Shown one piece after another: positions 1 through 64,000 of a stretch of 64,000 nucleotides of DNA; the stretch's first letter is position 1; every line of letters starts with the position of its first letter. The stretch lies in contig NZ_JAUCZH010000004.1 in assembly GCF_030373185.1 (NCBI RefSeq), positions 1-64,000 of the forward strand. The letters are read 5' to 3'. Below the pieces are notes generated by a model. It searched no databases. It had not been told where the DNA came from and worked only from the letters and a program-made list of their open reading frames with translations. The DNA is from Tabrizicola sp. (GTDB lineage: Bacteria > Pseudomonadota > Alphaproteobacteria > Rhodobacterales > Rhodobacteraceae). The position numbers and the translations under genes are program-made.

Positions 1-265
1 CCGATGCGCCCAAACCGCCCGCATATCCCTTCAATTCCAATCAGTCTCAAAGAGCACGGACACAAAACACGCAGCGCGCCAGAACTTCTGGCGTACCTGC
101 CTTCTTGCCTCCAGATTGTCGTCACAGCGATCTTCGTCGCCGCTTCCCGTCCCGTCAGTTCCGCGTTTCCGCTTCTCCTCCGCTTCGGTGAGGGGGCTTT
201 TACGTCCGGTGTCGGCAGGCCGCAAGCAGAAAATCACAAGCGTATGACGATTTTTTCCAGACCGT

Positions 266-294
266 CCAAAACGCCTGCAAATGAAGCGTTTTGG
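266..294. repeat. 9-bp perfect inverted repeat CCAAAACGC-N11-GCGTTTTGG just downstream of the amidohydrolase stop; possible weak terminator
   Basis: Arms 266-274 and 286-294 read directly; no U-tract on the minus strand. Confidence 0.4.
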
Positions 295-303
295 GCCGGG
301 ATT

Positions 304-1983
304 TCAGCTGTCGCTTCCCACAAGTCCGTCCGGGTCATACGTCGTTCGACCCCCGACGATGGTCAGGGTGATTCCTGTTTGCCCCAGATTCTGCGCCGGA
401 ATCGTCTCGATATCGCCGTCGATCAGCACGAGGTCCGCCACGAGGCCTTCGCGCAAGGTTCCGGTCAGCCCCTCCAGATGTGCGGCCCAGGCCCCGCCCG
501 CCGTATAGGCGCGCAGAACGTCGGGCAGAGCCACCCGTTCATCCTGACATCCGTCATAAGGAACGCGGGTCAGTGCCGCCTGAATGCCGCGCATTACACT
601 GACATCCGTCACCGGCCAGTCACTTGCAAACGCCAGTGGCGCGCCATGATCGGCAAGGGTCTTCCACAGATAGGCGTCGCGCCAGCGGTCGCGGTGGAAC
701 ACGCTCTCCATCGTTGCCATCGGAAAATCCATCGCCCCTGGCGGGTGGGGTGGCTGCAAGCTGGCCGTGATGCCCAAGACGCCCAGCCTTGGCACATCGG
801 CCCGGTCGATCAGCTCGATATGTTCGATCCGATGCCGGGCGTCACGCGCGCCATTGCGCTGTGCCGCCGCCTCATAGCCATCAATCGTCTGGCGCACGGC
901 ACCGTCGCCGATGGCATGAACCGCGATCTGCAGGCCGCGTCGGTCGATCTCGGCGCAGATGTCGTTGAAACGCGCCGGCGGGAACAGCGGCGCGCCCCGC
1001 TCGGTCGTCCCGGGATAGTCCTGCAGCATGAAGGCTGTGCGGCTGTCTACCACCCCGTCCATGAACATCTTGACGAAGCCTGATGTCACCCATTCGCCAG
1101 TAAACTCGGCCGCCATTGCGCTGGCGCGGTCCAGTTCCGACAGCTCCATGTGCGGCTTGAAGTGGAACGGCACCTTGACCCTCGCAGTCAGCCTCCCCTC
1201 ATCGGCCATCTCCTGCAATAGCACGCAGGTGTAGCGGTTACCGTCCATGTTCACCATCGAGGTGATCCCATGTGCCGTACAATGCGCCAGCCCTGCGGCG
1301 ATCTTGGCCTTGTCCTTTTCGCGTTGTTCAGCCGAGGGCCACGGGTCTGGCTCACCCCCGGTGGCAATGCCCAGTTGCAGATGCGCATCGCCGCCAAGGG
1401 CAAGGATCGGACCGAAAGCCTCGAACTCGCGCAATTCGCCCGAGGCCGTGCCATCGTCGGCCATCACCACCTCATGCCCATGCGGCATCACGGCCCCATG
1501 AAGGATGCCCGCCGCCCGCAAAGCCGCCGTATTGGCCCAAACCGTGTGATGATCCGGGGACATCATAGCAATCGGGCGATCCCCGATCACCTGGTCAAGA
1601 TCGTGCCGCGTGACCGGACTATCCAGAATCTCATAGGCTGCCCCTTGTGCCATCAGCAGCGGCAGACCGGGGTTCGCCGCCGCAAAGGCACGGAATGCCG
1701 ATACCAGCGCGTCGAACCCCTCCACTCCACCCAGTTGCAGTTGAGAAAGCTCATTGCCGCCCAGAACCAGATGCAGATGGCTTTCCACAAAGCCCGGCAA
1801 AAGCGACCGCCCTCCCGCATCAACGACCTTGCAGCCCGGCCCCGCCAGTGCCGCCACTTCGGCCTGCCCACCTACCGCCAGAATCCGCCCCCCGGCAATG
1901 GCGACCGCCTCAGCCCTTGGTCGCGCCGGATCCATCGTCTGAACCCGCGCATTGGTGATGATCATCTCGGCACTGCCACCCAT
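304..1983 (-). CDS. amidohydrolase family protein (YtcJ-like)
   Basis: ORF 304..2040; internal start MGGSAEMIITNARVQTMDPARP chosen; metal-dependent hydrolase features (ESHLHLVLGGNE, AVHAIGDGAV, ASDWPV). Confidence 0.85.
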   Translation of the reverse strand: MGGSAEMIITNARVQTMDPARPRAEAVAIAGGRILAVGGQAEVAALAGPGCKVVDAGGRSLLPGFVESHLHLVLGGNELSQLQLGGVEGFDALVSAFRAFAAANPGLPLLMAQGAAYEILDSPVTRHDLDQVIGDRPIAMMSPDHHTVWANTAALRAAGILHGAVMPHGHEVVMADDGTASGELREFEAFGPILALGGDAHLQLGIATGGEPDPWPSAEQREKDKAKIAAGLAHCTAHGITSMVNMDGNRYTCVLLQEMADEGRLTARVKVPFHFKPHMELSELDRASAMAAEFTGEWVTSGFVKMFMDGVVDSRTAFMLQDYPGTTERGAPLFPPARFNDICAEIDRRGLQIAVHAIGDGAVRQTIDGYEAAAQRNGARDARHRIEHIELIDRADVPRLGVLGITASLQPPHPPGAMDFPMATMESVFHRDRWRDAYLWKTLADHGAPLAFASDWPVTDVSVMRGIQAALTRVPYDGCQDERVALPDVLRAYTAGGAWAAHLEGLTGTLREGLVADLVLIDGDIETIPAQNLGQTGITLTIVGGRTTYDPDGLVGSDS

Positions 1984-2073
1984 GGCTTTTCCCTTCCAGT
2001 CTGCTCTTTTCAAGAATACTCCGGGTCCGGGGCAGCGCATCGGGGGCCTGCCGCATGCGACGCCTCCCGGAAA

Positions 2074-3063
2074 CTAGCGCGGCGCCAGCCCCGCGACCCG
2101 CTCTGCCATCACGCAGAGCATTTCGAACATCAGGCTGATCCCCAGCCACGCCGTCCCACCTGACGGATCGAAGGGAGGAGACACCTCGACCAGATCCGCC
2201 CCCACCACATCCAGCCCCCGCAGCCCCCGCGCCACCTGCAAGGCCTGCCACGAATTCGGCCCGCCCACCTCGGGCGTGCCGGTTCCGGGCGCGAAGGTAG
2301 GGTCTACAAAGTCGATGTCATAGGTCACATAGACCGGTCCCGACCCCACGATCTCGCGCGCCTCGGCCATCACGTCCTCCGGGCCACGGGCGTGGAACTC
2401 GGCAATCGGGATGATGCGGATCCCGTTGGCGGCGGCAAAATCCCAGTCTTCGCGCCCATAGGCCGTACCGCGAATGCCGATCAGGCAATAGCGCTTCGGG
2501 TCGATCAAGCCTTCCTCCACGGCGCGGCGGAAGGGGGTGCCGTGGTTGTAGCGGCTGGTGCCGAAATAGATGTCGTTCAGGTCGGTATGGCTGTCGAACT
2601 GGATCATCCCGACAGGGCGTTTCTTCGCTACCGCCCGCAGGATCGGCAGGCTGCACAGATGATCGCCACCGCCGGTCAGAGGCAACACCCCGGCCGCGAC
2701 CACCCGGTCATAGAACGCCTCCATCCGGGCCATCGAATCCATCAGGTCCGCCGGATTGGGCGCCACATCGCCAAGGTCCGCGCAAGCTGCAAGGTCAAAA
2801 GGCGCCACCCATGTCGCACCATTGACCGCCCGGATCATCGTGGACAGGTCACGCAACTGGCGCGGACCGTGGCGCGGGCCGGGGCGGTTGGTCGTCCCCC
2901 CATCCCAGGGCGCGCCGATAAGACCGATCTGCACCTCTGCGAACCTCGGATGCTCAAACGGCACATGCGGCAGCCGCATGAACGTCGGCACCCCTGCAAA
3001 GCGCGGCAGATCAAACCCCGACACCGGAGCGAAAAATCCATCCGCCATTTCATTACTCCCCAT
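2074..3063 (-). CDS. agmatinase/arginase (ureohydrolase) family protein
   Basis: GGGDHLCSLP, QFDSHTDL, YVTYDIDFVDP motifs; start placed inside the over-extended 600 aa ORF at MGSNEMADGFF (alternative start 3048). Confidence 0.88.
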   Translation of the reverse strand: MGSNEMADGFFAPVSGFDLPRFAGVPTFMRLPHVPFEHPRFAEVQIGLIGAPWDGGTTNRPGPRHGPRQLRDLSTMIRAVNGATWVAPFDLAACADLGDVAPNPADLMDSMARMEAFYDRVVAAGVLPLTGGGDHLCSLPILRAVAKKRPVGMIQFDSHTDLNDIYFGTSRYNHGTPFRRAVEEGLIDPKRYCLIGIRGTAYGREDWDFAAANGIRIIPIAEFHARGPEDVMAEAREIVGSGPVYVTYDIDFVDPTFAPGTGTPEVGGPNSWQALQVARGLRGLDVVGADLVEVSPPFDPSGGTAWLGISLMFEMLCVMAERVAGLAPR

Positions 3064-3216
3064 TGATTCCCGCCCCATCTGACCACTCCGCACGCCCTTT
3101 GTCAGGCCCCGATACGACATCACATCGGCGGGAAACCCGCTTGCGGATGACAGCGCCCCTTGACCGCCCCGGCCTGATCCCGCCTTATCGGGGAACCCTT
3201 GCAAGGATAGTCCACG

Positions 3217-3603
3217 ATGTTCTCCAAGACCGCCGACCCCACAGCAGCCCCGACCCCGTCGGTCTCCCGCCCGACCGGCCCGGGGGCCAATGCCGGACGC
3301 TCCGTCCTTGGGGCCGACCTTCGCATCACTGGTGAAGTCTCGACCACCGGCTCGGTCGAGGTGCTGGGAGAGATTGACGGAAACATTGCAGCCCACGGTC
3401 TGATTATAGGTCAGGAAGGCAAGGTCACGGGATCGGTTACAGCCGCCAGCGTTGAAGTGAAGGGCAAGCTGGATGGCAAGGTTGCCTGCGAAAGCCTCAC
3501 CCTGCGCTCCACCGCCGAGGTGAAAGCCGATGTGACCACCAAGGGTATTGTCATCGAAAGCGGCGCCATGATCGACGGGCGGTTCCTGAAACCCAAGGGC
3601 TGA
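3217..3603 (+). CDS. bactofilin / polymer-forming cytoskeletal protein
   Basis: 128 aa; beta-helical repeats (SVEVLGEIDGNIAAHGLIIGQEGKVTGSVTAASVEVKGKLDGKV). Confidence 0.88.
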   Translation: MFSKTADPTAAPTPSVSRPTGPGANAGRSVLGADLRITGEVSTTGSVEVLGEIDGNIAAHGLIIGQEGKVTGSVTAASVEVKGKLDGKVACESLTLRSTAEVKADVTTKGIVIESGAMIDGRFLKPKG

Positions 3604-3658
3604 CCCCTGCCGACTTTGGTCGGCGCAAGACCGGAACCGGCGGGCCGTTGTTCCTGCA

Positions 3659-4849
3659 TCAGCTGCTGAACGGATCGGGTCGCCGCGCCAGAAGCCAAAG
3701 CGCCAGCACAAGGCCAAGACCCGCCAATCCAAGGCAGGCCGCGTAAACCAGTTGCGGCCCGCCCAGAAGCAGCAACCCCGCGCCCACCGACGGCGCGGCG
3801 GCCGAGGCGAGGATCGGGGCCACCGCCACCGCGCCGGACACCACGCCAAAGCCCTGCCGCCCCAGCACCTCGGCAATCAGCACGGGCCGCAGGATCGACA
3901 TCAGCCCCGCCCCGGCCCCTTGTGCCAGCGCAAAGGCGAAGATCAGCACCGGGGCCGCACCGGCGGACCACAAAAGCGCACTTGCCAGCACCACCCCGCC
4001 CAGGGCCGCCAGTGTTGCCTGCCCCGTCGTGACCCGCGCCCCGGCCATCAAGAGCAAAAGCCGCCCCACAACCTGCGCCGGGCCGATGGACGCCGCCGCA
4101 AGCGCAGCCATCCCGGCCCCGGCCCCCCGGTCGGCGAACAAGACCAGCACATAGGTGATCAGCACGCCATGGTTCAGGTAGACCGCCGTAAAGGCCGCCG
4201 CGATGATCCAGAAGGCGGGCTTGCGCAGCGCCGCCTGCAACGTGCCGGGAGGGGTTGGCGGCACCGCGAGTTCGGCCCGTTCCCGCCGTCGCAGCCGAAC
4301 AACCGCCACCGCGTTCAAGGGAATGACCAGCAGCATTATCGCTGCAAAAGCCAGAAACCCGCCCTGCCCGCCCACGACCCGACCCAGCCAATGCCCCAGT
4401 GGAAAGGCCAGAGTGCCGGCAAAACCGGCCACCAGCGTGACCTTGGTGATCGCGCCCCGCGCGCCTTCGCCCAGACGGCGGGTCAAAAAGGCAAAACAGG
4501 TCTCGTACAGTGTGCCTGCCTGCGCCACGCCGATCACGGCCCAGCACAGGATCCAGCCGGTCAGGCTGTTCACCAGTCCCAGCCCGGCAACCCCAAGCGC
4601 GGCAAGCCCCGGCAACCAGATCAGCATCTCACCGCCCAGACCCCGGTCAACCAGACGTCCGGTAAAGGGCGTCAACGCCGCCATGATCAGAAAGGCCAGC
4701 GTTGGACCAAGCGCCAGTTCTGCCTTGGTCCAACCCGTTGCTGCAGCAAGATCGGGCAGAAGGGCGGGGAAGGAATAATAGCAGCCCGCGTAGATCAGCG
4801 TCTGGCCAAGGGCCAGCAGCCAGACTGCGGGGCTGTCACTTCCGCTCAC
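3659..4849 (-). CDS. MFS transporter
   Basis: 396 aa, about 12 hydrophobic segments, MFS-like pattern. Confidence 0.85.
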   Translation of the reverse strand: MSGSDSPAVWLLALGQTLIYAGCYYSFPALLPDLAAATGWTKAELALGPTLAFLIMAALTPFTGRLVDRGLGGEMLIWLPGLAALGVAGLGLVNSLTGWILCWAVIGVAQAGTLYETCFAFLTRRLGEGARGAITKVTLVAGFAGTLAFPLGHWLGRVVGGQGGFLAFAAIMLLVIPLNAVAVVRLRRRERAELAVPPTPPGTLQAALRKPAFWIIAAAFTAVYLNHGVLITYVLVLFADRGAGAGMAALAAASIGPAQVVGRLLLLMAGARVTTGQATLAALGGVVLASALLWSAGAAPVLIFAFALAQGAGAGLMSILRPVLIAEVLGRQGFGVVSGAVAVAPILASAAAPSVGAGLLLLGGPQLVYAACLGLAGLGLVLALWLLARRPDPFSS

Positions 4850-6315
4850 AGCGCGTAGATTTCCCCGAACTTCGCCTCAAGGTAATCCAGCAGTGGCGCT
4901 TCGGAAGGCTCGAACCCGCAGGCCTGCGCCACCACCTCGCGCGGCAGATAGCGCGCGCCGTGCCGTTGCAGCCGGTCGCGCATCCAGGCCGTCGCAGCAC
5001 CAACATCACCCCTGGCCATCTGGCCGTCCAGCCCCGGCACCTTGGCCCGCAGCGCCTTGACCAGACAGCCGGCATAGACATTTCCCAGCGTATAGGTCGG
5101 GAAATAGCCAAAAAGGCCGCAGGACCAATGCACGTCCTGCAACATCCCGTTTGACGGCCGGTCCACCGCCACCCCGAAATCCGCGCGGAAGCGGTCATTC
5201 CACGCCGCCTCAAGGTCGGCCACGTCCAGATCACCCTTGATCAGCGCCCGTTCCAGATCAAAGCGCATCATCACATGCAGATTGTAATGCACCTCGTCAG
5301 CTTCGGTGCGGATATAGCCCGCATGCACCCGGTTCACCGCGCGGTAGAACCCTTCCGCATCGGGGATCCCGAAATCACCGAACACCTCGCGCATCCGGCC
5401 AAAGAGCCAGCCGGTGAAGGCACGGCTGCGGCCAAGCTGATTTTCATAGCTGCGGCTTTGGCTTTCATGCACCCCCATGGATGCCCCCTGCCCGATCGGG
5501 GTCAGCGCATAGCTTGCCTCCACCCCCTGCTCATAAGCGGCGTGGCCAACCTCGTGGATGGTTGAATAGAAACAGTTGAACGGGTCTACCTCGCTGACCC
5601 GGGTGGTGATCCGCACGTCATGGCCCGAGCCGGAGCTGAACGGATGCACCGCCAGATCAATCCGCCCCCGATCCCAGTCATAGCCAAAGACCGTCGCCAG
5701 TTCCCGGCTCAGCGCCATCTGCGCTTCGGAGTCAAACCGCCCGACCACGCCCTTCGGCGCCCCCGCTGCCAGAACCTTTGCACGCAAGGCCACCAGCCTT
5801 GGCCGCATCGCGGCAAACATCGCCGCTATCTCGGCCCCGGTCATGCCGGGTTCGTAATCGTCGACCAGCGCATCATAGGGATCACCGCCTTCTGCCAGCG
5901 CCGCCCCTTCCTCGCGTTTCAGGGCCACGACCTGTGCAAGCGTCGGCAGGAACCCCGCCACATCCTCACGCGCCCGCGCGCTGGCCCAGATGCCTTGCGC
6001 AAGCGAGGTGACACGCGCGATCTCTTCGGCCAACCGTGCCGGCACCTTGGAGGTGCGCACAAAGCTGCGCCGGATCTGACGCAACTGCGCCTCGCCCACC
6101 GCATCGGGGGCCACCGCCGCCGCCAGCCAACCAGCAATCCGCGGATCGGTGCGCCGGGCATGCAGCACCGACTCCAACGCGCCGATCTCTTCAGCCCGCT
6201 GTCCGGCGGCACCTTCCGGCATCACCGTTTCCTGATCCCAGCCCAAGCGACCCGCCACTTGCGCCAAAGCCTCGGTCTGGCGCTGGAATGCCATCAGTTC
6301 ATCATACGCGTTCAT
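4846..6315 (-). CDS. carboxypeptidase M32 (thermostable carboxypeptidase Taq family)
   Basis: HEXXH motif in TIHEVGHAAYEQG; start at MNAYDELMAF; overlaps the MFS gene by 4 bp. Confidence 0.92.
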   Translation of the reverse strand: MNAYDELMAFQRQTEALAQVAGRLGWDQETVMPEGAAGQRAEEIGALESVLHARRTDPRIAGWLAAAVAPDAVGEAQLRQIRRSFVRTSKVPARLAEEIARVTSLAQGIWASARAREDVAGFLPTLAQVVALKREEGAALAEGGDPYDALVDDYEPGMTGAEIAAMFAAMRPRLVALRAKVLAAGAPKGVVGRFDSEAQMALSRELATVFGYDWDRGRIDLAVHPFSSGSGHDVRITTRVSEVDPFNCFYSTIHEVGHAAYEQGVEASYALTPIGQGASMGVHESQSRSYENQLGRSRAFTGWLFGRMREVFGDFGIPDAEGFYRAVNRVHAGYIRTEADEVHYNLHVMMRFDLERALIKGDLDVADLEAAWNDRFRADFGVAVDRPSNGMLQDVHWSCGLFGYFPTYTLGNVYAGCLVKALRAKVPGLDGQMARGDVGAATAWMRDRLQRHGARYLPREVVAQACGFEPSEAPLLDYLEAKFGEIYAL

Positions 6316-7481
6316 GCCGTGCCTTCTCGGATCGACCCCGCCACGGGGTACTGTGAAAGATAGCGCGCCCGCAGGATCAAGACCCACAGGATCACCGCGC
6401 CAATCTGATGGGTGATCGCCACATGCATGTGGGCGACCGTCAGAACCGTGACGATGCCCAGCACCATCTGCGCCACCAGCATCGCCATCACGGCATGAAA
6501 GGCACCTTGCGTCGCCCGGTAGGCCGACCGACGCCCCCGCAGCCAGACCACAACACCAAAGGCAAAGAGCAGATACCCTGCCATCCGGTGCATGAACTGC
6601 ACCAACCCGGGGTTTTCAAAGAAAGCATGCCAGACCGGCAGACTGCCCCCCGCCCCATCCGGCACATGAAAGGCATCGGCCGGGAAGAACTGGCCGTTCA
6701 TGTCTGGCCATGTCGGAAAGGCGCGACCCGCGTCGATGCCGGCGACCAGCGCGCCCAGCAGGATTTGCAGAAAGGCGAAATGCATCAATCCGGTCGACAG
6801 ACCAAAGAGCTTCGCCTCGCGTCCGCGCCGGGCGGTCATCAACTCGGCCTCCGACCGGCCAAGGAGCAGGACATACCAGCCCAGAAAGCCAAGGATCACA
6901 AAGGCGAGGCCCAGATGCGTCGCCAGCCGGTAACTGGCCACAGCCACCATTTCCCCGGTCAGACCCGAGGCAACCATCCACCAGCCGATCGCCCCCTGAA
7001 GCCCGCCCAAGCCCCCCAGCAGCAAAAGCCGACCCGTCCAGCCCGGCGGGATCTGCCTTGTCGCCGCAAAACCGATGAAACCCACCGCCCAGACCAGCCC
7101 GATCAGCCGGCCAAGCTGGCGATGTCCCCATTCCCACCAATAGATGACCTTGAAGTCCTCAAGGCTCATCCCCTTGTTGACCAACTGATATTGCGGGATC
7201 TGGCGGTACTTGTCGAACTCTTCGGCCCATGCGGCTTCGGTCATCGGCGGCACGGCCCCGGTGACCGGGCGCCATTCGGTGATCGACAGGCCCGAGTCGG
7301 TCAGCCGGGTCATCCCACCCACGGCAATCATTGTGACCACCAGAAGGAACAGCGCAATCAGCCAAAGCCGGATGCCCCGCCGCGCACCCCGAGGCCGCGC
7401 ATCAATGCCCCCGCCAGTGGGGGCGACAGCGGAACCCTGCCCCGCCCCGACCTCTTCGAAAATGCTGCGCTTTCCGGCCAT
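6312..7481 (-). CDS. ctaA: heme A synthase (COX15/CtaA)
   Basis: GGMTRLTDSGLSITEWRPVTGAVPP and EFWWEWGHRQLGRLIG-type motifs; multi-TM. Confidence 0.93.
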   Translation of the reverse strand: MAGKRSIFEEVGAGQGSAVAPTGGGIDARPRGARRGIRLWLIALFLLVVTMIAVGGMTRLTDSGLSITEWRPVTGAVPPMTEAAWAEEFDKYRQIPQYQLVNKGMSLEDFKVIYWWEWGHRQLGRLIGLVWAVGFIGFAATRQIPPGWTGRLLLLGGLGGLQGAIGWWMVASGLTGEMVAVASYRLATHLGLAFVILGFLGWYVLLLGRSEAELMTARRGREAKLFGLSTGLMHFAFLQILLGALVAGIDAGRAFPTWPDMNGQFFPADAFHVPDGAGGSLPVWHAFFENPGLVQFMHRMAGYLLFAFGVVVWLRGRRSAYRATQGAFHAVMAMLVAQMVLGIVTVLTVAHMHVAITHQIGAVILWVLILRARYLSQYPVAGSIREGTA

Positions 7482-7599
7482 GCCCTGCCCCTTATCCGAT
7501 GGGCGGGACACTAGGCCCCGCCTCACCGGCCTTCAAGACCCTGCGGCAAAGCGGCCGCATGCGGAAAGCCTGATCCGACCCGAAGGTCAGACCTCGGAC

Positions 7600-8988
7600 C
7601 TAGGCCACAGACACCCCGTCGGCCTTCAGACCCTGATAGCATTCATCAAGGCTTTTTTTCGCACGGTCGACCAGAATGTCGATCTCGGCCGGGGTGATCA
7701 CAAGGGGTGGCGCAATGATCATCCGATCCCCGACAGCCCGCATGATCAGGTCATTGGCAAAACACCGCTCGCGGCAACGATAGCCGACATTCGCCTCGTC
7801 CGAGAACTTGGCACGCTTGGCCTTGTCGGGCGTCAGCGCGATGGAGCCCATCAGGCCGACCAGCTTGGCCTCCCCCACCAGGGGGTGATCAGCCAGAGCG
7901 TCCCAGCGTTCCTTCAGATAGGGGTGCGCCACATCGCGGACATGTTCGACAATATGTTCGTCCTGCATGATCCTCAGGTTTTCAAGCGCCACCGCCGCCG
8001 CGACCGGATGACCGGAATAGGTGTAGCCGTGGAAGAATTCCCCAGCGCCGCCAACAACCTCGGCCACCTCGTCACAGACGATGCTGCCCCCGATCGGCTG
8101 GTAGCCAGAGGACAACCCCTTGGCGATGGTCATGATATGCGGCTTGATGCCAAAGGTTTCGGACCCGAACCAGTTGCCGGTGCGGCCAAAGCCGGTGATG
8201 ACCTCATCCGCGATCAACAGGATCCCGTATTTGGTGCAGATGCGCTGAATCTCTGGCCAGTAAGTCTTTGGCGGGATGATCACACCGCCCGCCCCCTGAA
8301 CCGGCTCGCCGATGAAAGCCGCCACATTGTCCGGCCCGATCTGGAGGATCTTTTCCTCAAGCTGGCGCGCCCGGGCCAGGCCGAAGTCGTCTTCGGACAT
8401 GTCGCCACCCTCGCCCCACCAGTAAGGCTGGTCGATATGTTCGATTCCGTCGATCTTGCCACCATGCGCATGGATCGGCTTCATGCCGCCAAGGCTGCCG
8501 CCGCCCATGGTCGAGCCATGATAGCCGTTCCAGCGCGCGATGATCGTCTTGCGCCAGGGCATGCCCTTGACGTCCCAGTAGCGGCGGACAAGGCGGATAT
8601 TGGTGTCGTTTGCCTCGGACCCCGAACCGGCGAAAAAGACGTGGTTCAGATCGCCCGGCGCGAGCTTGGCAATCTCGGCGGCAAGCGCGATTGCCGGGAC
8701 GTGGGTGGTCTGGAAGAAGGTGTTGTAATAGGCCAGTTCCTCCATCTGCCGCGCCGCGACTGCCGCCAGTTCCTTGCGGCCATAGCCGATGTTCACACAC
8801 CACAGGCCAGCCATCCCGTCGATGATCTTGTGACCCTCGCTGTCCGTCAGCCACACGCCTTCGCCTCGGGTGATGACCCGCGCGCCCTTGGCGGCAAGGC
8901 CGGCCTTGTCGGTGAATGGGTGAAAATGGTGCGCCGCGTCCAGACGTTGCAGTTCAGCGGTCGGCAGGTGGTTGGTGATCATGTTCAT
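7600..8988 (-). CDS. class III PLP-dependent aminotransferase (omega-amino acid/amine type)
   Basis: LLIADEVITGFGRTG and PLP-lysine region TIAKGLSSGYQP; start MNMITNHLP. Confidence 0.9.
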   Translation of the reverse strand: MNMITNHLPTAELQRLDAAHHFHPFTDKAGLAAKGARVITRGEGVWLTDSEGHKIIDGMAGLWCVNIGYGRKELAAVAARQMEELAYYNTFFQTTHVPAIALAAEIAKLAPGDLNHVFFAGSGSEANDTNIRLVRRYWDVKGMPWRKTIIARWNGYHGSTMGGGSLGGMKPIHAHGGKIDGIEHIDQPYWWGEGGDMSEDDFGLARARQLEEKILQIGPDNVAAFIGEPVQGAGGVIIPPKTYWPEIQRICTKYGILLIADEVITGFGRTGNWFGSETFGIKPHIMTIAKGLSSGYQPIGGSIVCDEVAEVVGGAGEFFHGYTYSGHPVAAAVALENLRIMQDEHIVEHVRDVAHPYLKERWDALADHPLVGEAKLVGLMGSIALTPDKAKRAKFSDEANVGYRCRERCFANDLIMRAVGDRMIIAPPLVITPAEIDILVDRAKKSLDECYQGLKADGVSVA

Positions 8989-9065
8989 GCGGCTTCCCTC
9001 GCGGAATCGGCAGGGCCTCGCACCCCGACTTGGGGGCAGGATATGATCAAACGTAGCAGGCTTCA

Positions 9066-9085
9066 AGAAATTTGATCAAATTTCT
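9066..9085. promoter_or_regulatory. 20-bp perfect palindrome AGAAATTTGATCAAATTTCT, candidate operator
   Basis: Read directly; about 80 bp upstream of the class III aminotransferase start; core recurs at 29608. Confidence 0.6.
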
Positions 9086-9190
9086 GGAAAGCCACTTCCA
9101 TCCTTGAGCCAAACAGCCCCGAACAGCCATGCACGCGTTCCGCGCAAGCCTTTCCTCTCGTCGTCGCGTGCCGCTCCTTCTCGGCTGACG

Positions 9191-9312
9191 AGGGGCCAGC
9201 CCCTCGAGCTCCCCGGAGTATTGGCAAAAAGCGCAATCGACTTGCTCTTTTCCAAAATACTCTCAGGGGGTTTGGGGGCAGAATGCCCCCATCGTCAGAG
9301 CCGGTTGCGCGC
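9191..9312. repeat. dispersed intergenic repeat, two inverted modules (CCCCGGAGTATTGGCAAAAAGCGCAA / TTGCTCTTTTCCAAAATACTCTCAGGGGGTTTGGGGGCAGAATGCCCCC)
   Basis: 33-bp identity TCTCAGGGGGTTTGGGGGCAGAATGCCCCCATC with 28095..28230. Confidence 0.8.
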
Positions 9313-9376
9313 CTGCGCGCAGAGGCGAGGGAAAAGCCGTGCGCGCCAGCGCTCGATCTGGCCGGGGGAAACGGAC

Positions 9377-10033
9377 TCAGGGCTCTTCGGCGAGGGCCTG
9401 ACGGACGTGGTCCAGACCTTGCTGGATGTCTTGCTCGATGGCGGCGGAAAGGGCCTTGGCATCCCCTGCGCGCATCGCGGCCAGTGCTTCGCGGTGCAGG
9501 TCCGGGGCGGTTTCGCGGCCGTATCGGTCGATCACGGCACGCAGGGACGGCCCGGCACGCAGCCACAGCGACCGGACCAGGTCGAGAAGGACCGGAGCCC
9601 CGGCCGCTTCATAAAGCGCAAAGTGGAAGGCGTGGTTGGCGGCAAGGTAATCTGGCAGGTTTCCGGCCTCGATCGCCCGGTTCACCGCCCCGTCGATCAC
9701 CTCAAGCCGGTCGATCTGTTCCGGTGTCAGGCGAGGTGCCGCAAGCTCGGCCAGCCTTGGTTCGATCGAAAGGCGCGCGAAGGCCACCTGATCCAGCATT
9801 TCGGCCGAAAGCTCTGGCACGGCCACACGCCGGTTGCCTTGCGGCAATAGCGCGCCTTCCGCTGTCAGGCGCCGGATCGCCTCACGCACCGGGGTCATCC
9901 CGGCCCCAAGATCGGCGATGAGCCCCTGAATGGTGACCGGGGCGCCGGGGGCGAGATGGCCATAAAGGATCATGTCGCGCAGGCGCGTATAGGTGACCTC
10001 GTGGCTCGGTATCTTCCGGTTGTCCGCGTCCAT
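9377..10033 (-). CDS. GntR family transcriptional regulator (FCD subfamily)
   Basis: N-terminal wHTH (YTRLRDMILYGHLAPGAPVTIQGLIADLGAGMTPVREAIRRLTAEG), FCD-like C-terminus. Confidence 0.9.
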   Translation of the reverse strand: MDADNRKIPSHEVTYTRLRDMILYGHLAPGAPVTIQGLIADLGAGMTPVREAIRRLTAEGALLPQGNRRVAVPELSAEMLDQVAFARLSIEPRLAELAAPRLTPEQIDRLEVIDGAVNRAIEAGNLPDYLAANHAFHFALYEAAGAPVLLDLVRSLWLRAGPSLRAVIDRYGRETAPDLHREALAAMRAGDAKALSAAIEQDIQQGLDHVRQALAEEP

Positions 10034-10080
10034 CGGGGCTCCATTCTTCTGTCCCCTTTATGCCCGCATCTGCCCGGCAA

Positions 10081-11664
10081 TCAAGATGTGATCAAATCCA
10101 GTTCCGCATAGCGGAAGCCTGTGACATCCGCCGTCCAGCCCTGACCGGTCAGGTCATGGGCAACGACGCCCACAAAGGCGCCAGTAAAGGACGCATGCTC
10201 TCCTCTGCCGCCTTCGTCCGACACGAGCGAAGCATCGAGGACCGGGCCAACTTCCACCCCATTTATCAAAAGATGTTGCGCGGCGCGGTTGACGCTGACG
10301 CCGATCGTCACCTTGCCGTCTGCCACCGGAAACTGCCCGTGGCAGGTCAGCGCCTCGCCCGGCCAGTCACCAAGACAGGACACCAGTGTCACCACCCGCT
10401 GCCCCGCTTCACGCGTGATCAGGGCGGCGTGGAACTTGTGCCGGTTGTAATAGGTGATCAGCCCTGCCGCGCATTGCCAGTTCGGCGGGTCGCAAAGGAA
10501 ATCGGCCTCGGCGTGGTAGGCCGGTTCCTCTTGCCTGCGTGCCACAAGGGATTGCTCGAACCATGAGCCAAGACTTTCACGCCCGGTCAGGCGCAGGGCG
10601 CTGCCGGTCAAGGTGAACAGTCGTTCGGGATGCGGCGTGCGCAGCCATTGAAACTCGGATGGCAGGCTGTCGCCCGTGAAGTCATGTTCGACCGATGTCG
10701 GCGGGGCCCGATGGGCAGGCAGATCAATGGTCGCGGGCGCCAATTGCCCGCCCTCCTTCAGCCAAAGCCAGTCGTCGCGCCAGATCACTTCGGCCAGCCC
10801 GGTTTCACGGCCCGTGGCGCAGAACGGGCCGCGCGGGCCAATCTGGGGCCGACCGCACAGAAAGCTGTGCCAGTGCCGCCCGTCATGGCCTTCGACATAC
10901 TGGCCGTGGCCCATCCGCTGGATCGGGCTGTCGGGAGAAAAGCGGGCAGTGATCAGGTGCTTTTGCGGATGCGTCTGATATGGACCGCGAATGTTGCGTG
11001 AGCGGGCAAGTGTCACCGCGTGATCATAGCCGGTGCCACCCTCGGCAGTCGTCAGGTAATACCAGCCGTTGCGGGCAAAAAGATGCGGCGGCTCGGTCAG
11101 GCCCAGGTCGGTGCCGGTGTAGATCGTCGTGACGTCGCCCAGAAGGCCGCGTTCGGGGTGCCATTCCTGCAACTCGATCCCGTCAAAGGCGTCATGCGCG
11201 GGATTGAGCCCGGTTCCCTTGCCGCGGTGGTTCCAGCGCATGTTCAAGAACCATTTCCGTCCGTCTGCATCGTGAAACAGCGACGGATCGAAGCCCGACG
11301 AGGTGACATAGGTCCGGTCCGACCAATCGCCATCGATGGTATCGCAGGTGACGATGTAGTTGTGGGCGTCCTTGAACGCGCCATCGAGGCGTTTGACATC
11401 CGTATAGACCAGCCAGAACTTCCCGTCGGCATGGGAAAGGCAGGGCGCCCAGATGCCGCAACTGTCAGGGTTGCCGCGCAGGTCAAGCTGGCTTGCCCGG
11501 TTCAGGGGGCGGCAGACCAGCGTCCAGTTCACCAGGTCGCGGGAGTGGTGGATCTGCACCCCCGGATACCATTCGAAGGTGGATTTGGCGATGTAGTAAT
11601 CCTGCCCCACCCGGCAGAAACTCGGGTCAGCATTGAAGCCGCGCAGGACAGGATTTTGCAGCAT
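10081..11664 (-). CDS. glycoside hydrolase family 43 protein (beta-xylosidase/arabinofuranosidase-like)
   Basis: NPVLRGFNADPSFCRVGQDYYIAKSTFEWYPGVQIHHSRDLVNW start of GH43 propeller. Confidence 0.9.
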   Translation of the reverse strand: MLQNPVLRGFNADPSFCRVGQDYYIAKSTFEWYPGVQIHHSRDLVNWTLVCRPLNRASQLDLRGNPDSCGIWAPCLSHADGKFWLVYTDVKRLDGAFKDAHNYIVTCDTIDGDWSDRTYVTSSGFDPSLFHDADGRKWFLNMRWNHRGKGTGLNPAHDAFDGIELQEWHPERGLLGDVTTIYTGTDLGLTEPPHLFARNGWYYLTTAEGGTGYDHAVTLARSRNIRGPYQTHPQKHLITARFSPDSPIQRMGHGQYVEGHDGRHWHSFLCGRPQIGPRGPFCATGRETGLAEVIWRDDWLWLKEGGQLAPATIDLPAHRAPPTSVEHDFTGDSLPSEFQWLRTPHPERLFTLTGSALRLTGRESLGSWFEQSLVARRQEEPAYHAEADFLCDPPNWQCAAGLITYYNRHKFHAALITREAGQRVVTLVSCLGDWPGEALTCHGQFPVADGKVTIGVSVNRAAQHLLINGVEVGPVLDASLVSDEGGRGEHASFTGAFVGVVAHDLTGQGWTADVTGFRYAELDLITS

Positions 11665-11686
11665 TTTTCAACCTTTGCAATCAATT

Positions 11687-11752
11687 GCGGGCGGGGCGCC
11701 CCCTCATTCGCCCCGCCCGCTGGGCCGCCCCGGAAGGGAGGTGCCGGGGCGG
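11687..11752. repeat. two tandem GC-rich hairpins (12-bp and 9-bp perfect stems) in the gap between oxidoreductase and GH43 genes
   Basis: GCGGGCGGGGCG/CGCCCCGCCCGC (11687-11720) and CCGCCCCGG/CCGGGGCGG (11725-11752). Confidence 0.8.
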
Positions 11753-11758
11753 TCGTTC

Positions 11759-12889
11759 CTAGACCAGCAACGCGCGCGCCTGATCGGGCGACAGCGCCGC
11801 CGGGCGGGTGCAGGTGGTGGTCAGGGTGACGAACTGTCCGGTCTCTCCCGAGGCCAGGCAAGCCATCATCACATCCACGCCGTGCAGCGTACGTTCCAGC
11901 GAGCAGCGCGCATCCCGACCTTCGGTCAGGGCCGCCACCATGTCGGCAAGTCCTGCCGTCCGGTAATTGGCCAGATCGCGGCCGTTGTGGTGCTGGTTGA
12001 CCTTGCCGAACGGGTGGTCCCAGGGCTCAAGCGCGGTCAGGCTGCCGTCGCGTCCACCGATTTCCACCGTGCCGCCAAAGAAGTTGGGGTCGGGGACGTA
12101 AAGCGTGCCTTCGGTGCCATAAAGCTCAAAGTGGTTGCGCTTGTGGTGCCAGACGTCCCAGCTGGTGGACAGGTTGATCGTGGCGCCGTTGTGAAATTCA
12201 ATCAGGGCGTGGATGTTGGTCGGCGTCTTGACCGGAACCTTCTCGCCCGTGCGCGGACCGTTGGAGATGGTGCGCTCTGCCTCGGCCGATGAGGTCAGCG
12301 CCCCTACCCGTTTAACCGGACCAAGGAAGTTGATCAGGTTGGCGATATAATAGGGTCCAAGGTCCAGCATCGGCCCCGCCCCCGGCTGGAAGAAGAAATC
12401 GGGGTTGGGGTGCCAATGCTCCATCCCGTGATTGAGGACGGCGGCACAGCCCGCGGTGATGGTGCCGATCCGGCCCTCGTCCAGCGCCGCGCGGGCCTGC
12501 TGATGCGCACCGCCAAGGAAGGTGTCAGGCGCACAGCCGACAGCAAGACCCTTCGACTTGGCCAGATCGCGCAGGGTTATCCCTTGCTCCAGCGTCAGGA
12601 CCAGCGGCTTTTCGGAATAGGCATGCTTGCCCGCCTCCAGAATCCGCTTGCTGACCGGGTAATGCGCATCGGGGATGGTGAGGTTGATCACCACATCCAC
12701 GTCCTTGTTGGCCAGAAGGTCATCGACCGACTGCGACTTGGTGTTGAATTCCGCCGCGCGGGCTTTCGCGGCCTCCATGTTCACATCGGCGACCGCGCGC
12801 ACCTCCAGCCCCTTGAAAAGGGGGGCCAGCCGAAGATAGCTGGTCGAGATGTTGCCGCAGCCAATGATACCCAAGCCAAGATTTGCCAT
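11759..12889 (-). CDS. Gfo/Idh/MocA family oxidoreductase
   Basis: LGIIGCGNISTSYLR Rossmann motif; YSEKPLVLT. Confidence 0.92.
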   Translation of the reverse strand: MANLGLGIIGCGNISTSYLRLAPLFKGLEVRAVADVNMEAAKARAAEFNTKSQSVDDLLANKDVDVVINLTIPDAHYPVSKRILEAGKHAYSEKPLVLTLEQGITLRDLAKSKGLAVGCAPDTFLGGAHQQARAALDEGRIGTITAGCAAVLNHGMEHWHPNPDFFFQPGAGPMLDLGPYYIANLINFLGPVKRVGALTSSAEAERTISNGPRTGEKVPVKTPTNIHALIEFHNGATINLSTSWDVWHHKRNHFELYGTEGTLYVPDPNFFGGTVEIGGRDGSLTALEPWDHPFGKVNQHHNGRDLANYRTAGLADMVAALTEGRDARCSLERTLHGVDVMMACLASGETGQFVTLTTTCTRPAALSPDQARALLV

Positions 12890-12900
12890 TTTTCTTTTCC

Positions 12901-13656
12901 TCAGAATGCTTTCGCCGCAGCGATCGACCGCGTGGCGAAGCGCGCGTGATCCTTCGGGTTGTCGTGTTCCATGACGAAATGCCTGACGCCAATGCCCCGC
13001 AGCGCCGCCATGATCGCGGGCCAGTCCACAGTGCCGTGGCCGACATCGGCCCAGCCATCCTCATCAGCGTTCTCACCAGCAGGCGCGATGTCCTTCACAT
13101 GCGCCGCGGTGATCCGGTCCTTGTAGCGCTCGATCCAGGTCAAGGGGTCAGCCCCGCCTCGGATCACCCAGGCTACGTCCATCTCCCATTCCAGCCCCGG
13201 CCCGCCCTCGAAGATGCGGTCCTGCGGCAGCGAGCCGTCTGCCAGCAGTTTGAATTCGAAATCATGGTTGTGCCAGCCGAACCCGTAGCCGGCAGCCTTG
13301 TAGGGTGCGCCTGCCGCCTGTAGCCGGGCGCCAAAGGCCACCCAGCCCGCCGCATCAGTCGGACGGTCTTCGGGCAGGACATAGGGGCAGAAAAGCCGCT
13401 CCATATTCAAGGACTTCGCGATGGACAGCACCTTGTCCACATCGGTTTCCAACTGGCCAAGCCCGAAATGCCCGGTCGGCATGGTCAGACCGGTCGCCGC
13501 AAGCCCCGCTTTGGTCGCCTCGACCGCCGCGTCGTCTGCGTAAAGCGCGCCATAGCCTTCAACGGCGCTATAGCCGGCCTTGGCCAGCATCTGGAATGTC
13601 GCGTCCATCGGCGGGAAATTCCGCGAGGAATAGAGTTGATAGCTGAACATGCGCAT
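12901..13656 (-). CDS. sugar phosphate isomerase/epimerase (xylose isomerase-like TIM barrel)
   Basis: GYGFGWHNHDFEFK, ITAAHVKDIAPAG pattern. Confidence 0.88.
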   Translation of the reverse strand: MRMFSYQLYSSRNFPPMDATFQMLAKAGYSAVEGYGALYADDAAVEATKAGLAATGLTMPTGHFGLGQLETDVDKVLSIAKSLNMERLFCPYVLPEDRPTDAAGWVAFGARLQAAGAPYKAAGYGFGWHNHDFEFKLLADGSLPQDRIFEGGPGLEWEMDVAWVIRGGADPLTWIERYKDRITAAHVKDIAPAGENADEDGWADVGHGTVDWPAIMAALRGIGVRHFVMEHDNPKDHARFATRSIAAAKAF

Positions 13657-13665
13657 GGCCTTTCG

Positions 13666-16041
13666 TCAGCCGCCATAGGTGGCGGAATGGAGATCTCGGA
13701 AGGTGAAGCCCGGCGTGGCCGAAGCATCATCTGGGGTGAAGGTGATCGTGGCCGGATGGCCGGGCAGCAGGGACACGGCGTTGGTCGAAAAGCGGCCGGA
13801 TACTTCAGACTCCACTGTAACAAACGGAGCGAGTGCGTTGACTGAAATGGTTATTTTCCAGATACTGACATCCAGATATACCTCGGCCTTCAGGCCCGAG
13901 GGCAACAGGTCATAGGCCTTCCAAGGCTTTGGCGCGTGGACATCCCCGCCCTCGGCATCGCCTGTCCAGATTACAGCCAGCACCTCATCCGGCCCAAGCG
14001 CATCCCGCGCAACTGTCAGCACAGGCACCGCTGCATCCGTGGGCAGCGTGACCGCAGCCTCGGCCAGCATCCGTGTGGTGCCGTCCATCGCCGCCGCACG
14101 CGCCGTGACTGTAACGCGCACCGCTTCCGGCCCGTCGTTTATTCCCCTGAGCGCGAACCCCTCCGCACTGGGAACAGCGACCACCGTCACCGGCGCGAAG
14201 AACCGCTGCGCCATGTGATGCAGCAGCTTCCAGTTCCCGCCATGGTCCAGGCCGGACCAGGAACAGACCGGCCATGTGTCATTCAACTGCCAGTAAAGCG
14301 TGCCTTGGCAATGCGGCTTCAGGCTGCGCCAATGGGTGACGGCCGTCTTGATCGCCAGCCCCTGCTGGACCTGCGACAAGTAAACGAAGTTCGGGAAATC
14401 CACCGGAAAGCGGAAATAGCGGAACATCGTCTCGGCGATCCGGGCATTGCCGCCGCCGTTCTTCTGGTGGCTTTCCATCACCGGGGCGGCGATGTTGAAA
14501 TCCTCTGGCGCGGCAAATTTGCGGATGGTCTGCATCGACGGATAGGACTGAAAGCCGAACTCCGAACAGAAGCGGGGGCTGACGTCGCGGTAGTGGTCAA
14601 AATCCCGCCCCTCGTGCCAGACGGACCAGAAATGCATGTCGCCGCTGCTGTCATCATGCCAGGCATCGCCAAAGGCCAGTGGCCCAGGCGAAGGCGAGGA
14701 TGGCCACCAGTTCGCCCCGGGCAGAACCGAGTGCAAGGCGGCCTCGATCGTCCGGTTCAGCCGGTCATAGTTCACAAGGTAGCGATCACGATCCTTGCGC
14801 GATTCAGGGAACCAGGTCAGCGCCCCGATCAGCTCGTTGTCACCACACCAGACCGCCATGCAGGCATGATGGCTGATCCGGGCGACGACATCGCGCACCT
14901 CGGCATCCACTTCGGCCAGAAATTCGGGCGTCGAGGGGTAAAGATGACAGGCGAACATGAAATCCTGCCAGACCATCAGACCCAACTCGTCGCAGAGGTC
15001 ATAGAACCAGTCAGGCTCATACCGCCCGCCGCCCCAGACGCGGATCATGTTCATGTTGGCGTCGCGCGCCGATTGCAGCAGCCCGCGCACGCCGTCCTGC
15101 GTGATCCGGCCATGCAACGCATCGGCCGGAATCCAGTTGGCCCCGCGCGCAAAGACCGCCCGGCCGTTCACCTGCACGCCAAAGGACCGCCCCGCCGCGT
15201 CGGGTTCGCTGACCAGCCGCATGTCCCGCAGGCCGATCTTGCGGGTGGCGCTGACCCCCGCGCCCGTCACTGTCAAGGCATGCAACACCTGCGCGCCAAG
15301 GCCAGACGGCCACCACAGCACCGGGTCGGCAATCATCAGGGTCATCCGCGCCACGCCCGCCCGCACCGGCGCAGTCTGGGTCACACCGCAAAGCGTTGCG
15401 GTCACCTCGGCCAGCCCGTCGGCATGGATGGCCAGCGTCACCTCGGCCTCACCCGCCCGGTGGGCTTGCGTGATGATGATGTCGCCGATTCGGGGGCCAT
15501 GAGGTTCCAGCTGGATGACGCCCCAAAGGCCGAACACGCCAAGGGCAATATTCCAGTCCCAGCCGAAATCGCATTGCTGCTTGCGCAGCATGTTGGCATG
15601 GGGAATGGGGCCGTTCACCTGCTGATAGGGGATGTAGAACGGCATCGCTGCCTGCCGTGCCGCCGCCTCGCGGACGGGCGATCGGAACAGGATTTCGATC
15701 TCATTGTCGCCCCTGTGCAGGGCGGCCGCCACATCCACCCGCCAGCGCCGATGCGCGTTGGCCGCTGACAGGACCAAGACCCCGTTCAGCCGCACCTCGG
15801 CCACGGTGTCCAGCCCGTCGATCACCAGATCGGCAGCACTTCCGTCATGGGCAAAACTCCGCCGCGCCACCCAGTCGCGTTCGGAAACCCAACGCACGTC
15901 ATATTCGTTCCGGCCCCAGTATGGGTCAGGGATCACCCCCGCCCGGTGCAGCGCGGTGATCCCGTCGCCGGGCAGATCGAACGGCACGACATAGGCGCCG
16001 CTTTCATCCGAAAGCGTCCAGCCCCCCGCCAGATCGAGCAT
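13666..16041 (-). CDS. glycoside hydrolase family 2 protein, beta-mannosidase type
   Basis: 791 aa; GGGRYEPDWFYDLCDELGLMVWQDFMFACHLYP, VWCGDNELIGAL, FCSEFGFQSYPS characteristic of GH2 beta-mannosidases. Confidence 0.9.
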   Translation of the reverse strand: MLDLAGGWTLSDESGAYVVPFDLPGDGITALHRAGVIPDPYWGRNEYDVRWVSERDWVARRSFAHDGSAADLVIDGLDTVAEVRLNGVLVLSAANAHRRWRVDVAAALHRGDNEIEILFRSPVREAAARQAAMPFYIPYQQVNGPIPHANMLRKQQCDFGWDWNIALGVFGLWGVIQLEPHGPRIGDIIITQAHRAGEAEVTLAIHADGLAEVTATLCGVTQTAPVRAGVARMTLMIADPVLWWPSGLGAQVLHALTVTGAGVSATRKIGLRDMRLVSEPDAAGRSFGVQVNGRAVFARGANWIPADALHGRITQDGVRGLLQSARDANMNMIRVWGGGRYEPDWFYDLCDELGLMVWQDFMFACHLYPSTPEFLAEVDAEVRDVVARISHHACMAVWCGDNELIGALTWFPESRKDRDRYLVNYDRLNRTIEAALHSVLPGANWWPSSPSPGPLAFGDAWHDDSSGDMHFWSVWHEGRDFDHYRDVSPRFCSEFGFQSYPSMQTIRKFAAPEDFNIAAPVMESHQKNGGGNARIAETMFRYFRFPVDFPNFVYLSQVQQGLAIKTAVTHWRSLKPHCQGTLYWQLNDTWPVCSWSGLDHGGNWKLLHHMAQRFFAPVTVVAVPSAEGFALRGINDGPEAVRVTVTARAAAMDGTTRMLAEAAVTLPTDAAVPVLTVARDALGPDEVLAVIWTGDAEGGDVHAPKPWKAYDLLPSGLKAEVYLDVSIWKITISVNALAPFVTVESEVSGRFSTNAVSLLPGHPATITFTPDDASATPGFTFRDLHSATYGG

Positions 16042-16043
16042 TT

Positions 16044-17123
16044 TCAGATCCTCTGTTCCGTCTTGTTGTCAAACAGCGAGGCCTTGGCGATATCAAGGCC
16101 AAGGTGAACCTTCGTCCCGGCAGGCAGGCGCCCTTCGACCGGCACCCGCACGCAAAGCTCCTTTGTACCGGCTTTCAGCCACAAAAGGCTGTCGGCACCC
16201 AGGTGCTCGTCAATCTCCACTACAGCCGGGATCGACGGACCAGCGGGGGCGTCATGCGACACTGTGATATGTTCGGGACGAACGCCGAGGATCGCCTGAT
16301 CCCGCTCCAGCACCGCGCCGCCGTCGTAACCGGCAAGATCGATCTTGTGGTCGCCAAAGTGGAAGGCCTTCCCGCCATCCACCGTCTTGCCGTGCAGAAA
16401 GTTCATCGACGGGCTGCCGATGAATCCCGCGACAAAGAGGTTCGACGGTTTGTTGTAGATGGTCTGCGGGTCTGAAAGCTGCTGGATCACCCCGCCCTTC
16501 ATCACCGCGATCCGGTCAGCCAGGGTCAGCGCCTCGATCTGGTCATGGGTGACATAAACCATGGTGTTGTTCAGCTTGGAATGGAGCCGCTTGATTTCTA
16601 CCCGCAGTTCGCTGCGCAGCTTGGCATCAAGGTTGGACAGGGGTTCGTCGAACAGAAACACATCCACATCCCTGACCAGCGCCCGACCGATCGCCACCCG
16701 TTGCCGCTGCCCGCCTGACAAGGCACCGGGCTTGCGGTCAAGGAGCGGCCCGATCTGAAGGATTTCCGACGCCCGCGCGACGCGGCGGTCAATCTCGTCC
16801 TTCGGCATGCGCTGGTTTTTCAGGCCGAAGGACAGGTTCCCCCGCACCGTCATTTGCGGATAAAGCGCGTAAGACTGGAACACCATCCCGATCCCGCGTG
16901 CGCTGGGTTCGGACCAGGTGACGTTCTTGCCCTTGATCCAGATCTGCCCCTCGGTGATGTCCAAAAGCCCCGCAAGACAGTTCAAGAGCGTTGATTTCCC
17001 GCAGCCTGATGGCCCCAGAAGCACGACGAATTCGCCTTCCTGAACATCGATGTTCATGTTCTTCAGAACCGAGACGGAACCGAAATTCAGCGTGAGATCC
17101 TTGACTTCGATGGATTTGGTCAT
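16044..17123 (-). CDS. sugar ABC transporter ATP-binding protein (UgpC/MsmX type)
   Basis: Walker A GPSGCGKST, signature LSGGQRQRVAIGRALV, C-terminal MalK-like regulatory domain. Confidence 0.95.
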   Translation of the reverse strand: MTKSIEVKDLTLNFGSVSVLKNMNIDVQEGEFVVLLGPSGCGKSTLLNCLAGLLDITEGQIWIKGKNVTWSEPSARGIGMVFQSYALYPQMTVRGNLSFGLKNQRMPKDEIDRRVARASEILQIGPLLDRKPGALSGGQRQRVAIGRALVRDVDVFLFDEPLSNLDAKLRSELRVEIKRLHSKLNNTMVYVTHDQIEALTLADRIAVMKGGVIQQLSDPQTIYNKPSNLFVAGFIGSPSMNFLHGKTVDGGKAFHFGDHKIDLAGYDGGAVLERDQAILGVRPEHITVSHDAPAGPSIPAVVEIDEHLGADSLLWLKAGTKELCVRVPVEGRLPAGTKVHLGLDIAKASLFDNKTEQRI

Positions 17124-17127
17124 GCGT

Positions 17128-18042
17128 TCAGCCTTTCACGGCACCAGCGGCGATACCGCGGACGAAGAGTTTGCCAGAGATGAAGTAGACAACCAGCGGC
17201 ACCAGCCCGGTCAGAAGGGTCGCGGCCATGTTGACGTTGTATTCCTTCACGCCCTGGACCGAGTTGACGATATTGTTCAGCTGAACGGTCATCGGGTAAA
17301 GCTCGGGCTTGGTGTAGACGACGCCGAACAGGAAATCGTTCCAGATCCCCGTGACTTGCAGGATCAGCGCCACCACGAAGATCGGCAGGCTCATCGGCAG
17401 CATGATGCGGAAGTAGATGCCCCAGAACCCGGCCCCGTCCACCCTTGCGGCCTTGAACAGCTCTTCCGGAATGGAACTGAAGTAGTTGCGGAAGAGTAGC
17501 GTCAGGATCGGCATGCCGAAGATCGTATGCACCAGCACCAGCCCCCAGAGCGTGCCGTATATCCCCATTTCACGCAGCAGGATGACGATGGGATAAAGCA
17601 TCACCTGATAGGGGATGAACGACCCGAAGATCAGGATGGTGAAGAATACGTCCGACCCCTTGAACCGCCAGTTCACCAGCGCATAGCCATTCACGCTGGC
17701 CACCACGATAGACAGGATCACCGAGGGGATCAGGATCTGGACCGAATTCCAGAAACCCCGGCTCAGCCCGTCACAGTTCAGGCCGGTGCAGGCCTCGGAC
17801 CAGGCCTTGACCCAGGGCTGGAAGGTGATCTCCACCGGCGGGGCGAAGATGTTGCCCAGCCGGACCTCGGGCATGCCCTTGACGCTGGTCATCACCATGA
17901 CCCACAGCGGCAGGATGTAGTAAAGGCAGACAACGATCAGGATGCCGTAAAGCATGATGTTGCGGCCCGACAGGATGCGCCGGGGCTTGGTCCCGCTTGG
18001 CACCACTGCGGACTTGGTCATGGGAAGGGCGGTGTCAGCCAT
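17128..18042 (-). CDS. carbohydrate ABC transporter permease
   Basis: EAA-loop region EELFKAARVDGAGFWGIYFRIMLPM. Confidence 0.93.
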   Translation of the reverse strand: MADTALPMTKSAVVPSGTKPRRILSGRNIMLYGILIVVCLYYILPLWVMVMTSVKGMPEVRLGNIFAPPVEITFQPWVKAWSEACTGLNCDGLSRGFWNSVQILIPSVILSIVVASVNGYALVNWRFKGSDVFFTILIFGSFIPYQVMLYPIVILLREMGIYGTLWGLVLVHTIFGMPILTLLFRNYFSSIPEELFKAARVDGAGFWGIYFRIMLPMSLPIFVVALILQVTGIWNDFLFGVVYTKPELYPMTVQLNNIVNSVQGVKEYNVNMAATLLTGLVPLVVYFISGKLFVRGIAAGAVKG

Positions 18043-18925
18043 GCTTCTTGCCTCCGAATTCCAGATAGGCCCAGGGGATGAGGACGATCAGCACGCTGAG
18101 CAGCATCATGGTGGAGGCGGCAAAGCCCTGCCCCAGGTTCTGCGCCTGGAACATGTAGTCATAGACATACATCGCCGGCACCTGAGAGGCGTTGCCCCCC
18201 GGCCCACCCGAGGTCTGGGCGACCACAAGGTCATAAAGCTTGATGATACCGGCCGCGACGATCACCAGCGTGGTGATGAACACCGGCCGCATCATCGGCA
18301 CGATCACAACCAGATAGGTTTTCCATGTCGCGATTCCGTCAACCCGGGCCGCTTTCCAGATATCCTCGTCAATCCCGCGCAGGCCGGCCAGCATCAGGCA
18401 CATCACGAAGCCGGTGCCTTGCCAGAGGCCGGCGATCAGCAGACCGTAAAGAACGGTTTGGGGGTTGTTCAGCGGGTCAAAGGAGAAACTCTCCCAACCC
18501 CAGCCGCGCACGATCCCCTCGATCCCGAACTGCGGGTTCAAAATCCATTGCCACACCAGCCCCGTCACGATGAAGGACAGGGCAAAGGGGTAAAGCATGA
18601 TGGTGCGGAAGGTGTCTTCGTAGCGGATCTTCTGGTCCATCAACACCGCCAGCAAGAAGCCGACACTTATTGTGAAGACCAGCGACAGCACGCCGAAGAA
18701 CATCAGGTTCTCGATCGAGACCATCCAGCGGCTGTTTGACCAGAGCCGCTCGTACTGATCAAAGCCCACCCAGCGCAGCCGGGGCAACAGCTTTGAATCG
18801 GTGAACGAATAGACCACCGTCCAGATCGTGCCGCCGACGAAGACCACCAGCGTGGTCAGAACCATCGGTATCGCTGCGATCTTTGCGTTAAGGTTGCGCA
18901 ACAGGCGCTTTGGCTGCCCGGACAT
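18035..18925 (-). CDS. sugar ABC transporter permease
   Basis: EDIWKAARVDGIATWKTYLVVIVPMMRP EAA loop; start at MSGQPKRLLRN. Confidence 0.93.
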   Translation of the reverse strand: MSGQPKRLLRNLNAKIAAIPMVLTTLVVFVGGTIWTVVYSFTDSKLLPRLRWVGFDQYERLWSNSRWMVSIENLMFFGVLSLVFTISVGFLLAVLMDQKIRYEDTFRTIMLYPFALSFIVTGLVWQWILNPQFGIEGIVRGWGWESFSFDPLNNPQTVLYGLLIAGLWQGTGFVMCLMLAGLRGIDEDIWKAARVDGIATWKTYLVVIVPMMRPVFITTLVIVAAGIIKLYDLVVAQTSGGPGGNASQVPAMYVYDYMFQAQNLGQGFAASTMMLLSVLIVLIPWAYLEFGGKKHG

Positions 18926-18955
18926 CCGTTCCCCCCGGCTATACAGTGCAGAAAA

Positions 18956-18982
18956 GGGGCCGCCCAAATCTCGGGCGGCCCC
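18956..18982. repeat. intercistronic hairpin GGGGCCGCCC-AAATCTC-GGGCGGCCCC between binding protein and permease genes
   Basis: 10-bp perfect stem, 7-nt loop. Confidence 0.8.
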
Positions 18983-18996
18983 CACTTTCAGTAGCT

Positions 18997-20220
18997 TCAG
19001 AGTCCGGTTTTCAGGATCTCCACCCATTTGGTATGGGCATCCTCGGCGGGCATGTCGGACTTCCAGAACTCGACCATCAGGTCTTCGGCCTGCTTCACGA
19101 CATCCGGGCTCCAGACCATGTCGCCGGTGGGCAGAAGGTTGCCCGACGCAAGGATCTCAAGGCCCTTCTTCATGCAGTCGTTGGCGGCCGCCAGATCGAT
19201 GTCACCCCGGATCGGCAGCGAGCCCTTCTTGAGGTTGAAGGCCACCTGGACTTCGGGGCTGACCAGTTGTGCGGCCAGACGCTTCTGAGCAGCTTCGATT
19301 TCCGGATCATCGTTCTTGGGGAAGTAGAAAGCATCCCCACCCGTGGACAGATAGGCGTTCAGGCCAAGGCCCGGCAGGCAAGTATAGTCGGTGCCGGCAA
19401 CCTGCTCGGCCACCTGGAATTCACCCTGCGCCCAGTCGCCCATGATCTGGCCGCCGGCTTCACCGGTGATCACCAGGTTGGTCGCCTGATTCCAGTCCTG
19501 CACGGTCGACTTGGCGGCAAGCTTGCGCGCCTCGGCTGCCGCTGCAAAGACCTTTGCAAACTCTGGCCCTGCCGCCACGTCCATGTTCTTGTCGACGTTC
19601 ACGGCTTTCCAGTTGTCAATGCCCGAAACCGCGATCTGCATCGCGCCGAAGGCAAGGTTCGACTGCCAGGGCTGGTTGCCCAGTGCCAGCGGGATCTTGC
19701 CTGCCGCTTCCAGTGCCGGAGCACTGGCCACGAACTCATCCCAGTTGGCCGGAACAGGAATACCCGCATCGGCATAGGCCTTGTTCGACAGCCACAGCCA
19801 CTCGGGCGAGTGGATGTTGACCGGGGCGCAGAAGATCTTTCCGTCCACGGTGCAGGCTTCCAGAAGGCTTTGCGGGAAGATCACTTCCTTCCAGTTGTTT
19901 GCCTCGGCCACGTCGGTCAGATCAAGCATCAGCCCGGCTTCGACCAGTTCCAGCGCCTGTTGGCCGTGGTTGAACTGGGTAGCGCCCATCGGGTCACCGC
20001 CGGTGATGCGCGAAATCATGATCGGACGCGCCGTGCCGCCGCCACCGGCGATTGCTCCGTCAACCCACTTGTCACCCGCTGCGTCAAACGCCTTTGCAAG
20101 CTCGGCTACCGCCGCGGCTTCGCCGCCAGAGGTCCACCAATGGGTGACTTCAAGTTCAGTCGCCATGGCCGGCATGGCCACCGATGCGCAAAGCACGGCC
20201 GTCAGTTTTGTCAGTTTCAT
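18997..20220 (-). CDS. sugar ABC transporter substrate-binding protein
   Basis: Signal peptide plus ELEVTHWWTSGGEAAAVAELAKAF. Confidence 0.93.
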   Translation of the reverse strand: MKLTKLTAVLCASVAMPAMATELEVTHWWTSGGEAAAVAELAKAFDAAGDKWVDGAIAGGGGTARPIMISRITGGDPMGATQFNHGQQALELVEAGLMLDLTDVAEANNWKEVIFPQSLLEACTVDGKIFCAPVNIHSPEWLWLSNKAYADAGIPVPANWDEFVASAPALEAAGKIPLALGNQPWQSNLAFGAMQIAVSGIDNWKAVNVDKNMDVAAGPEFAKVFAAAAEARKLAAKSTVQDWNQATNLVITGEAGGQIMGDWAQGEFQVAEQVAGTDYTCLPGLGLNAYLSTGGDAFYFPKNDDPEIEAAQKRLAAQLVSPEVQVAFNLKKGSLPIRGDIDLAAANDCMKKGLEILASGNLLPTGDMVWSPDVVKQAEDLMVEFWKSDMPAEDAHTKWVEILKTGL

Positions 20221-20242
20221 CCGTTCCTCCCGGTTTCTAAAT

Positions 20243-20271
20243 CGTTATAGTTCATTCCTATAACGTTATAG
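20243..20271. promoter_or_regulatory. LacI-type operator: perfect 14-bp palindrome CTATAACGTTATAG (20258-20271) plus extra CGTTATAG half-site (20243-20250)
   Basis: Read directly upstream of the ABC operon and near the divergent LacI gene; central CG typical of LacI-family sites. Confidence 0.75.
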
Positions 20272-20532
20272 TTTTTCCAATCAACATATCTTTTCACTTG
20301 TCGGCCGCCCAAGCAAAAGATTTGATCCATGGATGAAACCGCGCGATTCCGCGTGCTGAACAAGGTAAGACCTGTCCGATGCTGCATTGCCGAAACACCG
20401 CAGAGAGAGTTGCAGGACAAGCAATTTTTGCTGACCTGGGCAGCGGACTTTCTGCAAGGGCAAAAGGACTCGGCAGCGGCGAATCAGTCATCCGGATTCG
20501 CCGCGCTTGCCTGATGGACAAAGGAGAAGGCC

Positions 20533-21603
20533 ATGACGATGCCGCCTGATCCCGCCCCGCTGCTGCTTCCTGATTCGGAGCCCGCGCGCCCGACCCTGAA
20601 GACTATCGCCGCCGCCACCGGGCTTGCCATTGCCACGGTCAGCCGCGCCCTGAAGGATGCCCCCGACATCGGCGAGGAAACCAAGCGCCGGGTGCGCGAA
20701 ACCGCCGCCCAGCTTGGATATCGGCCAAACCGGGCCGGCGTGCGCCTGCGCACAGGCAAGACCAATGTGATTGCCTTGGTCCTGTCCACCGAATCCGATG
20801 TGATGAACCACACCTCGCGGCTGATCTACTCCATTGCAAACGCGCTGCGCGGCACCGCCTACCACATGGTTGTCATGCCCTTCTTCCCCGATCAGGATCC
20901 GATGGAGCCGATCCGCTACATCGTCGAAACCGAAAGTGCCGACGGGGTGATCCTGAACCAGACCAAGCCTGACGATCCGCGCATCCGCTACATGAAGGAA
21001 CGCGGATTTCCCTTCGCCACCCACGGCCGCACCGACATGGGGATCGACCACCCTTATTTCGACTTCGACAACGAGGCCTTCGCCCGCCTTGCCGTGCGCA
21101 CACTGGCGCAGCGCGGGCGCAAGCGGCTGTTCCTGATAGCGCCGCCCCGGTCGCATCTTTACGCCCGCCACATGACCTGGGGCTTCTCTGATGAGGCTGC
21201 GCTTCTTGGCCTGCCGTTCGAACTGGCCGACAAGGTCACCTCTGACAGTGGCGGAGAAGCGATCGATGATGCCGTCGCCGCCCGCTTTGCGCAGCCAAAC
21301 CCGCCGGACGGCTTTGTCGTCGGCTCGACCACAGCCGCGATGTCGTCGATCGCGGGGGCAGAAAGCACCGGGCGCGTTCTGGGACGCGATTTCGACGTAG
21401 TCGCAAAAGAGGCCATCGCAGTCTTGCGACGCTTCCGGCGGGAGACCATCATCATCAAGGAAGATGTCGGCCGCGCCGGTGAATTTCTTGCGCGTGCGCT
21501 GGTTGCCGAAATCGAAAAGCGCGATCCGGAACAAAGGCAAGGTCTTGAGCATCCGGGCAAGGTGGACTTGGGCGATGCGCCCGATCAGGGAGGAAAGACA
21601 TGA
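20533..21603 (+). CDS. LacI family transcriptional regulator
   Basis: LKTIAAATGLAIATVSRALKDAPDIGEETKRRVRETAAQLGYRPN HTH. Confidence 0.95.
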   Translation: MTMPPDPAPLLLPDSEPARPTLKTIAAATGLAIATVSRALKDAPDIGEETKRRVRETAAQLGYRPNRAGVRLRTGKTNVIALVLSTESDVMNHTSRLIYSIANALRGTAYHMVVMPFFPDQDPMEPIRYIVETESADGVILNQTKPDDPRIRYMKERGFPFATHGRTDMGIDHPYFDFDNEAFARLAVRTLAQRGRKRLFLIAPPRSHLYARHMTWGFSDEAALLGLPFELADKVTSDSGGEAIDDAVAARFAQPNPPDGFVVGSTTAAMSSIAGAESTGRVLGRDFDVVAKEAIAVLRRFRRETIIIKEDVGRAGEFLARALVAEIEKRDPEQRQGLEHPGKVDLGDAPDQGGKT

Positions 21604-22655
21604 AGACGATCAAAGGCCCGGCCCTGTTTCTGGCGCAATTTGCCGGTGATGCAGCGCCATTCAATTCCTGGAAATCCATCACCGAATGGGCCGCCGACTG
21701 CGGCTATGCCGGCGTGCAGGTTCCATCATGGGACGGGCGCCTCTTCGATCTGGAAAAGGCTGCAACATCAAAGGACTATTGCGACGAGTTCAAGGGAGTT
21801 GCGAAGAATGCCGGGCTGGAGGTGACAGAACTTTCCACCCACCTGCAAGGCCAGCTTGTCGCGGTTCACCCGGCCTATGACACCGCCTTTGACGGCTTTG
21901 CCGCCCCATCCGTCCGCGGCAACCCGAAAGCGCGGCAGGAATGGGCAGTCGATCAGGTCAGGAAGGCGCTGACCGCCTCGAAGAATCTTGGCCTTTCGGC
22001 CCATGCCACTTTCTCGGGGGCGCTGGCATGGCCCTATCTCTATCCCTGGCCTCAGCGCCCGGCCGGTCTTGTGGAAGAGGCCTTTGACGAACTGGCCCGC
22101 CGCTGGCTGCCGATCCTGAACCACGCCGAGGACTGCGGCATTGACATCTGCTACGAGATCCACCCGGGCGAAGATCTGCATGACGGGATCAGCTATGAGA
22201 TGTTCCTTGACCGCGTAAAAGGCCACAGCCGGGCCAACATGCTTTACGACCCCAGTCATTATGTCCTTCAACACCTTGATTATCTTGATCATATCGACAT
22301 CTACCACGACCGGATAAAGATGTTCCATGTCAAGGACGCCGAACTGAACCCCACCGGGCGACAGGGTGTCTACGGCGGCTTCCAGTCATGGGTCAACCGC
22401 GCCGGCCGCTTTCGCAGCCTGGGCGACGGGCAAGTCGATTTTGGCGGCATCTTCTCCAAACTCACACAATACGGCTTTGACGGCTGGGCGGTTGTCGAAT
22501 GGGAATGTTGCCTGAAGCACCCTGAAGACGGCGCCCGCGAAGGGGCCTATTTCGTCAACGCCCACATCATCCGGGTGACCGAGAAGGCCTTCGACGATTT
22601 CGCCGACGCAGGGACTGACCGGGCCGCCAACCGCCGCATGCTTGGACTGGACTGA
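21600..22655 (+). CDS. sugar phosphate isomerase/epimerase
   Basis: DICYEIHPGEDLHDG, MLYDPSHYVLQ, KMFHVKDAELN; overlaps lacI by 4 bp. Confidence 0.9.
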   Translation: MKTIKGPALFLAQFAGDAAPFNSWKSITEWAADCGYAGVQVPSWDGRLFDLEKAATSKDYCDEFKGVAKNAGLEVTELSTHLQGQLVAVHPAYDTAFDGFAAPSVRGNPKARQEWAVDQVRKALTASKNLGLSAHATFSGALAWPYLYPWPQRPAGLVEEAFDELARRWLPILNHAEDCGIDICYEIHPGEDLHDGISYEMFLDRVKGHSRANMLYDPSHYVLQHLDYLDHIDIYHDRIKMFHVKDAELNPTGRQGVYGGFQSWVNRAGRFRSLGDGQVDFGGIFSKLTQYGFDGWAVVEWECCLKHPEDGAREGAYFVNAHIIRVTEKAFDDFADAGTDRAANRRMLGLD

Positions 22656-22665
22656 CCATGTCGGA

Positions 22666-22714
22666 GCGGGGGGCCAGCCCCCCGCACCCCCCGGGATATT
22701 TTCGCAGAGAGGAA
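22666..22714. repeat. dispersed intergenic element (GGGGGGCCAGCCCCCCGCACCCCCCGGGATATTTTCGCAGAGAGGAAG)
   Basis: Similar layout to other CCCCGG-ATATT/AGTATT elements in the window. Confidence 0.6.
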
Positions 22715-22718
22715 GCCC

Positions 22719-23888
22719 ATGCCCATTGACGCCGCACATACCGCCCGCGCGCCCCGTCTTCGTCTTGGCATGGTTGGTGGCGGACGTGATGCCTTCATTG
22801 GCGCCGTCCACCGTATTGCTGCCCGGATAGATGACCAATATGAGCTGGTTGCAGGCTGTTTCTCATCCAATGCGGACAAGGCGCTCGCCTCTGCCGCCGA
22901 TCTCGGGGTAGCCCGTGCCTATACAAGTTTCGCAGACATGGCCGTGCGCGAAGCCCGGCGCAAGGACGGTATCGACGCCGTCGCAATCGTCACCCCGAAT
23001 CACATGCATGCCCCGGTGGCGATGCAGTTCCTGCGCCGTGGGATCCATGTGATCTGCGACAAACCCCTGACCGCAACCCTGCCCGAAGCAAAGAAGCTCG
23101 CCAAGGCGGCAGCGGCATCGGGCGTCGTCTTTGCGCTGACGCACAACTACACCGGCTATCCGATGATCCGGCAGATGAAGGCGATGATCGCCGCCGGAGA
23201 TTTGGGCGACCTTCGCGTGGTGCAGGTCGAATACGCCCAGGACTGGCTGACGGAAGCCCTGGAAGGTTCGGGCCAGAAACAGGCCGACTGGCGCACTGAT
23301 CCGGCGCGGTCAGGCGCAGGCGGCTCCACCGGCGACATTGGCACCCATGCCTTCAACCTTGCGAATTTCGTCTCTGGCCTGACACTCGACACTCTGGCCG
23401 CCGACCTCACCGCCTTCGTCCCCGGCCGCCGCGTCGATGACAACGCCCATGTGATGCTGCGCTACAAGGGCGGGGCCAAGGGCATGCTCTGGTGCAGCCA
23501 GGTGGCCCCCGGCAATGAGAACTGCCTCCGCCTGCGGGTCTACGGCACCAAAGGCGGGCTTGAATGGGCGCAGGAAGACCCGAACTACCTTTGGTTCACG
23601 CCTTTCGGCCAGTCCAAGCGACTCATCACCCGAGGCGGTGCGGGCTCCGGCCCCGAGGCGGCGCGTGTCAGCCGCATACCGCCCGGCCACCCCGAGGGTT
23701 ACCTCGAAGGATTCGCCAACATCTACACCGAAGCCGCACGCGCGATACGCGCCGCCAAGACGGGCGAGGCCGCGCCGGACGGCACCATTTTCCCGGGTCT
23801 CAAGGAAGGTCTTGAAGGCGTTGCCTTTGTCGATGCCTGCGTGCGGTCTTCGTCCCGAAATGGTGCATGGGTCAGTCTGAACCTCTGA
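22719..23888 (+). CDS. Gfo/Idh/MocA family oxidoreductase
   Basis: LGMVGGGRDAFIGAVHRIAARID; VICDKPLTATLPEAKKLAKAA. Confidence 0.93.
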   Translation: MPIDAAHTARAPRLRLGMVGGGRDAFIGAVHRIAARIDDQYELVAGCFSSNADKALASAADLGVARAYTSFADMAVREARRKDGIDAVAIVTPNHMHAPVAMQFLRRGIHVICDKPLTATLPEAKKLAKAAAASGVVFALTHNYTGYPMIRQMKAMIAAGDLGDLRVVQVEYAQDWLTEALEGSGQKQADWRTDPARSGAGGSTGDIGTHAFNLANFVSGLTLDTLAADLTAFVPGRRVDDNAHVMLRYKGGAKGMLWCSQVAPGNENCLRLRVYGTKGGLEWAQEDPNYLWFTPFGQSKRLITRGGAGSGPEAARVSRIPPGHPEGYLEGFANIYTEAARAIRAAKTGEAAPDGTIFPGLKEGLEGVAFVDACVRSSSRNGAWVSLNL

Positions 23889-23990
23889 GAGGCATCAACC
23901 AGACCGAAACTTGCGCCTGCTCTTTTGACAAATACTCCACGGAAGGCCCGCAGGGTGTGAAACCCTCCGGGGCCAGTCACAAACGCTGAA

Positions 23991-24908
23991 TCAGCGCAGT
24001 CGCCCCCGCTCACGCTGCAACCAGAGCGCGGTTAGCAAAAGCGGCGCATTGGCGATCTCGCCGCACTCGACCGCCGTCATGAAGGCCGTGAACGAAAGCA
24101 GATGGCCGCGGATATCTTCGGCTTCCTCGACCTCGCCGAAGACACCTGCCACGCCATCCGGCAGGTCGCACAACCCGACATAGGAATAGATGTATTCCGT
24201 CATTGCGCCGGGACTGGGGTAGTATTCCCCCACCTTCAGCAGTTGGCCAAGCACCAGCCCCGCCTCCTCCACCGCTTCGCGTCTGGCGCAATCTTCGGGG
24301 CTTTCGCCGGGGTCGATCCGGCCGGCAACCGCCTCCAGCTGCCAAGGCAGCGGATCACCGCGGCCGAGCGGGCCAGTCCGCATCTGTTCGATCAACAGCA
24401 CCCGGTCGCGCACCGGATCATAGGGCAACACCGTTACGGCATCCCCCGAGACAAACACTTCACGCGTGATCTGTTCGCTCATCGTTCCGTCAAACCGGCG
24501 GTGGCAGAGTTCCACGACCTCCAGACCGAAAAACCCGGCATGGGTCTGACGCAGGCTGGTGACTGAAACCTCACCGCTGGCGACCCGCAGGCCCCGTGCT
24601 GCGGCTTCAGCCCCGCGCAACCGGCTTGCCGCCGCAACGCGAAGCGAACCCAGCCGCTGACGCACCACCTCTGGCGCAACCTGGCCCATTGCCGTCATTA
24701 CCAGTTCGGCAAGTGCAACATTCTCGGCGTCGGCAGGCCCTAGATCATAAACGGCAAGGCCGTCGACCGTGACAGGAACAATCCCCATGACCGACGCATA
24801 AAATCCAAGCCGCCCCGGTGCTTCAACAGGTCCAAGGACCGCACGCAACAAGGCCGGGTCGCCGATCGCCCGAAGTTTCACCACCTCAACGCCAGCGACG
24901 ATTCGCAT
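23991..24908 (-). CDS. trgB: NUDIX hydrolase, TrgB-like (tellurite-resistance associated)
   Basis: Nudix box GRIDPGESPEDCARREAVEEAGL; adjacent to a TrgA-like gene. Confidence 0.8.
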   Translation of the reverse strand: MRIVAGVEVVKLRAIGDPALLRAVLGPVEAPGRLGFYASVMGIVPVTVDGLAVYDLGPADAENVALAELVMTAMGQVAPEVVRQRLGSLRVAAASRLRGAEAAARGLRVASGEVSVTSLRQTHAGFFGLEVVELCHRRFDGTMSEQITREVFVSGDAVTVLPYDPVRDRVLLIEQMRTGPLGRGDPLPWQLEAVAGRIDPGESPEDCARREAVEEAGLVLGQLLKVGEYYPSPGAMTEYIYSYVGLCDLPDGVAGVFGEVEEAEDIRGHLLSFTAFMTAVECGEIANAPLLLTALWLQRERGRLR

Positions 24909-25341
24909 TCTCGGTCAGAATTCCCGCGATGGCCCCGCCGATGACCATCACGCCGATCACCGGGCCGGACCACAGCCCGACAGACCGCTGCATCATCCGC
25001 TTGAATACATCGATGATCGCCTCGAACGGACCGTCATACCGCATCCGCACCGATTGTTGCAGCATCTCGTAGATCGCGAAAAACAAAAGCCAGAAGAAAA
25101 CCAGCACCACCACCGTCTTCCAGCCGGAACCGACCGCCTCCACATAGCCTTTGCCGACCGAATTTCCCATCACCTTCCAGCCGACCAACCCACCAAGAAG
25201 CGCCGTGAACTCACGGAAATTGCCCACGGACTGCGCTTCGGGCATGTTTGGAACATAGGCATTGGCGGTCAGCCAAGCCAGAACGGCAAAGGTGATTGCG
25301 GCCATGGCCTTGGCGCCGGTCGGCATTGTGGTTGCCATCAA
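24886..25341 (-). CDS. trgA: TrgA family membrane protein (tellurite-resistance associated)
   Basis: Small membrane protein, TrgA-like by recall (AKAMAAITFAVLAWLTANAYVPNMPE); overlaps trgB-like gene. Confidence 0.78.
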   Translation of the reverse strand: MMATTMPTGAKAMAAITFAVLAWLTANAYVPNMPEAQSVGNFREFTALLGGLVGWKVMGNSVGKGYVEAVGSGWKTVVVLVFFWLLFFAIYEMLQQSVRMRYDGPFEAIIDVFKRMMQRSVGLWSGPVIGVMVIGGAIAGILTENANRRWR

Positions 25342-25348
25342 GAAGTCC

Positions 25349-26563
25349 TCAGGTCGGACGCGTCACCGTGATCTGCGTCACGTCACAGTTTCCTCCCTGA
25401 AACGCGCCCGCGCAAGAGGCGAGGTAAAAATCCCACATCCGCTTGAACCGGTCATCAAATCCAAGTTTCTTCACTTCGCCCCAACGCTCGGTGAAACTCT
25501 CGTGCCAGCGCCGAAGGGTCAGGCTGTAGCTTTGCCCGAACTCGATCGAGCCCTTGACGCGCAGCCCTGCCCGCTCCACCTCTGCGCGCAGCACTGATGG
25601 CGCTGGCAACATGCCGCCCGGAAAGATGTATTTCTGAATGAAATCAACACCCCGCCGATAGACTGGCCAGCGGTCTTCAGCCACAGTGATGATCTGCAAG
25701 GTAGCGTGGCAGCCAGGGTTAAGCCTGTCGCGCAAGGTGTTGAAATAGGTCGGCCAGTAACGTTCGCCTACGGCCTCGAACATCTCGATGCTGGCAATGC
25801 CGTCATAGACGCCACGTTCGTCGCGGTAATCCTGCAACTTGATCGAAACGCGATCCGACAGCCCAGCCTTGGCGATGCGATCCACCGCGAAATCATACTG
25901 AGCCTGGCTGATGGTCAGGCCAGTCACCTTCAGACCGCGTTCCTTGGCGGCATATTCGGCAAAGCCGCCCCAGCCGCAGCCGATTTCAAGCACGTGATCC
26001 CCCGGCTGGGCGTTCATCTGGTCTACCATGCTGGCATATTTGCGCCGCTGCGCCGCTTCCAGACTTTCCTGACCGCTTTCAAAGAGTGCCGAGGAATAGG
26101 TCATCGTCTCATCCAGCCACAACTGGTAGAAGTCATTTCCCAGGTCGTAGTGATAGGAAATGTTCTTCTTCGCCTGCGACTTGGAGTTCGATTGCAGCCA
26201 AAAGCGCATCCGCTCATAGGCGCGGACCAGTCCCAACCCCGGATAGCTGTCGCCAAGCGGGTTGTTGGCCGGGCGCTGGATCAGGTCCAGAAAGGCTTGC
26301 AGGTCCGGAGTAGACCACCAGCCATCCAGATAGGCGTCGCAAAAGCCAAGATCGCCCTCGCGGATCAGCCGGGCAAAAAGGTCAGGGTTATGCACCTCGA
26401 TTTCGGCGGCCAGCCCCGGCGCAGCCCCGTCGATCCGGAACCGGCGGCCATCGGGCAGGACAAAGTCCAGACGTCCTTCGCCCAGTCGCCGGGCCACATC
26501 AAAGGCCTTGGCGAAATAGCGCGGCAGGCTGGCCTGGCCCTTTACTGTCGTCAGAACGTCCAT
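25349..26563 (-). CDS. cyclopropane-fatty-acyl-phospholipid synthase family methyltransferase
   Basis: YHYDLGNDFYQLWLDETMTYSSALFE and VLEIGCGWGGFAEYAA; start MDVLTTVKG (alternative 26596). Confidence 0.93.
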   Translation of the reverse strand: MDVLTTVKGQASLPRYFAKAFDVARRLGEGRLDFVLPDGRRFRIDGAAPGLAAEIEVHNPDLFARLIREGDLGFCDAYLDGWWSTPDLQAFLDLIQRPANNPLGDSYPGLGLVRAYERMRFWLQSNSKSQAKKNISYHYDLGNDFYQLWLDETMTYSSALFESGQESLEAAQRRKYASMVDQMNAQPGDHVLEIGCGWGGFAEYAAKERGLKVTGLTISQAQYDFAVDRIAKAGLSDRVSIKLQDYRDERGVYDGIASIEMFEAVGERYWPTYFNTLRDRLNPGCHATLQIITVAEDRWPVYRRGVDFIQKYIFPGGMLPAPSVLRAEVERAGLRVKGSIEFGQSYSLTLRRWHESFTERWGEVKKLGFDDRFKRMWDFYLASCAGAFQGGNCDVTQITVTRPT

Positions 26564-26621
26564 CGCCCCTCCCCAAGGGTTCTTCTCGTCAAGCATAGTT
26601 TCTCCAAACCGGACGCTATCC

Positions 26622-28034
26622 TCAAGCATTTCGTGAACTGTATGCTGCGAGGGCTCCGGCGCGCCCTTCGGCCAGATCAACCACCGGTGCCGGGTAGGGT
26701 CGCGCCGGGTCAAGACCCCAGGCCCGCGGTACCGCGTCAAAGAAGGCAAGCGCCTCCGGCCCAGGCGACCGGGACAGCTCGGCAATGAAACGGCGGCGGT
26801 AATCGCCCCGGGCGTCAAACTTCTCGGCCTGACCGGCAGGATTGAAGACCCGAAAGAAAGGCGAGGCGTCTGGCCCCGATCCCGCAACCCATTGCCAGCC
26901 CATCGCATTGGCCGCCGGATCCCAGTCGGTCAGGCATTCGGCAAACCAGGCCTGCCCCACGCGCCAGTCGGTCAGGAGATGCTTCGTCAGATAGCTGCCT
27001 GCGATCATCCGCGCCCGGTTGTGCATCGTGCCGGTAACATACATCTCGCGCATCGCGGCATCGACAAAGGGCTCGCCTGTCATCCCTTGCCGCCAGCGTT
27101 CCGCGTCCGGATTGTCGCCGCGCCATGGAAAGGCGTCCCAATCCGGTTTCCAGTTGGCATAGGTGATCTGTGGCGTGTGATGCATCAGATGATAGGCAAA
27201 CTCGCGCCAGGCCAGTTCCCGCAGGAATGCTTCCGCCCCCGCCCGCCCGGCCTCCCGCGCCTGCAACCCCGCATGCCAGACCTCGCGGATGCCGATCTCG
27301 CCATAGGTCAGGTTCTCCGACAGGCGCGACGTGCCATCCACCCCAGGAAGATCGCGCGCCGAAGCATAGTCATCCACCGGCCCGGCCAGAAACGCTGCCA
27401 GTTTCGCCCGAGCCGCAGCCTCGCCCACGGCCTGATGCCGGGCCACCACCGCGGCTCCCCGGTTCATCGCCGCCCCAAGGCGCCAGTCCTCCAGCCGCTC
27501 GCTGACAGGCCATACCACAGGCCCCACCGCCCGCAGCGGAGCCGCCTCGGGTGCCGCGACGCCCCGGTCCCGCACGCTGCGCCAATAGGGAGTGAAGACC
27601 CTGTAGAACCCACCCTGCCCGGTCTGAACTTCCCAAGGCTCATGCATCAGATGACCGGCAAAGCTCCGCGCCTCGACGCCGACGGCCTTCAAGGCTGCCT
27701 TCACCGCGGTATCTCGCGCCACACTCGCAGGATCATAGAGCCTTGACCACCAGACCCCAGCGGCCCCGGTCTCGACCGCCAGAGCCTCCAGCACCGCCAA
27801 CGCCGCACCCCTTCGCAGAACCAGCCGCAGCCCGATCCCCTCCAGCGCGCGGGCAAATTCCGCCACCGCAAGCCCCAGCCGCCATTTCGCCGCCGCCCCC
27901 AGCGCTTCGGTTTCCGGGTCAAGGACAAAGACAGGCACCAGCGCGCGCCCCGAGGCCACCGCTTCGGACAGCACAGGGTTATCGCCCAGCCGCAAATCGC
28001 GGCGGACCCAAAGGATCAACGGTCTGTCACCCAT
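26622..28034 (-). CDS. phr: deoxyribodipyrimidine photo-lyase
   Basis: LWVRRDLRLGDNPVL; ELAWREFAYHLMHHTPQ; MHNRARMIAGSYLTKHLLTDWR; DPAANAMGWQWVAGSGPDASPFFRVFNP. Confidence 0.96.
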   Translation of the reverse strand: MGDRPLILWVRRDLRLGDNPVLSEAVASGRALVPVFVLDPETEALGAAAKWRLGLAVAEFARALEGIGLRLVLRRGAALAVLEALAVETGAAGVWWSRLYDPASVARDTAVKAALKAVGVEARSFAGHLMHEPWEVQTGQGGFYRVFTPYWRSVRDRGVAAPEAAPLRAVGPVVWPVSERLEDWRLGAAMNRGAAVVARHQAVGEAAARAKLAAFLAGPVDDYASARDLPGVDGTSRLSENLTYGEIGIREVWHAGLQAREAGRAGAEAFLRELAWREFAYHLMHHTPQITYANWKPDWDAFPWRGDNPDAERWRQGMTGEPFVDAAMREMYVTGTMHNRARMIAGSYLTKHLLTDWRVGQAWFAECLTDWDPAANAMGWQWVAGSGPDASPFFRVFNPAGQAEKFDARGDYRRRFIAELSRSPGPEALAFFDAVPRAWGLDPARPYPAPVVDLAEGRAGALAAYSSRNA

Positions 28035-28057
28035 GCCCCAGCCTTCCCCAGTCCTAG

Positions 28058-28087
28058 ACACTACGTCCGCCAATCAAGGGCGGATCA
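28058..28087 (-). promoter_or_regulatory. candidate ECF sigmaE-type promoter TGATCC-N18-TAGTGT upstream of phr
   Basis: Minus-strand reading; the TGATCC hexamer resembles the -35 I recall for Rhodobacter sigmaE promoters. Confidence 0.35.
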
Positions 28088-28094
28088 CTCGTCA

Positions 28095-28230
28095 TTGCTC
28101 TTTTTCCAAATATTCTCAGGGGGTTTGGGGGCAGAATGCCCCCATCAGCCGCAGCCGGTTGCGCGCCCCTTGGCGCGCAGAAGGCAAGACGGAAGCCTTG
28201 CGCGGAACGCGCTCGACCCTGCTTGACGTC
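28095..28230. repeat. dispersed intergenic repeat, second copy of the 9241..9312 module
   Basis: TCTCAGGGGGTTTGGGGGCAGAATGCCCCCATC identical; GCAGCCGGTTGCGCGCC also shared. Confidence 0.8.
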
Positions 28231-29455
28231 AAAGCACCCGGTCCAGCGCCTCGATCAGCTGCGCCACCTCATCGGCACTGGTGTAATGGACAGCGCTCAT
28301 CCGCAACACGCCCTTTTCCAGGTCGATCCCCAGCGCGGTCAGAGGCCGAACGGCGTAGAAATCTCCTGCCCAACAGGCAATCCCGTTGCGGCCAAGATCC
28401 TCGGATACCGGTTCGGCCGCCCGGTCCAGTTCCACCGCCACTGTCGGCGCACGCCGTTCCGCCTCGCGCGGGCCAAGCAGCCGCAGATCATTGCGCGCCG
28501 ACAGGTAATCCAGAAGCGGCTGGATCACCGCCACCTCCTGCGCCCGCATCAGGTCATGGACACCCCGGTTCCTCGCGGCCGGGTCACCGGCGATCCCGTG
28601 ATGTGCTGCCAAGGCATCGATATAATCGGCCATCCCCGCACAGGCGGCGATCTGGGCGTGGTCTGGCCCGGCCGGAGTATGCCGCTTGTAAAGGGTGCCG
28701 TGGTTGAAGAAGTGGCCCTGCCCTGGCAAGTCAAACCCGAATGCCTCGCGGATCACCATGATCCCCTGATGCGGCCCATAGGTTTTGTAGGCCGAAAAAA
28801 GATACACGTCACAGCCCAGCGCAGGAATGTCCGGGAAACCGTGCGGCGCGTAGCTGACTCCGTCCACCACTGTCCGCGCACCCGCGTCCTTTGCCATCGC
28901 ACAGATTGCCGCCACATCGTTGATCTCGGCGATCACGTTGGAACAATGCGGAAAGCAGATCAGCTTCACCCGCCCATCCGCCAATAGTGCGGCCAGCGAT
29001 GACAGTTCCAGCGCCCCCGTCTCGCGGTCGACCTGCCATTCGCGGACTTCGATCCCCTCCTCGGCCAGCCTGCGCCAGACCCCCGAGTTCGCCTCGTGGT
29101 CCTGATCGGTCACCACCACCGCGCCGCCCGAGCCTGCCAGCCATTTCCGCACGGCTTGCGCCAGCACATAAGTGTTTGCGCTGGTCGAGGGTCCGAATGA
29201 CACCTCGTCCGGGACCACACCCATCATCGCCGACAACCGGTCGCGTGCCTCGTCCATCTCGGCGCCGCCGGCCTGAGCCCCCGGATAGGGGCCATAGGGC
29301 TGGACCTTGCGGTCGCGGTAGAAGCGGGTCAGCCGGTCTACCACCTGAATGCAAGGGTAGCTGCCACCGGCATTCTCGAAGAAGGCATGTGACGACAGAA
29401 CGGGCGACGAAAAGGCCGGGAACTGGGTCCGGACAAATTTCAGGTCAAGCTGCAT
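28229..29455 (-). CDS. class V aminotransferase / cysteine desulfurase-like protein
   Basis: FENAGGSYPCIQVVDRL, VDGVSYAPHGFPD, LFSAYKTYGPHQG (PLP lysine). Confidence 0.9.
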   Translation of the reverse strand: MQLDLKFVRTQFPAFSSPVLSSHAFFENAGGSYPCIQVVDRLTRFYRDRKVQPYGPYPGAQAGGAEMDEARDRLSAMMGVVPDEVSFGPSTSANTYVLAQAVRKWLAGSGGAVVVTDQDHEANSGVWRRLAEEGIEVREWQVDRETGALELSSLAALLADGRVKLICFPHCSNVIAEINDVAAICAMAKDAGARTVVDGVSYAPHGFPDIPALGCDVYLFSAYKTYGPHQGIMVIREAFGFDLPGQGHFFNHGTLYKRHTPAGPDHAQIAACAGMADYIDALAAHHGIAGDPAARNRGVHDLMRAQEVAVIQPLLDYLSARNDLRLLGPREAERRAPTVAVELDRAAEPVSEDLGRNGIACWAGDFYAVRPLTALGIDLEKGVLRMSAVHYTSADEVAQLIEALDRVL

Positions 29456-29600
29456 GGAAGACTCCTTTGTGCCATGGATGGACCGGCTGTCCGGCATGGT
29501 CAACTGCTGCGGCGGCCGATCTCGCGGCGTGGCAATCGCTCAGGAAAGCCATCAAACCACCCCGTCCCGGCAGAGGCATTTGCCTGACGTTGCGGCACTT

Positions 29601-29621
29601 GACCATTTTTGATCAAACTTC
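29601..29621. promoter_or_regulatory. candidate operator: TTTGATCAAACTTCT within dyad TTGACCATTTTTGATCAA
   Basis: 14/15 match to TTTGATCAAATTTCT at 9071-9085; lies in the divergent promoter region. Confidence 0.5.
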
Positions 29622-29769
29622 TCGCCCAAACCTGCAAATTTCTCTTGTCCTTTTCCACCATGCCGCCCAATTTTATCGGCAGCGTCGCGGGCTTCGGGTC
29701 CGCGACCCGACTAGGACCGACGTATCGCGGTTGGTTGATCAAGGGCCGCCGCAACACAAAGGAGCTTCC

Positions 29770-30822
29770 ATGATCCGCACATCTATTGCCCTGACCGGCG
29801 CCGCTTCGGTGTTGGCCTTGACCTTCGCCGCCCATGCAGCCGACACGGAATTCACCGTGTTCGACTGGGCCGGCTGGGAAAACGAAGGCCTGATCGCCGA
29901 CTACGCCGCCAAGCATGGCACCACGCCCACCTACGCCTTCTTCGGCGACGATGACGAAGCGTTCCAGAAGGTTTCGTCCGGCTTCAAGGCAGATGTCGCC
30001 CACCCATGCTCGCAGATGGTCAGCAAGTATCGCGAAGCTGATCTGATCGAGCCGTGGGATGTGTCGCGTATTCCCGAGTTCGCAAATATCAGTGCGGGCA
30101 TGCTGGCGTCTCCGGTGTTCAAGGACGACGCAGGCGTCTGGTACATCCCGACCGACGGCGCCTACACGGCGATCGCCTACAACACCGAATCCGTCCCTGC
30201 CGAGGATGTCGCCAGCCTGAACGTGTTCAAGGATCCGAAATACGCGGGCCGCATCTCGCTGCCCGACAACACTGATGATGTCTGGGCGCTGGCATTGCTC
30301 GCAACCGGCGTGACCGACTGGACCACGACGACCGACGAACAGTTCGCCGCCGCCGCTGCATGGCTGCGCGAGGCGCATCCGAACGTGCGCGCCTATTGGT
30401 CCGACCCTTCGGAACTGTCGCAACTGATGGCAACCGGTGAGGTTCAGGTTGCGTGGTCGTGGAACGACGCTGTCACGATCATGCGCAGCGAAGGTATGCC
30501 GATCGGCTTTCAGCGTCAGGCGGCAGAAGGCGCTTCGGCATGGTTCTGCGGCTATGTGAACTTCAAGAACGCGCCGGGTTCGGAAGACAAGGCATATGAC
30601 TTCATCAACTCGTGGCTGCGCCCGGAAGCGGCCGGCGTTGTGCTTGCGGACTTCGGATATTCGCACTCCAACGCGGCCGCTATGGCCACGATTCCCGAAG
30701 CTGACCTTGTCGCCGCCGATGTGAACCCGATCGACACCACGATCCTGTTCCAGACCCCGATCGCGACCGAGTTGCGTGACCGCATGTTGGAAGAGTTCGA
30801 ACTGATCAAGTCGGGCTTCTGA
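29770..30822 (+). CDS. ABC transporter substrate-binding protein, spermidine/putrescine (PotD)-like
   Basis: Signal peptide; TEFTVFDWAGWENEGLIADYAAKHG; start in frame at 29770. Confidence 0.9.
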   Translation: MIRTSIALTGAASVLALTFAAHAADTEFTVFDWAGWENEGLIADYAAKHGTTPTYAFFGDDDEAFQKVSSGFKADVAHPCSQMVSKYREADLIEPWDVSRIPEFANISAGMLASPVFKDDAGVWYIPTDGAYTAIAYNTESVPAEDVASLNVFKDPKYAGRISLPDNTDDVWALALLATGVTDWTTTTDEQFAAAAAWLREAHPNVRAYWSDPSELSQLMATGEVQVAWSWNDAVTIMRSEGMPIGFQRQAAEGASAWFCGYVNFKNAPGSEDKAYDFINSWLRPEAAGVVLADFGYSHSNAAAMATIPEADLVAADVNPIDTTILFQTPIATELRDRMLEEFELIKSGF

Positions 30823-30840
30823 TCTCTGACATGACAAGAT

Positions 30841-30880
30841 GGGGCGCCCGGATGTCTTTCCGGGCGCCCCGTTCTTTTTT
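30841..30880 (+). terminator. Rho-independent terminator after the PotD-like gene
   Basis: GGGGCGCCCGGA-TGTCTT-TCCGGGCGCCCC 12-bp stem followed by GTTCTTTTTT. Confidence 0.93.
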
Positions 30881-31014
30881 GTCGAACCGCGTTGGACATG
30901 CGCGGCATCTGGCATGTGCGTTGGCTCGCACCCCCCGATGTCGGCAGCAGATCATCCCCGGGCGCCATTGAAGCCCCGCCCTTGCGCGCCCCGCTGCCCA
31001 CCCCTATATTGCCC

Positions 31015-31345
31015 CTGTCGGGGGCAACTTCGACTATGGCGATAAACGCACCTGTAATAATCGGCTCGGACCCGGGGGCGGTACCCGGCGGCTCCACCAG
31101 ACTTTCCCGTTCATTGCGGGCGTGTGGGGCCGAAATAGGATCGACGAACGACCAAAGAGGCCAGCTTTCGCTCGGTGAGGTACCACCGTTATCGGTCCAA
31201 GATCACAGTTGCCAATGACAACCGTGCTCCGATGGCGCTGGCCGCGTAAGCGGCTCGCAATATCAAACCTAAGTCCCTGCGCTTAGCCGCGTAGGGCGGG
31301 GTTCGCAGGTACCTGGCAACAGAAACCTGCACCTTCCCCAATTCT
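31015..31345 (+). ncRNA. ssrA: transfer-messenger RNA, two-piece circularly permuted (alphaproteobacterial type)
   Basis: Acceptor piece ends CGGCTCC-ACCA at 31099; coding piece starts GGGGCCG at 31126, the two forming a 7-bp acceptor stem; tag ORF 31211-31249 reads ANDNRAPMALAA-stop. Outer ends approximate. Confidence 0.92.
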
Positions 31346-31381
31346 CTTGCCAGACCCGCCGTCCCGCCGCATCGTCAAGCG

Positions 31382-32032
31382 ATGCTCCGCGCGTTTGGCA
31401 TTGCTTGTCTGACCGCATGGCCAGCAATGGCCTGTGAAACTGCGCTTGTGCTGGCAATCGATGTTTCCGGCTCCATCGACAGCGGCGACTACCGATTGCA
31501 GGTCGAAGGTCTGTCAGAGGCCCTGTCCGATCCAGAAGTCATCGAGGCACTGGTTCGCGGCCAGGTCGCGGTTGCCGTGGTGCAATGGTCAGGCAGCACT
31601 CAGCAAGCCCTGTCCCTGTCCTGGCAGCGCATGCTTTCGGCCGAGGCCGTGGCGCTCTTTGCCACCAGAGCCGGCTCGATGCCGCGGGCCTTCAAGGGAT
31701 CGGACACTGCCGTCGGCGAAGGCCTGCGCTTTGCCGCAGCCCAGTTCGATGCAGTGCCGGATTGCCGCCGGCGCGTGATCGACATCTCGGGTGACGGACA
31801 GGAAAACGCCGGCTTCACGGATGCACGGGCCAGGTCCGAAGCCGTGGCGGCCGGCATTGCGATCAATGCCATAGCCATCGAGGAACCCGGTCCGGGCATC
31901 CCGATAACCAGCTACTACCGCCGCTGGGTCATTACCCACGGGGGGTTTGTGATGACCGCTCGGGGCTTGCAGGACTATGCCGAAACGCTGCGACTCAAAC
32001 TTCTGCGCGAGTTGGCTGATCCCATCGGCTAA
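31382..32032 (+). CDS. DUF1194 domain-containing protein (vWA-like)
   Basis: LVLAIDVSGSIDSGDY MIDAS-like motif; VIDISGDGQENAG. Confidence 0.85.
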   Translation: MLRAFGIACLTAWPAMACETALVLAIDVSGSIDSGDYRLQVEGLSEALSDPEVIEALVRGQVAVAVVQWSGSTQQALSLSWQRMLSAEAVALFATRAGSMPRAFKGSDTAVGEGLRFAAAQFDAVPDCRRRVIDISGDGQENAGFTDARARSEAVAAGIAINAIAIEEPGPGIPITSYYRRWVITHGGFVMTARGLQDYAETLRLKLLRELADPIG

Positions 32033-32146
32033 TCCACTTGACCGGAGCGCGCGCGCACAATAGCCCTTCACCATGGGGTCTGCGTCCACCCCGTGAGGCT
32101 CCGGCCCAAGCGTCGCATCCCTGTCCACTTGCCAAGGATGCACACC

Positions 32147-32779
32147 ATGCCCGGTTTCGGCCAGATCACCCCCGCACAAGCAATGCGCCGGATCGGCATC
32201 CCCGATGCGCCACTGATCATCTACGTCCGCAGCGATGATGACCTTGCCGCCCTGCCCCGCGTTATCCCAACCACGCGGCGGGTGGCCCATACCGCCATTG
32301 CCACCCTTCCCGCCCCCGGCGCCCCTTGGGTCACCCGACACCGCCCCAAGATCGACCGGATCGCTTGCCCCTGGCTGATCCGTCGTTTCATCTCCCCCTC
32401 GGCCCGCTTTCTGTTCGTCGCCCCAACTGAAGTGGCCGAGGTTGCCGACCGATTCGGCGCCATTCCCTTCGACATCGAAGGCGTAGCCTTCAGCGACCGG
32501 GGTGACCAATGCACTTTTGACGCGCTGCTGGATGACTTCGGCCTGCACACCGATGCGCTGGACCGCATGGCCAATGTGATCCGCGCTGCCGACACCGACC
32601 GGCACGACCTTGCCCCGCAGGCGGCGGGTCTGCTGGCGCTTTCGGTCGGGCTGTCACGGATGTGTCACGATGATCTGACCCAGCTGTCCGCTGGCATCGC
32701 GCTTTACGACGCGCTCTATCGGTGGGCCCGCGACGGGCATGAAGAAGGCCATGATTGGCCCGAGGTACGCAAAGCATGA
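32147..32779 (+). CDS. chromate resistance protein ChrB-like
   Basis: RHRPKIDRIACPWLIRRFISPSARFLFV ... FDIEGVAFSDRGDQCTFDALL characteristic of the ChrB C-terminal domain. Confidence 0.85.
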   Translation: MPGFGQITPAQAMRRIGIPDAPLIIYVRSDDDLAALPRVIPTTRRVAHTAIATLPAPGAPWVTRHRPKIDRIACPWLIRRFISPSARFLFVAPTEVAEVADRFGAIPFDIEGVAFSDRGDQCTFDALLDDFGLHTDALDRMANVIRAADTDRHDLAPQAAGLLALSVGLSRMCHDDLTQLSAGIALYDALYRWARDGHEEGHDWPEVRKA

Positions 32780-34032
32780 CCCCGACCCTTTCCGAGTTGA
32801 CACATGCCTTTGCCCGCATCGGCCTTCTGTCCTTTGGCGGCCCAGCGGCGCAGATTGCCCTGATGCACCGGGTGGTGCTGGATGAAAAACGCTGGTTGAG
32901 CGAGGCAGACTATCTGCGCGCCCTTTCGTTTTGCATGCTGCTTCCCGGGCCGGAGGCGATGCAGCTTGCCACCTGGATCGGCTGGCGGCTGCATGGCGTG
33001 AAGGGCGGGCTGATCGCGGGTGGGCTTTTCGTGCTGCCCGGCGCGGCCATAGTTTTGGTCCTTAGCCTGATCTATGCGGCAATTGGCGATGTGCCTCTGG
33101 TTGCCGCCTTGTTCACCGGGGTGCAGGCGGCCGTGATCGCCATCGTGATGGAAGCACTGGTCCGCGTCTCGAACCGGGCGTTGAAATCGCGTGAGGCCTA
33201 TCTGATCGCCGTGGCCGCCTTCGCGGCGCTGTTCCTGTTCAAGCTTCCGTTTCCGCTGGTAATCCTGACGGCTGCCGTCTGGGGCTTTCTGCGCACCAGC
33301 GCAACCGCGCACGATCCCACCGCCCCCACGCCGCCTGCCGCCCTTGCCCGTTCAATGAGCGCCGCTGCTGTCTGGCTGGCGATCTGGCTTGTGCCGCTGG
33401 GCGCACTGATCCTGCTTCTGCCGGGGCGGTTGGCCGAGATCGGGATCTTCTTCTCCAAGCTGGCGATCCTGACCTTCGGCGGAGCCTACGCGGTGTTGGC
33501 CTGGATGGCTCAAGAGGTGGTCGACGACAAGGGCTGGCTGACGCTGCCGCAGATGATGGACGGTCTTGGCCTGGCCGAAACCACGCCCGGGCCGCTTATT
33601 CTGGTCAACGAGTTTGTAGGCTTTATGGCTGCAAATCAAGCGGGTGGCTGGTCATATGGCCTTTTTGGAGCTTTTATTGCAGTCTGGATGACCTTCATTC
33701 CATCCTTTTTGTTCATTTTCGCCGGCGCGCCATTCATCGACAGATTGACCCATATGCCCCGCATATCCGGCGCTTTGGCCGCGATAACGGCTGCGGTCGT
33801 CGGGGTGATCGCGAACCTGTCGCTCTGGTTTGCACTGAATGTCCTGTTCGCCAGCGTGCCGGATCTGACCCTTGGCCCCTTGCATCTGCTCTTGCCTGAC
33901 CCGGCAAGCCTGCGGCCGCTGCCGACGGCAATTGCGCTTGGTGCCACCGTGGCGCTTCTTTGGTGGCGCTGGTCACTCTTTCGGGTTCTGGCAATTTCCG
34001 TCCTGGCATCGGCGCTGTCAGCGCTTGCCTGA
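32776..34032 (+). CDS. chrA: chromate efflux transporter (CHR family)
   Basis: GLLSFGGPAAQIALMHR and LAILTFGGAYAVLAWMAQEVVDDKGWL duplicated CHR domains; ATGA overlap with the chrB-like gene. Confidence 0.92.
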   Translation: MTPTLSELTHAFARIGLLSFGGPAAQIALMHRVVLDEKRWLSEADYLRALSFCMLLPGPEAMQLATWIGWRLHGVKGGLIAGGLFVLPGAAIVLVLSLIYAAIGDVPLVAALFTGVQAAVIAIVMEALVRVSNRALKSREAYLIAVAAFAALFLFKLPFPLVILTAAVWGFLRTSATAHDPTAPTPPAALARSMSAAAVWLAIWLVPLGALILLLPGRLAEIGIFFSKLAILTFGGAYAVLAWMAQEVVDDKGWLTLPQMMDGLGLAETTPGPLILVNEFVGFMAANQAGGWSYGLFGAFIAVWMTFIPSFLFIFAGAPFIDRLTHMPRISGALAAITAAVVGVIANLSLWFALNVLFASVPDLTLGPLHLLLPDPASLRPLPTAIALGATVALLWWRWSLFRVLAISVLASALSALA

Positions 34033-34129
34033 TTGGCGCCAGGGCCTGTCTGCGACTTTCCCACCCGCCACCCCTTCCCTTGCCCCCCGAATCCCTCCTA
34101 TGGTGGGGTCTCTCAGGAAAGGTAACTGG

Positions 34130-34591
34130 ATGGCGCGCTCCATCGATTACGGAACCCTCATGCATCGCGCCATGCGCGGTCTCATCCAGTCTGTTTTGGC
34201 TGACGTGGCACGCGATGGCCTGCCCGGCACGCACCACTTTTTCATCACCTTCGACACGACTTACCCCGGCGTCGAACTGGCCGACTGGCTGCGCGAACGC
34301 TATCCGACCGAAATGACCGTGGTCATCCAGCACTGGTTTGAAAACCTGACTGTGACTGACGACCACTTCACCGTTACCCTCAACTTCGGCAACAACCCCG
34401 AACCGATGCTCATCCCATTCGATGCGGTTCGCACCTTCGTGGATCCGTCTGTGGAATTCGGCCTGCGGTTTGAAACCCAGTCCGGGGAAGATGACGATGA
34501 CGAAGAAGAAGTTGACATCGAAGTGGCCGAAGAAGAGCCGGTCCGTCAGGATGCTCAGGTCGTCTCCCTTGACCAGTTCCGCAAGGGCTGA
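34130..34591 (+). CDS. sspB: SspB family ClpXP adaptor-like protein
   Basis: THHFFITFDTTYPGVELADWLRERYPTEMTVVIQHWFENL; acidic C-terminus ending in VVSLDQFRKG. Confidence 0.88.
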   Translation: MARSIDYGTLMHRAMRGLIQSVLADVARDGLPGTHHFFITFDTTYPGVELADWLRERYPTEMTVVIQHWFENLTVTDDHFTVTLNFGNNPEPMLIPFDAVRTFVDPSVEFGLRFETQSGEDDDDEEEVDIEVAEEEPVRQDAQVVSLDQFRKG

Positions 34592-34594
34592 CGG

Positions 34595-35149
34595 GTGAAC
34601 GGAGATCTGGCGCTATTCCGCCGCAGGCTGCTGCAAAACCCCAAGCAGGTTTCGGCGCTTGCCCCGTCGTCGCGCTATCTGGCCCGGGCAATGGCGGACG
34701 GGCTTGGCCCCCGGACCGGGCGCGTGGTCGAATTTGGTCCCGGCACCGGCCGCCTTACCCGTGCCATTCTGGACGCGGGCGTTCCCGCCCGCCTGCTTGA
34801 CCTGTTCGAGTTGGACAATGATTTCGTCCGCCACCTGCACCAGCAGTTTCCCGGTGTTGCCGTACATCACCTTGGCGCGGATCGCGCGGATGAGGTGGTG
34901 GCTCCCGGTGTCGGGGCGGTGGTTTCGGGCCTGCCGCTACTGTCGATGCCCGCGTCAGTGCGTGAAGCAATTGTCAGCGCGGCTTTTCGCATCCTTGCCC
35001 CCGGTGCGCCCCTTATCCAGTTCACCTATGGCCCATCGCCGCCGCTACCGCCCGAAAGTATTGAAAACCTTGGGCTTATGGTAGAGCCGGGCAAGAAGAT
35101 CTGGCTGAATCTCCCGCCGGCCCGGGTCTATCGCTTCTACAAGGTTTGA
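34595..35149 (+). CDS. class I SAM-dependent methyltransferase (PmtA-like phospholipid methyltransferase)
   Basis: GTG start; VVEFGPGTGRLTRAIL motif I; SALAPSSRYLARAM. Confidence 0.75.
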   Translation: MNGDLALFRRRLLQNPKQVSALAPSSRYLARAMADGLGPRTGRVVEFGPGTGRLTRAILDAGVPARLLDLFELDNDFVRHLHQQFPGVAVHHLGADRADEVVAPGVGAVVSGLPLLSMPASVREAIVSAAFRILAPGAPLIQFTYGPSPPLPPESIENLGLMVEPGKKIWLNLPPARVYRFYKV

Positions 35150-35236
35150 CGGATCAGTTCGGTATGCGACGGTATGCCAATTGATTTTGCCGCCCCGCAG
35201 CGCTATGGGGCAGGCAATATCCTGAAGGAGGCATGG

Positions 35237-36643
35237 ATGACCGCGACCCGCCCCGAAACCAGAACCGAGACCGACAGCTTTGGCCCGCTGGAGGTTCCCA
35301 GCCACAAGTATTGGGGCGCCCAGACCCAGCGTTCCATCATCAACTTCCCGATCGGCTGGGAACGCCAGCCCGTCGCGATCATCCGCGCGCTCGGCGTGAT
35401 CAAGAAGGCCTGCGCGCTGGTCAATATCGCCCAGGGCGACATATCGGAGGAGCTGGGCCAGGCAATTTCAGCAGCGGCGACCGAGGTGATCGACGGCAAT
35501 TTCGATGACAACTTTCCGCTGGTCGTCTGGCAGACAGGTTCCGGCACCCAGTCGAACATGAACGCCAACGAGGTGATCTCGAATCGGGCGATTGAAATGC
35601 TGGGCGGCGTGATGGGGTCGAAAAAGCCAGTCCATCCGAACGACCATGTGAACATGGGCCAATCGTCGAACGACACCTTCCCGACCGCGATGCATGTCGC
35701 CATCGGCATGATGGCGCGCGATGTGCTGATCCCGGGGCTTGAAAAGCTGTCAAAGGCGCTCTGGGCCAAGTCGGATGAGTTCAAGGACATCATCAAGATC
35801 GGCCGCACCCATACACAAGACGCCACCCCCCTTACCTTGGGGCAGGAGTTTTCGGGCTACGCCACCCAAGTCGACAAGGGCATCGCCCGCGTGAAGATGT
35901 GCCTGCCAGACATCTACGAACTGGCGCAAGGCGGGACGGCCGTCGGCACCGGGCTGAATACCCGCGTCGGCTGGGACACCCGCGTCGCGGCGGAAATTGC
36001 CAAGATCACCGGCCTGCCCTTCGTCACCGCGCCGAACAAGTTCGAAGCCCTGGCCGCGCATGATGCCATGGTCATGTTCTCGGGCGCGCTGAAGACCGTC
36101 GCCGCCGCCCTTTTCAAGATCGCCAACGACCTGCGCCTTTTGGGAAGCGGTCCGCGTTCGGGTCTTGGCGAGTTGATCCTGCCGGAAAACGAGCCCGGCT
36201 CCTCAATCATGCCCGGCAAGGTCAACCCGACCCAGGCCGAAGCGCTGACAATGGTCTGCGCGCAGGTCATGGGCAATGACGCGGCAGTCGGCTTTGCCGG
36301 CAGCCAAGGCCATTTCGAGTTGAACGTCTACAACCCGATGATGTCCTATAACGTCCTGCAATCCATGCAGCTTCTCGGTGACGCCGCCGGGTCGTTCACC
36401 GACAACATGGTCGTCGGCACGCAGGCCAACGTGGCGCGGATCGACAAGCTGATGAAAGAATCGCTGATGCTTGTCACGGCACTGGCGCCGACCATCGGCT
36501 ATGATGCTGCGACCAAGGTTGCCAAGACCGCCCACAAGAACGGCACCACCCTGCGCGAAGAAGCAATCGCGCTTGGTTATGTCGATGGCGAGACATTCGA
36601 CCGCGTGGTGCGGCCCGAAGACATGATCGGCCCGAAAGGCTGA
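35237..36643 (+). CDS. fumC: class II fumarate hydratase
   Basis: [16 protein letters not shown] signature; [15 protein letters not shown]. Confidence 0.97.
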
Positions 36644-36822
36644 TGGCCGAGGTCATCAACCTTCGGGCGGCGAAAAAGCAGGCGGCCCGCAAGGCCGCCC
36701 GCATCCAAGCCGACGCCAACGCAGCGAAATCCGGCCGGACCAAGGCTGAACGCGAGGCCGAGAAAGCCCGCGCCGAAAAGGCCACGCGCACACTTGACGC
36801 ACATCGGCGCGAGACGGATTAG
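36643..36822 (+). CDS. DUF4169 family small protein
   Basis: 59 aa ORF not in the supplied track: [59 protein letters not shown]; start overlaps the fumC stop. Confidence 0.8.
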   Translation: MAEVINLRAAKKQAARKAARIQADANAAKSGRTKAEREAEKARAEKATRTLDAHRRETD

Positions 36823-36870
36823 CGGCCGTTTAACCTAGTTACGGCAGAGTTGCCGCAACGGAGGTGCGCC

Positions 36871-37101
36871 ATGAAGGACTTGCCCGCGACGATCTCGCCC
36901 GAGCGCTGGCTGACCCATTTGTTTTCCGCCCGATGCGCCGCCGAAGGCGGGACGGTTCGCCGCAAGGTTGCAGATGTGGAACGCCTGATCGGACGTGAAC
37001 GTTTCTTGCATGAAGTTCACCGCCGCGGATTCCGGGTTGTGGAAAATGCTGGCCAGTTCATCGTCTTTTGCAACTGCGAACCCGTCCATCTCTTGCGCTG
37101 A
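36871..37101 (+). CDS. small conserved hypothetical protein
   Basis: 76 aa MKDLPATISPERWLTHLFSARCAAEGGTVRRKVADVERLIGRERFLHEVHRRGF. Confidence 0.7.
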   Translation: MKDLPATISPERWLTHLFSARCAAEGGTVRRKVADVERLIGRERFLHEVHRRGFRVVENAGQFIVFCNCEPVHLLR

Positions 37102-37115
37102 CGGCGCGGCCAGCC

Positions 37116-37160
37116 GCAAATCTTTTCGAAAAGATTTGCAAAATCCTTCGAAGGATTTTG
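37116..37160. repeat. two abutting perfect palindromes, 24 bp and 22 bp, both centred on TTCGAA
   Basis: GCAAATCTTTTCGAAAAGATTTGC (37116-37139) and CAAAATCCTTCGAAGGATTTTG (37139-37160). Confidence 0.9.
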
Positions 37161-37192
37161 TCCACACCCGACCATTGCGCTATGGCTTGGGC

Positions 37193-37438
37193 ATGACCGC
37201 CCGCCCTATCAAGCGCTCTCTCACCCTCCACGGTCACCGCACGTCGGTATCGCTGGAAGATTCATTCTGGGTCGCGTTTCGCGAGATTGCCGCCATGCGC
37301 GGGCAGCCGATCAATGAACTGGCTGCCGAAATCGACACAGCCCGCAGCGGTGATGAGGGGCTCGCCTCGGCGATCCGGGTGTTCGTGCTGGATCACTACC
37401 GGGCGACGCGGTCCAGCGTAGCGGCCAGATCACCATAG
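37193..37438 (+). CDS. ribbon-helix-helix domain protein
   Basis: KRSLTLHGHRTSVSLEDSFWVAFREIAAMRGQPINELAAEID, Arc/RHH-like. Confidence 0.8.
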   Translation: MTARPIKRSLTLHGHRTSVSLEDSFWVAFREIAAMRGQPINELAAEIDTARSGDEGLASAIRVFVLDHYRATRSSVAARSP

Positions 37439-38028
37439 CCAGTGAACCGCCGTTCATAGGCCAGCCCCAGCCGCCGCGCACAATCTTCTGCCTTCGCGTC
37501 CAGCGCCGAATCGTCGATCTGTGCCTGATAGACCAGCTTCGTGTAATTGCCGAAATACATGTCGCGCAGTTCAGGGTGCCGATCCAGTCCCATCGGTTTC
37601 CAGACGAAGGCATCAAACTGTCGAACGAGGAAATCGGTCAGGTAAAAGGCGGTGAATTCAGTGTCCGCATGGGCGGCGAAGCGTTCGTTACCTTCAAAGA
37701 ACGAATAACAATGCGGGCCTTCGACCATTTCGACGCCAAGTTCCTTGCACTTTTCGAACAATTGGCCACCAGTGCCGCAATCAGCATAGACAACGAAGAT
37801 CTTCTCGTAGCGCCCGCGGGCTTCTTCAACAGCAGCCGCAACGGCAAGGGTGATTTTGTCTGGCCAGAGGTGCAGCTTTGCGGGCAGGCACTGCAGGTCC
37901 AGGTGCGTCCAGCCATTCGCGGCCTTCAGCGCCACGATCTCATGCGCAAGCGCACCGCAGGCGATCAGCAGAACCTGCCCGGACCGCGCAGGAGCCAACC
38001 CCGCTTCGCTGAGTATCAGATCATCCAT
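37396..38028 (-). CDS. DUF1638 domain-containing protein
   Basis: VLLIACGALAHEIVALK, VVYADCGTGGQL, EGPHCYSFFEGNERF. Confidence 0.8.
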   Translation of the reverse strand: MDDLILSEAGLAPARSGQVLLIACGALAHEIVALKAANGWTHLDLQCLPAKLHLWPDKITLAVAAAVEEARGRYEKIFVVYADCGTGGQLFEKCKELGVEMVEGPHCYSFFEGNERFAAHADTEFTAFYLTDFLVRQFDAFVWKPMGLDRHPELRDMYFGNYTKLVYQAQIDDSALDAKAEDCARRLGLAYERRFTGYGDLAATLDRVAR

Positions 38029-38050
38029 CTCGGTCCCTGCGGACAGCCCC

Positions 38051-38209
38051 TTAGCGACCAACGCGCGACCAAGCCAGAATCAGGCTGGCCGAAAGGGCCG
38101 CGAAGGCAATTGCCGCAAGCGGGAGCCCCGACCAGACCGCCAAAGCAAGCGTGGCCCCTGCCGCCAGGATGACGAGTGCAACAAGGCCCAGAAAATGTGT
38201 CAGTGGCAT
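38051..38209 (-). CDS. small hydrophobic (membrane) protein
   Basis: 52 aa MPLTHFLGLVALVILAAGATLALAVWSGLPLAAIAFAALSASLILAWSRVGR; not in ORF track; sits between DUF1638 and corrinoid genes. Confidence 0.5.
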   Translation of the reverse strand: MPLTHFLGLVALVILAAGATLALAVWSGLPLAAIAFAALSASLILAWSRVGR

Positions 38210-38290
38210 GACTTGCCCCCCTGACCTCCAACTTGCGCCCCGGACGCGACTTTCGCAAGACCGTCCGGGATCACAGAGCCGTGCGCCCGA

Positions 38291-38989
38291 TCAGGCGCTC
38301 AGCTGGTTGTGCTTGCGCGCGACGAACTGCTTGGCCGTCTCGACCGCAACAGCGGCATCTCGGCAGTAGGCGTCGGCACCGATTGCCTTGCCGAATTCCT
38401 CGTTCAGAGGCGCGCCACCGACCAGCACGATGTAATCTTCGCGCATGCCCTTTTCCTTCATCGTGTCGATCACGACCTTCATGTAGGGCATCGTCGTGGT
38501 CAGCAGGGCCGACATCCCAAGGATATCGGGCTGCTCACGCTCCAGCGCATCCAGATACTTTTCAACCGCGTTGTTGATGCCAAGGTCGATAACCTCGAAC
38601 CCCGCGCCTTCCATCATCATCGCGACAAGGTTCTTGCCGATGTCATGGATGTCGCCCTTGACGGTGCCGATTACCATCTTGCCCATCCGCGGCGCGCCGG
38701 TTTCCACCAGAAGCGGCTTGAGGATGAACATCCCCGCCTTCATCGCGTTGGCGGCCAGCAGCACTTCCGGCACGAACAGGATGCCATCGCGGAAGTCGGC
38801 GCCAACGATGGTCATCCCGGCGACCAGAGCCTTGGTCAAGACGTCATATGGCGTCCAACCGCGGGCGATCAGGATGTTGACGCCTTCCTCGATCTCTTCC
38901 TTCAGACCGTCGTAAAGGTCGTCATGCATCTGCAAGACAAGCTCGTCATCAGACAGTTCGGACAGGATGATGTCGTCTTCGTCGGCCAT
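38291..38989 (-). CDS. corrinoid (B12-binding) methyltransferase protein, MtbC-like
   Basis: GTVKGDIHDIGKNLVAMMMEGAGFEVIDLG (cobalamin-binding DxHxxG). Confidence 0.92.
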   Translation of the reverse strand: MADEDDIILSELSDDELVLQMHDDLYDGLKEEIEEGVNILIARGWTPYDVLTKALVAGMTIVGADFRDGILFVPEVLLAANAMKAGMFILKPLLVETGAPRMGKMVIGTVKGDIHDIGKNLVAMMMEGAGFEVIDLGINNAVEKYLDALEREQPDILGMSALLTTTMPYMKVVIDTMKEKGMREDYIVLVGGAPLNEEFGKAIGADAYCRDAAVAVETAKQFVARKHNQLSA

Positions 38990-39118
38990 TGGGGCGCTCC
39001 ACGCGGAAATTCCTGTTCAGTGGATGATCCTAAAGCGACCGATCCACTATTCGGCAAGCGACATACACCGGATGAAAGCCGACAGAAAGCGGTCGCGCGT
39101 AGGAAAGTTGTGGAGAAT

Positions 39119-39133
39119 GTTCCTGTCTTGTTC
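39119..39133. promoter_or_regulatory. alphaproteobacterial LexA/SOS box GTTC-N7-GTTC
   Basis: GTTCCTGTCTTGTTC, 12 nt upstream of the radical SAM ATG at 39146. Confidence 0.7.
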
Positions 39134-39145
39134 TAGATTTCGGCG

Positions 39146-40231
39146 ATGACATCAGGTGACGGCATCCTTCCCGGCCAAAAGCTGCGCGCACGCGGGGCAG
39201 GCAGCAACCGCGCCGGTCGGTTCGAGTCCCGAACCCATGAAGCGCATGACGATGGCTGGGACTTGCCAGAAGACGACCGGCTGGTCCGCACCGAGCTTCG
39301 CCTTGAACGCCTGCGGTCGGCCATCACCTACAACCGGTCCCCTGATCTGCCCTTTGACCGGTCGATCAATCCCTATCGCGGCTGCGAACATGGTTGCATC
39401 TATTGCTATGCCCGGCCAAGCCACGCCTTCCTGAACCTGTCGCCGGGCCTTGATTTCGAAACACGGCTGATCGCGCGGCCCGGCATTGCCGATGTGCTGG
39501 ACGCCGAATTGCGCCGCCCGTCCTACAAGGTGGCCCCCATCGCCATCGGCACCAACACCGACCCCTATCAGCCGGTCGAACGTGACCACGGGTTGATGCG
39601 GCAGTTGCTGGGGGTGCTGGTGGCCTTTCAGCACCCGGTTTGGATCACCACGCGCGGCACGACCATAGAACGCGACATCGATCTGATCGCGCCAATGGCG
39701 GCGGCGGGGCTGGCGGCTGTGTCGGTTTCGGTCACCACGCTGGACGAAGGCCTTGCCCGCAAGATGGAACCACGCGCGCCGTCACCGCGCCGCAGGTTGG
39801 CGATGATCCGGGCGCTGGCATCGGCGGGCATCCCGGTGCGGGTGCAGGTGTCCCCGCTGATCCCGGCGCTGACGGATCACGAACTGGAAGCCGTCATGAC
39901 AGCGGGTGCCGAGGCAGGGGCGACCTTCGCCAACTCCATCCCGCTGCGCCTGCCGATGGAGGTGGCGGACCTTTTTCGCAGCTGGCTTGAGACAACCTTC
40001 CCCGACCGCGCCCAACGCGTGATGGGCAGGGTGCGAGAGTTGCACGGCGGGCGAGATTACGACCCCGAGTTTGGCAAACGCATGACAGGACAAGGCCTGT
40101 GGGCAGACCTGATCCACCGCCGGGCCGATCTGGCGCGCAAGCGACTGGGGCTGGGAAGTGGCCTGCCACCCTTGCGGACCGATCTGTTCCGCCCGCCAGC
40201 TCGGGCGGGCGATCAACTCAGCCTGTTTTAG
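39146..40231 (+). CDS. PA0069 family radical SAM protein
   Basis: NPYRGCEHGCIYCYARPSHAFL CxxxCxxC cluster motif. Confidence 0.93.
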   Translation: MTSGDGILPGQKLRARGAGSNRAGRFESRTHEAHDDGWDLPEDDRLVRTELRLERLRSAITYNRSPDLPFDRSINPYRGCEHGCIYCYARPSHAFLNLSPGLDFETRLIARPGIADVLDAELRRPSYKVAPIAIGTNTDPYQPVERDHGLMRQLLGVLVAFQHPVWITTRGTTIERDIDLIAPMAAAGLAAVSVSVTTLDEGLARKMEPRAPSPRRRLAMIRALASAGIPVRVQVSPLIPALTDHELEAVMTAGAEAGATFANSIPLRLPMEVADLFRSWLETTFPDRAQRVMGRVRELHGGRDYDPEFGKRMTGQGLWADLIHRRADLARKRLGLGSGLPPLRTDLFRPPARAGDQLSLF

Positions 40232-40266
40232 CCACGAAGCCCGGGATTCCTTTGCGGTTTCAGATG

Positions 40267-41280
40267 CTACCCCCGACGCCCGCGCCTTTCGCGCTTTGGC
40301 TCGCCCGAGGTATCGCCCGTCCCGTCCGAGGTTGAAGAAAACCCGCCCAGCTTGGACGAGATATCCTCAAGCGTCGGGCGCGGACCCTTGGGCCGCGTCT
40401 CCAGCGCCTCACGCATCGCGCGCAGATGGTCGGGCATGGTGCCACAGCAGCCGCCGATGATCCGCGCCCCGGCATCGCGCGCCAGCACGGCATATTCCGC
40501 CATCAGTTCCGGCGTGCCGTCATAGTGGATATGGCCGTCGTGGTATTTCGGGATGCCCGCATTGCCCTTGGCAATCAGCGGTCGCTGGGTGCCGGTCGAG
40601 GCAAAGCCAAGCAGCGTGCGCATCAGGTCGGATGCCCCCACCCCGCAATTTGCCCCAAAGGCGATCGGCGGGTTTGGCAGTTTCTCTACCATTTCGGCCA
40701 TCGCGGCGGAGGTTACGCCCATCATGGTGCGGCCTGCGGTATCAAAGCTCATCGTGCCGCACCACGGCATGCCGGCCAGCGCTGCGGCTTCGGCGGCGGC
40801 GCGGTATTCTTCAAAGGCGCTGATCGTTTCGACCCAAAGGACGTCGACACCGCCAGCCTTCAACCCTTCCGCCTGTTCATGGAACATCTCGACCGCCAGC
40901 TCATGCGTCAGCGTCCCCATCGGCTCGAAGATCTCGCCCGTGGGGCCGACCGATCCCGCCACCACCACCGGGCGACCGGCCTTGTCGGCAATCTCGCGCC
41001 CGAGTTCGGCCCCGATCCGGTTCAGCTCATGCACCCGGCCTTGCGCACCGTGCAGTTTCAACCGGCTGGCATTGCCGCCGAAGGTATTGGTCAGGAAGAT
41101 ATCCGACCCCGCCTCGACCGAACCCCGGTACAGCTTGCGGATATTGTCCGGCTTGTCGGTGTTCCAGAACTCCGGCGGCTCGCCTGATTCCAGACCCATG
41201 TTGAACAGGTTAGTCCCGGTGGCCCCGTCAGCCATCAGCCAATCGCGCGAGGCGAGCATTCGGGTAAGCGCGTCGGACAT
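40267..41280 (-). CDS. betaine--homocysteine S-methyltransferase-like (homocysteine methyltransferase domain)
   Basis: DGATGTNLFNMGLESGEPPEFWN, FGANCGVG, IIGGCCGTMPDHLRAM (Zn-binding GGCCG). Confidence 0.92.
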   Translation of the reverse strand: MSDALTRMLASRDWLMADGATGTNLFNMGLESGEPPEFWNTDKPDNIRKLYRGSVEAGSDIFLTNTFGGNASRLKLHGAQGRVHELNRIGAELGREIADKAGRPVVVAGSVGPTGEIFEPMGTLTHELAVEMFHEQAEGLKAGGVDVLWVETISAFEEYRAAAEAAALAGMPWCGTMSFDTAGRTMMGVTSAAMAEMVEKLPNPPIAFGANCGVGASDLMRTLLGFASTGTQRPLIAKGNAGIPKYHDGHIHYDGTPELMAEYAVLARDAGARIIGGCCGTMPDHLRAMREALETRPKGPRPTLEDISSKLGGFSSTSDGTGDTSGEPKRERRGRRG

Positions 41281-41284
41281 GATC

Positions 41285-41350
41285 GGGATCCCTTCAGGTT
41301 AGCTTTCAGGTTTCTCTGCCATGTCAAGCGGAGAGAGGCAAATTCATATT
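41285..41350 (-). promoter_or_regulatory. candidate pseudoknotted translational leader (SAM-II/SAM-V riboswitch-like) before the BHMT gene
   Basis: Minus strand: GAAUUUGCCUCUCUCCGCUUGACAUGGCAGAGAAACCUGAAAGCUAACCUGAAGGGAUC; UUUGCC/GGCAGA plus loop GCUU/AAGC possible; SD-like AAGGGA at 3' end. Confidence 0.35.
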
Positions 41351-41451
41351 CCGCATTACATCATGGCCGCCGCCTCAACTTCAAGACCAGCGGGCGGCGG
41401 AAAGAGTTGCCATCAGCGACCGACAGCCGGACACGGAAAGTCAGGCATGCA

Positions 41452-41484
41452 AAGGGCGCGGACCGAATACGGAGCCGCGCCCTT
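41452..41484 (-). terminator. hairpin terminator downstream of the DUF1476 gene
   Basis: AAGGGCGCGG-N13-CCGCGCCCTT, 10-bp stem, about 20 nt past the stop. Confidence 0.65.
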
Positions 41485-41504
41485 CGGAGGTCAAGGACCA
41501 GTGA

Positions 41505-41819
41505 TCAGATCTCGGTCATCAGTTGTGCTTTGGCGATGGGCAGCATTTCAGCCATCTTGGCACGGATTGCGTCGGCGCTGACCTTGTCGCCAAGGTCGCC
41601 AACCAGCTTGCGCACCACATCTTCGATCCCGGCTTCCTCGAAATCTGCGTTCACGACTTCCATCGCATAGGCCGCCGCGTCATCGCCGGTCTTGCCCAGA
41701 AGTTCTGCCGCCCAGAGGCCGACCAGCTTGTTGCGCCGCGCCTCGGCCCGGAACTGCATTTCGCTGTCATGGGCGAACTTGTTTTCAAAAGCGTTCTCGC
41801 GGTCGTCAAACGTGGTCAT
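41505..41819 (-). CDS. DUF1476 protein (alphaproteobacterial F1-ATPase zeta subunit-like)
   Basis: MTTFDDRENAFENKFAHDSEMQFRAEARRNKLVGLWAAELLGK. Confidence 0.9.
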   Translation of the reverse strand: MTTFDDRENAFENKFAHDSEMQFRAEARRNKLVGLWAAELLGKTGDDAAAYAMEVVNADFEEAGIEDVVRKLVGDLGDKVSADAIRAKMAEMLPIAKAQLMTEI

Positions 41820-42035
41820 CGCGGCCCCCATGGGTTCAGGCGTGGGTTCAAGGTTTCTTTCCATATGCCCATCCGCTCGCCGCGCTGCAAGCCCCATTGG
41901 CCCCGGCGCAGCCTCCAACCCAGCCATTGCCACCCGCCTTGCGCGCCTTGCGAGCGCGCGACCCTTGGACTATAGGCCAAAGGAACACTGCGAAGGGACC
42001 AAGGGTTCCACGCAAGACCCGTCATCGGAGCATGC

Positions 42036-42788
42036 ATGGCACGGCGCAAGAAGGTCTACGAGGGCAAGGCGAAGATCCTTTACGAAGGCCCGGAACCCGG
42101 CACGCTGATCCAGTACTTCAAGGATGACAGCGCCCCCACCGTCGCGGCCCCGGCCACGCTGGAAGGCAAGGGCGTGTTGAACAATCGCCTGTCGGAATTC
42201 TTCATGACCGGGCTGAACCAGATCGGGGTGCCGACCCATTTCATCCGCCGCATCAACATGCGCGAACAACTGGTGCGGATGGCCGAGATCATTCCTCTTG
42301 AAGTGGTTGTCCGCAACTTTTCCGCCGGGCCGATGACGGCACGGCTGGGAATCCCCGAAGGCACGCAATTGCCGCGCCCCATCGTGGAATACTATTACAA
42401 GGACGAACGCCTGAACGCCCCTTTGGTGGCTGAAGAACACATCGTCGCCTTCGGCTGGGCCAACCAGCAGGATCTTGACGACATCATCGCGCTGGCGCTT
42501 CGGGTGAATGATTTTCTGTCCGGCGTGATGATGGGTGTCGGCATCCGGCTGGCTGATTTCAAGATCGAAGTCGGCCGGGTCTGGGATGGCGACTACATGC
42601 GCCTGATCGTGGCCGACGAGATCAGCCCCGACAACTGCCGCTTGTGGGATATGCGTCTGCCCGAACGCCCCGATGGAACCCTGCCCGATCCGCAACCGAT
42701 GTCGGATGTCTATTCCGAACTGGCGCGGAGGCTTGGCGTCATGCCGTCAAACGTGACCCATACCACCAAGCCGACCTTGATCAACTGA
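42036..42788 (+). CDS. purC: phosphoribosylaminoimidazolesuccinocarboxamide synthase
   Basis: KKVYEGKAKILYEGPEPGTLIQYFKDDSAPT; EVGRVWDGDYMRLIVADEISPDNCRLWD. Confidence 0.97.
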   Translation: MARRKKVYEGKAKILYEGPEPGTLIQYFKDDSAPTVAAPATLEGKGVLNNRLSEFFMTGLNQIGVPTHFIRRINMREQLVRMAEIIPLEVVVRNFSAGPMTARLGIPEGTQLPRPIVEYYYKDERLNAPLVAEEHIVAFGWANQQDLDDIIALALRVNDFLSGVMMGVGIRLADFKIEVGRVWDGDYMRLIVADEISPDNCRLWDMRLPERPDGTLPDPQPMSDVYSELARRLGVMPSNVTHTTKPTLIN

Positions 42789-42798
42789 CCTGCCCCCA

Positions 42799-42837
42799 GC
42801 GACAAGATTCTGCGACAAGATTCTGCAACAAGATTTT
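42799..42837. repeat. three tandem 13-bp units (GCGACAAGATTCT x2, GCAACAAGATTTT)
   Basis: Read directly downstream of purC. Confidence 0.9.
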
Positions 42838-42926
42838 GCGCCGAAGCATCCTTGCGCCGGGACCATCCTCTTGCCCCCTGCCCGCCCCTTCGCTAAGGAC
42901 GGGCGAGACCAATCCCGGAGGCCCCG

Positions 42927-43166
42927 ATGAAAGCCCGCGTCACCGTCATGCTGAAATCCGGCGTCCTTGATCCGCAGGGCGAGGCTGTGCGCCACGCGCT
43001 TGGTTCCCTGGGGTTTCAGGGCGTGAACGGCGTGCGTCAGGGCAAGGTGATCGAGCTTGACCTGACCCAGACCGATCCCGCCAAGGCCGAGGCCGAGGTT
43101 CAGGCGATGTGCGAAAAGCTGCTCGCCAATACAGTGATCGAAAGCTACCGGGTCGAGATACTCTGA
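42927..43166 (+). CDS. purS: phosphoribosylformylglycinamidine synthase subunit PurS
   Basis: 79 aa; MKARVTVMLKSGVLDPQGEAVRHALGSLGFQGVNGVRQGKVIEL. Confidence 0.95.
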   Translation: MKARVTVMLKSGVLDPQGEAVRHALGSLGFQGVNGVRQGKVIELDLTQTDPAKAEAEVQAMCEKLLANTVIESYRVEIL

Positions 43167-43187
43167 TTGCCTGAAAGGCATGCGGCT

Positions 43188-44600
43188 TCATGCGACCCAG
43201 ATCGGGTCGCGTTTTGGAAAGCGGCAACTGACCCGCAGACCACGCCCTCCCGTGCCGGGCAGGAAGGCGCAACCTGCGCCGAAAAGTGCGGCGATCTCAC
43301 CGACGATTGCCAACCCCAGACCATACCCCCCCGCACCGGAGTCAGTGTCGGCCCCCATCTGCCGCGCCATACGTTGCGGTTGAGCGGTTGACCCAAGCTG
43401 CGCCAGACGATCAGGCGGCAAGCCCGGTCCGTTGTCCTCGACCTCAAGGACAACCGAATCCGGCTCTGGTCTGACCCGCACCGTGACCACCGCGCCAGCG
43501 CCGCCGTAGCGCAGGGCGTTATCCAGAAGGTTGCGCAGAAGTTCGGATACCAGCACCGGCTCGGCCATCACCTCGGCTTCGCCTGGCCCCTCATACCCAA
43601 GGTCGATACCCGCCTCTGCCGCGCGCGGCAGCACCTCGCCGGCAAGGTCGCGCGCAAGCCCGGCAAGGTCGACTGGGCCGGGCGTCAACCCGGTCGCCGC
43701 CGCATCAACCCGCGCCAGCGCCAGTAGCTGCGCCAGCACCCGTTCCGCCCGCACAAGGGCCGCATCGGCCTTGTCCAGTGCAGCCGCGGCCTGCGCGCTG
43801 TCGCCCGCGCGGCGGGCCAGCGCCAGCTGGGTGCGCAGGGTCGCCAATGGCGTGCGCAACTGATGGCTGGCATTCCCGGTAAAGTGCCGCAGCGCCGCCA
43901 CCGCGCTTTCCAGCCTCGCCATGAAGCTGTTTATCGCCCGGGCAAGCGGGGCTGCCTCGACCGGCACGTCTGCCGTCAGCGGTCGCAGATCGTCGGGTGT
44001 GCGTTCGGCAATCGCGGCACCCAGCCGGTCCAACGGACGAAAGGCCAATGTCACCGCCAGCCAGACCAGCGTCACCGTGCAGAGCATCAACGCAAGGATC
44101 CGCAGCGCTGACCGGATCAGGATCGTCCGCGCCAGTTCGGACCGCGCCAGCGTCGATTCCGCCACCGTCACCGTGAAGGCCACCGCCTCCGACCCGGTCG
44201 AGATGCGCCGCAACAGCGTGGCGCTGCGGATCGGCACCGCGCCGAAGAACCCGTCGGAAAAGCCGATCCCCTCCGCCCCCAGCGCAACAAGCGGCAAGGC
44301 CTCGTAACCTGTCAGGAACTGCCCGGCAGGTGCGTCCACCCGGTAAAACACCTGATCCTCGGCCGCCGAGGCCAGCATTTCCAACGCGGAAAACGGCACG
44401 TCCACTTCCAGCCCGCCGCCTTCGTCCACCGTCACCCGTTCGGCAATCGCAAGGGCAGAGCCTTCCAGCACCCGGTCCGAGAGCCCCTGCGCGGTCCGCA
44501 CCGCCTCGCGCCATGTATCGACCAGCGCAATGACGCCCAGCGCGGTGGTGGCCAGCGTCAGCCACACCAGCAGCCGACGCCGCAGGGAATAGCTGCTCAT
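43188..44600 (-). CDS. sensor histidine kinase, TctE-like
   Basis: TctE-type N-terminal sensor; H-box NASHQLRTPLATLRTQ; N/G boxes. Confidence 0.88.
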   Translation of the reverse strand: MSSYSLRRRLLVWLTLATTALGVIALVDTWREAVRTAQGLSDRVLEGSALAIAERVTVDEGGGLEVDVPFSALEMLASAAEDQVFYRVDAPAGQFLTGYEALPLVALGAEGIGFSDGFFGAVPIRSATLLRRISTGSEAVAFTVTVAESTLARSELARTILIRSALRILALMLCTVTLVWLAVTLAFRPLDRLGAAIAERTPDDLRPLTADVPVEAAPLARAINSFMARLESAVAALRHFTGNASHQLRTPLATLRTQLALARRAGDSAQAAAALDKADAALVRAERVLAQLLALARVDAAATGLTPGPVDLAGLARDLAGEVLPRAAEAGIDLGYEGPGEAEVMAEPVLVSELLRNLLDNALRYGGAGAVVTVRVRPEPDSVVLEVEDNGPGLPPDRLAQLGSTAQPQRMARQMGADTDSGAGGYGLGLAIVGEIAALFGAGCAFLPGTGGRGLRVSCRFPKRDPIWVA

Positions 44601-45274
44601 CCCCCCTCCGCCGGCTTTTCAAGCAGATAGCCAAGCCCCCGCGCCGTGCGCAAGACCAGGCCGAAAGGCGCAATGCGGCGGCGCAGGCGTGAGACATATT
44701 GTTCAATCGCATTGTCGGACAGAAGATCGTCCAATGAGGTCAGCGACTGCACGATCGCCTCTTTTGTCACCACCTTGCCCGCGCGCAGGAAGAACAGTTC
44801 CAACAGCGCGCGTTCACGGGGTGGCAGGTCCAGATCGACATCCTCAGCCCGAAACTGCCGCGTTGTCAGGTCCAGTGTCACCCCACCCAGCCGGACAAGC
44901 GAAGACTTCAACCCCGCCTGCCGCCGCAAAAGCGACCGGACCCGCGCCTCGAACTCGCGCACGTCAAAGGGTTTGGCCATGTAGTCATCGGCCCCAAGAT
45001 CAAGCCCACGGACCCGTTCTTCCGGCGCACCCCGCGCGGTCAGGATCATCACGGCGGGCGAAGGCGTGCGGGCGCGAATCCGGCGCAAAAGGCTTAGCCC
45101 GTCCAGCCCGGGCAGGTTCAGATCAAGGATCACCAGTTCAAACTGTTCGGCACGCAGCAGGGCTTCGGCGGCCAGCCCATCATGCACACAATCGACCGCA
45201 TGGCCCGACCCGGCCAGAAGTGCGGTCAGCGCCTCGGCCAATGGCAGATCATCCTCGACAAGCAAAAGGCGCAT
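44597..45274 (-). CDS. response regulator, TctD-like (OmpR family)
   Basis: MRLLLVEDDLPLAEALTALL; ILDLNLPGLDGLSLL; OmpR-type wHTH. Confidence 0.92.
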   Translation of the reverse strand: MRLLLVEDDLPLAEALTALLAGSGHAVDCVHDGLAAEALLRAEQFELVILDLNLPGLDGLSLLRRIRARTPSPAVMILTARGAPEERVRGLDLGADDYMAKPFDVREFEARVRSLLRRQAGLKSSLVRLGGVTLDLTTRQFRAEDVDLDLPPRERALLELFFLRAGKVVTKEAIVQSLTSLDDLLSDNAIEQYVSRLRRRIAPFGLVLRTARGLGYLLEKPAEGG

Positions 45275-45444
45275 CGTTTCCCCCGGGGTCAAAGCCTAAT
45301 GCAGGCTTAAAGAAATCGAAAGCCATCCATCCAATGGGCAGGGACGCGTCTTTCACAAGGAAATCCCCCTTGGGAATCAAGCTGAACTCCGCAGGCATGC
45401 GTCAACGCTTGAGCGTGGCCCCGGCTTCGGGCAGGCTCTGGCCC

Positions 45445-46500
45445 ATGTGGCGCTTCATTTCCGTGCTTCTTGGTCTGGCCTCTGTCGCGGGGGCGGAACC
45501 GACGCATTACCCCGCACCGGGGAATGGGCGCGATGTGCTGTCCATCTATTCCACCCTTGATCAACCCCTTGCCACGCCACTGATCATGGCCTTTCAGGCC
45601 CGCAACCCCGGCGTGACCGTCATATACGACGATCTACTTGCTGCCGACATCGCCACAAGGGTGATCGGCGAAACCGATGCTGGCACCGCAACCGCCGATT
45701 TCGTGTTTTCCTCGGGCATGGACCTTCAGGTCAAGCTGACCAATGACGGCTACGCCCAGCCGGTCTCGGTGCCACTGGCCCGCGACTGGCCCGATTGGGC
45801 AAACTGGCGTGACATGGCCTTTGCCCTCACCTTCGAGCCGGGGGTTCTGGTCTGGCACAAGCCCTCGTTCCCCGACGGCCCGCCCGAATCGCGGCTGGAG
45901 GTGATCGACTGGCTGTCGCGCCCGCAAGCCATGGGTCGGATCGGCACCTATGATGTGACACGGTCAGCGGTGGGCTATCTTTACCTTGCGCGCGACGCCG
46001 AACATTTCGCGGACATCTGGTCGCTTGTCGCGGCGATGGGGCGGGCTGGCTTGCAGACCTTTGCCACCAGTCAGGACATCATCGACCGGGTAGCGGACGG
46101 GCGGCTGGCGCTTGGCTACAACATCCTCGGCTCTTACGCCGATGCCCGCGCGCGCAGCGAACCGAACCTTGGGTTGCTGCTGCTCAAGGATTTCACCGTG
46201 GTCGTAAGCCGTGTCGGCCTTGTGCCGCGCGCCGCGGCAAGACCGGACCTTGGCACTGATTTTCTTGCCTTTCTGATGGGGCGTGAAGGTCAGACCATCA
46301 TGGCCGACCAGCTTCGGCTTGCCGCCATCTCGCTTGAGGTGTCGGGCGACAATTCGGCCCGGGCAATGGAGGCGGCCTTGGGTGAACAGCTTCGCCCGGT
46401 TCCGGTCAGCCCCGGCCTTCTGGCCTATCTTGACCAGTCCAAGCGCGCGCGGCTGATTGCCCGCTGGACAGCGGCCCTGCAAGGGGCCGCGCCGCCCTGA
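45445..46500 (+). CDS. extracellular solute-binding protein (ABC Fe3+/PgtC-like)
   Basis: Signal peptide; DVLSIYSTLDQPLATPLIMAFQARNPGVTVIYDDLLAADIATRVIGE; no ABC permease or ATPase adjacent. Confidence 0.88.
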   Translation: MWRFISVLLGLASVAGAEPTHYPAPGNGRDVLSIYSTLDQPLATPLIMAFQARNPGVTVIYDDLLAADIATRVIGETDAGTATADFVFSSGMDLQVKLTNDGYAQPVSVPLARDWPDWANWRDMAFALTFEPGVLVWHKPSFPDGPPESRLEVIDWLSRPQAMGRIGTYDVTRSAVGYLYLARDAEHFADIWSLVAAMGRAGLQTFATSQDIIDRVADGRLALGYNILGSYADARARSEPNLGLLLLKDFTVVVSRVGLVPRAAARPDLGTDFLAFLMGREGQTIMADQLRLAAISLEVSGDNSARAMEAALGEQLRPVPVSPGLLAYLDQSKRARLIARWTAALQGAAPP

Positions 46501-46531
46501 TCCAAGGCCGGCGCGCCACTGGCTGCCAGAC

Positions 46532-46551
46532 CCTGTCAGCTTCCTGACAGG
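46532..46551. promoter_or_regulatory. inverted repeat CCTGTCAG-CTTC-CTGACAGG upstream of tctC (operator or terminator hairpin)
   Basis: 8-bp perfect arms, 4-nt spacer; 91 nt before the tctC ATG. Confidence 0.5.
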
Positions 46552-46642
46552 TTTCTGTGTTGCACTTGGCCCATGGGACCGGCGCGAGGAGGCGCCGCCC
46601 GGCACTGATCCGGCACCAAGTGTGCCACGGGAGGAGAAAGAC

Positions 46643-47587
46643 ATGAAACACGCCATTCTTGGCGCGGCCTTTGCCGTTGCCACCGCCACCGCTGCTTTTG
46701 CAGAGAACTATGTCATCATGGCCCCGGCGGCGCCCGGCGGCGGATGGGACGCGACGGCGCGCACGCTTCAGGAAGTGATGGTTGCCGAAGGTATCTCGGG
46801 CAATGTGCAGGTCCAGAACGTTCCCGGCGCGGGCGGCACCGTTGGGCTGGCCCAGTTTGCCGCATCAACTTCGGGCGATGCCACGCAATTGATCGTCGGT
46901 GGCTATGTGATGGTTGGCGCGATCCTGACCAACGCGTCACCCGTGTCCTTGGCCGATGTCACCCCCATCGCCCGTCTGACCGGCGAGGCCGTGGCCATCG
47001 CCGTCCCCACCGCTTCAGAACTCCAGACCATCAACGATCTGGTCGAGATGATGAAAGCCGATCCGGGCGCCGTTTCCTGGGCGGGTGGTTCTGCGGGTGG
47101 GGTTGACCACATCACCGTAGGCCTTCTGGCCAAGGCAGCCGGGATCGACCCGACCAAGATCAACTACGTCGCCTTTTCCGGTGGCGGCGAAGCACTTGCC
47201 GCGATCCTTGGCAATCAGGTGACGGCGGGCATCTCGGGCGTGGGTGAATTCCTTCCCCAGGTCGAGGCCGGCTCGATGCGGATCCTTGCGGTGTCCACCG
47301 ATACCCGCTGGCCCGGAACCGATGCACCGACGCTGATGGAATCGGGCTATGACGTGAACGTCCAGAACTGGCGCATGATCGCTGCGGCCCCCGGCCTGTC
47401 GGATGAGCAAAAGGCTGCTGTTCTGGCCGATATCGACACGCTGGCAAAGTCGGCGGGCTGGAAATCGGCGCTGGAAACGAAGAACTGGGCCGACACCTAC
47501 CTTGCCGGTGCTGACTTCGAAGCGCAGCTCGCCAAGGAGATCGAGGCCACGACCGCGATCCTCAAGGACATCGGTCTGGTGCAATGA
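46643..47587 (+). CDS. tctC: tripartite tricarboxylate transporter substrate-binding protein
   Basis: YVIMAPAAPGGGWDATARTLQEVM; VQNVPGAGGTVGLAQF. Confidence 0.93.
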   Translation: MKHAILGAAFAVATATAAFAENYVIMAPAAPGGGWDATARTLQEVMVAEGISGNVQVQNVPGAGGTVGLAQFAASTSGDATQLIVGGYVMVGAILTNASPVSLADVTPIARLTGEAVAIAVPTASELQTINDLVEMMKADPGAVSWAGGSAGGVDHITVGLLAKAAGIDPTKINYVAFSGGGEALAAILGNQVTAGISGVGEFLPQVEAGSMRILAVSTDTRWPGTDAPTLMESGYDVNVQNWRMIAAAPGLSDEQKAAVLADIDTLAKSAGWKSALETKNWADTYLAGADFEAQLAKEIEATTAILKDIGLVQ

Positions 47588-48072
47588 CCGGACAATCCGG
47601 AACCGGACGCCGCCCCGATGGGGCGGCGTTCATCATCGCGGCCCTGCTGGCGGGCTTTGGCGCGGTTCTGTTGTGGGATGCCAGCACAATTCCCGACCGG
47701 GGCGGCTATGCCGGGATCGGCCCGGCCGCCATGCCCAAGGTGGTGGGATGGGGGCTGATCGTCCTTGCTGCCGCGACGTTTCTTGGGGCCTTCCGGGGCA
47801 GGCTGGCCGACGTGCCGCGCCAGAACCCGGTGCCACTGATCCTGATCGGGGGTGGCCTTGTCCTGCAAATCGCGCTTTTGAACGTCGTCGGCTTTTCGCT
47901 GGCCACCGGCATTCTTTTCGCCGCCACCGCCGCCGCCTTCGGCAAGCGCAACCTGTTGGTGACGCTGCCAATCGGCACCGCCCTTGCCTTCGGGCTTTAC
48001 GGCCTTTTCGACGGCATCCTGCGGCTGAACCTGCCGGGCGGACTGCTTGAAACGCTGATCTACGGGGGCTGA
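47584..48072 (+). CDS. tctB: tripartite tricarboxylate transporter TctB family protein
   Basis: Four-TM-like 162 aa protein between tctC and tctA; ATGA overlap. Confidence 0.88.
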
Positions 48073-48076
48073 TCCA

Positions 48077-49594
48077 ATGAGCACCTTCGACTTTCTGCTT
48101 CAGGGCCTCGGCACCGCGATGCAGCCGATGATCCTGATGTACGCGCTTATCGGGGTCACGCTTGGAACCGCGGTCGGCGTGCTGCCCGGGATCGGTCCCG
48201 CGCTGACCGTGGCGCTTCTGCTGCCGGTGACCTACGGGCTGGACCCTGCCGGGTCGCTGATCATGTTCGCGGGCATCTACTATGGGGGGATGTATGGCGG
48301 CTCGACCACCTCGATCCTGCTCAACACACCCGGCGAAAGCGCCTCCATCGTCACCGCGCTGGAAGGCAACCGCATGGCCAAGGCCGGGCGCGGTGGTCCC
48401 GCCCTTGCGACCGCCGCCGTCGGGTCTTTCGTTGCGGGGCTTCTGGCCACGCTGGCGCTGGCTTTCCTTGCCCCCCATATCGTGAAACTGGCCCTCGTCT
48501 TCGGCCCGCGCGAATACTTCGCCCTGATGATGCTGGCCTTTGTCACCGTCGCCGCCGCCTTTGGCGAATCCACGCTGAAGGGTCTGACATCGCTGTTCAT
48601 CGGGCTTGGCCTTGCCACAATCGGCATTGACGGGCTGACCGGACAGGCGCGGATGTCCTTTGGTGTGCCGCAGTTGCTGGACGGGATCGAGGTGACCACG
48701 CTGGCTGTTGCCATGTTCGCCTTGGGGGAATGCCTTTTTGTCGCGGCACAGACCCACGGCCTGCACGACAAGGTCGAGGCGATCAAGGGTTCGGTCAAGA
48801 TGACCGCAGCCGACTGGCGCCGGTCCTGGCCCGCGTGGCTGCGCGGCTCGGCCATCGGCTTTCCGATCGGCGCGATGCCGGCAGGCGGCGCCGACATCGC
48901 AAGTTTCCTGTCCTACGGCACCGAAAAGCGCATGTCGAAACACCCCGATGAGTTCGGCCACGGCGCGATTGAGGGCGTTGCCGGGCCTGAGGCCGCTAAC
49001 AACGCCGCCGCCGCAGGGACGCTGGTGCCACTGTTGACGCTCGGCCTGCCGACCACGGCCACCGCCGCCATCATGCTGGCGGGGTTCCAGCAATTCGGCC
49101 TGCAACCGGGGCCGCTTTTGTTTGCCACCGCGCCGCAGCTCGTATGGGGGCTGATTGCAAGCCTTCTGATTGCGAATGTCATGCTGTTGATCCTGAACCT
49201 GCCGCTGATCCGGTTCTGGGTCATGCTGCTGCGCATCCCAAGGCCTTGGCTTTACGCCGGTATCCTGATGTTCGCCACGCTTGGCACCATCGGGGTCAAC
49301 CCCTCGCCGGTCGAGCTTACCATGCTTCTGATCTTCGGCTTTCTTGGCTATGGCCTCAGGCTTTACGGCTACCCCATCGCGCCGGTCGTGGTGGGGCTGA
49401 TCCTTGGCCCGATGGCCGAACAGCAGCTTCGCCGCGCGCTGGCCATTGCGCAGGGCGACTGGACGACACTGGTTTCAACCCCGCTTTCGGCCAGCCTTCT
49501 GGCCATAGCGGCGCTGGCGCTGGTGGTGCCAATGCTGCTGCGGCTGCGCGGCAAGGGTCAGGTGCTGGCCCAGATCGCGGGCGACAGCGACTAG
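48077..49594 (+). CDS. tctA: tripartite tricarboxylate transporter permease
   Basis: [54 protein letters not shown]. Confidence 0.97.
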
Positions 49595-50955
49595 CGCCGG
49601 GTCACCCGCAGCCAGATCCCGTCCTGTGCGCGCACTGTCAGATGCGCGACCGGGACGGGAACCTTGCCCGTCACCGGCTCGAACCGGAACGCCCGCACCA
49701 GATGGGCCAGCAACAGCGTTCCCTCCAGCATCGCAAAGCCTGCGCCGGGGCAGACCCTTGGCCCGCGTGAAAACGGCAGATACCCCTCACGCGCGCTTTC
49801 CCGGGCTTCGGGCGTTGCCCAGCGGTCGGGGTCAAAACCGTCGGGGTTCGCCCATATCCGTTCGTGCCGTTGCAGATGCCATGGGCTGATCACCACCTGC
49901 GCGCCGGGCCGCACCTGCCGCCCGCGAAACTCCTCGGCCTGCCGGTTTTGCCGCACCATCATCGGTACCGGCGGGTAAAGCCGCAGCGCCTCGCGGAAGA
50001 CGTCGCGGGTAAAGCGCAAGCCCCCGACCGTGGCGAAGACCGGCTCCAACGCCGCAGCCTCGGCGGCCACCCGGTCCTGCACCTCGGGATGGGTGGCCAG
50101 CAGGTAAAGCGCCCAAGCCAGGGCCGACGCGCTGGTCTCATGCCCGGCAAGAAAGAAGATCGCCACCTGATCCACCATCTCGGCCGTCCCGAATGGCACG
50201 CCTGTTACAGGATCGGGTGTGGTCATGATCTTGGTCGCCAGATCATCCGGCGCCCCGCCCGCAGCAATCGCCGCCGCGCGGTCTGCGGTCAGCCCGGTGA
50301 TCAACCCCCGGATCAGCCCGGCCGATCGCAAGGTCGCCCGGCGGTGCAGCCGGGGCATCCAGCGCGGCAAGGGCAGGAAGGCCGCAAGGTTCAGGATCGG
50401 CTGAGACCGTTGATAGGCGCGAAATTCGTGGAATACGGCCTGCGCCACCCGGTCCTCTATCGGGAGGGAGAAGAGGGTGCGAAAGATCACATCCGCAGCC
50501 GCATGGCTCGCGGCCAGTTCCACCTCGACCTCACCCGGCTCAAGCCGCGCCACCGCCGCCTCGGCTGCGGCCCAGATCGCGGGGAACGCCTCCTTCATCC
50601 GCCCGCCTTCAAAAGCCGGGTCGATGATCCGCCGCTGGTGCAGCCATTCCTCGCCATTGGTCACAAAGACCGACCGGCCCAGCAGCGGCAACAGACCTTC
50701 TGTCACCCGGCCCGATTTCGGAAAGTCGGTCGGGCGTTCGTCCAGAACCCGCCGCACCAGAGCCGGGTCATTGCACAGGTAACTGCGGAAGAAGGGGGTC
50801 CGAAATTCCGCCATCCACGCCCGGTAAAGCCGCGCCGGTTGCGCCGAAAGGATGTCGCGCCGGAACAGCCGCAGGTAGCCCCAAAGCGACACCCGATCAG
50901 CCCTGGCCTGCGGCTTTGGCGGCCGTGGATGTGGTGGCTGTGCCGGCGCGGTCAT
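49591..50955 (-). CDS. cytochrome P450
   Basis: Heme ligand motif [25 protein letters not shown]-helix [10 protein letters not shown]. Confidence 0.96.
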
Positions 50956-52172
50956 TCCACGCTCCGGTGAGGGCTGAGGGCTGCGGTGATCCGGCTGGAC
51001 GAAGGCTTGCGGCCCCGGAACCGATCCGCCAGCGTCACAGGGCCGGCGGTAATGCGGAAGTAGTCATAATCCCCGGGCTGATCGAACGCGCACAGGTACT
51101 GGAAATGCAGCCGGAAGAACCGCCGCTTCAAGGCCCGCCACCGCGCGGGACTGAGGGTCTTGCTGAACGCGGCCGAGATGACCAGCGGCCAGCGCTGCCC
51201 GTCGGTCGCGACACCGCTTACCGCAACCGGATCGCACAGCGCAAAGCTGCACCCATCCCCCGGCGCCGAGACATCGACCCATGTCACGTCCTTGCACTGG
51301 GACAGGAAGGCAAGATCACCCCGAAGCTTTGACGCAGCGGGCAGGAATGACACCATCGGCACCGCCTGTCCCAGCGACAGAAACCCAAGCGCGGGGGCGT
51401 TTTCCGGCAGCCCCTCGCGGATCAGATCGGCCAGAACCGACACCCCCAGATGCACCCCGGACGAATGGCCGACGACCAGCACCTCATCAACCCCGCTGTC
51501 CAGCGCCTGCCGAAGCCGCGCCCGAAATTCGGCCAGCCGCGCGGTCAGCACTGCCGGATAGGCGCCGCGGTCCTTGGCGGTAAAGGCATAGTCATGGATC
51601 AGGTAATAGACGAAAAGCCGCCGGTCGATCCGCCGAAACCCCTCCAGCACCGCCCAGACGGCAAAGGCCGCAAGCCCCCACTCCAGCCCGAAGCCAGAGG
51701 CGGGCAACAGCCGCAGCATCAGCGCGCCAACCATGACCGCCAGCGCCGCTTGCAGCACCAGAAGCACCGCCGGGTAAAGCGCCGCAATCATCGGCCCCTT
51801 GCGCAGCCCTATCAGCCGCCAGAGCGCCCCCGATGCCCCATAGACCCATGCCGTTCGCACCAGTTGCAAGAACGTCGCCGCCACCCCAGCCCGCATCGAC
51901 CCGCGCACAAGGTCAGACCAGACCAGAATCTCCACCTCGGCCTCGGCCGGGCGCTCCATCACGGATGCCACGCGCCAGCCATAGGTTTCCCCAGCCCGAG
52001 GCGTGATCGTCAGCCCATAGCCGGAAATCGCGGCCTGCGCGGCACCTTCCTTGCGGTAAAGTTCGCGGTAGCGGCGCGGGGGGAACGGGTCATAGCCGGA
52101 GATGTAAAGCACCTTGCGGCGAAACACCCCCGTCTTGCCGTCTTGGCTGTCTTCCGTTGAACCCACGCCCAT
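50952..52172 (-). CDS. hypothetical membrane-associated alpha/beta-hydrolase-like protein
   Basis: GHSSG nucleophile-elbow motif; two hydrophobic segments (ALYPAVLLVLQAALAVMVGALML..., GLAAFAVWAVLEGF); 4-bp overlap with the P450 gene. Confidence 0.7.
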   Translation of the reverse strand: MGVGSTEDSQDGKTGVFRRKVLYISGYDPFPPRRYRELYRKEGAAQAAISGYGLTITPRAGETYGWRVASVMERPAEAEVEILVWSDLVRGSMRAGVAATFLQLVRTAWVYGASGALWRLIGLRKGPMIAALYPAVLLVLQAALAVMVGALMLRLLPASGFGLEWGLAAFAVWAVLEGFRRIDRRLFVYYLIHDYAFTAKDRGAYPAVLTARLAEFRARLRQALDSGVDEVLVVGHSSGVHLGVSVLADLIREGLPENAPALGFLSLGQAVPMVSFLPAASKLRGDLAFLSQCKDVTWVDVSAPGDGCSFALCDPVAVSGVATDGQRWPLVISAAFSKTLSPARWRALKRRFFRLHFQYLCAFDQPGDYDYFRITAGPVTLADRFRGRKPSSSRITAALSPHRSVE

Positions 52173-52226
52173 CCCGCCAGTTTGTCCGCCACACCTTAAC
52201 CGCTGGCAAACAAGAAGAAAGGCAGA

Positions 52227-52985
52227 TCAGCCCGGCACCGGCAGACCCAGCACATCATAGGTTTCAAGCATCCAGTAGCTGAAGTCGGTGAAGGCACCGG
52301 TGACCAGCGCCACGCCCACAATCAGCAACAGCGCGCCCATGGCCCGCTCGATCGTCTTCATGTGGCGCTTCAGCTTGCCCATCACCGTCATCGAGCGTTC
52401 GACAAAGATCGCTGCCAGCAGGAACGGCAGTCCAAGGCCAAGCGCATAGACGCCCAGCAGTACGGTGCCGCGCCCGGTGCTGGCCTCTTGCGCCGCAAGG
52501 CTGAGGATCGCCCCCAGTTGCGGGCCGATGCAGGGCGTCCAGCCGAAGGCGAAGGCAAGGCCAAGCACATAGGCCCCGGCGGCCGATCCGCCGCGTTCAC
52601 CGGCGTCCATCCGCATTTCGCGGTCAAGGATCGGGATGCGGAACAGGCCAACGAAATGCAGGCCGAAGATGATGACCACAACCCCGGAAATCTGCGCCAG
52701 AAGTTCCTGATTGTTCAGGACAAACGCCCCCATCGCCGAGGCGGTGAAGCCAAGGATCAGAAAAACCGTGGAAAGCCCCATGACAAAGAACAGCGCTGGC
52801 AGGATCACCCGTCGCCGCGCCTGGCCGCCCGCTGTCATCTCGCCCATGGAAATCCCGCCCATATAGGCCAGATAGGGCGGCACGATGGGCAGCACGCAAG
52901 GCGACAGGAACGACAACACACCCGCAACCAGCGCGACGGCCATCGCGGGCAGCAAGGCAGCGTCGATGATCTCGATTCCGAACAT
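52227..52985 (-). CDS. ccdA: cytochrome c biogenesis protein CcdA/DsbD family
   Basis: GVLSFLSPCVLPIVPPYLAYMGG; FGWTPCIGPQLGAIL. Confidence 0.94.
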   Translation of the reverse strand: MFGIEIIDAALLPAMAVALVAGVLSFLSPCVLPIVPPYLAYMGGISMGEMTAGGQARRRVILPALFFVMGLSTVFLILGFTASAMGAFVLNNQELLAQISGVVVIIFGLHFVGLFRIPILDREMRMDAGERGGSAAGAYVLGLAFAFGWTPCIGPQLGAILSLAAQEASTGRGTVLLGVYALGLGLPFLLAAIFVERSMTVMGKLKRHMKTIERAMGALLLIVGVALVTGAFTDFSYWMLETYDVLGLPVPG

Positions 52986-53106
52986 GCAAGTCCCCTCCAA
53001 GCCCAGATAGCGACTTTCGCAGTCCGCGTCACCCGGACAGCGCGTCACATCCGCGTGGCCGGTCTGTAACCTTGCCGAAGGAAGGTCTGGCCGCTACATG
53101 CGGCGG

Positions 53107-53337
53107 ATGGCCGACTGGGATGACATGGTGGATTGCGAAGGGCTTTTATGCCCGCTGCCCGTGTTGCGTGCGCGCAAGCGGCTGCTGTCGCTTGCCGCTG
53201 GCACAGTGCTTTGCGTCCGGGCGACCGATGCGATGGCCGCGATCGACCTGCCCCATTTCTGCGCCGAGGCGGGACATTCCTACCTCGGCGCAAGGGCAGA
53301 GGGTGCTGTCACCCTCCACCTGATCCGAAGGGCCTGA
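53107..53337 (+). CDS. TusA-family sulfurtransferase
   Basis: CEGLLCPLPVLRARKRL CPxP motif; alternative start 53098. Confidence 0.88.
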   Translation: MADWDDMVDCEGLLCPLPVLRARKRLLSLAAGTVLCVRATDAMAAIDLPHFCAEAGHSYLGARAEGAVTLHLIRRA

Positions 53338-53350
53338 GCGGCCCCTGATC

Positions 53351-56098
53351 CTACCGGCCCAGTGACCACCAACCCTTGCGTTTGGGCTTGGACGGGTCGT
53401 CGGACGCAGCCACATCGGCCACGGCGGCGGCTTCAGCAGGGTCTGGAGAGACAGTTTCAACCGTGGCCGCAAGCCCCGGGTCAAGGGCCAGCACAGGTGC
53501 CGGTGCCTCGGTTGCGGCCTTCGCTCGCGGCGCACGACTGCGTGCGGGCTTTGACGGAGCGGCTTCGGCCGATTTGACCTTGGGCGCGGGTTCTGCTGCA
53601 AGTTCTGCGGCCGGTTCCGTGACGGATTCCGTAACGGCGGCTTTGGCGCGCGATGCCCGCTTGCGAGGCGCAGGCTTTGCGGCTTCGGCCACCACTGCCA
53701 CCGCAGGTTCTGCTGCAACCTTCTCGTCCGATACAGGCACCGAGTCCGCCAACGCGACGGCCACAGGCTCAACAACCGCCTCTGCCGCAGCATCTGCCGC
53801 CGTTTCTGCCACCGCCTCAACGTCGCCCTTGCGGACACGGGGCTTGCGGGTGCGCTTGCGTGCCGAACCCTTCGGCTCAGCCTCGGCCAGGGGTTCGACG
53901 GTTTCAGCGGCAACGACTTCTTCGTCTTCGTCGTCACCGTCTTCGTCACCAGCAGCACCGTTCAGCGCCGCATCGCCTTCACGCGCGCCACCGCGCCGAC
54001 GCCGACGCCGACGCCGCTTTTTCTTGCCGGGCGCGCCATTGTCACCTTCGGCGGCCGCAGCGGAAGCCGGAGCGGAAGCCGCCTCGGCAGCTTCGTCCTC
54101 GTCTTCTTCGATCAGATCATCGACCAGATCGTCTTCCTCTTCCTCGGCCACCGGCGCGCCCATCAGGCCAGCATGGCCGGAAATCACCGGCGTCTCTGGC
54201 ACGACACGCAATGCGGTCTTGAACTTTTCGATCGAGTGATCGGGGCTGATCATCGTCGGATCAGCTTCGATCCGCACCGACATGCCGTAACGCGCCTCGA
54301 TCAGCGCGATATGTTCGCGCTTGTTGTTGATGAGGTAGTTGACGATGCCGATGGGTGCCTTCAGCAGCACCTCTTTCGACCGCTTGCGCGTGCCTTCCTC
54401 TTCCAGCGCGCGCAGAACCTGCAAGGCCATGCTGTCATCCGACCGGATCAGGCCGGTGCCATGGCAATGCGCGCACGGCTGGGTGGTGCTTTCCAGCATG
54501 CCGGGCCGCAAGCGCTGGCGGCTCATCTCCATCAGGCCAAAGCCCGAGATGCGGCCGACCTGAATTCGCGCGCGGTCGGTTTTCAGCTTGTCCTTCAGGC
54601 GCTTCTCGACGGCGGCGTTGTTCTTGCGCTCTTCCATGTCGATGAAGTCGATGACGATCAGCCCGGCAAGGTCGCGCAGGCGCAACTGACGTGCCACTTC
54701 CTCGGCGGCCTCAAGGTTGGTCTTGAGCGCGGTATCCTCGATCGAGCCTTCCTTGGTGGCCCGGCCAGAGTTAACGTCGATGGCGACCAAAGCCTCGGTC
54801 ACACCAATCACGATGTAGCCGCCGGATTTCAACTGCACCACAGGGTTGAACATGCCGCCCAGATAGCTTTCCACCTGATACTTGGCGAACAGCGGCACCG
54901 GATCGGAATAGCGTACCACCTGCTTGGCGTGGCTTGGCATGATCATGCGCATGAAATCCTTGGCGGTGCGGTAGCCGCCTTCGCCTTCGACCAGAACCTC
55001 GTCAATCTCGCGGCTGTACAGATCGCGGATCGACCGTTTGATCAGGTCGCCTTCCTCATAGATCTTGGCGGGCGCGATGGATTTCAGCGTCAGTTCGCGG
55101 ATCTGTTCCCACAGGCGCATCAGGTATTCGTAATCGCGCTTGATTTCTGGCTTGGTACGCTTTGCACCCGCCGTGCGGATGATCAGGCCGGCGCCTTCCG
55201 GCACCTCGATCTCGGACGCAATTTCCTTGAGCTTCTTGCGGTCGGCCACTTGGGTGATCTTGCGGGAAATCCCGCCGCCCCGCGCGGTGTTCGGCATCAG
55301 GACGCAGTAGCGCCCGGCCAGCGACAGATAGGTGGTCAGCGCCGCACCCTTGTTGCCGCGCTCTTCCTTCACGACCTGGACCAGCATGATCTGCCGGACC
55401 TTGACGACTTCCTGGATCTTGTAGCGCCGGGCGCGCGGACGGCGCGGGGCGGCGATTTCTTCGGCCACATCCTCTTCGGCGATGGATTCGATCTCGTCGT
55501 CGGTTTCCGATGCATGGTCCATCGCCCGGTAGGGACGATCCCCTTCCCCGGGCTCCTCAGAAGGCGAGGCGCTGTGGTCATGATCATTGCCGTCATCATG
55601 CGCAAGTGCGGCATCCGCTGCGGCGCCAGTCTCGACCGCGATACCGGTCTCGACGGCGATCTCGGTGTCATCTTCACCCAGATCGACCACATCCATGCCC
55701 GACGGCCCCTCGACCACGGCATCAGCGTTCTTGACCTTTTCAGCCCGCTCTTGCGACCGCGCCGGACGGCGGCGGGTGCGGCGGTTGTCTTCTTCTTCCT
55801 CGGCGCGGGCCATGGCCCGCTCTTCCTCGATCAGCGCCTTACGGTCAGCGACCGGGATCTGGTAATAGTCCGGATGAATTTCGGCAAAGGCCAGAAACCC
55901 GTGCCGATTGCCACCATACTCGACAAAAGCCGCCTGAAGCGAAGGCTCCACGCGGGTCACTTTGGCAAGATAGATGTTTCCGGCAATCTGTCGCTTGTTT
56001 ACGGTCTCGAAGTCGAACTCTTCAACCTTGTTTCCGTCTACCACCACAACCCGAGTTTCCTCGGCATGGGTGGCGTCGATCAGCATCTTTTTGGCCAT
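53351..56098 (-). CDS. rne: ribonuclease E/G
   Basis: MAKKMLIDATHAEETRVVVVDGNKVEEFDFE; GGYIVIGVTEALVAIDVNSGRATKEGSIEDTALKTNLEAAEEVARQLRLRDLAGLIVIDFIDM; acidic/Arg-rich tail. Confidence 0.97.
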   Translation of the reverse strand: MAKKMLIDATHAEETRVVVVDGNKVEEFDFETVNKRQIAGNIYLAKVTRVEPSLQAAFVEYGGNRHGFLAFAEIHPDYYQIPVADRKALIEEERAMARAEEEEDNRRTRRRPARSQERAEKVKNADAVVEGPSGMDVVDLGEDDTEIAVETGIAVETGAAADAALAHDDGNDHDHSASPSEEPGEGDRPYRAMDHASETDDEIESIAEEDVAEEIAAPRRPRARRYKIQEVVKVRQIMLVQVVKEERGNKGAALTTYLSLAGRYCVLMPNTARGGGISRKITQVADRKKLKEIASEIEVPEGAGLIIRTAGAKRTKPEIKRDYEYLMRLWEQIRELTLKSIAPAKIYEEGDLIKRSIRDLYSREIDEVLVEGEGGYRTAKDFMRMIMPSHAKQVVRYSDPVPLFAKYQVESYLGGMFNPVVQLKSGGYIVIGVTEALVAIDVNSGRATKEGSIEDTALKTNLEAAEEVARQLRLRDLAGLIVIDFIDMEERKNNAAVEKRLKDKLKTDRARIQVGRISGFGLMEMSRQRLRPGMLESTTQPCAHCHGTGLIRSDDSMALQVLRALEEEGTRKRSKEVLLKAPIGIVNYLINNKREHIALIEARYGMSVRIEADPTMISPDHSIEKFKTALRVVPETPVISGHAGLMGAPVAEEEEDDLVDDLIEEDEDEAAEAASAPASAAAAEGDNGAPGKKKRRRRRRRRGGAREGDAALNGAAGDEDGDDEDEEVVAAETVEPLAEAEPKGSARKRTRKPRVRKGDVEAVAETAADAAAEAVVEPVAVALADSVPVSDEKVAAEPAVAVVAEAAKPAPRKRASRAKAAVTESVTEPAAELAAEPAPKVKSAEAAPSKPARSRAPRAKAATEAPAPVLALDPGLAATVETVSPDPAEAAAVADVAASDDPSKPKRKGWWSLGR

Positions 56099-56133
56099 TT
56101 TGTTCCAATGCGCCCGGCCTGCACAACACAGCG

Positions 56134-56150
56134 CCCGGGGAAGCCCCGGG
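56134..56150. repeat. hairpin CCCGGGG-AAG-CCCCGGG in the rne 5' region
   Basis: 7-bp perfect stem 36 nt upstream of the rne start. Confidence 0.75.
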
Positions 56151-56513
56151 TGGATGATTGACAGGGAAAGGGCGACTTGTTCGGGCGGGTGCGCGCAACG
56201 CAAAGCGGCGGGCCATGCCCAATGGGCACCCCGCGTTCAGCTTTGCCAATGTCGCACACATCATCGCGTTTCACTACGGACAGCTTTGCAGCCACCCACC
56301 TTTTAAATCCCGCATCGTCAACGACTTGGCGGGAAATGCCCAACCTTTCGGCCGATCCGACTACCGTATCGGCGGCGCGCATGGGGCGCCTTTCCTGCAC
56401 GGCAGAGAATTCCTGCGCGAAGATGTAACCTTCACGTTACGCGACCCTAACGGGAAAGCGTGCGAAATGACAATGGGCTATTTCCCACCAAGGCCGCGCG
56501 GGCCTATGCGGGA

Positions 56514-57842
56514 TCAGACGTAATCCCCTCGCGTCAGGCCGTATTTCGCCATCTTCTCGTTCAGGGTCCGGCGTGGCAGGCACAACTCCTCCATCACCGC
56601 GACAATTGACCCCTTGTGCCGCCGCATCGTGTTGTCGATCAGCATGCGCTCGAAGGATTCCACATAATCCTTCAGGGGCTTGCCCTCGGTGGTCAGTGCA
56701 GGTCCGGCCGCCTCGTTGTCGGCCATCAGCAGGCTGGCGATGGACCCGGACCCGCGCCGGTTCTGCAAGACGGCGCGTTCCGCGATGTTGACCAACTGGC
56801 GCACGTTGCCTGGCCAGGGCGCCTGCAACAGTTGCGCGGCTTCCTGTGCGGTCACCTGCGGGGCGTCGCAGCCGTATTCTTCGGCGAACTGCTCCGACAG
56901 ACGGGTGAACAGTTGCAGGATGTCTTCGCCCCTGGTCCGCAGCGGCGGCAACAGTATTGTCATCGCGCCCAGCCGGTAGAACAGGTCCGGCCGCAGCACG
57001 GCTTCCAACGTCGTATCCGGGGCATGCTGGTTGCAGATCGCGATGATGCGGGTTTCGGGTGGGGTGCCTTGCTCGTTGATCACCGTCAAGAGCCGTGCCT
57101 GAAGGGCGCCGGGCATCGCCTCGATATCCTCAAGGCACAGGGTTCCACCGCGCGCCTCTTCGATCAGAGGCAGGCTGCCGTCTTCGGCCGGACCGAACAG
57201 CCGGGCAGAAAGCTGGTCTTCGCCCCATGCCGCACACGACACCGCCACGAACTTCTTTGACGCGCGCGGCCCAACGGCGTGCAGCGCATGGGCCACAAGG
57301 GTCTTGCCTGTCCCCGTCTCGCCGTCGATCAGGACGTGGCTGTCAGCCTGCCCCAAATCAAGAATGTCCTCGCGCAAGCGGTCCATCGCGGGCGAAGATC
57401 CGATCAGCTTTTTCATGATGGTCGAGCCGTCAGACAACTCCTTGCGCAAAGCCCGGTTATCAAGCGTCATCCGCCGCGCCTGCGTCGCCTTCTTGGCAAG
57501 TTCGGTCATCCGGTCGGGGTTGAACGGCTTTTCCAGAAAGTCGAACGCCCCCACCCGCATCGCTTCCACCGCCATAGGCACATCACCGTGACCGGTGATC
57601 ATGATCACAGGCAGGCCCGAATCCTGCCCCATCAGGCGTTTCAGGAACGCCATCCCGTCCATGCCGGGCATCTTGATATCGCTGACGACCACGCCCTGAA
57701 ACTCTGGCCCGATCACCTTCAGCGCCTCTTCCGCCGAAGCGAAGGTCTCGGTGTCAAAGCCCGACAGCGCAAGCCACTGGCTGATCGATTGCCGCATGTC
57801 GGCCTCGTCATCGACGATTGCCACTTTCATTGCGCGGGCCAT
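56514..57842 (-). CDS. dctD: DctD-like response regulator with AAA+ and Fis-type HTH domains, lacking the GAFTGA motif
   Basis: Receiver VAIVDDEADMRQSISQWL; Walker A GETGTGKT; expected GAFTGA region reads LFGPAEDGSLPLIEEARGGTLCLEDIEAMP. Confidence 0.9.
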   Translation of the reverse strand: MARAMKVAIVDDEADMRQSISQWLALSGFDTETFASAEEALKVIGPEFQGVVVSDIKMPGMDGMAFLKRLMGQDSGLPVIMITGHGDVPMAVEAMRVGAFDFLEKPFNPDRMTELAKKATQARRMTLDNRALRKELSDGSTIMKKLIGSSPAMDRLREDILDLGQADSHVLIDGETGTGKTLVAHALHAVGPRASKKFVAVSCAAWGEDQLSARLFGPAEDGSLPLIEEARGGTLCLEDIEAMPGALQARLLTVINEQGTPPETRIIAICNQHAPDTTLEAVLRPDLFYRLGAMTILLPPLRTRGEDILQLFTRLSEQFAEEYGCDAPQVTAQEAAQLLQAPWPGNVRQLVNIAERAVLQNRRGSGSIASLLMADNEAAGPALTTEGKPLKDYVESFERMLIDNTMRRHKGSIVAVMEELCLPRRTLNEKMAKYGLTRGDYV

Positions 57843-57852
57843 CTGGACCTCT

Positions 57853-59613
57853 TCATTCTGCTGCTTCCTGATTTTTGCCGAGGATCGGCAACTGCATTTC
57901 AAACACCGCCCCACCGCCATCGCCGTTCCGGGCAGTCAACCTGCCGCCAAGGTCGGTCACGATGCCCGAGGAGATGGCAAGGCCAAGGCCCACGCCTTCG
58001 CCGGGTTTCTTGGTGGTGTAGAACGGCTCGAAAAGATTCTCGAGTTCGGTAATTCCATGGCCATTGTCGCGCACCGTAAGCATCGCCGTTTCGCCTGCTG
58101 ACAGCAGGATGTCGATCTGCGGAGCTTTCACGTCCTTGGTCGCGTCAAGCGCATTGCGCAAAAGGTTGATGATCACCTGTTCCAGCCGGATGCGGTCAGC
58201 CATGACCAGAACCGGCTGGCGCGGCATGCCTCGGCTGATCTTCACGACCCGGGCCTTCAACTGCGGCTCCATCATCGCAAGCGCCGAAGACACGCAGGCG
58301 CGCAGGTCAACCTCCTCGAAGGCCTCGCCGCCCTTGCGGGCATAGGATTTCAGTTGCCGGGTGATCGCGCCCATGCGTTCGATCAGATCGTCGATCCGCT
58401 GAAAGCTGGACAGGGCCTCTTCGGGCCGCTTGCGCTGAAGCAGAAGGCGGGCGCCGGCAAGATAAGTCTTCATCGCGGCAAGGGGCTGGTTCAATTCATG
58501 ACTGACCGCTGCCGACATTTCGCCAAGGGCCGCCAGCTTCGAGGACTGCGCCAGCGTCAATTCCGCCACTTCAAGATCCTTCTGCACCTTCTCACGCTCG
58601 GCAATCTCGCGCTGAAGGCGGGCGTTCAGCGCCCGAAGCTCTGCAGATTCCCGCTGAAAGCTTAGCGAGCGTGACCAGGCCCGCCGCGACAGGATGTAGA
58701 AGGTCAGCGCCATCAGGATGGCAAAGCCCATGATCTCCAGCGCCAGAATCCCGTTCACCTGTTCGCGGACCGATCCATAGGCGGTGAAGGTCTGGATCTT
58801 CCAGCCCCGGAAAGGAACCCGAGCCTCGGTCCGCATCACGGCCTCACCGCGGACATAGGCATCGGGCGGGTTCTGCGCCCAGTCGGCTGTGGCCCGCAAC
58901 GCCCGGGCAATGGCCGATGGCGGATCACGCAGCGCCAGCGCCTCGGCAACCGGCAGGCCGCGCCAGCGCGATTCCGTGGCAAGAAGCACTGTGCCTTCGC
59001 TGTCGGTCACCAGCACCGCATCCTGAAGGCCGGACCAGGCGCGTTCGTATTTCATCAGGTCAACCGAAACGACGATGACCCCCAAGGTCTTGCCCTCGGC
59101 CTGAAGTGACCGCGAATAGACAAAATCATACCCACCCGATTCGCGTTTGACGGCAGTGAAGATCGTCTCTTTCGTCCGTTGGGCATCGACGAAGTAGGTG
59201 TCGTTGCGGTTGTTGGTGCCAAGGATGTTGCGGTTGGTTGCACCCACGACGCGCCCGTCATTGCCCAGAAGCCGGATCGACGCGACGCCGATCTGCGCCT
59301 GAAGCGCGATGAGTTTCGCCGATGTGCGGGAGAAATTGCCTTCGCGCAGGGCCTGCACCAGTTCCGGGTCACGCGACAGCAAAAGCGGAACCACCGAAGT
59401 CCGCTGCAATTCGGCCATCAGGTTACCGGTGTAAAGCGCCAGCCGCACCTCTGCCCGGCTGCGGGTATCGGCGGTGTAGCGGTCAGTCAGCAACCGGTTC
59501 GATACAAGCACAACCCCGACGGCAAGCAGGACCAGAAGCCCGACCGCAAGCTTGACGCGCCAAGGCAAGCCCTGGGCGGATGCAGGTTGTTGAAGCGGGC
59601 CGGATCTTGTCAT
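57853..59613 (-). CDS. dctB: C4-dicarboxylate sensor histidine kinase DctB-like
   Basis: AAVSHELNQPLAAMKTYLAGARLLL; periplasmic double-PAS-like sensor between two TMs; start MTRSGPL. Confidence 0.92.
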   Translation of the reverse strand: MTRSGPLQQPASAQGLPWRVKLAVGLLVLLAVGVVLVSNRLLTDRYTADTRSRAEVRLALYTGNLMAELQRTSVVPLLLSRDPELVQALREGNFSRTSAKLIALQAQIGVASIRLLGNDGRVVGATNRNILGTNNRNDTYFVDAQRTKETIFTAVKRESGGYDFVYSRSLQAEGKTLGVIVVSVDLMKYERAWSGLQDAVLVTDSEGTVLLATESRWRGLPVAEALALRDPPSAIARALRATADWAQNPPDAYVRGEAVMRTEARVPFRGWKIQTFTAYGSVREQVNGILALEIMGFAILMALTFYILSRRAWSRSLSFQRESAELRALNARLQREIAEREKVQKDLEVAELTLAQSSKLAALGEMSAAVSHELNQPLAAMKTYLAGARLLLQRKRPEEALSSFQRIDDLIERMGAITRQLKSYARKGGEAFEEVDLRACVSSALAMMEPQLKARVVKISRGMPRQPVLVMADRIRLEQVIINLLRNALDATKDVKAPQIDILLSAGETAMLTVRDNGHGITELENLFEPFYTTKKPGEGVGLGLAISSGIVTDLGGRLTARNGDGGGAVFEMQLPILGKNQEAAE

Positions 59614-59659
59614 GACCAAAGACTAGGGCCGCCCCGGGCGCGCCTCAAGCCAAGGCATG

Positions 59660-60328
59660 TCAGGCCAGCGCCATCCCGCCCATCAGCGAGGCGAACAACG
59701 GGCGGCCATCTTCGCCCCCCAGCGCCGCCTCAACGGCGCGTTCGGGGTGGGGCATCATTCCCAGCACCCGGCGGTTTTCCGAAAGCACCCCGGCAATGTC
59801 GGCCATGCTGCCATTGGGGTTGTCGCAATAGGTGAAGGCGATGCGGTCATCGCCTTGCAAACGCGACAGGCCTTCGGCGTCGATGGTGTAGTTGCCGTCG
59901 TGATGAGCGATGGGAACGTGGATCGTCTGACCCGGCACATAAGCGGCCGTATAGGCGCTATCCGTGGTGGCGACCCGCAGCGCCACCGTCTTGCAGACGA
60001 ACTTCAGCCCTGCATTGCGCATCAAGACGCCGGGCAAGAGGCCCATTTCCGTAAGCACCTGAAAGCCGTTGCAGATTCCAAGGACATAGCCGCCCCGGTC
60101 GGCATGGGTGCGAATGGCGGTCGAGATCGGCGATTGGGCGGCAATGGCGCCGCAGCGCAGGTAGTCCCCGAAGGAAAACCCGCCCGGCACCCCGACCACA
60201 TCCACGCCCGTGGGCAGATCGGTATCCTTGTGCCAGACCCGCGCCACCTCAAACCCGGCGCTTTCAAAGGCGGTGGCAAGGTCACGGTCGCAGTTCGAGC
60301 CCGGGAAGGTGACGACGGCAGCTTTCAT
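59660..60328 (-). CDS. purQ: phosphoribosylformylglycinamidine synthase subunit PurQ
   Basis: [51 protein letters not shown]. Confidence 0.97.
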
Positions 60329-60457
60329 GGACGATTCCCCGGTATCTGGCGGTTGGTCGCGTCATAGCGCAAGGCCGCGGCAAGGGCTACCCCCAGCACT
60401 ACCCTTCCCCAGCAGGGTAGCGCTTGGCGCTTGCGCCACGGGGCGTTAGGGTCGGGC

Positions 60458-61849
60458 ATGCTTGCTGAAACCGCCCTTGCCGAATTGCGCGCCCTGTTCG
60501 GGACGCAGATGTCCATCGCACCGGCCGTGCTTGCCGCACACGGGCAAAGCGAAAGCCTTGTTACAGCGGGTCTGCCGGATGCCGTGGTGTTCCCGACCAC
60601 AACGGATCAGGTCGCAGCCCTTGCCAAGTGGTCCAGCCAGCACCGTGTCCCACTGATCGGCTGGGGGGCCGGCACATCGCTTGAAGGACATGCGCTGGCC
60701 TTGCACGGAGGAGTCGTGGTCGATTTCCGCGACATGGCCGCGGTGCTGGAGGTCCGGCCCGAAGATCGGCTGGTGCGGGTTGAACCCGGCATCACGCGTG
60801 AGGTGCTGAACCACGAACTGCGCTCGACCGGGCTGATGTTTCCCGTCGATCCCGGTGCCAATGCCTCGATCGGGGGGATGGCGGCGACGCGGGCCTCTGG
60901 CACGACCGCCGTGCGCTACGGCACGATGCGCGACAATGTGCGCGGCTTGACGGTGGTTCTGGCCGATGGCCGGGTGATCCGCACCGGCACCGGTGCGCCC
61001 AAATCGGCGGCAGGCTATGATCTGACCGCGCTTTTCGTCGGGTCCGAAGGTACGCTGGGCCTGATCACCGAACTGACCTTGCGGCTGCATGGCCAGCCCG
61101 AAGCGGTGATGACGGCGGTGGCGGCCTTTCCGGGGGTGGCGCAGGCCGTGGATTGCGTGATTGCCACGATGCAGATGGGCCTGACCCCGGCGCGGATCGA
61201 ATTTCTGGACGTGGAAACCGTTGCCGCCTGCAACGCCTTTTCCGGGCTAAGCCTGCCCCTTGCCCCACAGCTTCTGGTCGAGTTTCACGGCCACCCCGAC
61301 GGTGTTGCTGAAGACACCCGCCGCTTTCGCGACATTGCCGAAGGGTTCGGGGCCGATGGGCTGCAATGGGCGGAACGTCAGGAAGACCGCACCCGGCTTT
61401 GGGCCGCACGCCACAGCGCCTATCGCGCGATCCTTGCCTCGCGTCCCGGGGCGAAGGCGGTGGTGACGGATGTCTGCGTGCCGATATCGCGCCTGTCGCA
61501 GGCGGTGGACGAGACTCGGGCAGATATTGCGGGTTCTGGGATACCGGGGCCGATCCTTGGTCATGTCGGGGACGGCAATTTCCACGCGATCTTGCTGGTG
61601 CGCCCCGGCGATGCCGCCGAGTTTGCCACCGCGAAAACCCTTGCCGCCCGGATGGCAGACCGAGCCTTGCGGCTGGGCGGAACGATCACCGGCGAACATG
61701 GCGTGGGCTTCGGCAAGCTGGGCCATATGGAGGCCGAACATGGTGCAGGTTGGGACGTGATGGCCACGCTGAAGCGCGCGCTTGATCCCCTTGGGTTGAT
61801 GAACCCCGGCAAGGTCATCCCCGGCAGAACCGGGGACGGCCCGGCTTAA
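60458..61849 (+). CDS. FAD-binding oxidase (glycolate oxidase GlcD / D-lactate dehydrogenase-like)
   Basis: WGAGTSLEGHALALHGGVVVDFRDM; DPGANASIGGMAATRASGTTAVRYGTMRDNV; GTITGEHGVGFGK. Confidence 0.93.
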   Translation: MLAETALAELRALFGTQMSIAPAVLAAHGQSESLVTAGLPDAVVFPTTTDQVAALAKWSSQHRVPLIGWGAGTSLEGHALALHGGVVVDFRDMAAVLEVRPEDRLVRVEPGITREVLNHELRSTGLMFPVDPGANASIGGMAATRASGTTAVRYGTMRDNVRGLTVVLADGRVIRTGTGAPKSAAGYDLTALFVGSEGTLGLITELTLRLHGQPEAVMTAVAAFPGVAQAVDCVIATMQMGLTPARIEFLDVETVAACNAFSGLSLPLAPQLLVEFHGHPDGVAEDTRRFRDIAEGFGADGLQWAERQEDRTRLWAARHSAYRAILASRPGAKAVVTDVCVPISRLSQAVDETRADIAGSGIPGPILGHVGDGNFHAILLVRPGDAAEFATAKTLAARMADRALRLGGTITGEHGVGFGKLGHMEAEHGAGWDVMATLKRALDPLGLMNPGKVIPGRTGDGPA

Positions 61850-62007
61850 AGATCAAAGCTCGACCGACGAAACAGACCGTTGTCCACTTCACGCTGACGC
61901 CGTTCAAGGTCGATCCGCGAGACGGAAGCATTCAGATAATCCCGCTCCAGTTCCGCAAGCGACGGAAAGTTGCGCAGCGACTTCAGGGATTTCAAGATAT
62001 TGAGCAT
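61846..62007 (-). CDS. small protein (DUF3563-like)
   Basis: 53 aa MLNILKSLKSLRNFPSLAELERDYLNASVSRIDLERRQREVDNGLFRRSSFDL. Confidence 0.65.
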   Translation of the reverse strand: MLNILKSLKSLRNFPSLAELERDYLNASVSRIDLERRQREVDNGLFRRSSFDL

Positions 62008-62204
62008 GACAGACTTCCTTTGTTCTTGATCAGAACATAGGACGCCGCAGCGCAGCATTACAGGTCGGGATCGGGAAAGCCGTCATGCGCCAAACGCATG
62101 GCTTGTGTCATTTTGCCGTAACGACAGGCAAAGCGCCCGAAAGCGCGGCACTCGATTGCAGATTTTTTCGCGGTCTTGCCGCGCATTGGCCTGACAAGCG
62201 CCAG

Positions 62205-63848
62205 TTATCCCTGCAACAGCGCACGGGCCGCCGCGCGCGCTGCATCCGAGACGGTGTCACCGGCCAGCATCCGCGCAATTTCCTCGACCCGCTCGGACGC
62301 GGCAAGGGCGGTGACGGTTGACAGCGTCTGGTCCGCGACCACCCGCTTTTCCACCCGCCAATGCCGCGCACCAAAGGCCGCGACTTGCGGCGAATGGGTC
62401 ACCACAAGCACTTGCGCCCCGGTGGCCAGCGCCTGCAACCGCCGACCCACGGCATCGGCCGTCGCCCCGCCGACCCCGCGGTCAATCTCGTCGAAGATCA
62501 GGGTCTGGCCGGGGCTGTCGCCCGTCAGGCAGACCTTCAGCGCAAGCAGGAACCGGCTCAGCTCGCCGCCCGAAGCGATCCGGTTCAGCGGACCGGAAGA
62601 CGCGCCGGGGTTGGTGGCAACCGTAAAGGTCACCGCATCCATGCCATCCGGCCCGGGTTCTGCGGGCGCGAACTCGGTAACAAAGACCGCCCGTTCCATC
62701 TTCAGCGGGGCCAGTTCCGCCGCCATGGCCGCATCAAGCCGCCCGGCCGCGTCACGCCGGACACTTGTCACCCGCGCGGCTTCGGCCTTGAAGGTCACAT
62801 CGGCCTCGGCCACCGCCTTTTGCAGCCGGGAAATTCCTGCGGCCCCACCGTCGATCGCCGCCAGACGCGCCCGCAAGCCATCGGCAAACCCGCCCAGATC
62901 ATCGGCCAGTACGCCATGCTTGCGCGCCAAGGCACGGATCGCGAACAGGCGTTCCTCGACCTGCTCCAGTTCACCGGGGTCAAAGTCCAGGGCCTCCAGC
63001 GCGACCTCGACGCCTTGCTGGGCTTCCCCCAGTTCGATCAGCGCCCGATTGAGCGCGGCAAGGGCCGGGTCAAGCCGCCCCTCGGCCTTGTCGGCGGCCC
63101 CTTCCAGCCAGCGCAGCGCATCGCGCATCCGGCCTTCGGCGCCCGCGTCCGACAAGGCGGCATGGCCCTTGGCCACATCTTCCCGAATCCGCGCGGCCCC
63201 CTGCATCAGGCGACGGCGCGCATCCAGCGCCGCGTCTTCGCCAGCTTCCGGGCTCAGCTTGTCCAGTTCGCCAACCGCATGGCGCAGGAATTCCTCTTCC
63301 GCGGCAGCCCGTTCCAGCATCGCCTCGGCCTCGGCCAAGGCGGCCCGCGCTGTCCGGCGGGCAGCCCAGGCCGCGCGCAAAGGGGCAAGGTCCAGTCCGG
63401 CATAGGCATCCAGAAGGGCGCGGTGGCCGCGCGGGTTCAAAAGGCCCCGATCATCATGCTGGCCGTGAAGCTCTACCAGATGCTCCGAAAGATCGCGCAG
63501 CACCTCGCCCGAGACGCGGCGGTCATTCACCCAGGCTGTCTTGCGACCATCCGCGAAGTTGACTCGGCGCAGGATCAACTCGCCCTCAGTGTCGATCCCG
63601 GCTTCCGACAGCACCTTGCGCGCGGCATGGCCAGCCGGCAGATCGAAGACCGCCGTCACCTCGCCTTGCGTTGCCCCTTGGCGGACAAGTTCCGCCCTGC
63701 CCCGCCAGCCCAGGACAAAACCCAGGGCATCGAGCAGGATCGACTTGCCTGCCCCTGTCTCACCGGTGAGCACATTGAGTCCGGCGCCAAGGTCCAGCGT
63801 CAGCCGATCAATGATCAGCACATCACGGATATCAAGACTTCGAAGCAT
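62205..63848 (-). CDS. recN: DNA repair protein RecN
   Basis: MLRSLDIRDVLIIDRLTLDLGAGLNVLTGETGAGKSILLDALGF; FDEIDRGVGGATADAVGRRL. Confidence 0.97.
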   Translation of the reverse strand: MLRSLDIRDVLIIDRLTLDLGAGLNVLTGETGAGKSILLDALGFVLGWRGRAELVRQGATQGEVTAVFDLPAGHAARKVLSEAGIDTEGELILRRVNFADGRKTAWVNDRRVSGEVLRDLSEHLVELHGQHDDRGLLNPRGHRALLDAYAGLDLAPLRAAWAARRTARAALAEAEAMLERAAAEEEFLRHAVGELDKLSPEAGEDAALDARRRLMQGAARIREDVAKGHAALSDAGAEGRMRDALRWLEGAADKAEGRLDPALAALNRALIELGEAQQGVEVALEALDFDPGELEQVEERLFAIRALARKHGVLADDLGGFADGLRARLAAIDGGAAGISRLQKAVAEADVTFKAEAARVTSVRRDAAGRLDAAMAAELAPLKMERAVFVTEFAPAEPGPDGMDAVTFTVATNPGASSGPLNRIASGGELSRFLLALKVCLTGDSPGQTLIFDEIDRGVGGATADAVGRRLQALATGAQVLVVTHSPQVAAFGARHWRVEKRVVADQTLSTVTALAASERVEEIARMLAGDTVSDAARAAARALLQG

Positions 63849-63887
63849 CTGGCCTGCCTGCGGGGTGCGCGCCTGCACGCACCATCC

Positions 63888-64000
63888 CTACAACCACTCG
63901 CCCCGGACCATCTGGCGATAGACCTGACGCAGCCAGCTTTCGCCCTTTGCCTCGGGTGACAGTCCCTTGCCCTTCAGCAGGCGGAAGCTGTCATCGTAGA
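63888..64000 (-). CDS. partial CDS running off the right edge, product not identified
   Basis: Minus frame ends YDDSFRLLKGKGLSPEAKGESWLRQVYRQMVRGEWL-stop upstream of recN. Confidence 0.55.
   Translation of the reverse strand, partial: YDDSFRLLKGKGLSPEAKGESWLRQVYRQMVRGEWL

Follow-up and report, generated by a model that had tools for sequence, protein, structure and literature searches.

A DctD-type response regulator of Rhodobacteraceae that lacks the sigma54-contacting loop

The regulator gene and its locus

We focused on a DctD/NtrC-type response regulator gene in a window of Tabrizicola sp. DNA, the window being the whole 64,000-nucleotide stretch analysed. The gene lies at positions 56514–57842 on the minus strand, as do all features of the locus given below. 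Its open reading frame starts with an ATG at 57842, has a stop codon ending at 56514 and encodes 442 amino acids. Pfam identifies Response_reg, Sigma54_activat (PF00158, 101 bits), AAA lid and Fis HTH domains. The regulator has the receiver, PF00158 AAA+ and Fis HTH architecture of a sigma54-dependent bEBP.

The receiver domain (residues 5–120; 57483–57830) carries the phosphoacceptor Asp55 at 57678–57680. Residues D11, D12, D55, the conserved Thr and K105 are unchanged across 136 orthologues. In the AAA+ domain, Walker A reads GETGTGKT (residues 174–181; 57300–57323) and the arginine fingers, R284 and R290, lie within LRPDLFYRL (56970–56996). Each of K180, R284, R290 and the sensor-II arginine is kept in 135 of the 136 orthologues, and the sensor-I asparagine in 129. 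The Fis-type HTH (residues 412–436; 56535–56609) belongs to the C-terminal domain, which is the most conserved. Pfam and residue conservation both agree with the initial annotation, in which the receiver, Walker A, R-finger region and HTH were described as intact.

Four parts of the AAA+ domain are altered. At the loop 1 site (LFGPAEDGSLPLIEEARGGTL, residues 215–235; 57138–57200) the GAFTGA loop is missing, and the stretch reads LFG-PAEDGSLPLIEEAR-GGTLCLEDIE. The spacing from LFG to GGTL is 14 residues, compared to 21 in canonical GAFTGA relatives. Hence, the loss reported in the initial annotation is real but comprises seven residues rather than about ten. A deletion in loop 2 had been missed; this site (residues 251–267; 57042–57092) is nine residues shorter than canonical, with a segment of 15 rather than 24 residues. 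Walker B, TLCLEDI (residues 234–240; 57123–57143), has E238-D239 replacing D-E, and the annotated change from DE to ED is correct. The fourth alteration concerns the glutamate switch, a pair described for PspF, where N64 is the partner residue (PMC4132715). Canonical relatives have Asn at this position and the regulator has Ser202, within VAVSC (residues 199–203; 57234–57248). The switch pair is S/D, instead of N/E.

A membrane histidine kinase gene (57853–59613; 586 aa), presumed to be cognate and encoding a DctB-like double Cache sensor, sits 10 nt upstream of the regulator gene. The two genes adjoin in this order in each of the 97 orthologue loci examined. Further upstream is purQ (59660–60328), which precedes the kinase in 92 of the 97 loci; rne (RNase E; 53351–56098) is the downstream neighbour in most relatives. 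The order purQ-kinase-regulator is kept in relatives as distant as 45% identity. The open-access literature, to which the search was confined, yielded no description of this purQ-linked system.

The window contains no dctPQM genes beside the regulator, as annotated. Across the 97 loci, tblastn searches of flanks up to about 5 kb with the TRAP proteins of this genome gave no match. The kinase sensor is similar to the DctB periplasmic domain (E 5e-8) and is weakly conserved among clade members. In DctB, the arginine of the RDYF motif has a carboxylate-binding role. The kinase has an NDTYF-type sequence aligned with RDYF, with Asp at the Arg position. Hence, two hallmarks of DctD systems, linked TRAP transporter genes and the RDYF arginine of the partner sensor, were not detected at this locus, and the name DctD describes ancestry rather than demonstrated function.

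A predicted sigma70-type promoter for the kinase-regulator pair (59620–59648) follows the purQ stop codon. It consists of TTGAGG (59648–59643), a 17-nt spacer and TAGTCT (59625–59620). The kinase ATG (59613) is 6 nt beyond the predicted −10 element, which suggests that the mRNA may be leaderless. The pattern matches 69 of 93 loci, 66 of them with exactly 17 nt, while shuffled sequences give a mean of 0.6 and a maximum of 3; this count is descriptive and not an independent test, since the pattern was first spotted by eye on the same sequences. A search for −24/−12 sites, allowing up to two mismatches, was uninformative about sigma54 control nearby (112 in the window and 91 expected; maximum of 111 in 100 shuffles). 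The sole exact match in the window is inside rne (54682–54696). We also considered the TRAP operons of this genome as targets. These were rejected; the best two (L202 and L203) adjoin LacI/GntR-type regulators and sugar-acid genes, as judged by eye from their names.

Fixation of the altered AAA+ domain and its ancestry

Orthologues were collected by a whole-genome search and a scan of named genomes, and deeper members were fetched separately. The sample is biased to close relatives, yet reaches down to 45% identity. An orthologue was found in 137 of the 150 Rhodobacteraceae genera sampled. A GAF[TSPA]GA-like motif is missing from all 136 distinct orthologues, each of which has a shortened loop 1. 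The absence of GAFTGA noted in the initial annotation is therefore a shared property, and this rules out that resequencing would restore the motif. Loop 2 spans 15 residues in 127 of the 136. At Walker B, 135 orthologues have E in place of the usual D; the following residue is D in 127, N in six, G in two and E in one. At the position aligned to PspF N64, 117 have S. Among GAFTGA relatives in other alphaproteobacteria, 10 of 11 have the switch N and all 11 have the Walker B DE. Mean pairwise identity is 0.81 for the receiver, 0.87 for the C-terminal HTH and 0.71 for the AAA+ core. We conclude that an absent GAFTGA loop, a shortened loop 2 and replacement of the Walker B DE and the N-E switch have become fixed in this core Rhodobacteraceae protein.

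Two orthologues stand apart. In G015 (L133), Walker A reads GERGAGRS (K to R), Walker B is K-N and the arginine fingers are lost; the receiver and HTH are still intact in this protein with a dead ATP site. In G049 (L132, 3001–4334), a single-contig genome, a frameshift lies between the AAA+ domain and the lid, and may be real or a sequencing error.

A maximum-likelihood tree groups the orthologues in a single clade (100/100) among GAFTGA DctD-like proteins, which places the regulator with DctD-type regulators. Two groups of Rhodobacteraceae DctD paralogues, B and C, form clades separate from the orthologues with 100% bootstrap. Loop 1 is absent from group B; group C, often TRAP-linked, has GAFPGA-type motifs. 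In contrast to the regulator, both groups mostly retain the Walker B DE and a full-length loop 2. Although the orthologues and group B are placed apart in the tree, the data are also compatible with one clade uniting them (p-AU 0.33), so we do not claim that each lost loop 1 independently. The paralogues L137–L149 have GAFPGA/GAFAGA-type motifs or no loop 1, and sigma54 contact is eroded in these proteins too.

AlphaFold2, supplied with 63 sequences, modelled the full receiver-AAA+-HTH chain with a mean pLDDT of 86.4 and a pTM of 0.54, at which the interdomain arrangement is unreliable. The best PDB matches of the model are Brucella NtrX, which is the nearest solved structure, and NtrC1. Comparison with the PspF AAA+ domain gave a target-normalised TM of about 0.8.

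Co-occurrence with rpoN

The patchy distribution of rpoN in Rhodobacterales has been described (PMC11999139). We called rpoN using PF04552 at E < 1e-10, discarding five weak matches (E 1e-4 to 1e-3). By this measure, 44 of the 150 sampled genera carry rpoN. The second RpoN domain, PF04963, has 41 carriers, all of which are within the 44. Orthologue and rpoN occur together in 37 genera, the orthologue alone in 100, rpoN alone in seven and neither in six. For genomes at least 95% complete, the corresponding counts are 34, 78, 6 and 4. Hence, 100 of the 137 genomes bearing an orthologue have no rpoN match above noise. Four of these are single-contig assemblies, including that with the frameshifted copy.

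The Tabrizicola genome does contain rpoN. It also encodes two activators with GSFTGA or GAFTGA, together with NtrC and NtrX, which lack the motif. The GSFTGA activator (L001, G000:C7:89870-93370) is beside an NAD-kinase-like gene and possibly corresponds to AprX of C. sphaeroides (PMC11999139). Six deep-branching orthologues from rpoN-bearing genomes also lack the loop. Hence, loop loss in this protein needed no earlier loss of rpoN. In eight rpoN-less genomes, 30 NtrC-family loci were fetched, and GAFTGA was not found in any of the 26 that were readable (25 distinct genes). One NtrC-family protein of an rpoN-less genome (L206, G142) has a full-length loop in which the motif has decayed to GAGVFAHD, perhaps a vestige left once rpoN had been lost.

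The strongest evidence for sigma54 independence is the presence of orthologues in 100 genomes without detectable rpoN. We conclude that the regulator very probably works independently of sigma54, which strongly supports the earlier suggestion that it probably does not remodel sigma54. Beyond the initial annotation, the change is clade-wide, extends to loop 2 and the glutamate switch, and is found in a genome that still has rpoN.

Candidate modes of action and related systems

NtrC-family regulators that work with sigma70 and lack GAFTGA are already known. R. capsulatus NtrC, to which the initial annotation aptly pointed, has no GAFTGA and works with sigma70; ATP binding is required but hydrolysis is not (PMC10274813). 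Caulobacter NtrC is a further GAFTGA-less precedent (PMC10274813). Like R. capsulatus NtrC and other Rhodobacterales NtrC proteins, including that of this genome (L005), the regulator has receiver, AAA+ and HTH domains without the GAFTGA loop. However, NtrC is a separate lineage, 31% identical to the regulator in this genome, which retains the Walker B DE and serves nitrogen control. NtrX (Brucella 5m7n-p; here L003) also lacks the GAFTGA loop and is the closest solved structure by sequence and fold. It differs in having a full-length loop 2, another partner kinase and a Walker B that starts with D in 13 of 15 cases. The closest canonical lineage in the tree is DctD (Sinorhizobium type; GAFTGA relatives such as L168), which shares the domain order and a partner kinase with a DctB-like Cache sensor. 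Compared to DctD, the regulator has no GAFTGA, a short loop 2, an ED Walker B and no adjacent TRAP genes, and its partner sensor is missing the RDYF arginine of DctB. HupR, TyrR, DhaR and VpsR are NtrC-family regulators reported to be sigma70-dependent or GAFTGA-defective (PMC3162934). These differ in lineage, domains and signals. SPO2630 and SPOA0237 of R. pomeroyi are TRAP-linked by name and were put aside as candidates for the regulator orthologue.

The regulator shares with sigma70-working GAFTGA-less NtrC-type proteins an absent loop and retained ATP-binding residues. Of the properties of sigma54-dependent bEBPs, it lacks the GAFTGA loop, the Walker B DE, the switch Asn and co-occurrence with rpoN. 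Hence, the elements by which such proteins engage and drive sigma54 have been lost or modified, and those that form the ATP interface are kept. Together with the R. capsulatus precedent, this favours ATP-gated oligomerisation with sigma70. We infer that the protein is probably a core two-component response regulator of Rhodobacteraceae, of DctD-type descent, that is driven by phosphorylation and acts as an ATP-gated oligomer with sigma70 polymerase. Briefly, the membrane kinase would phosphorylate Asp55. The phosphorylated receiver would then permit the AAA+ domains to pack into an oligomer via bound ATP and the arginine fingers. Fis-type HTHs would anchor the oligomer at a conserved DNA site, where it could recruit or block the housekeeping (sigma70-type) RNA polymerase by contact. 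No GAFTGA/loop 2 power stroke would be used. As neither a target promoter nor a binding site came to light, the sigma70 partnership is proposed by elimination and analogy.

It is less probable, though worth serious consideration, that the regulator, under control by phosphorylation, serves mostly to repress or to compete for DNA binding; the AAA+ domain would then be a structural dimer or oligomer scaffold, with ATP incidental. The HTH and receiver are conserved above the AAA+ core, and Caulobacter NtrC both represses and activates sigma70 promoters (PMC10274813). Moreover, G015 keeps its receiver and HTH with a dead ATP site; hence, ATP may be dispensable in some members. A scaffold would, however, have no need of the Walker A lysine, arginine fingers and sensor-II arginine that nearly all orthologues retain. 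We consider it unlikely that the regulator still hydrolyses ATP and remodels sigma70 polymerase via another surface. The E-D pair may be catalytic; PspF with the E108D change remains an activator, at reduced ATPase activity, and resembles wild type on duplex DNA (PMC4132715). Hence, ED is no proof of lost hydrolysis, and residual hydrolysis is conceivable. Hydrolysis has also been proposed as a requirement for Caulobacter NtrC (PMC10274813). Several features speak against such a motor. Nine of 136 orthologues have N, G or E as the second Walker B residue, Ser has mostly replaced the switch Asn, and the two loops responsible for the stroke are missing or truncated.

We regard it as highly improbable that the regulator works as a sigma54 activator through a different contact surface in genomes with rpoN such as this one. 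This genome has rpoN and two activators with the motif. In addition, Caulobacter NtrC without GAFTGA, when mutated in the HTH, raised some sigma54-dependent genes (PMC12421884). Hence, absence of the motif alone is no absolute criterion. However, genomes without detectable rpoN retain the protein with unchanged loops, and the motif is absent from every examined orthologue of rpoN-bearing genomes. A decaying pseudogene or sequence artefact has a negligible probability. The frameshifted G049 relative is the one case in its favour; the open frame, strong conservation and synteny over 137 genera refute it for the family.

Returning to the ATP-gated, sigma70-working oligomer, a broader scenario can be put forward tentatively. 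The NtrC family of Rhodobacteraceae, comprising this regulator, NtrC, NtrX and the DctD paralogues, may have been converted as a group from sigma54 motors to sigma70 regulators, before or alongside repeated rpoN loss. The purQ-linked system would then be the extreme case, an ATP-gated non-motor switch in which loops 1 and 2, Walker B and the glutamate switch have changed and the ATP-binding interface has been kept. For a core two-component system, the PF00158 model is misleading, as the regulator exceeds its cut-off and scores as a sigma54 activator. The orthologues provide a natural series for asking what becomes of a sigma54 AAA+ activator that can no longer make contact with sigma54, and whether transcription can be controlled through ATP binding alone. 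The rpoN-less genomes open sigma54 independence to direct testing.
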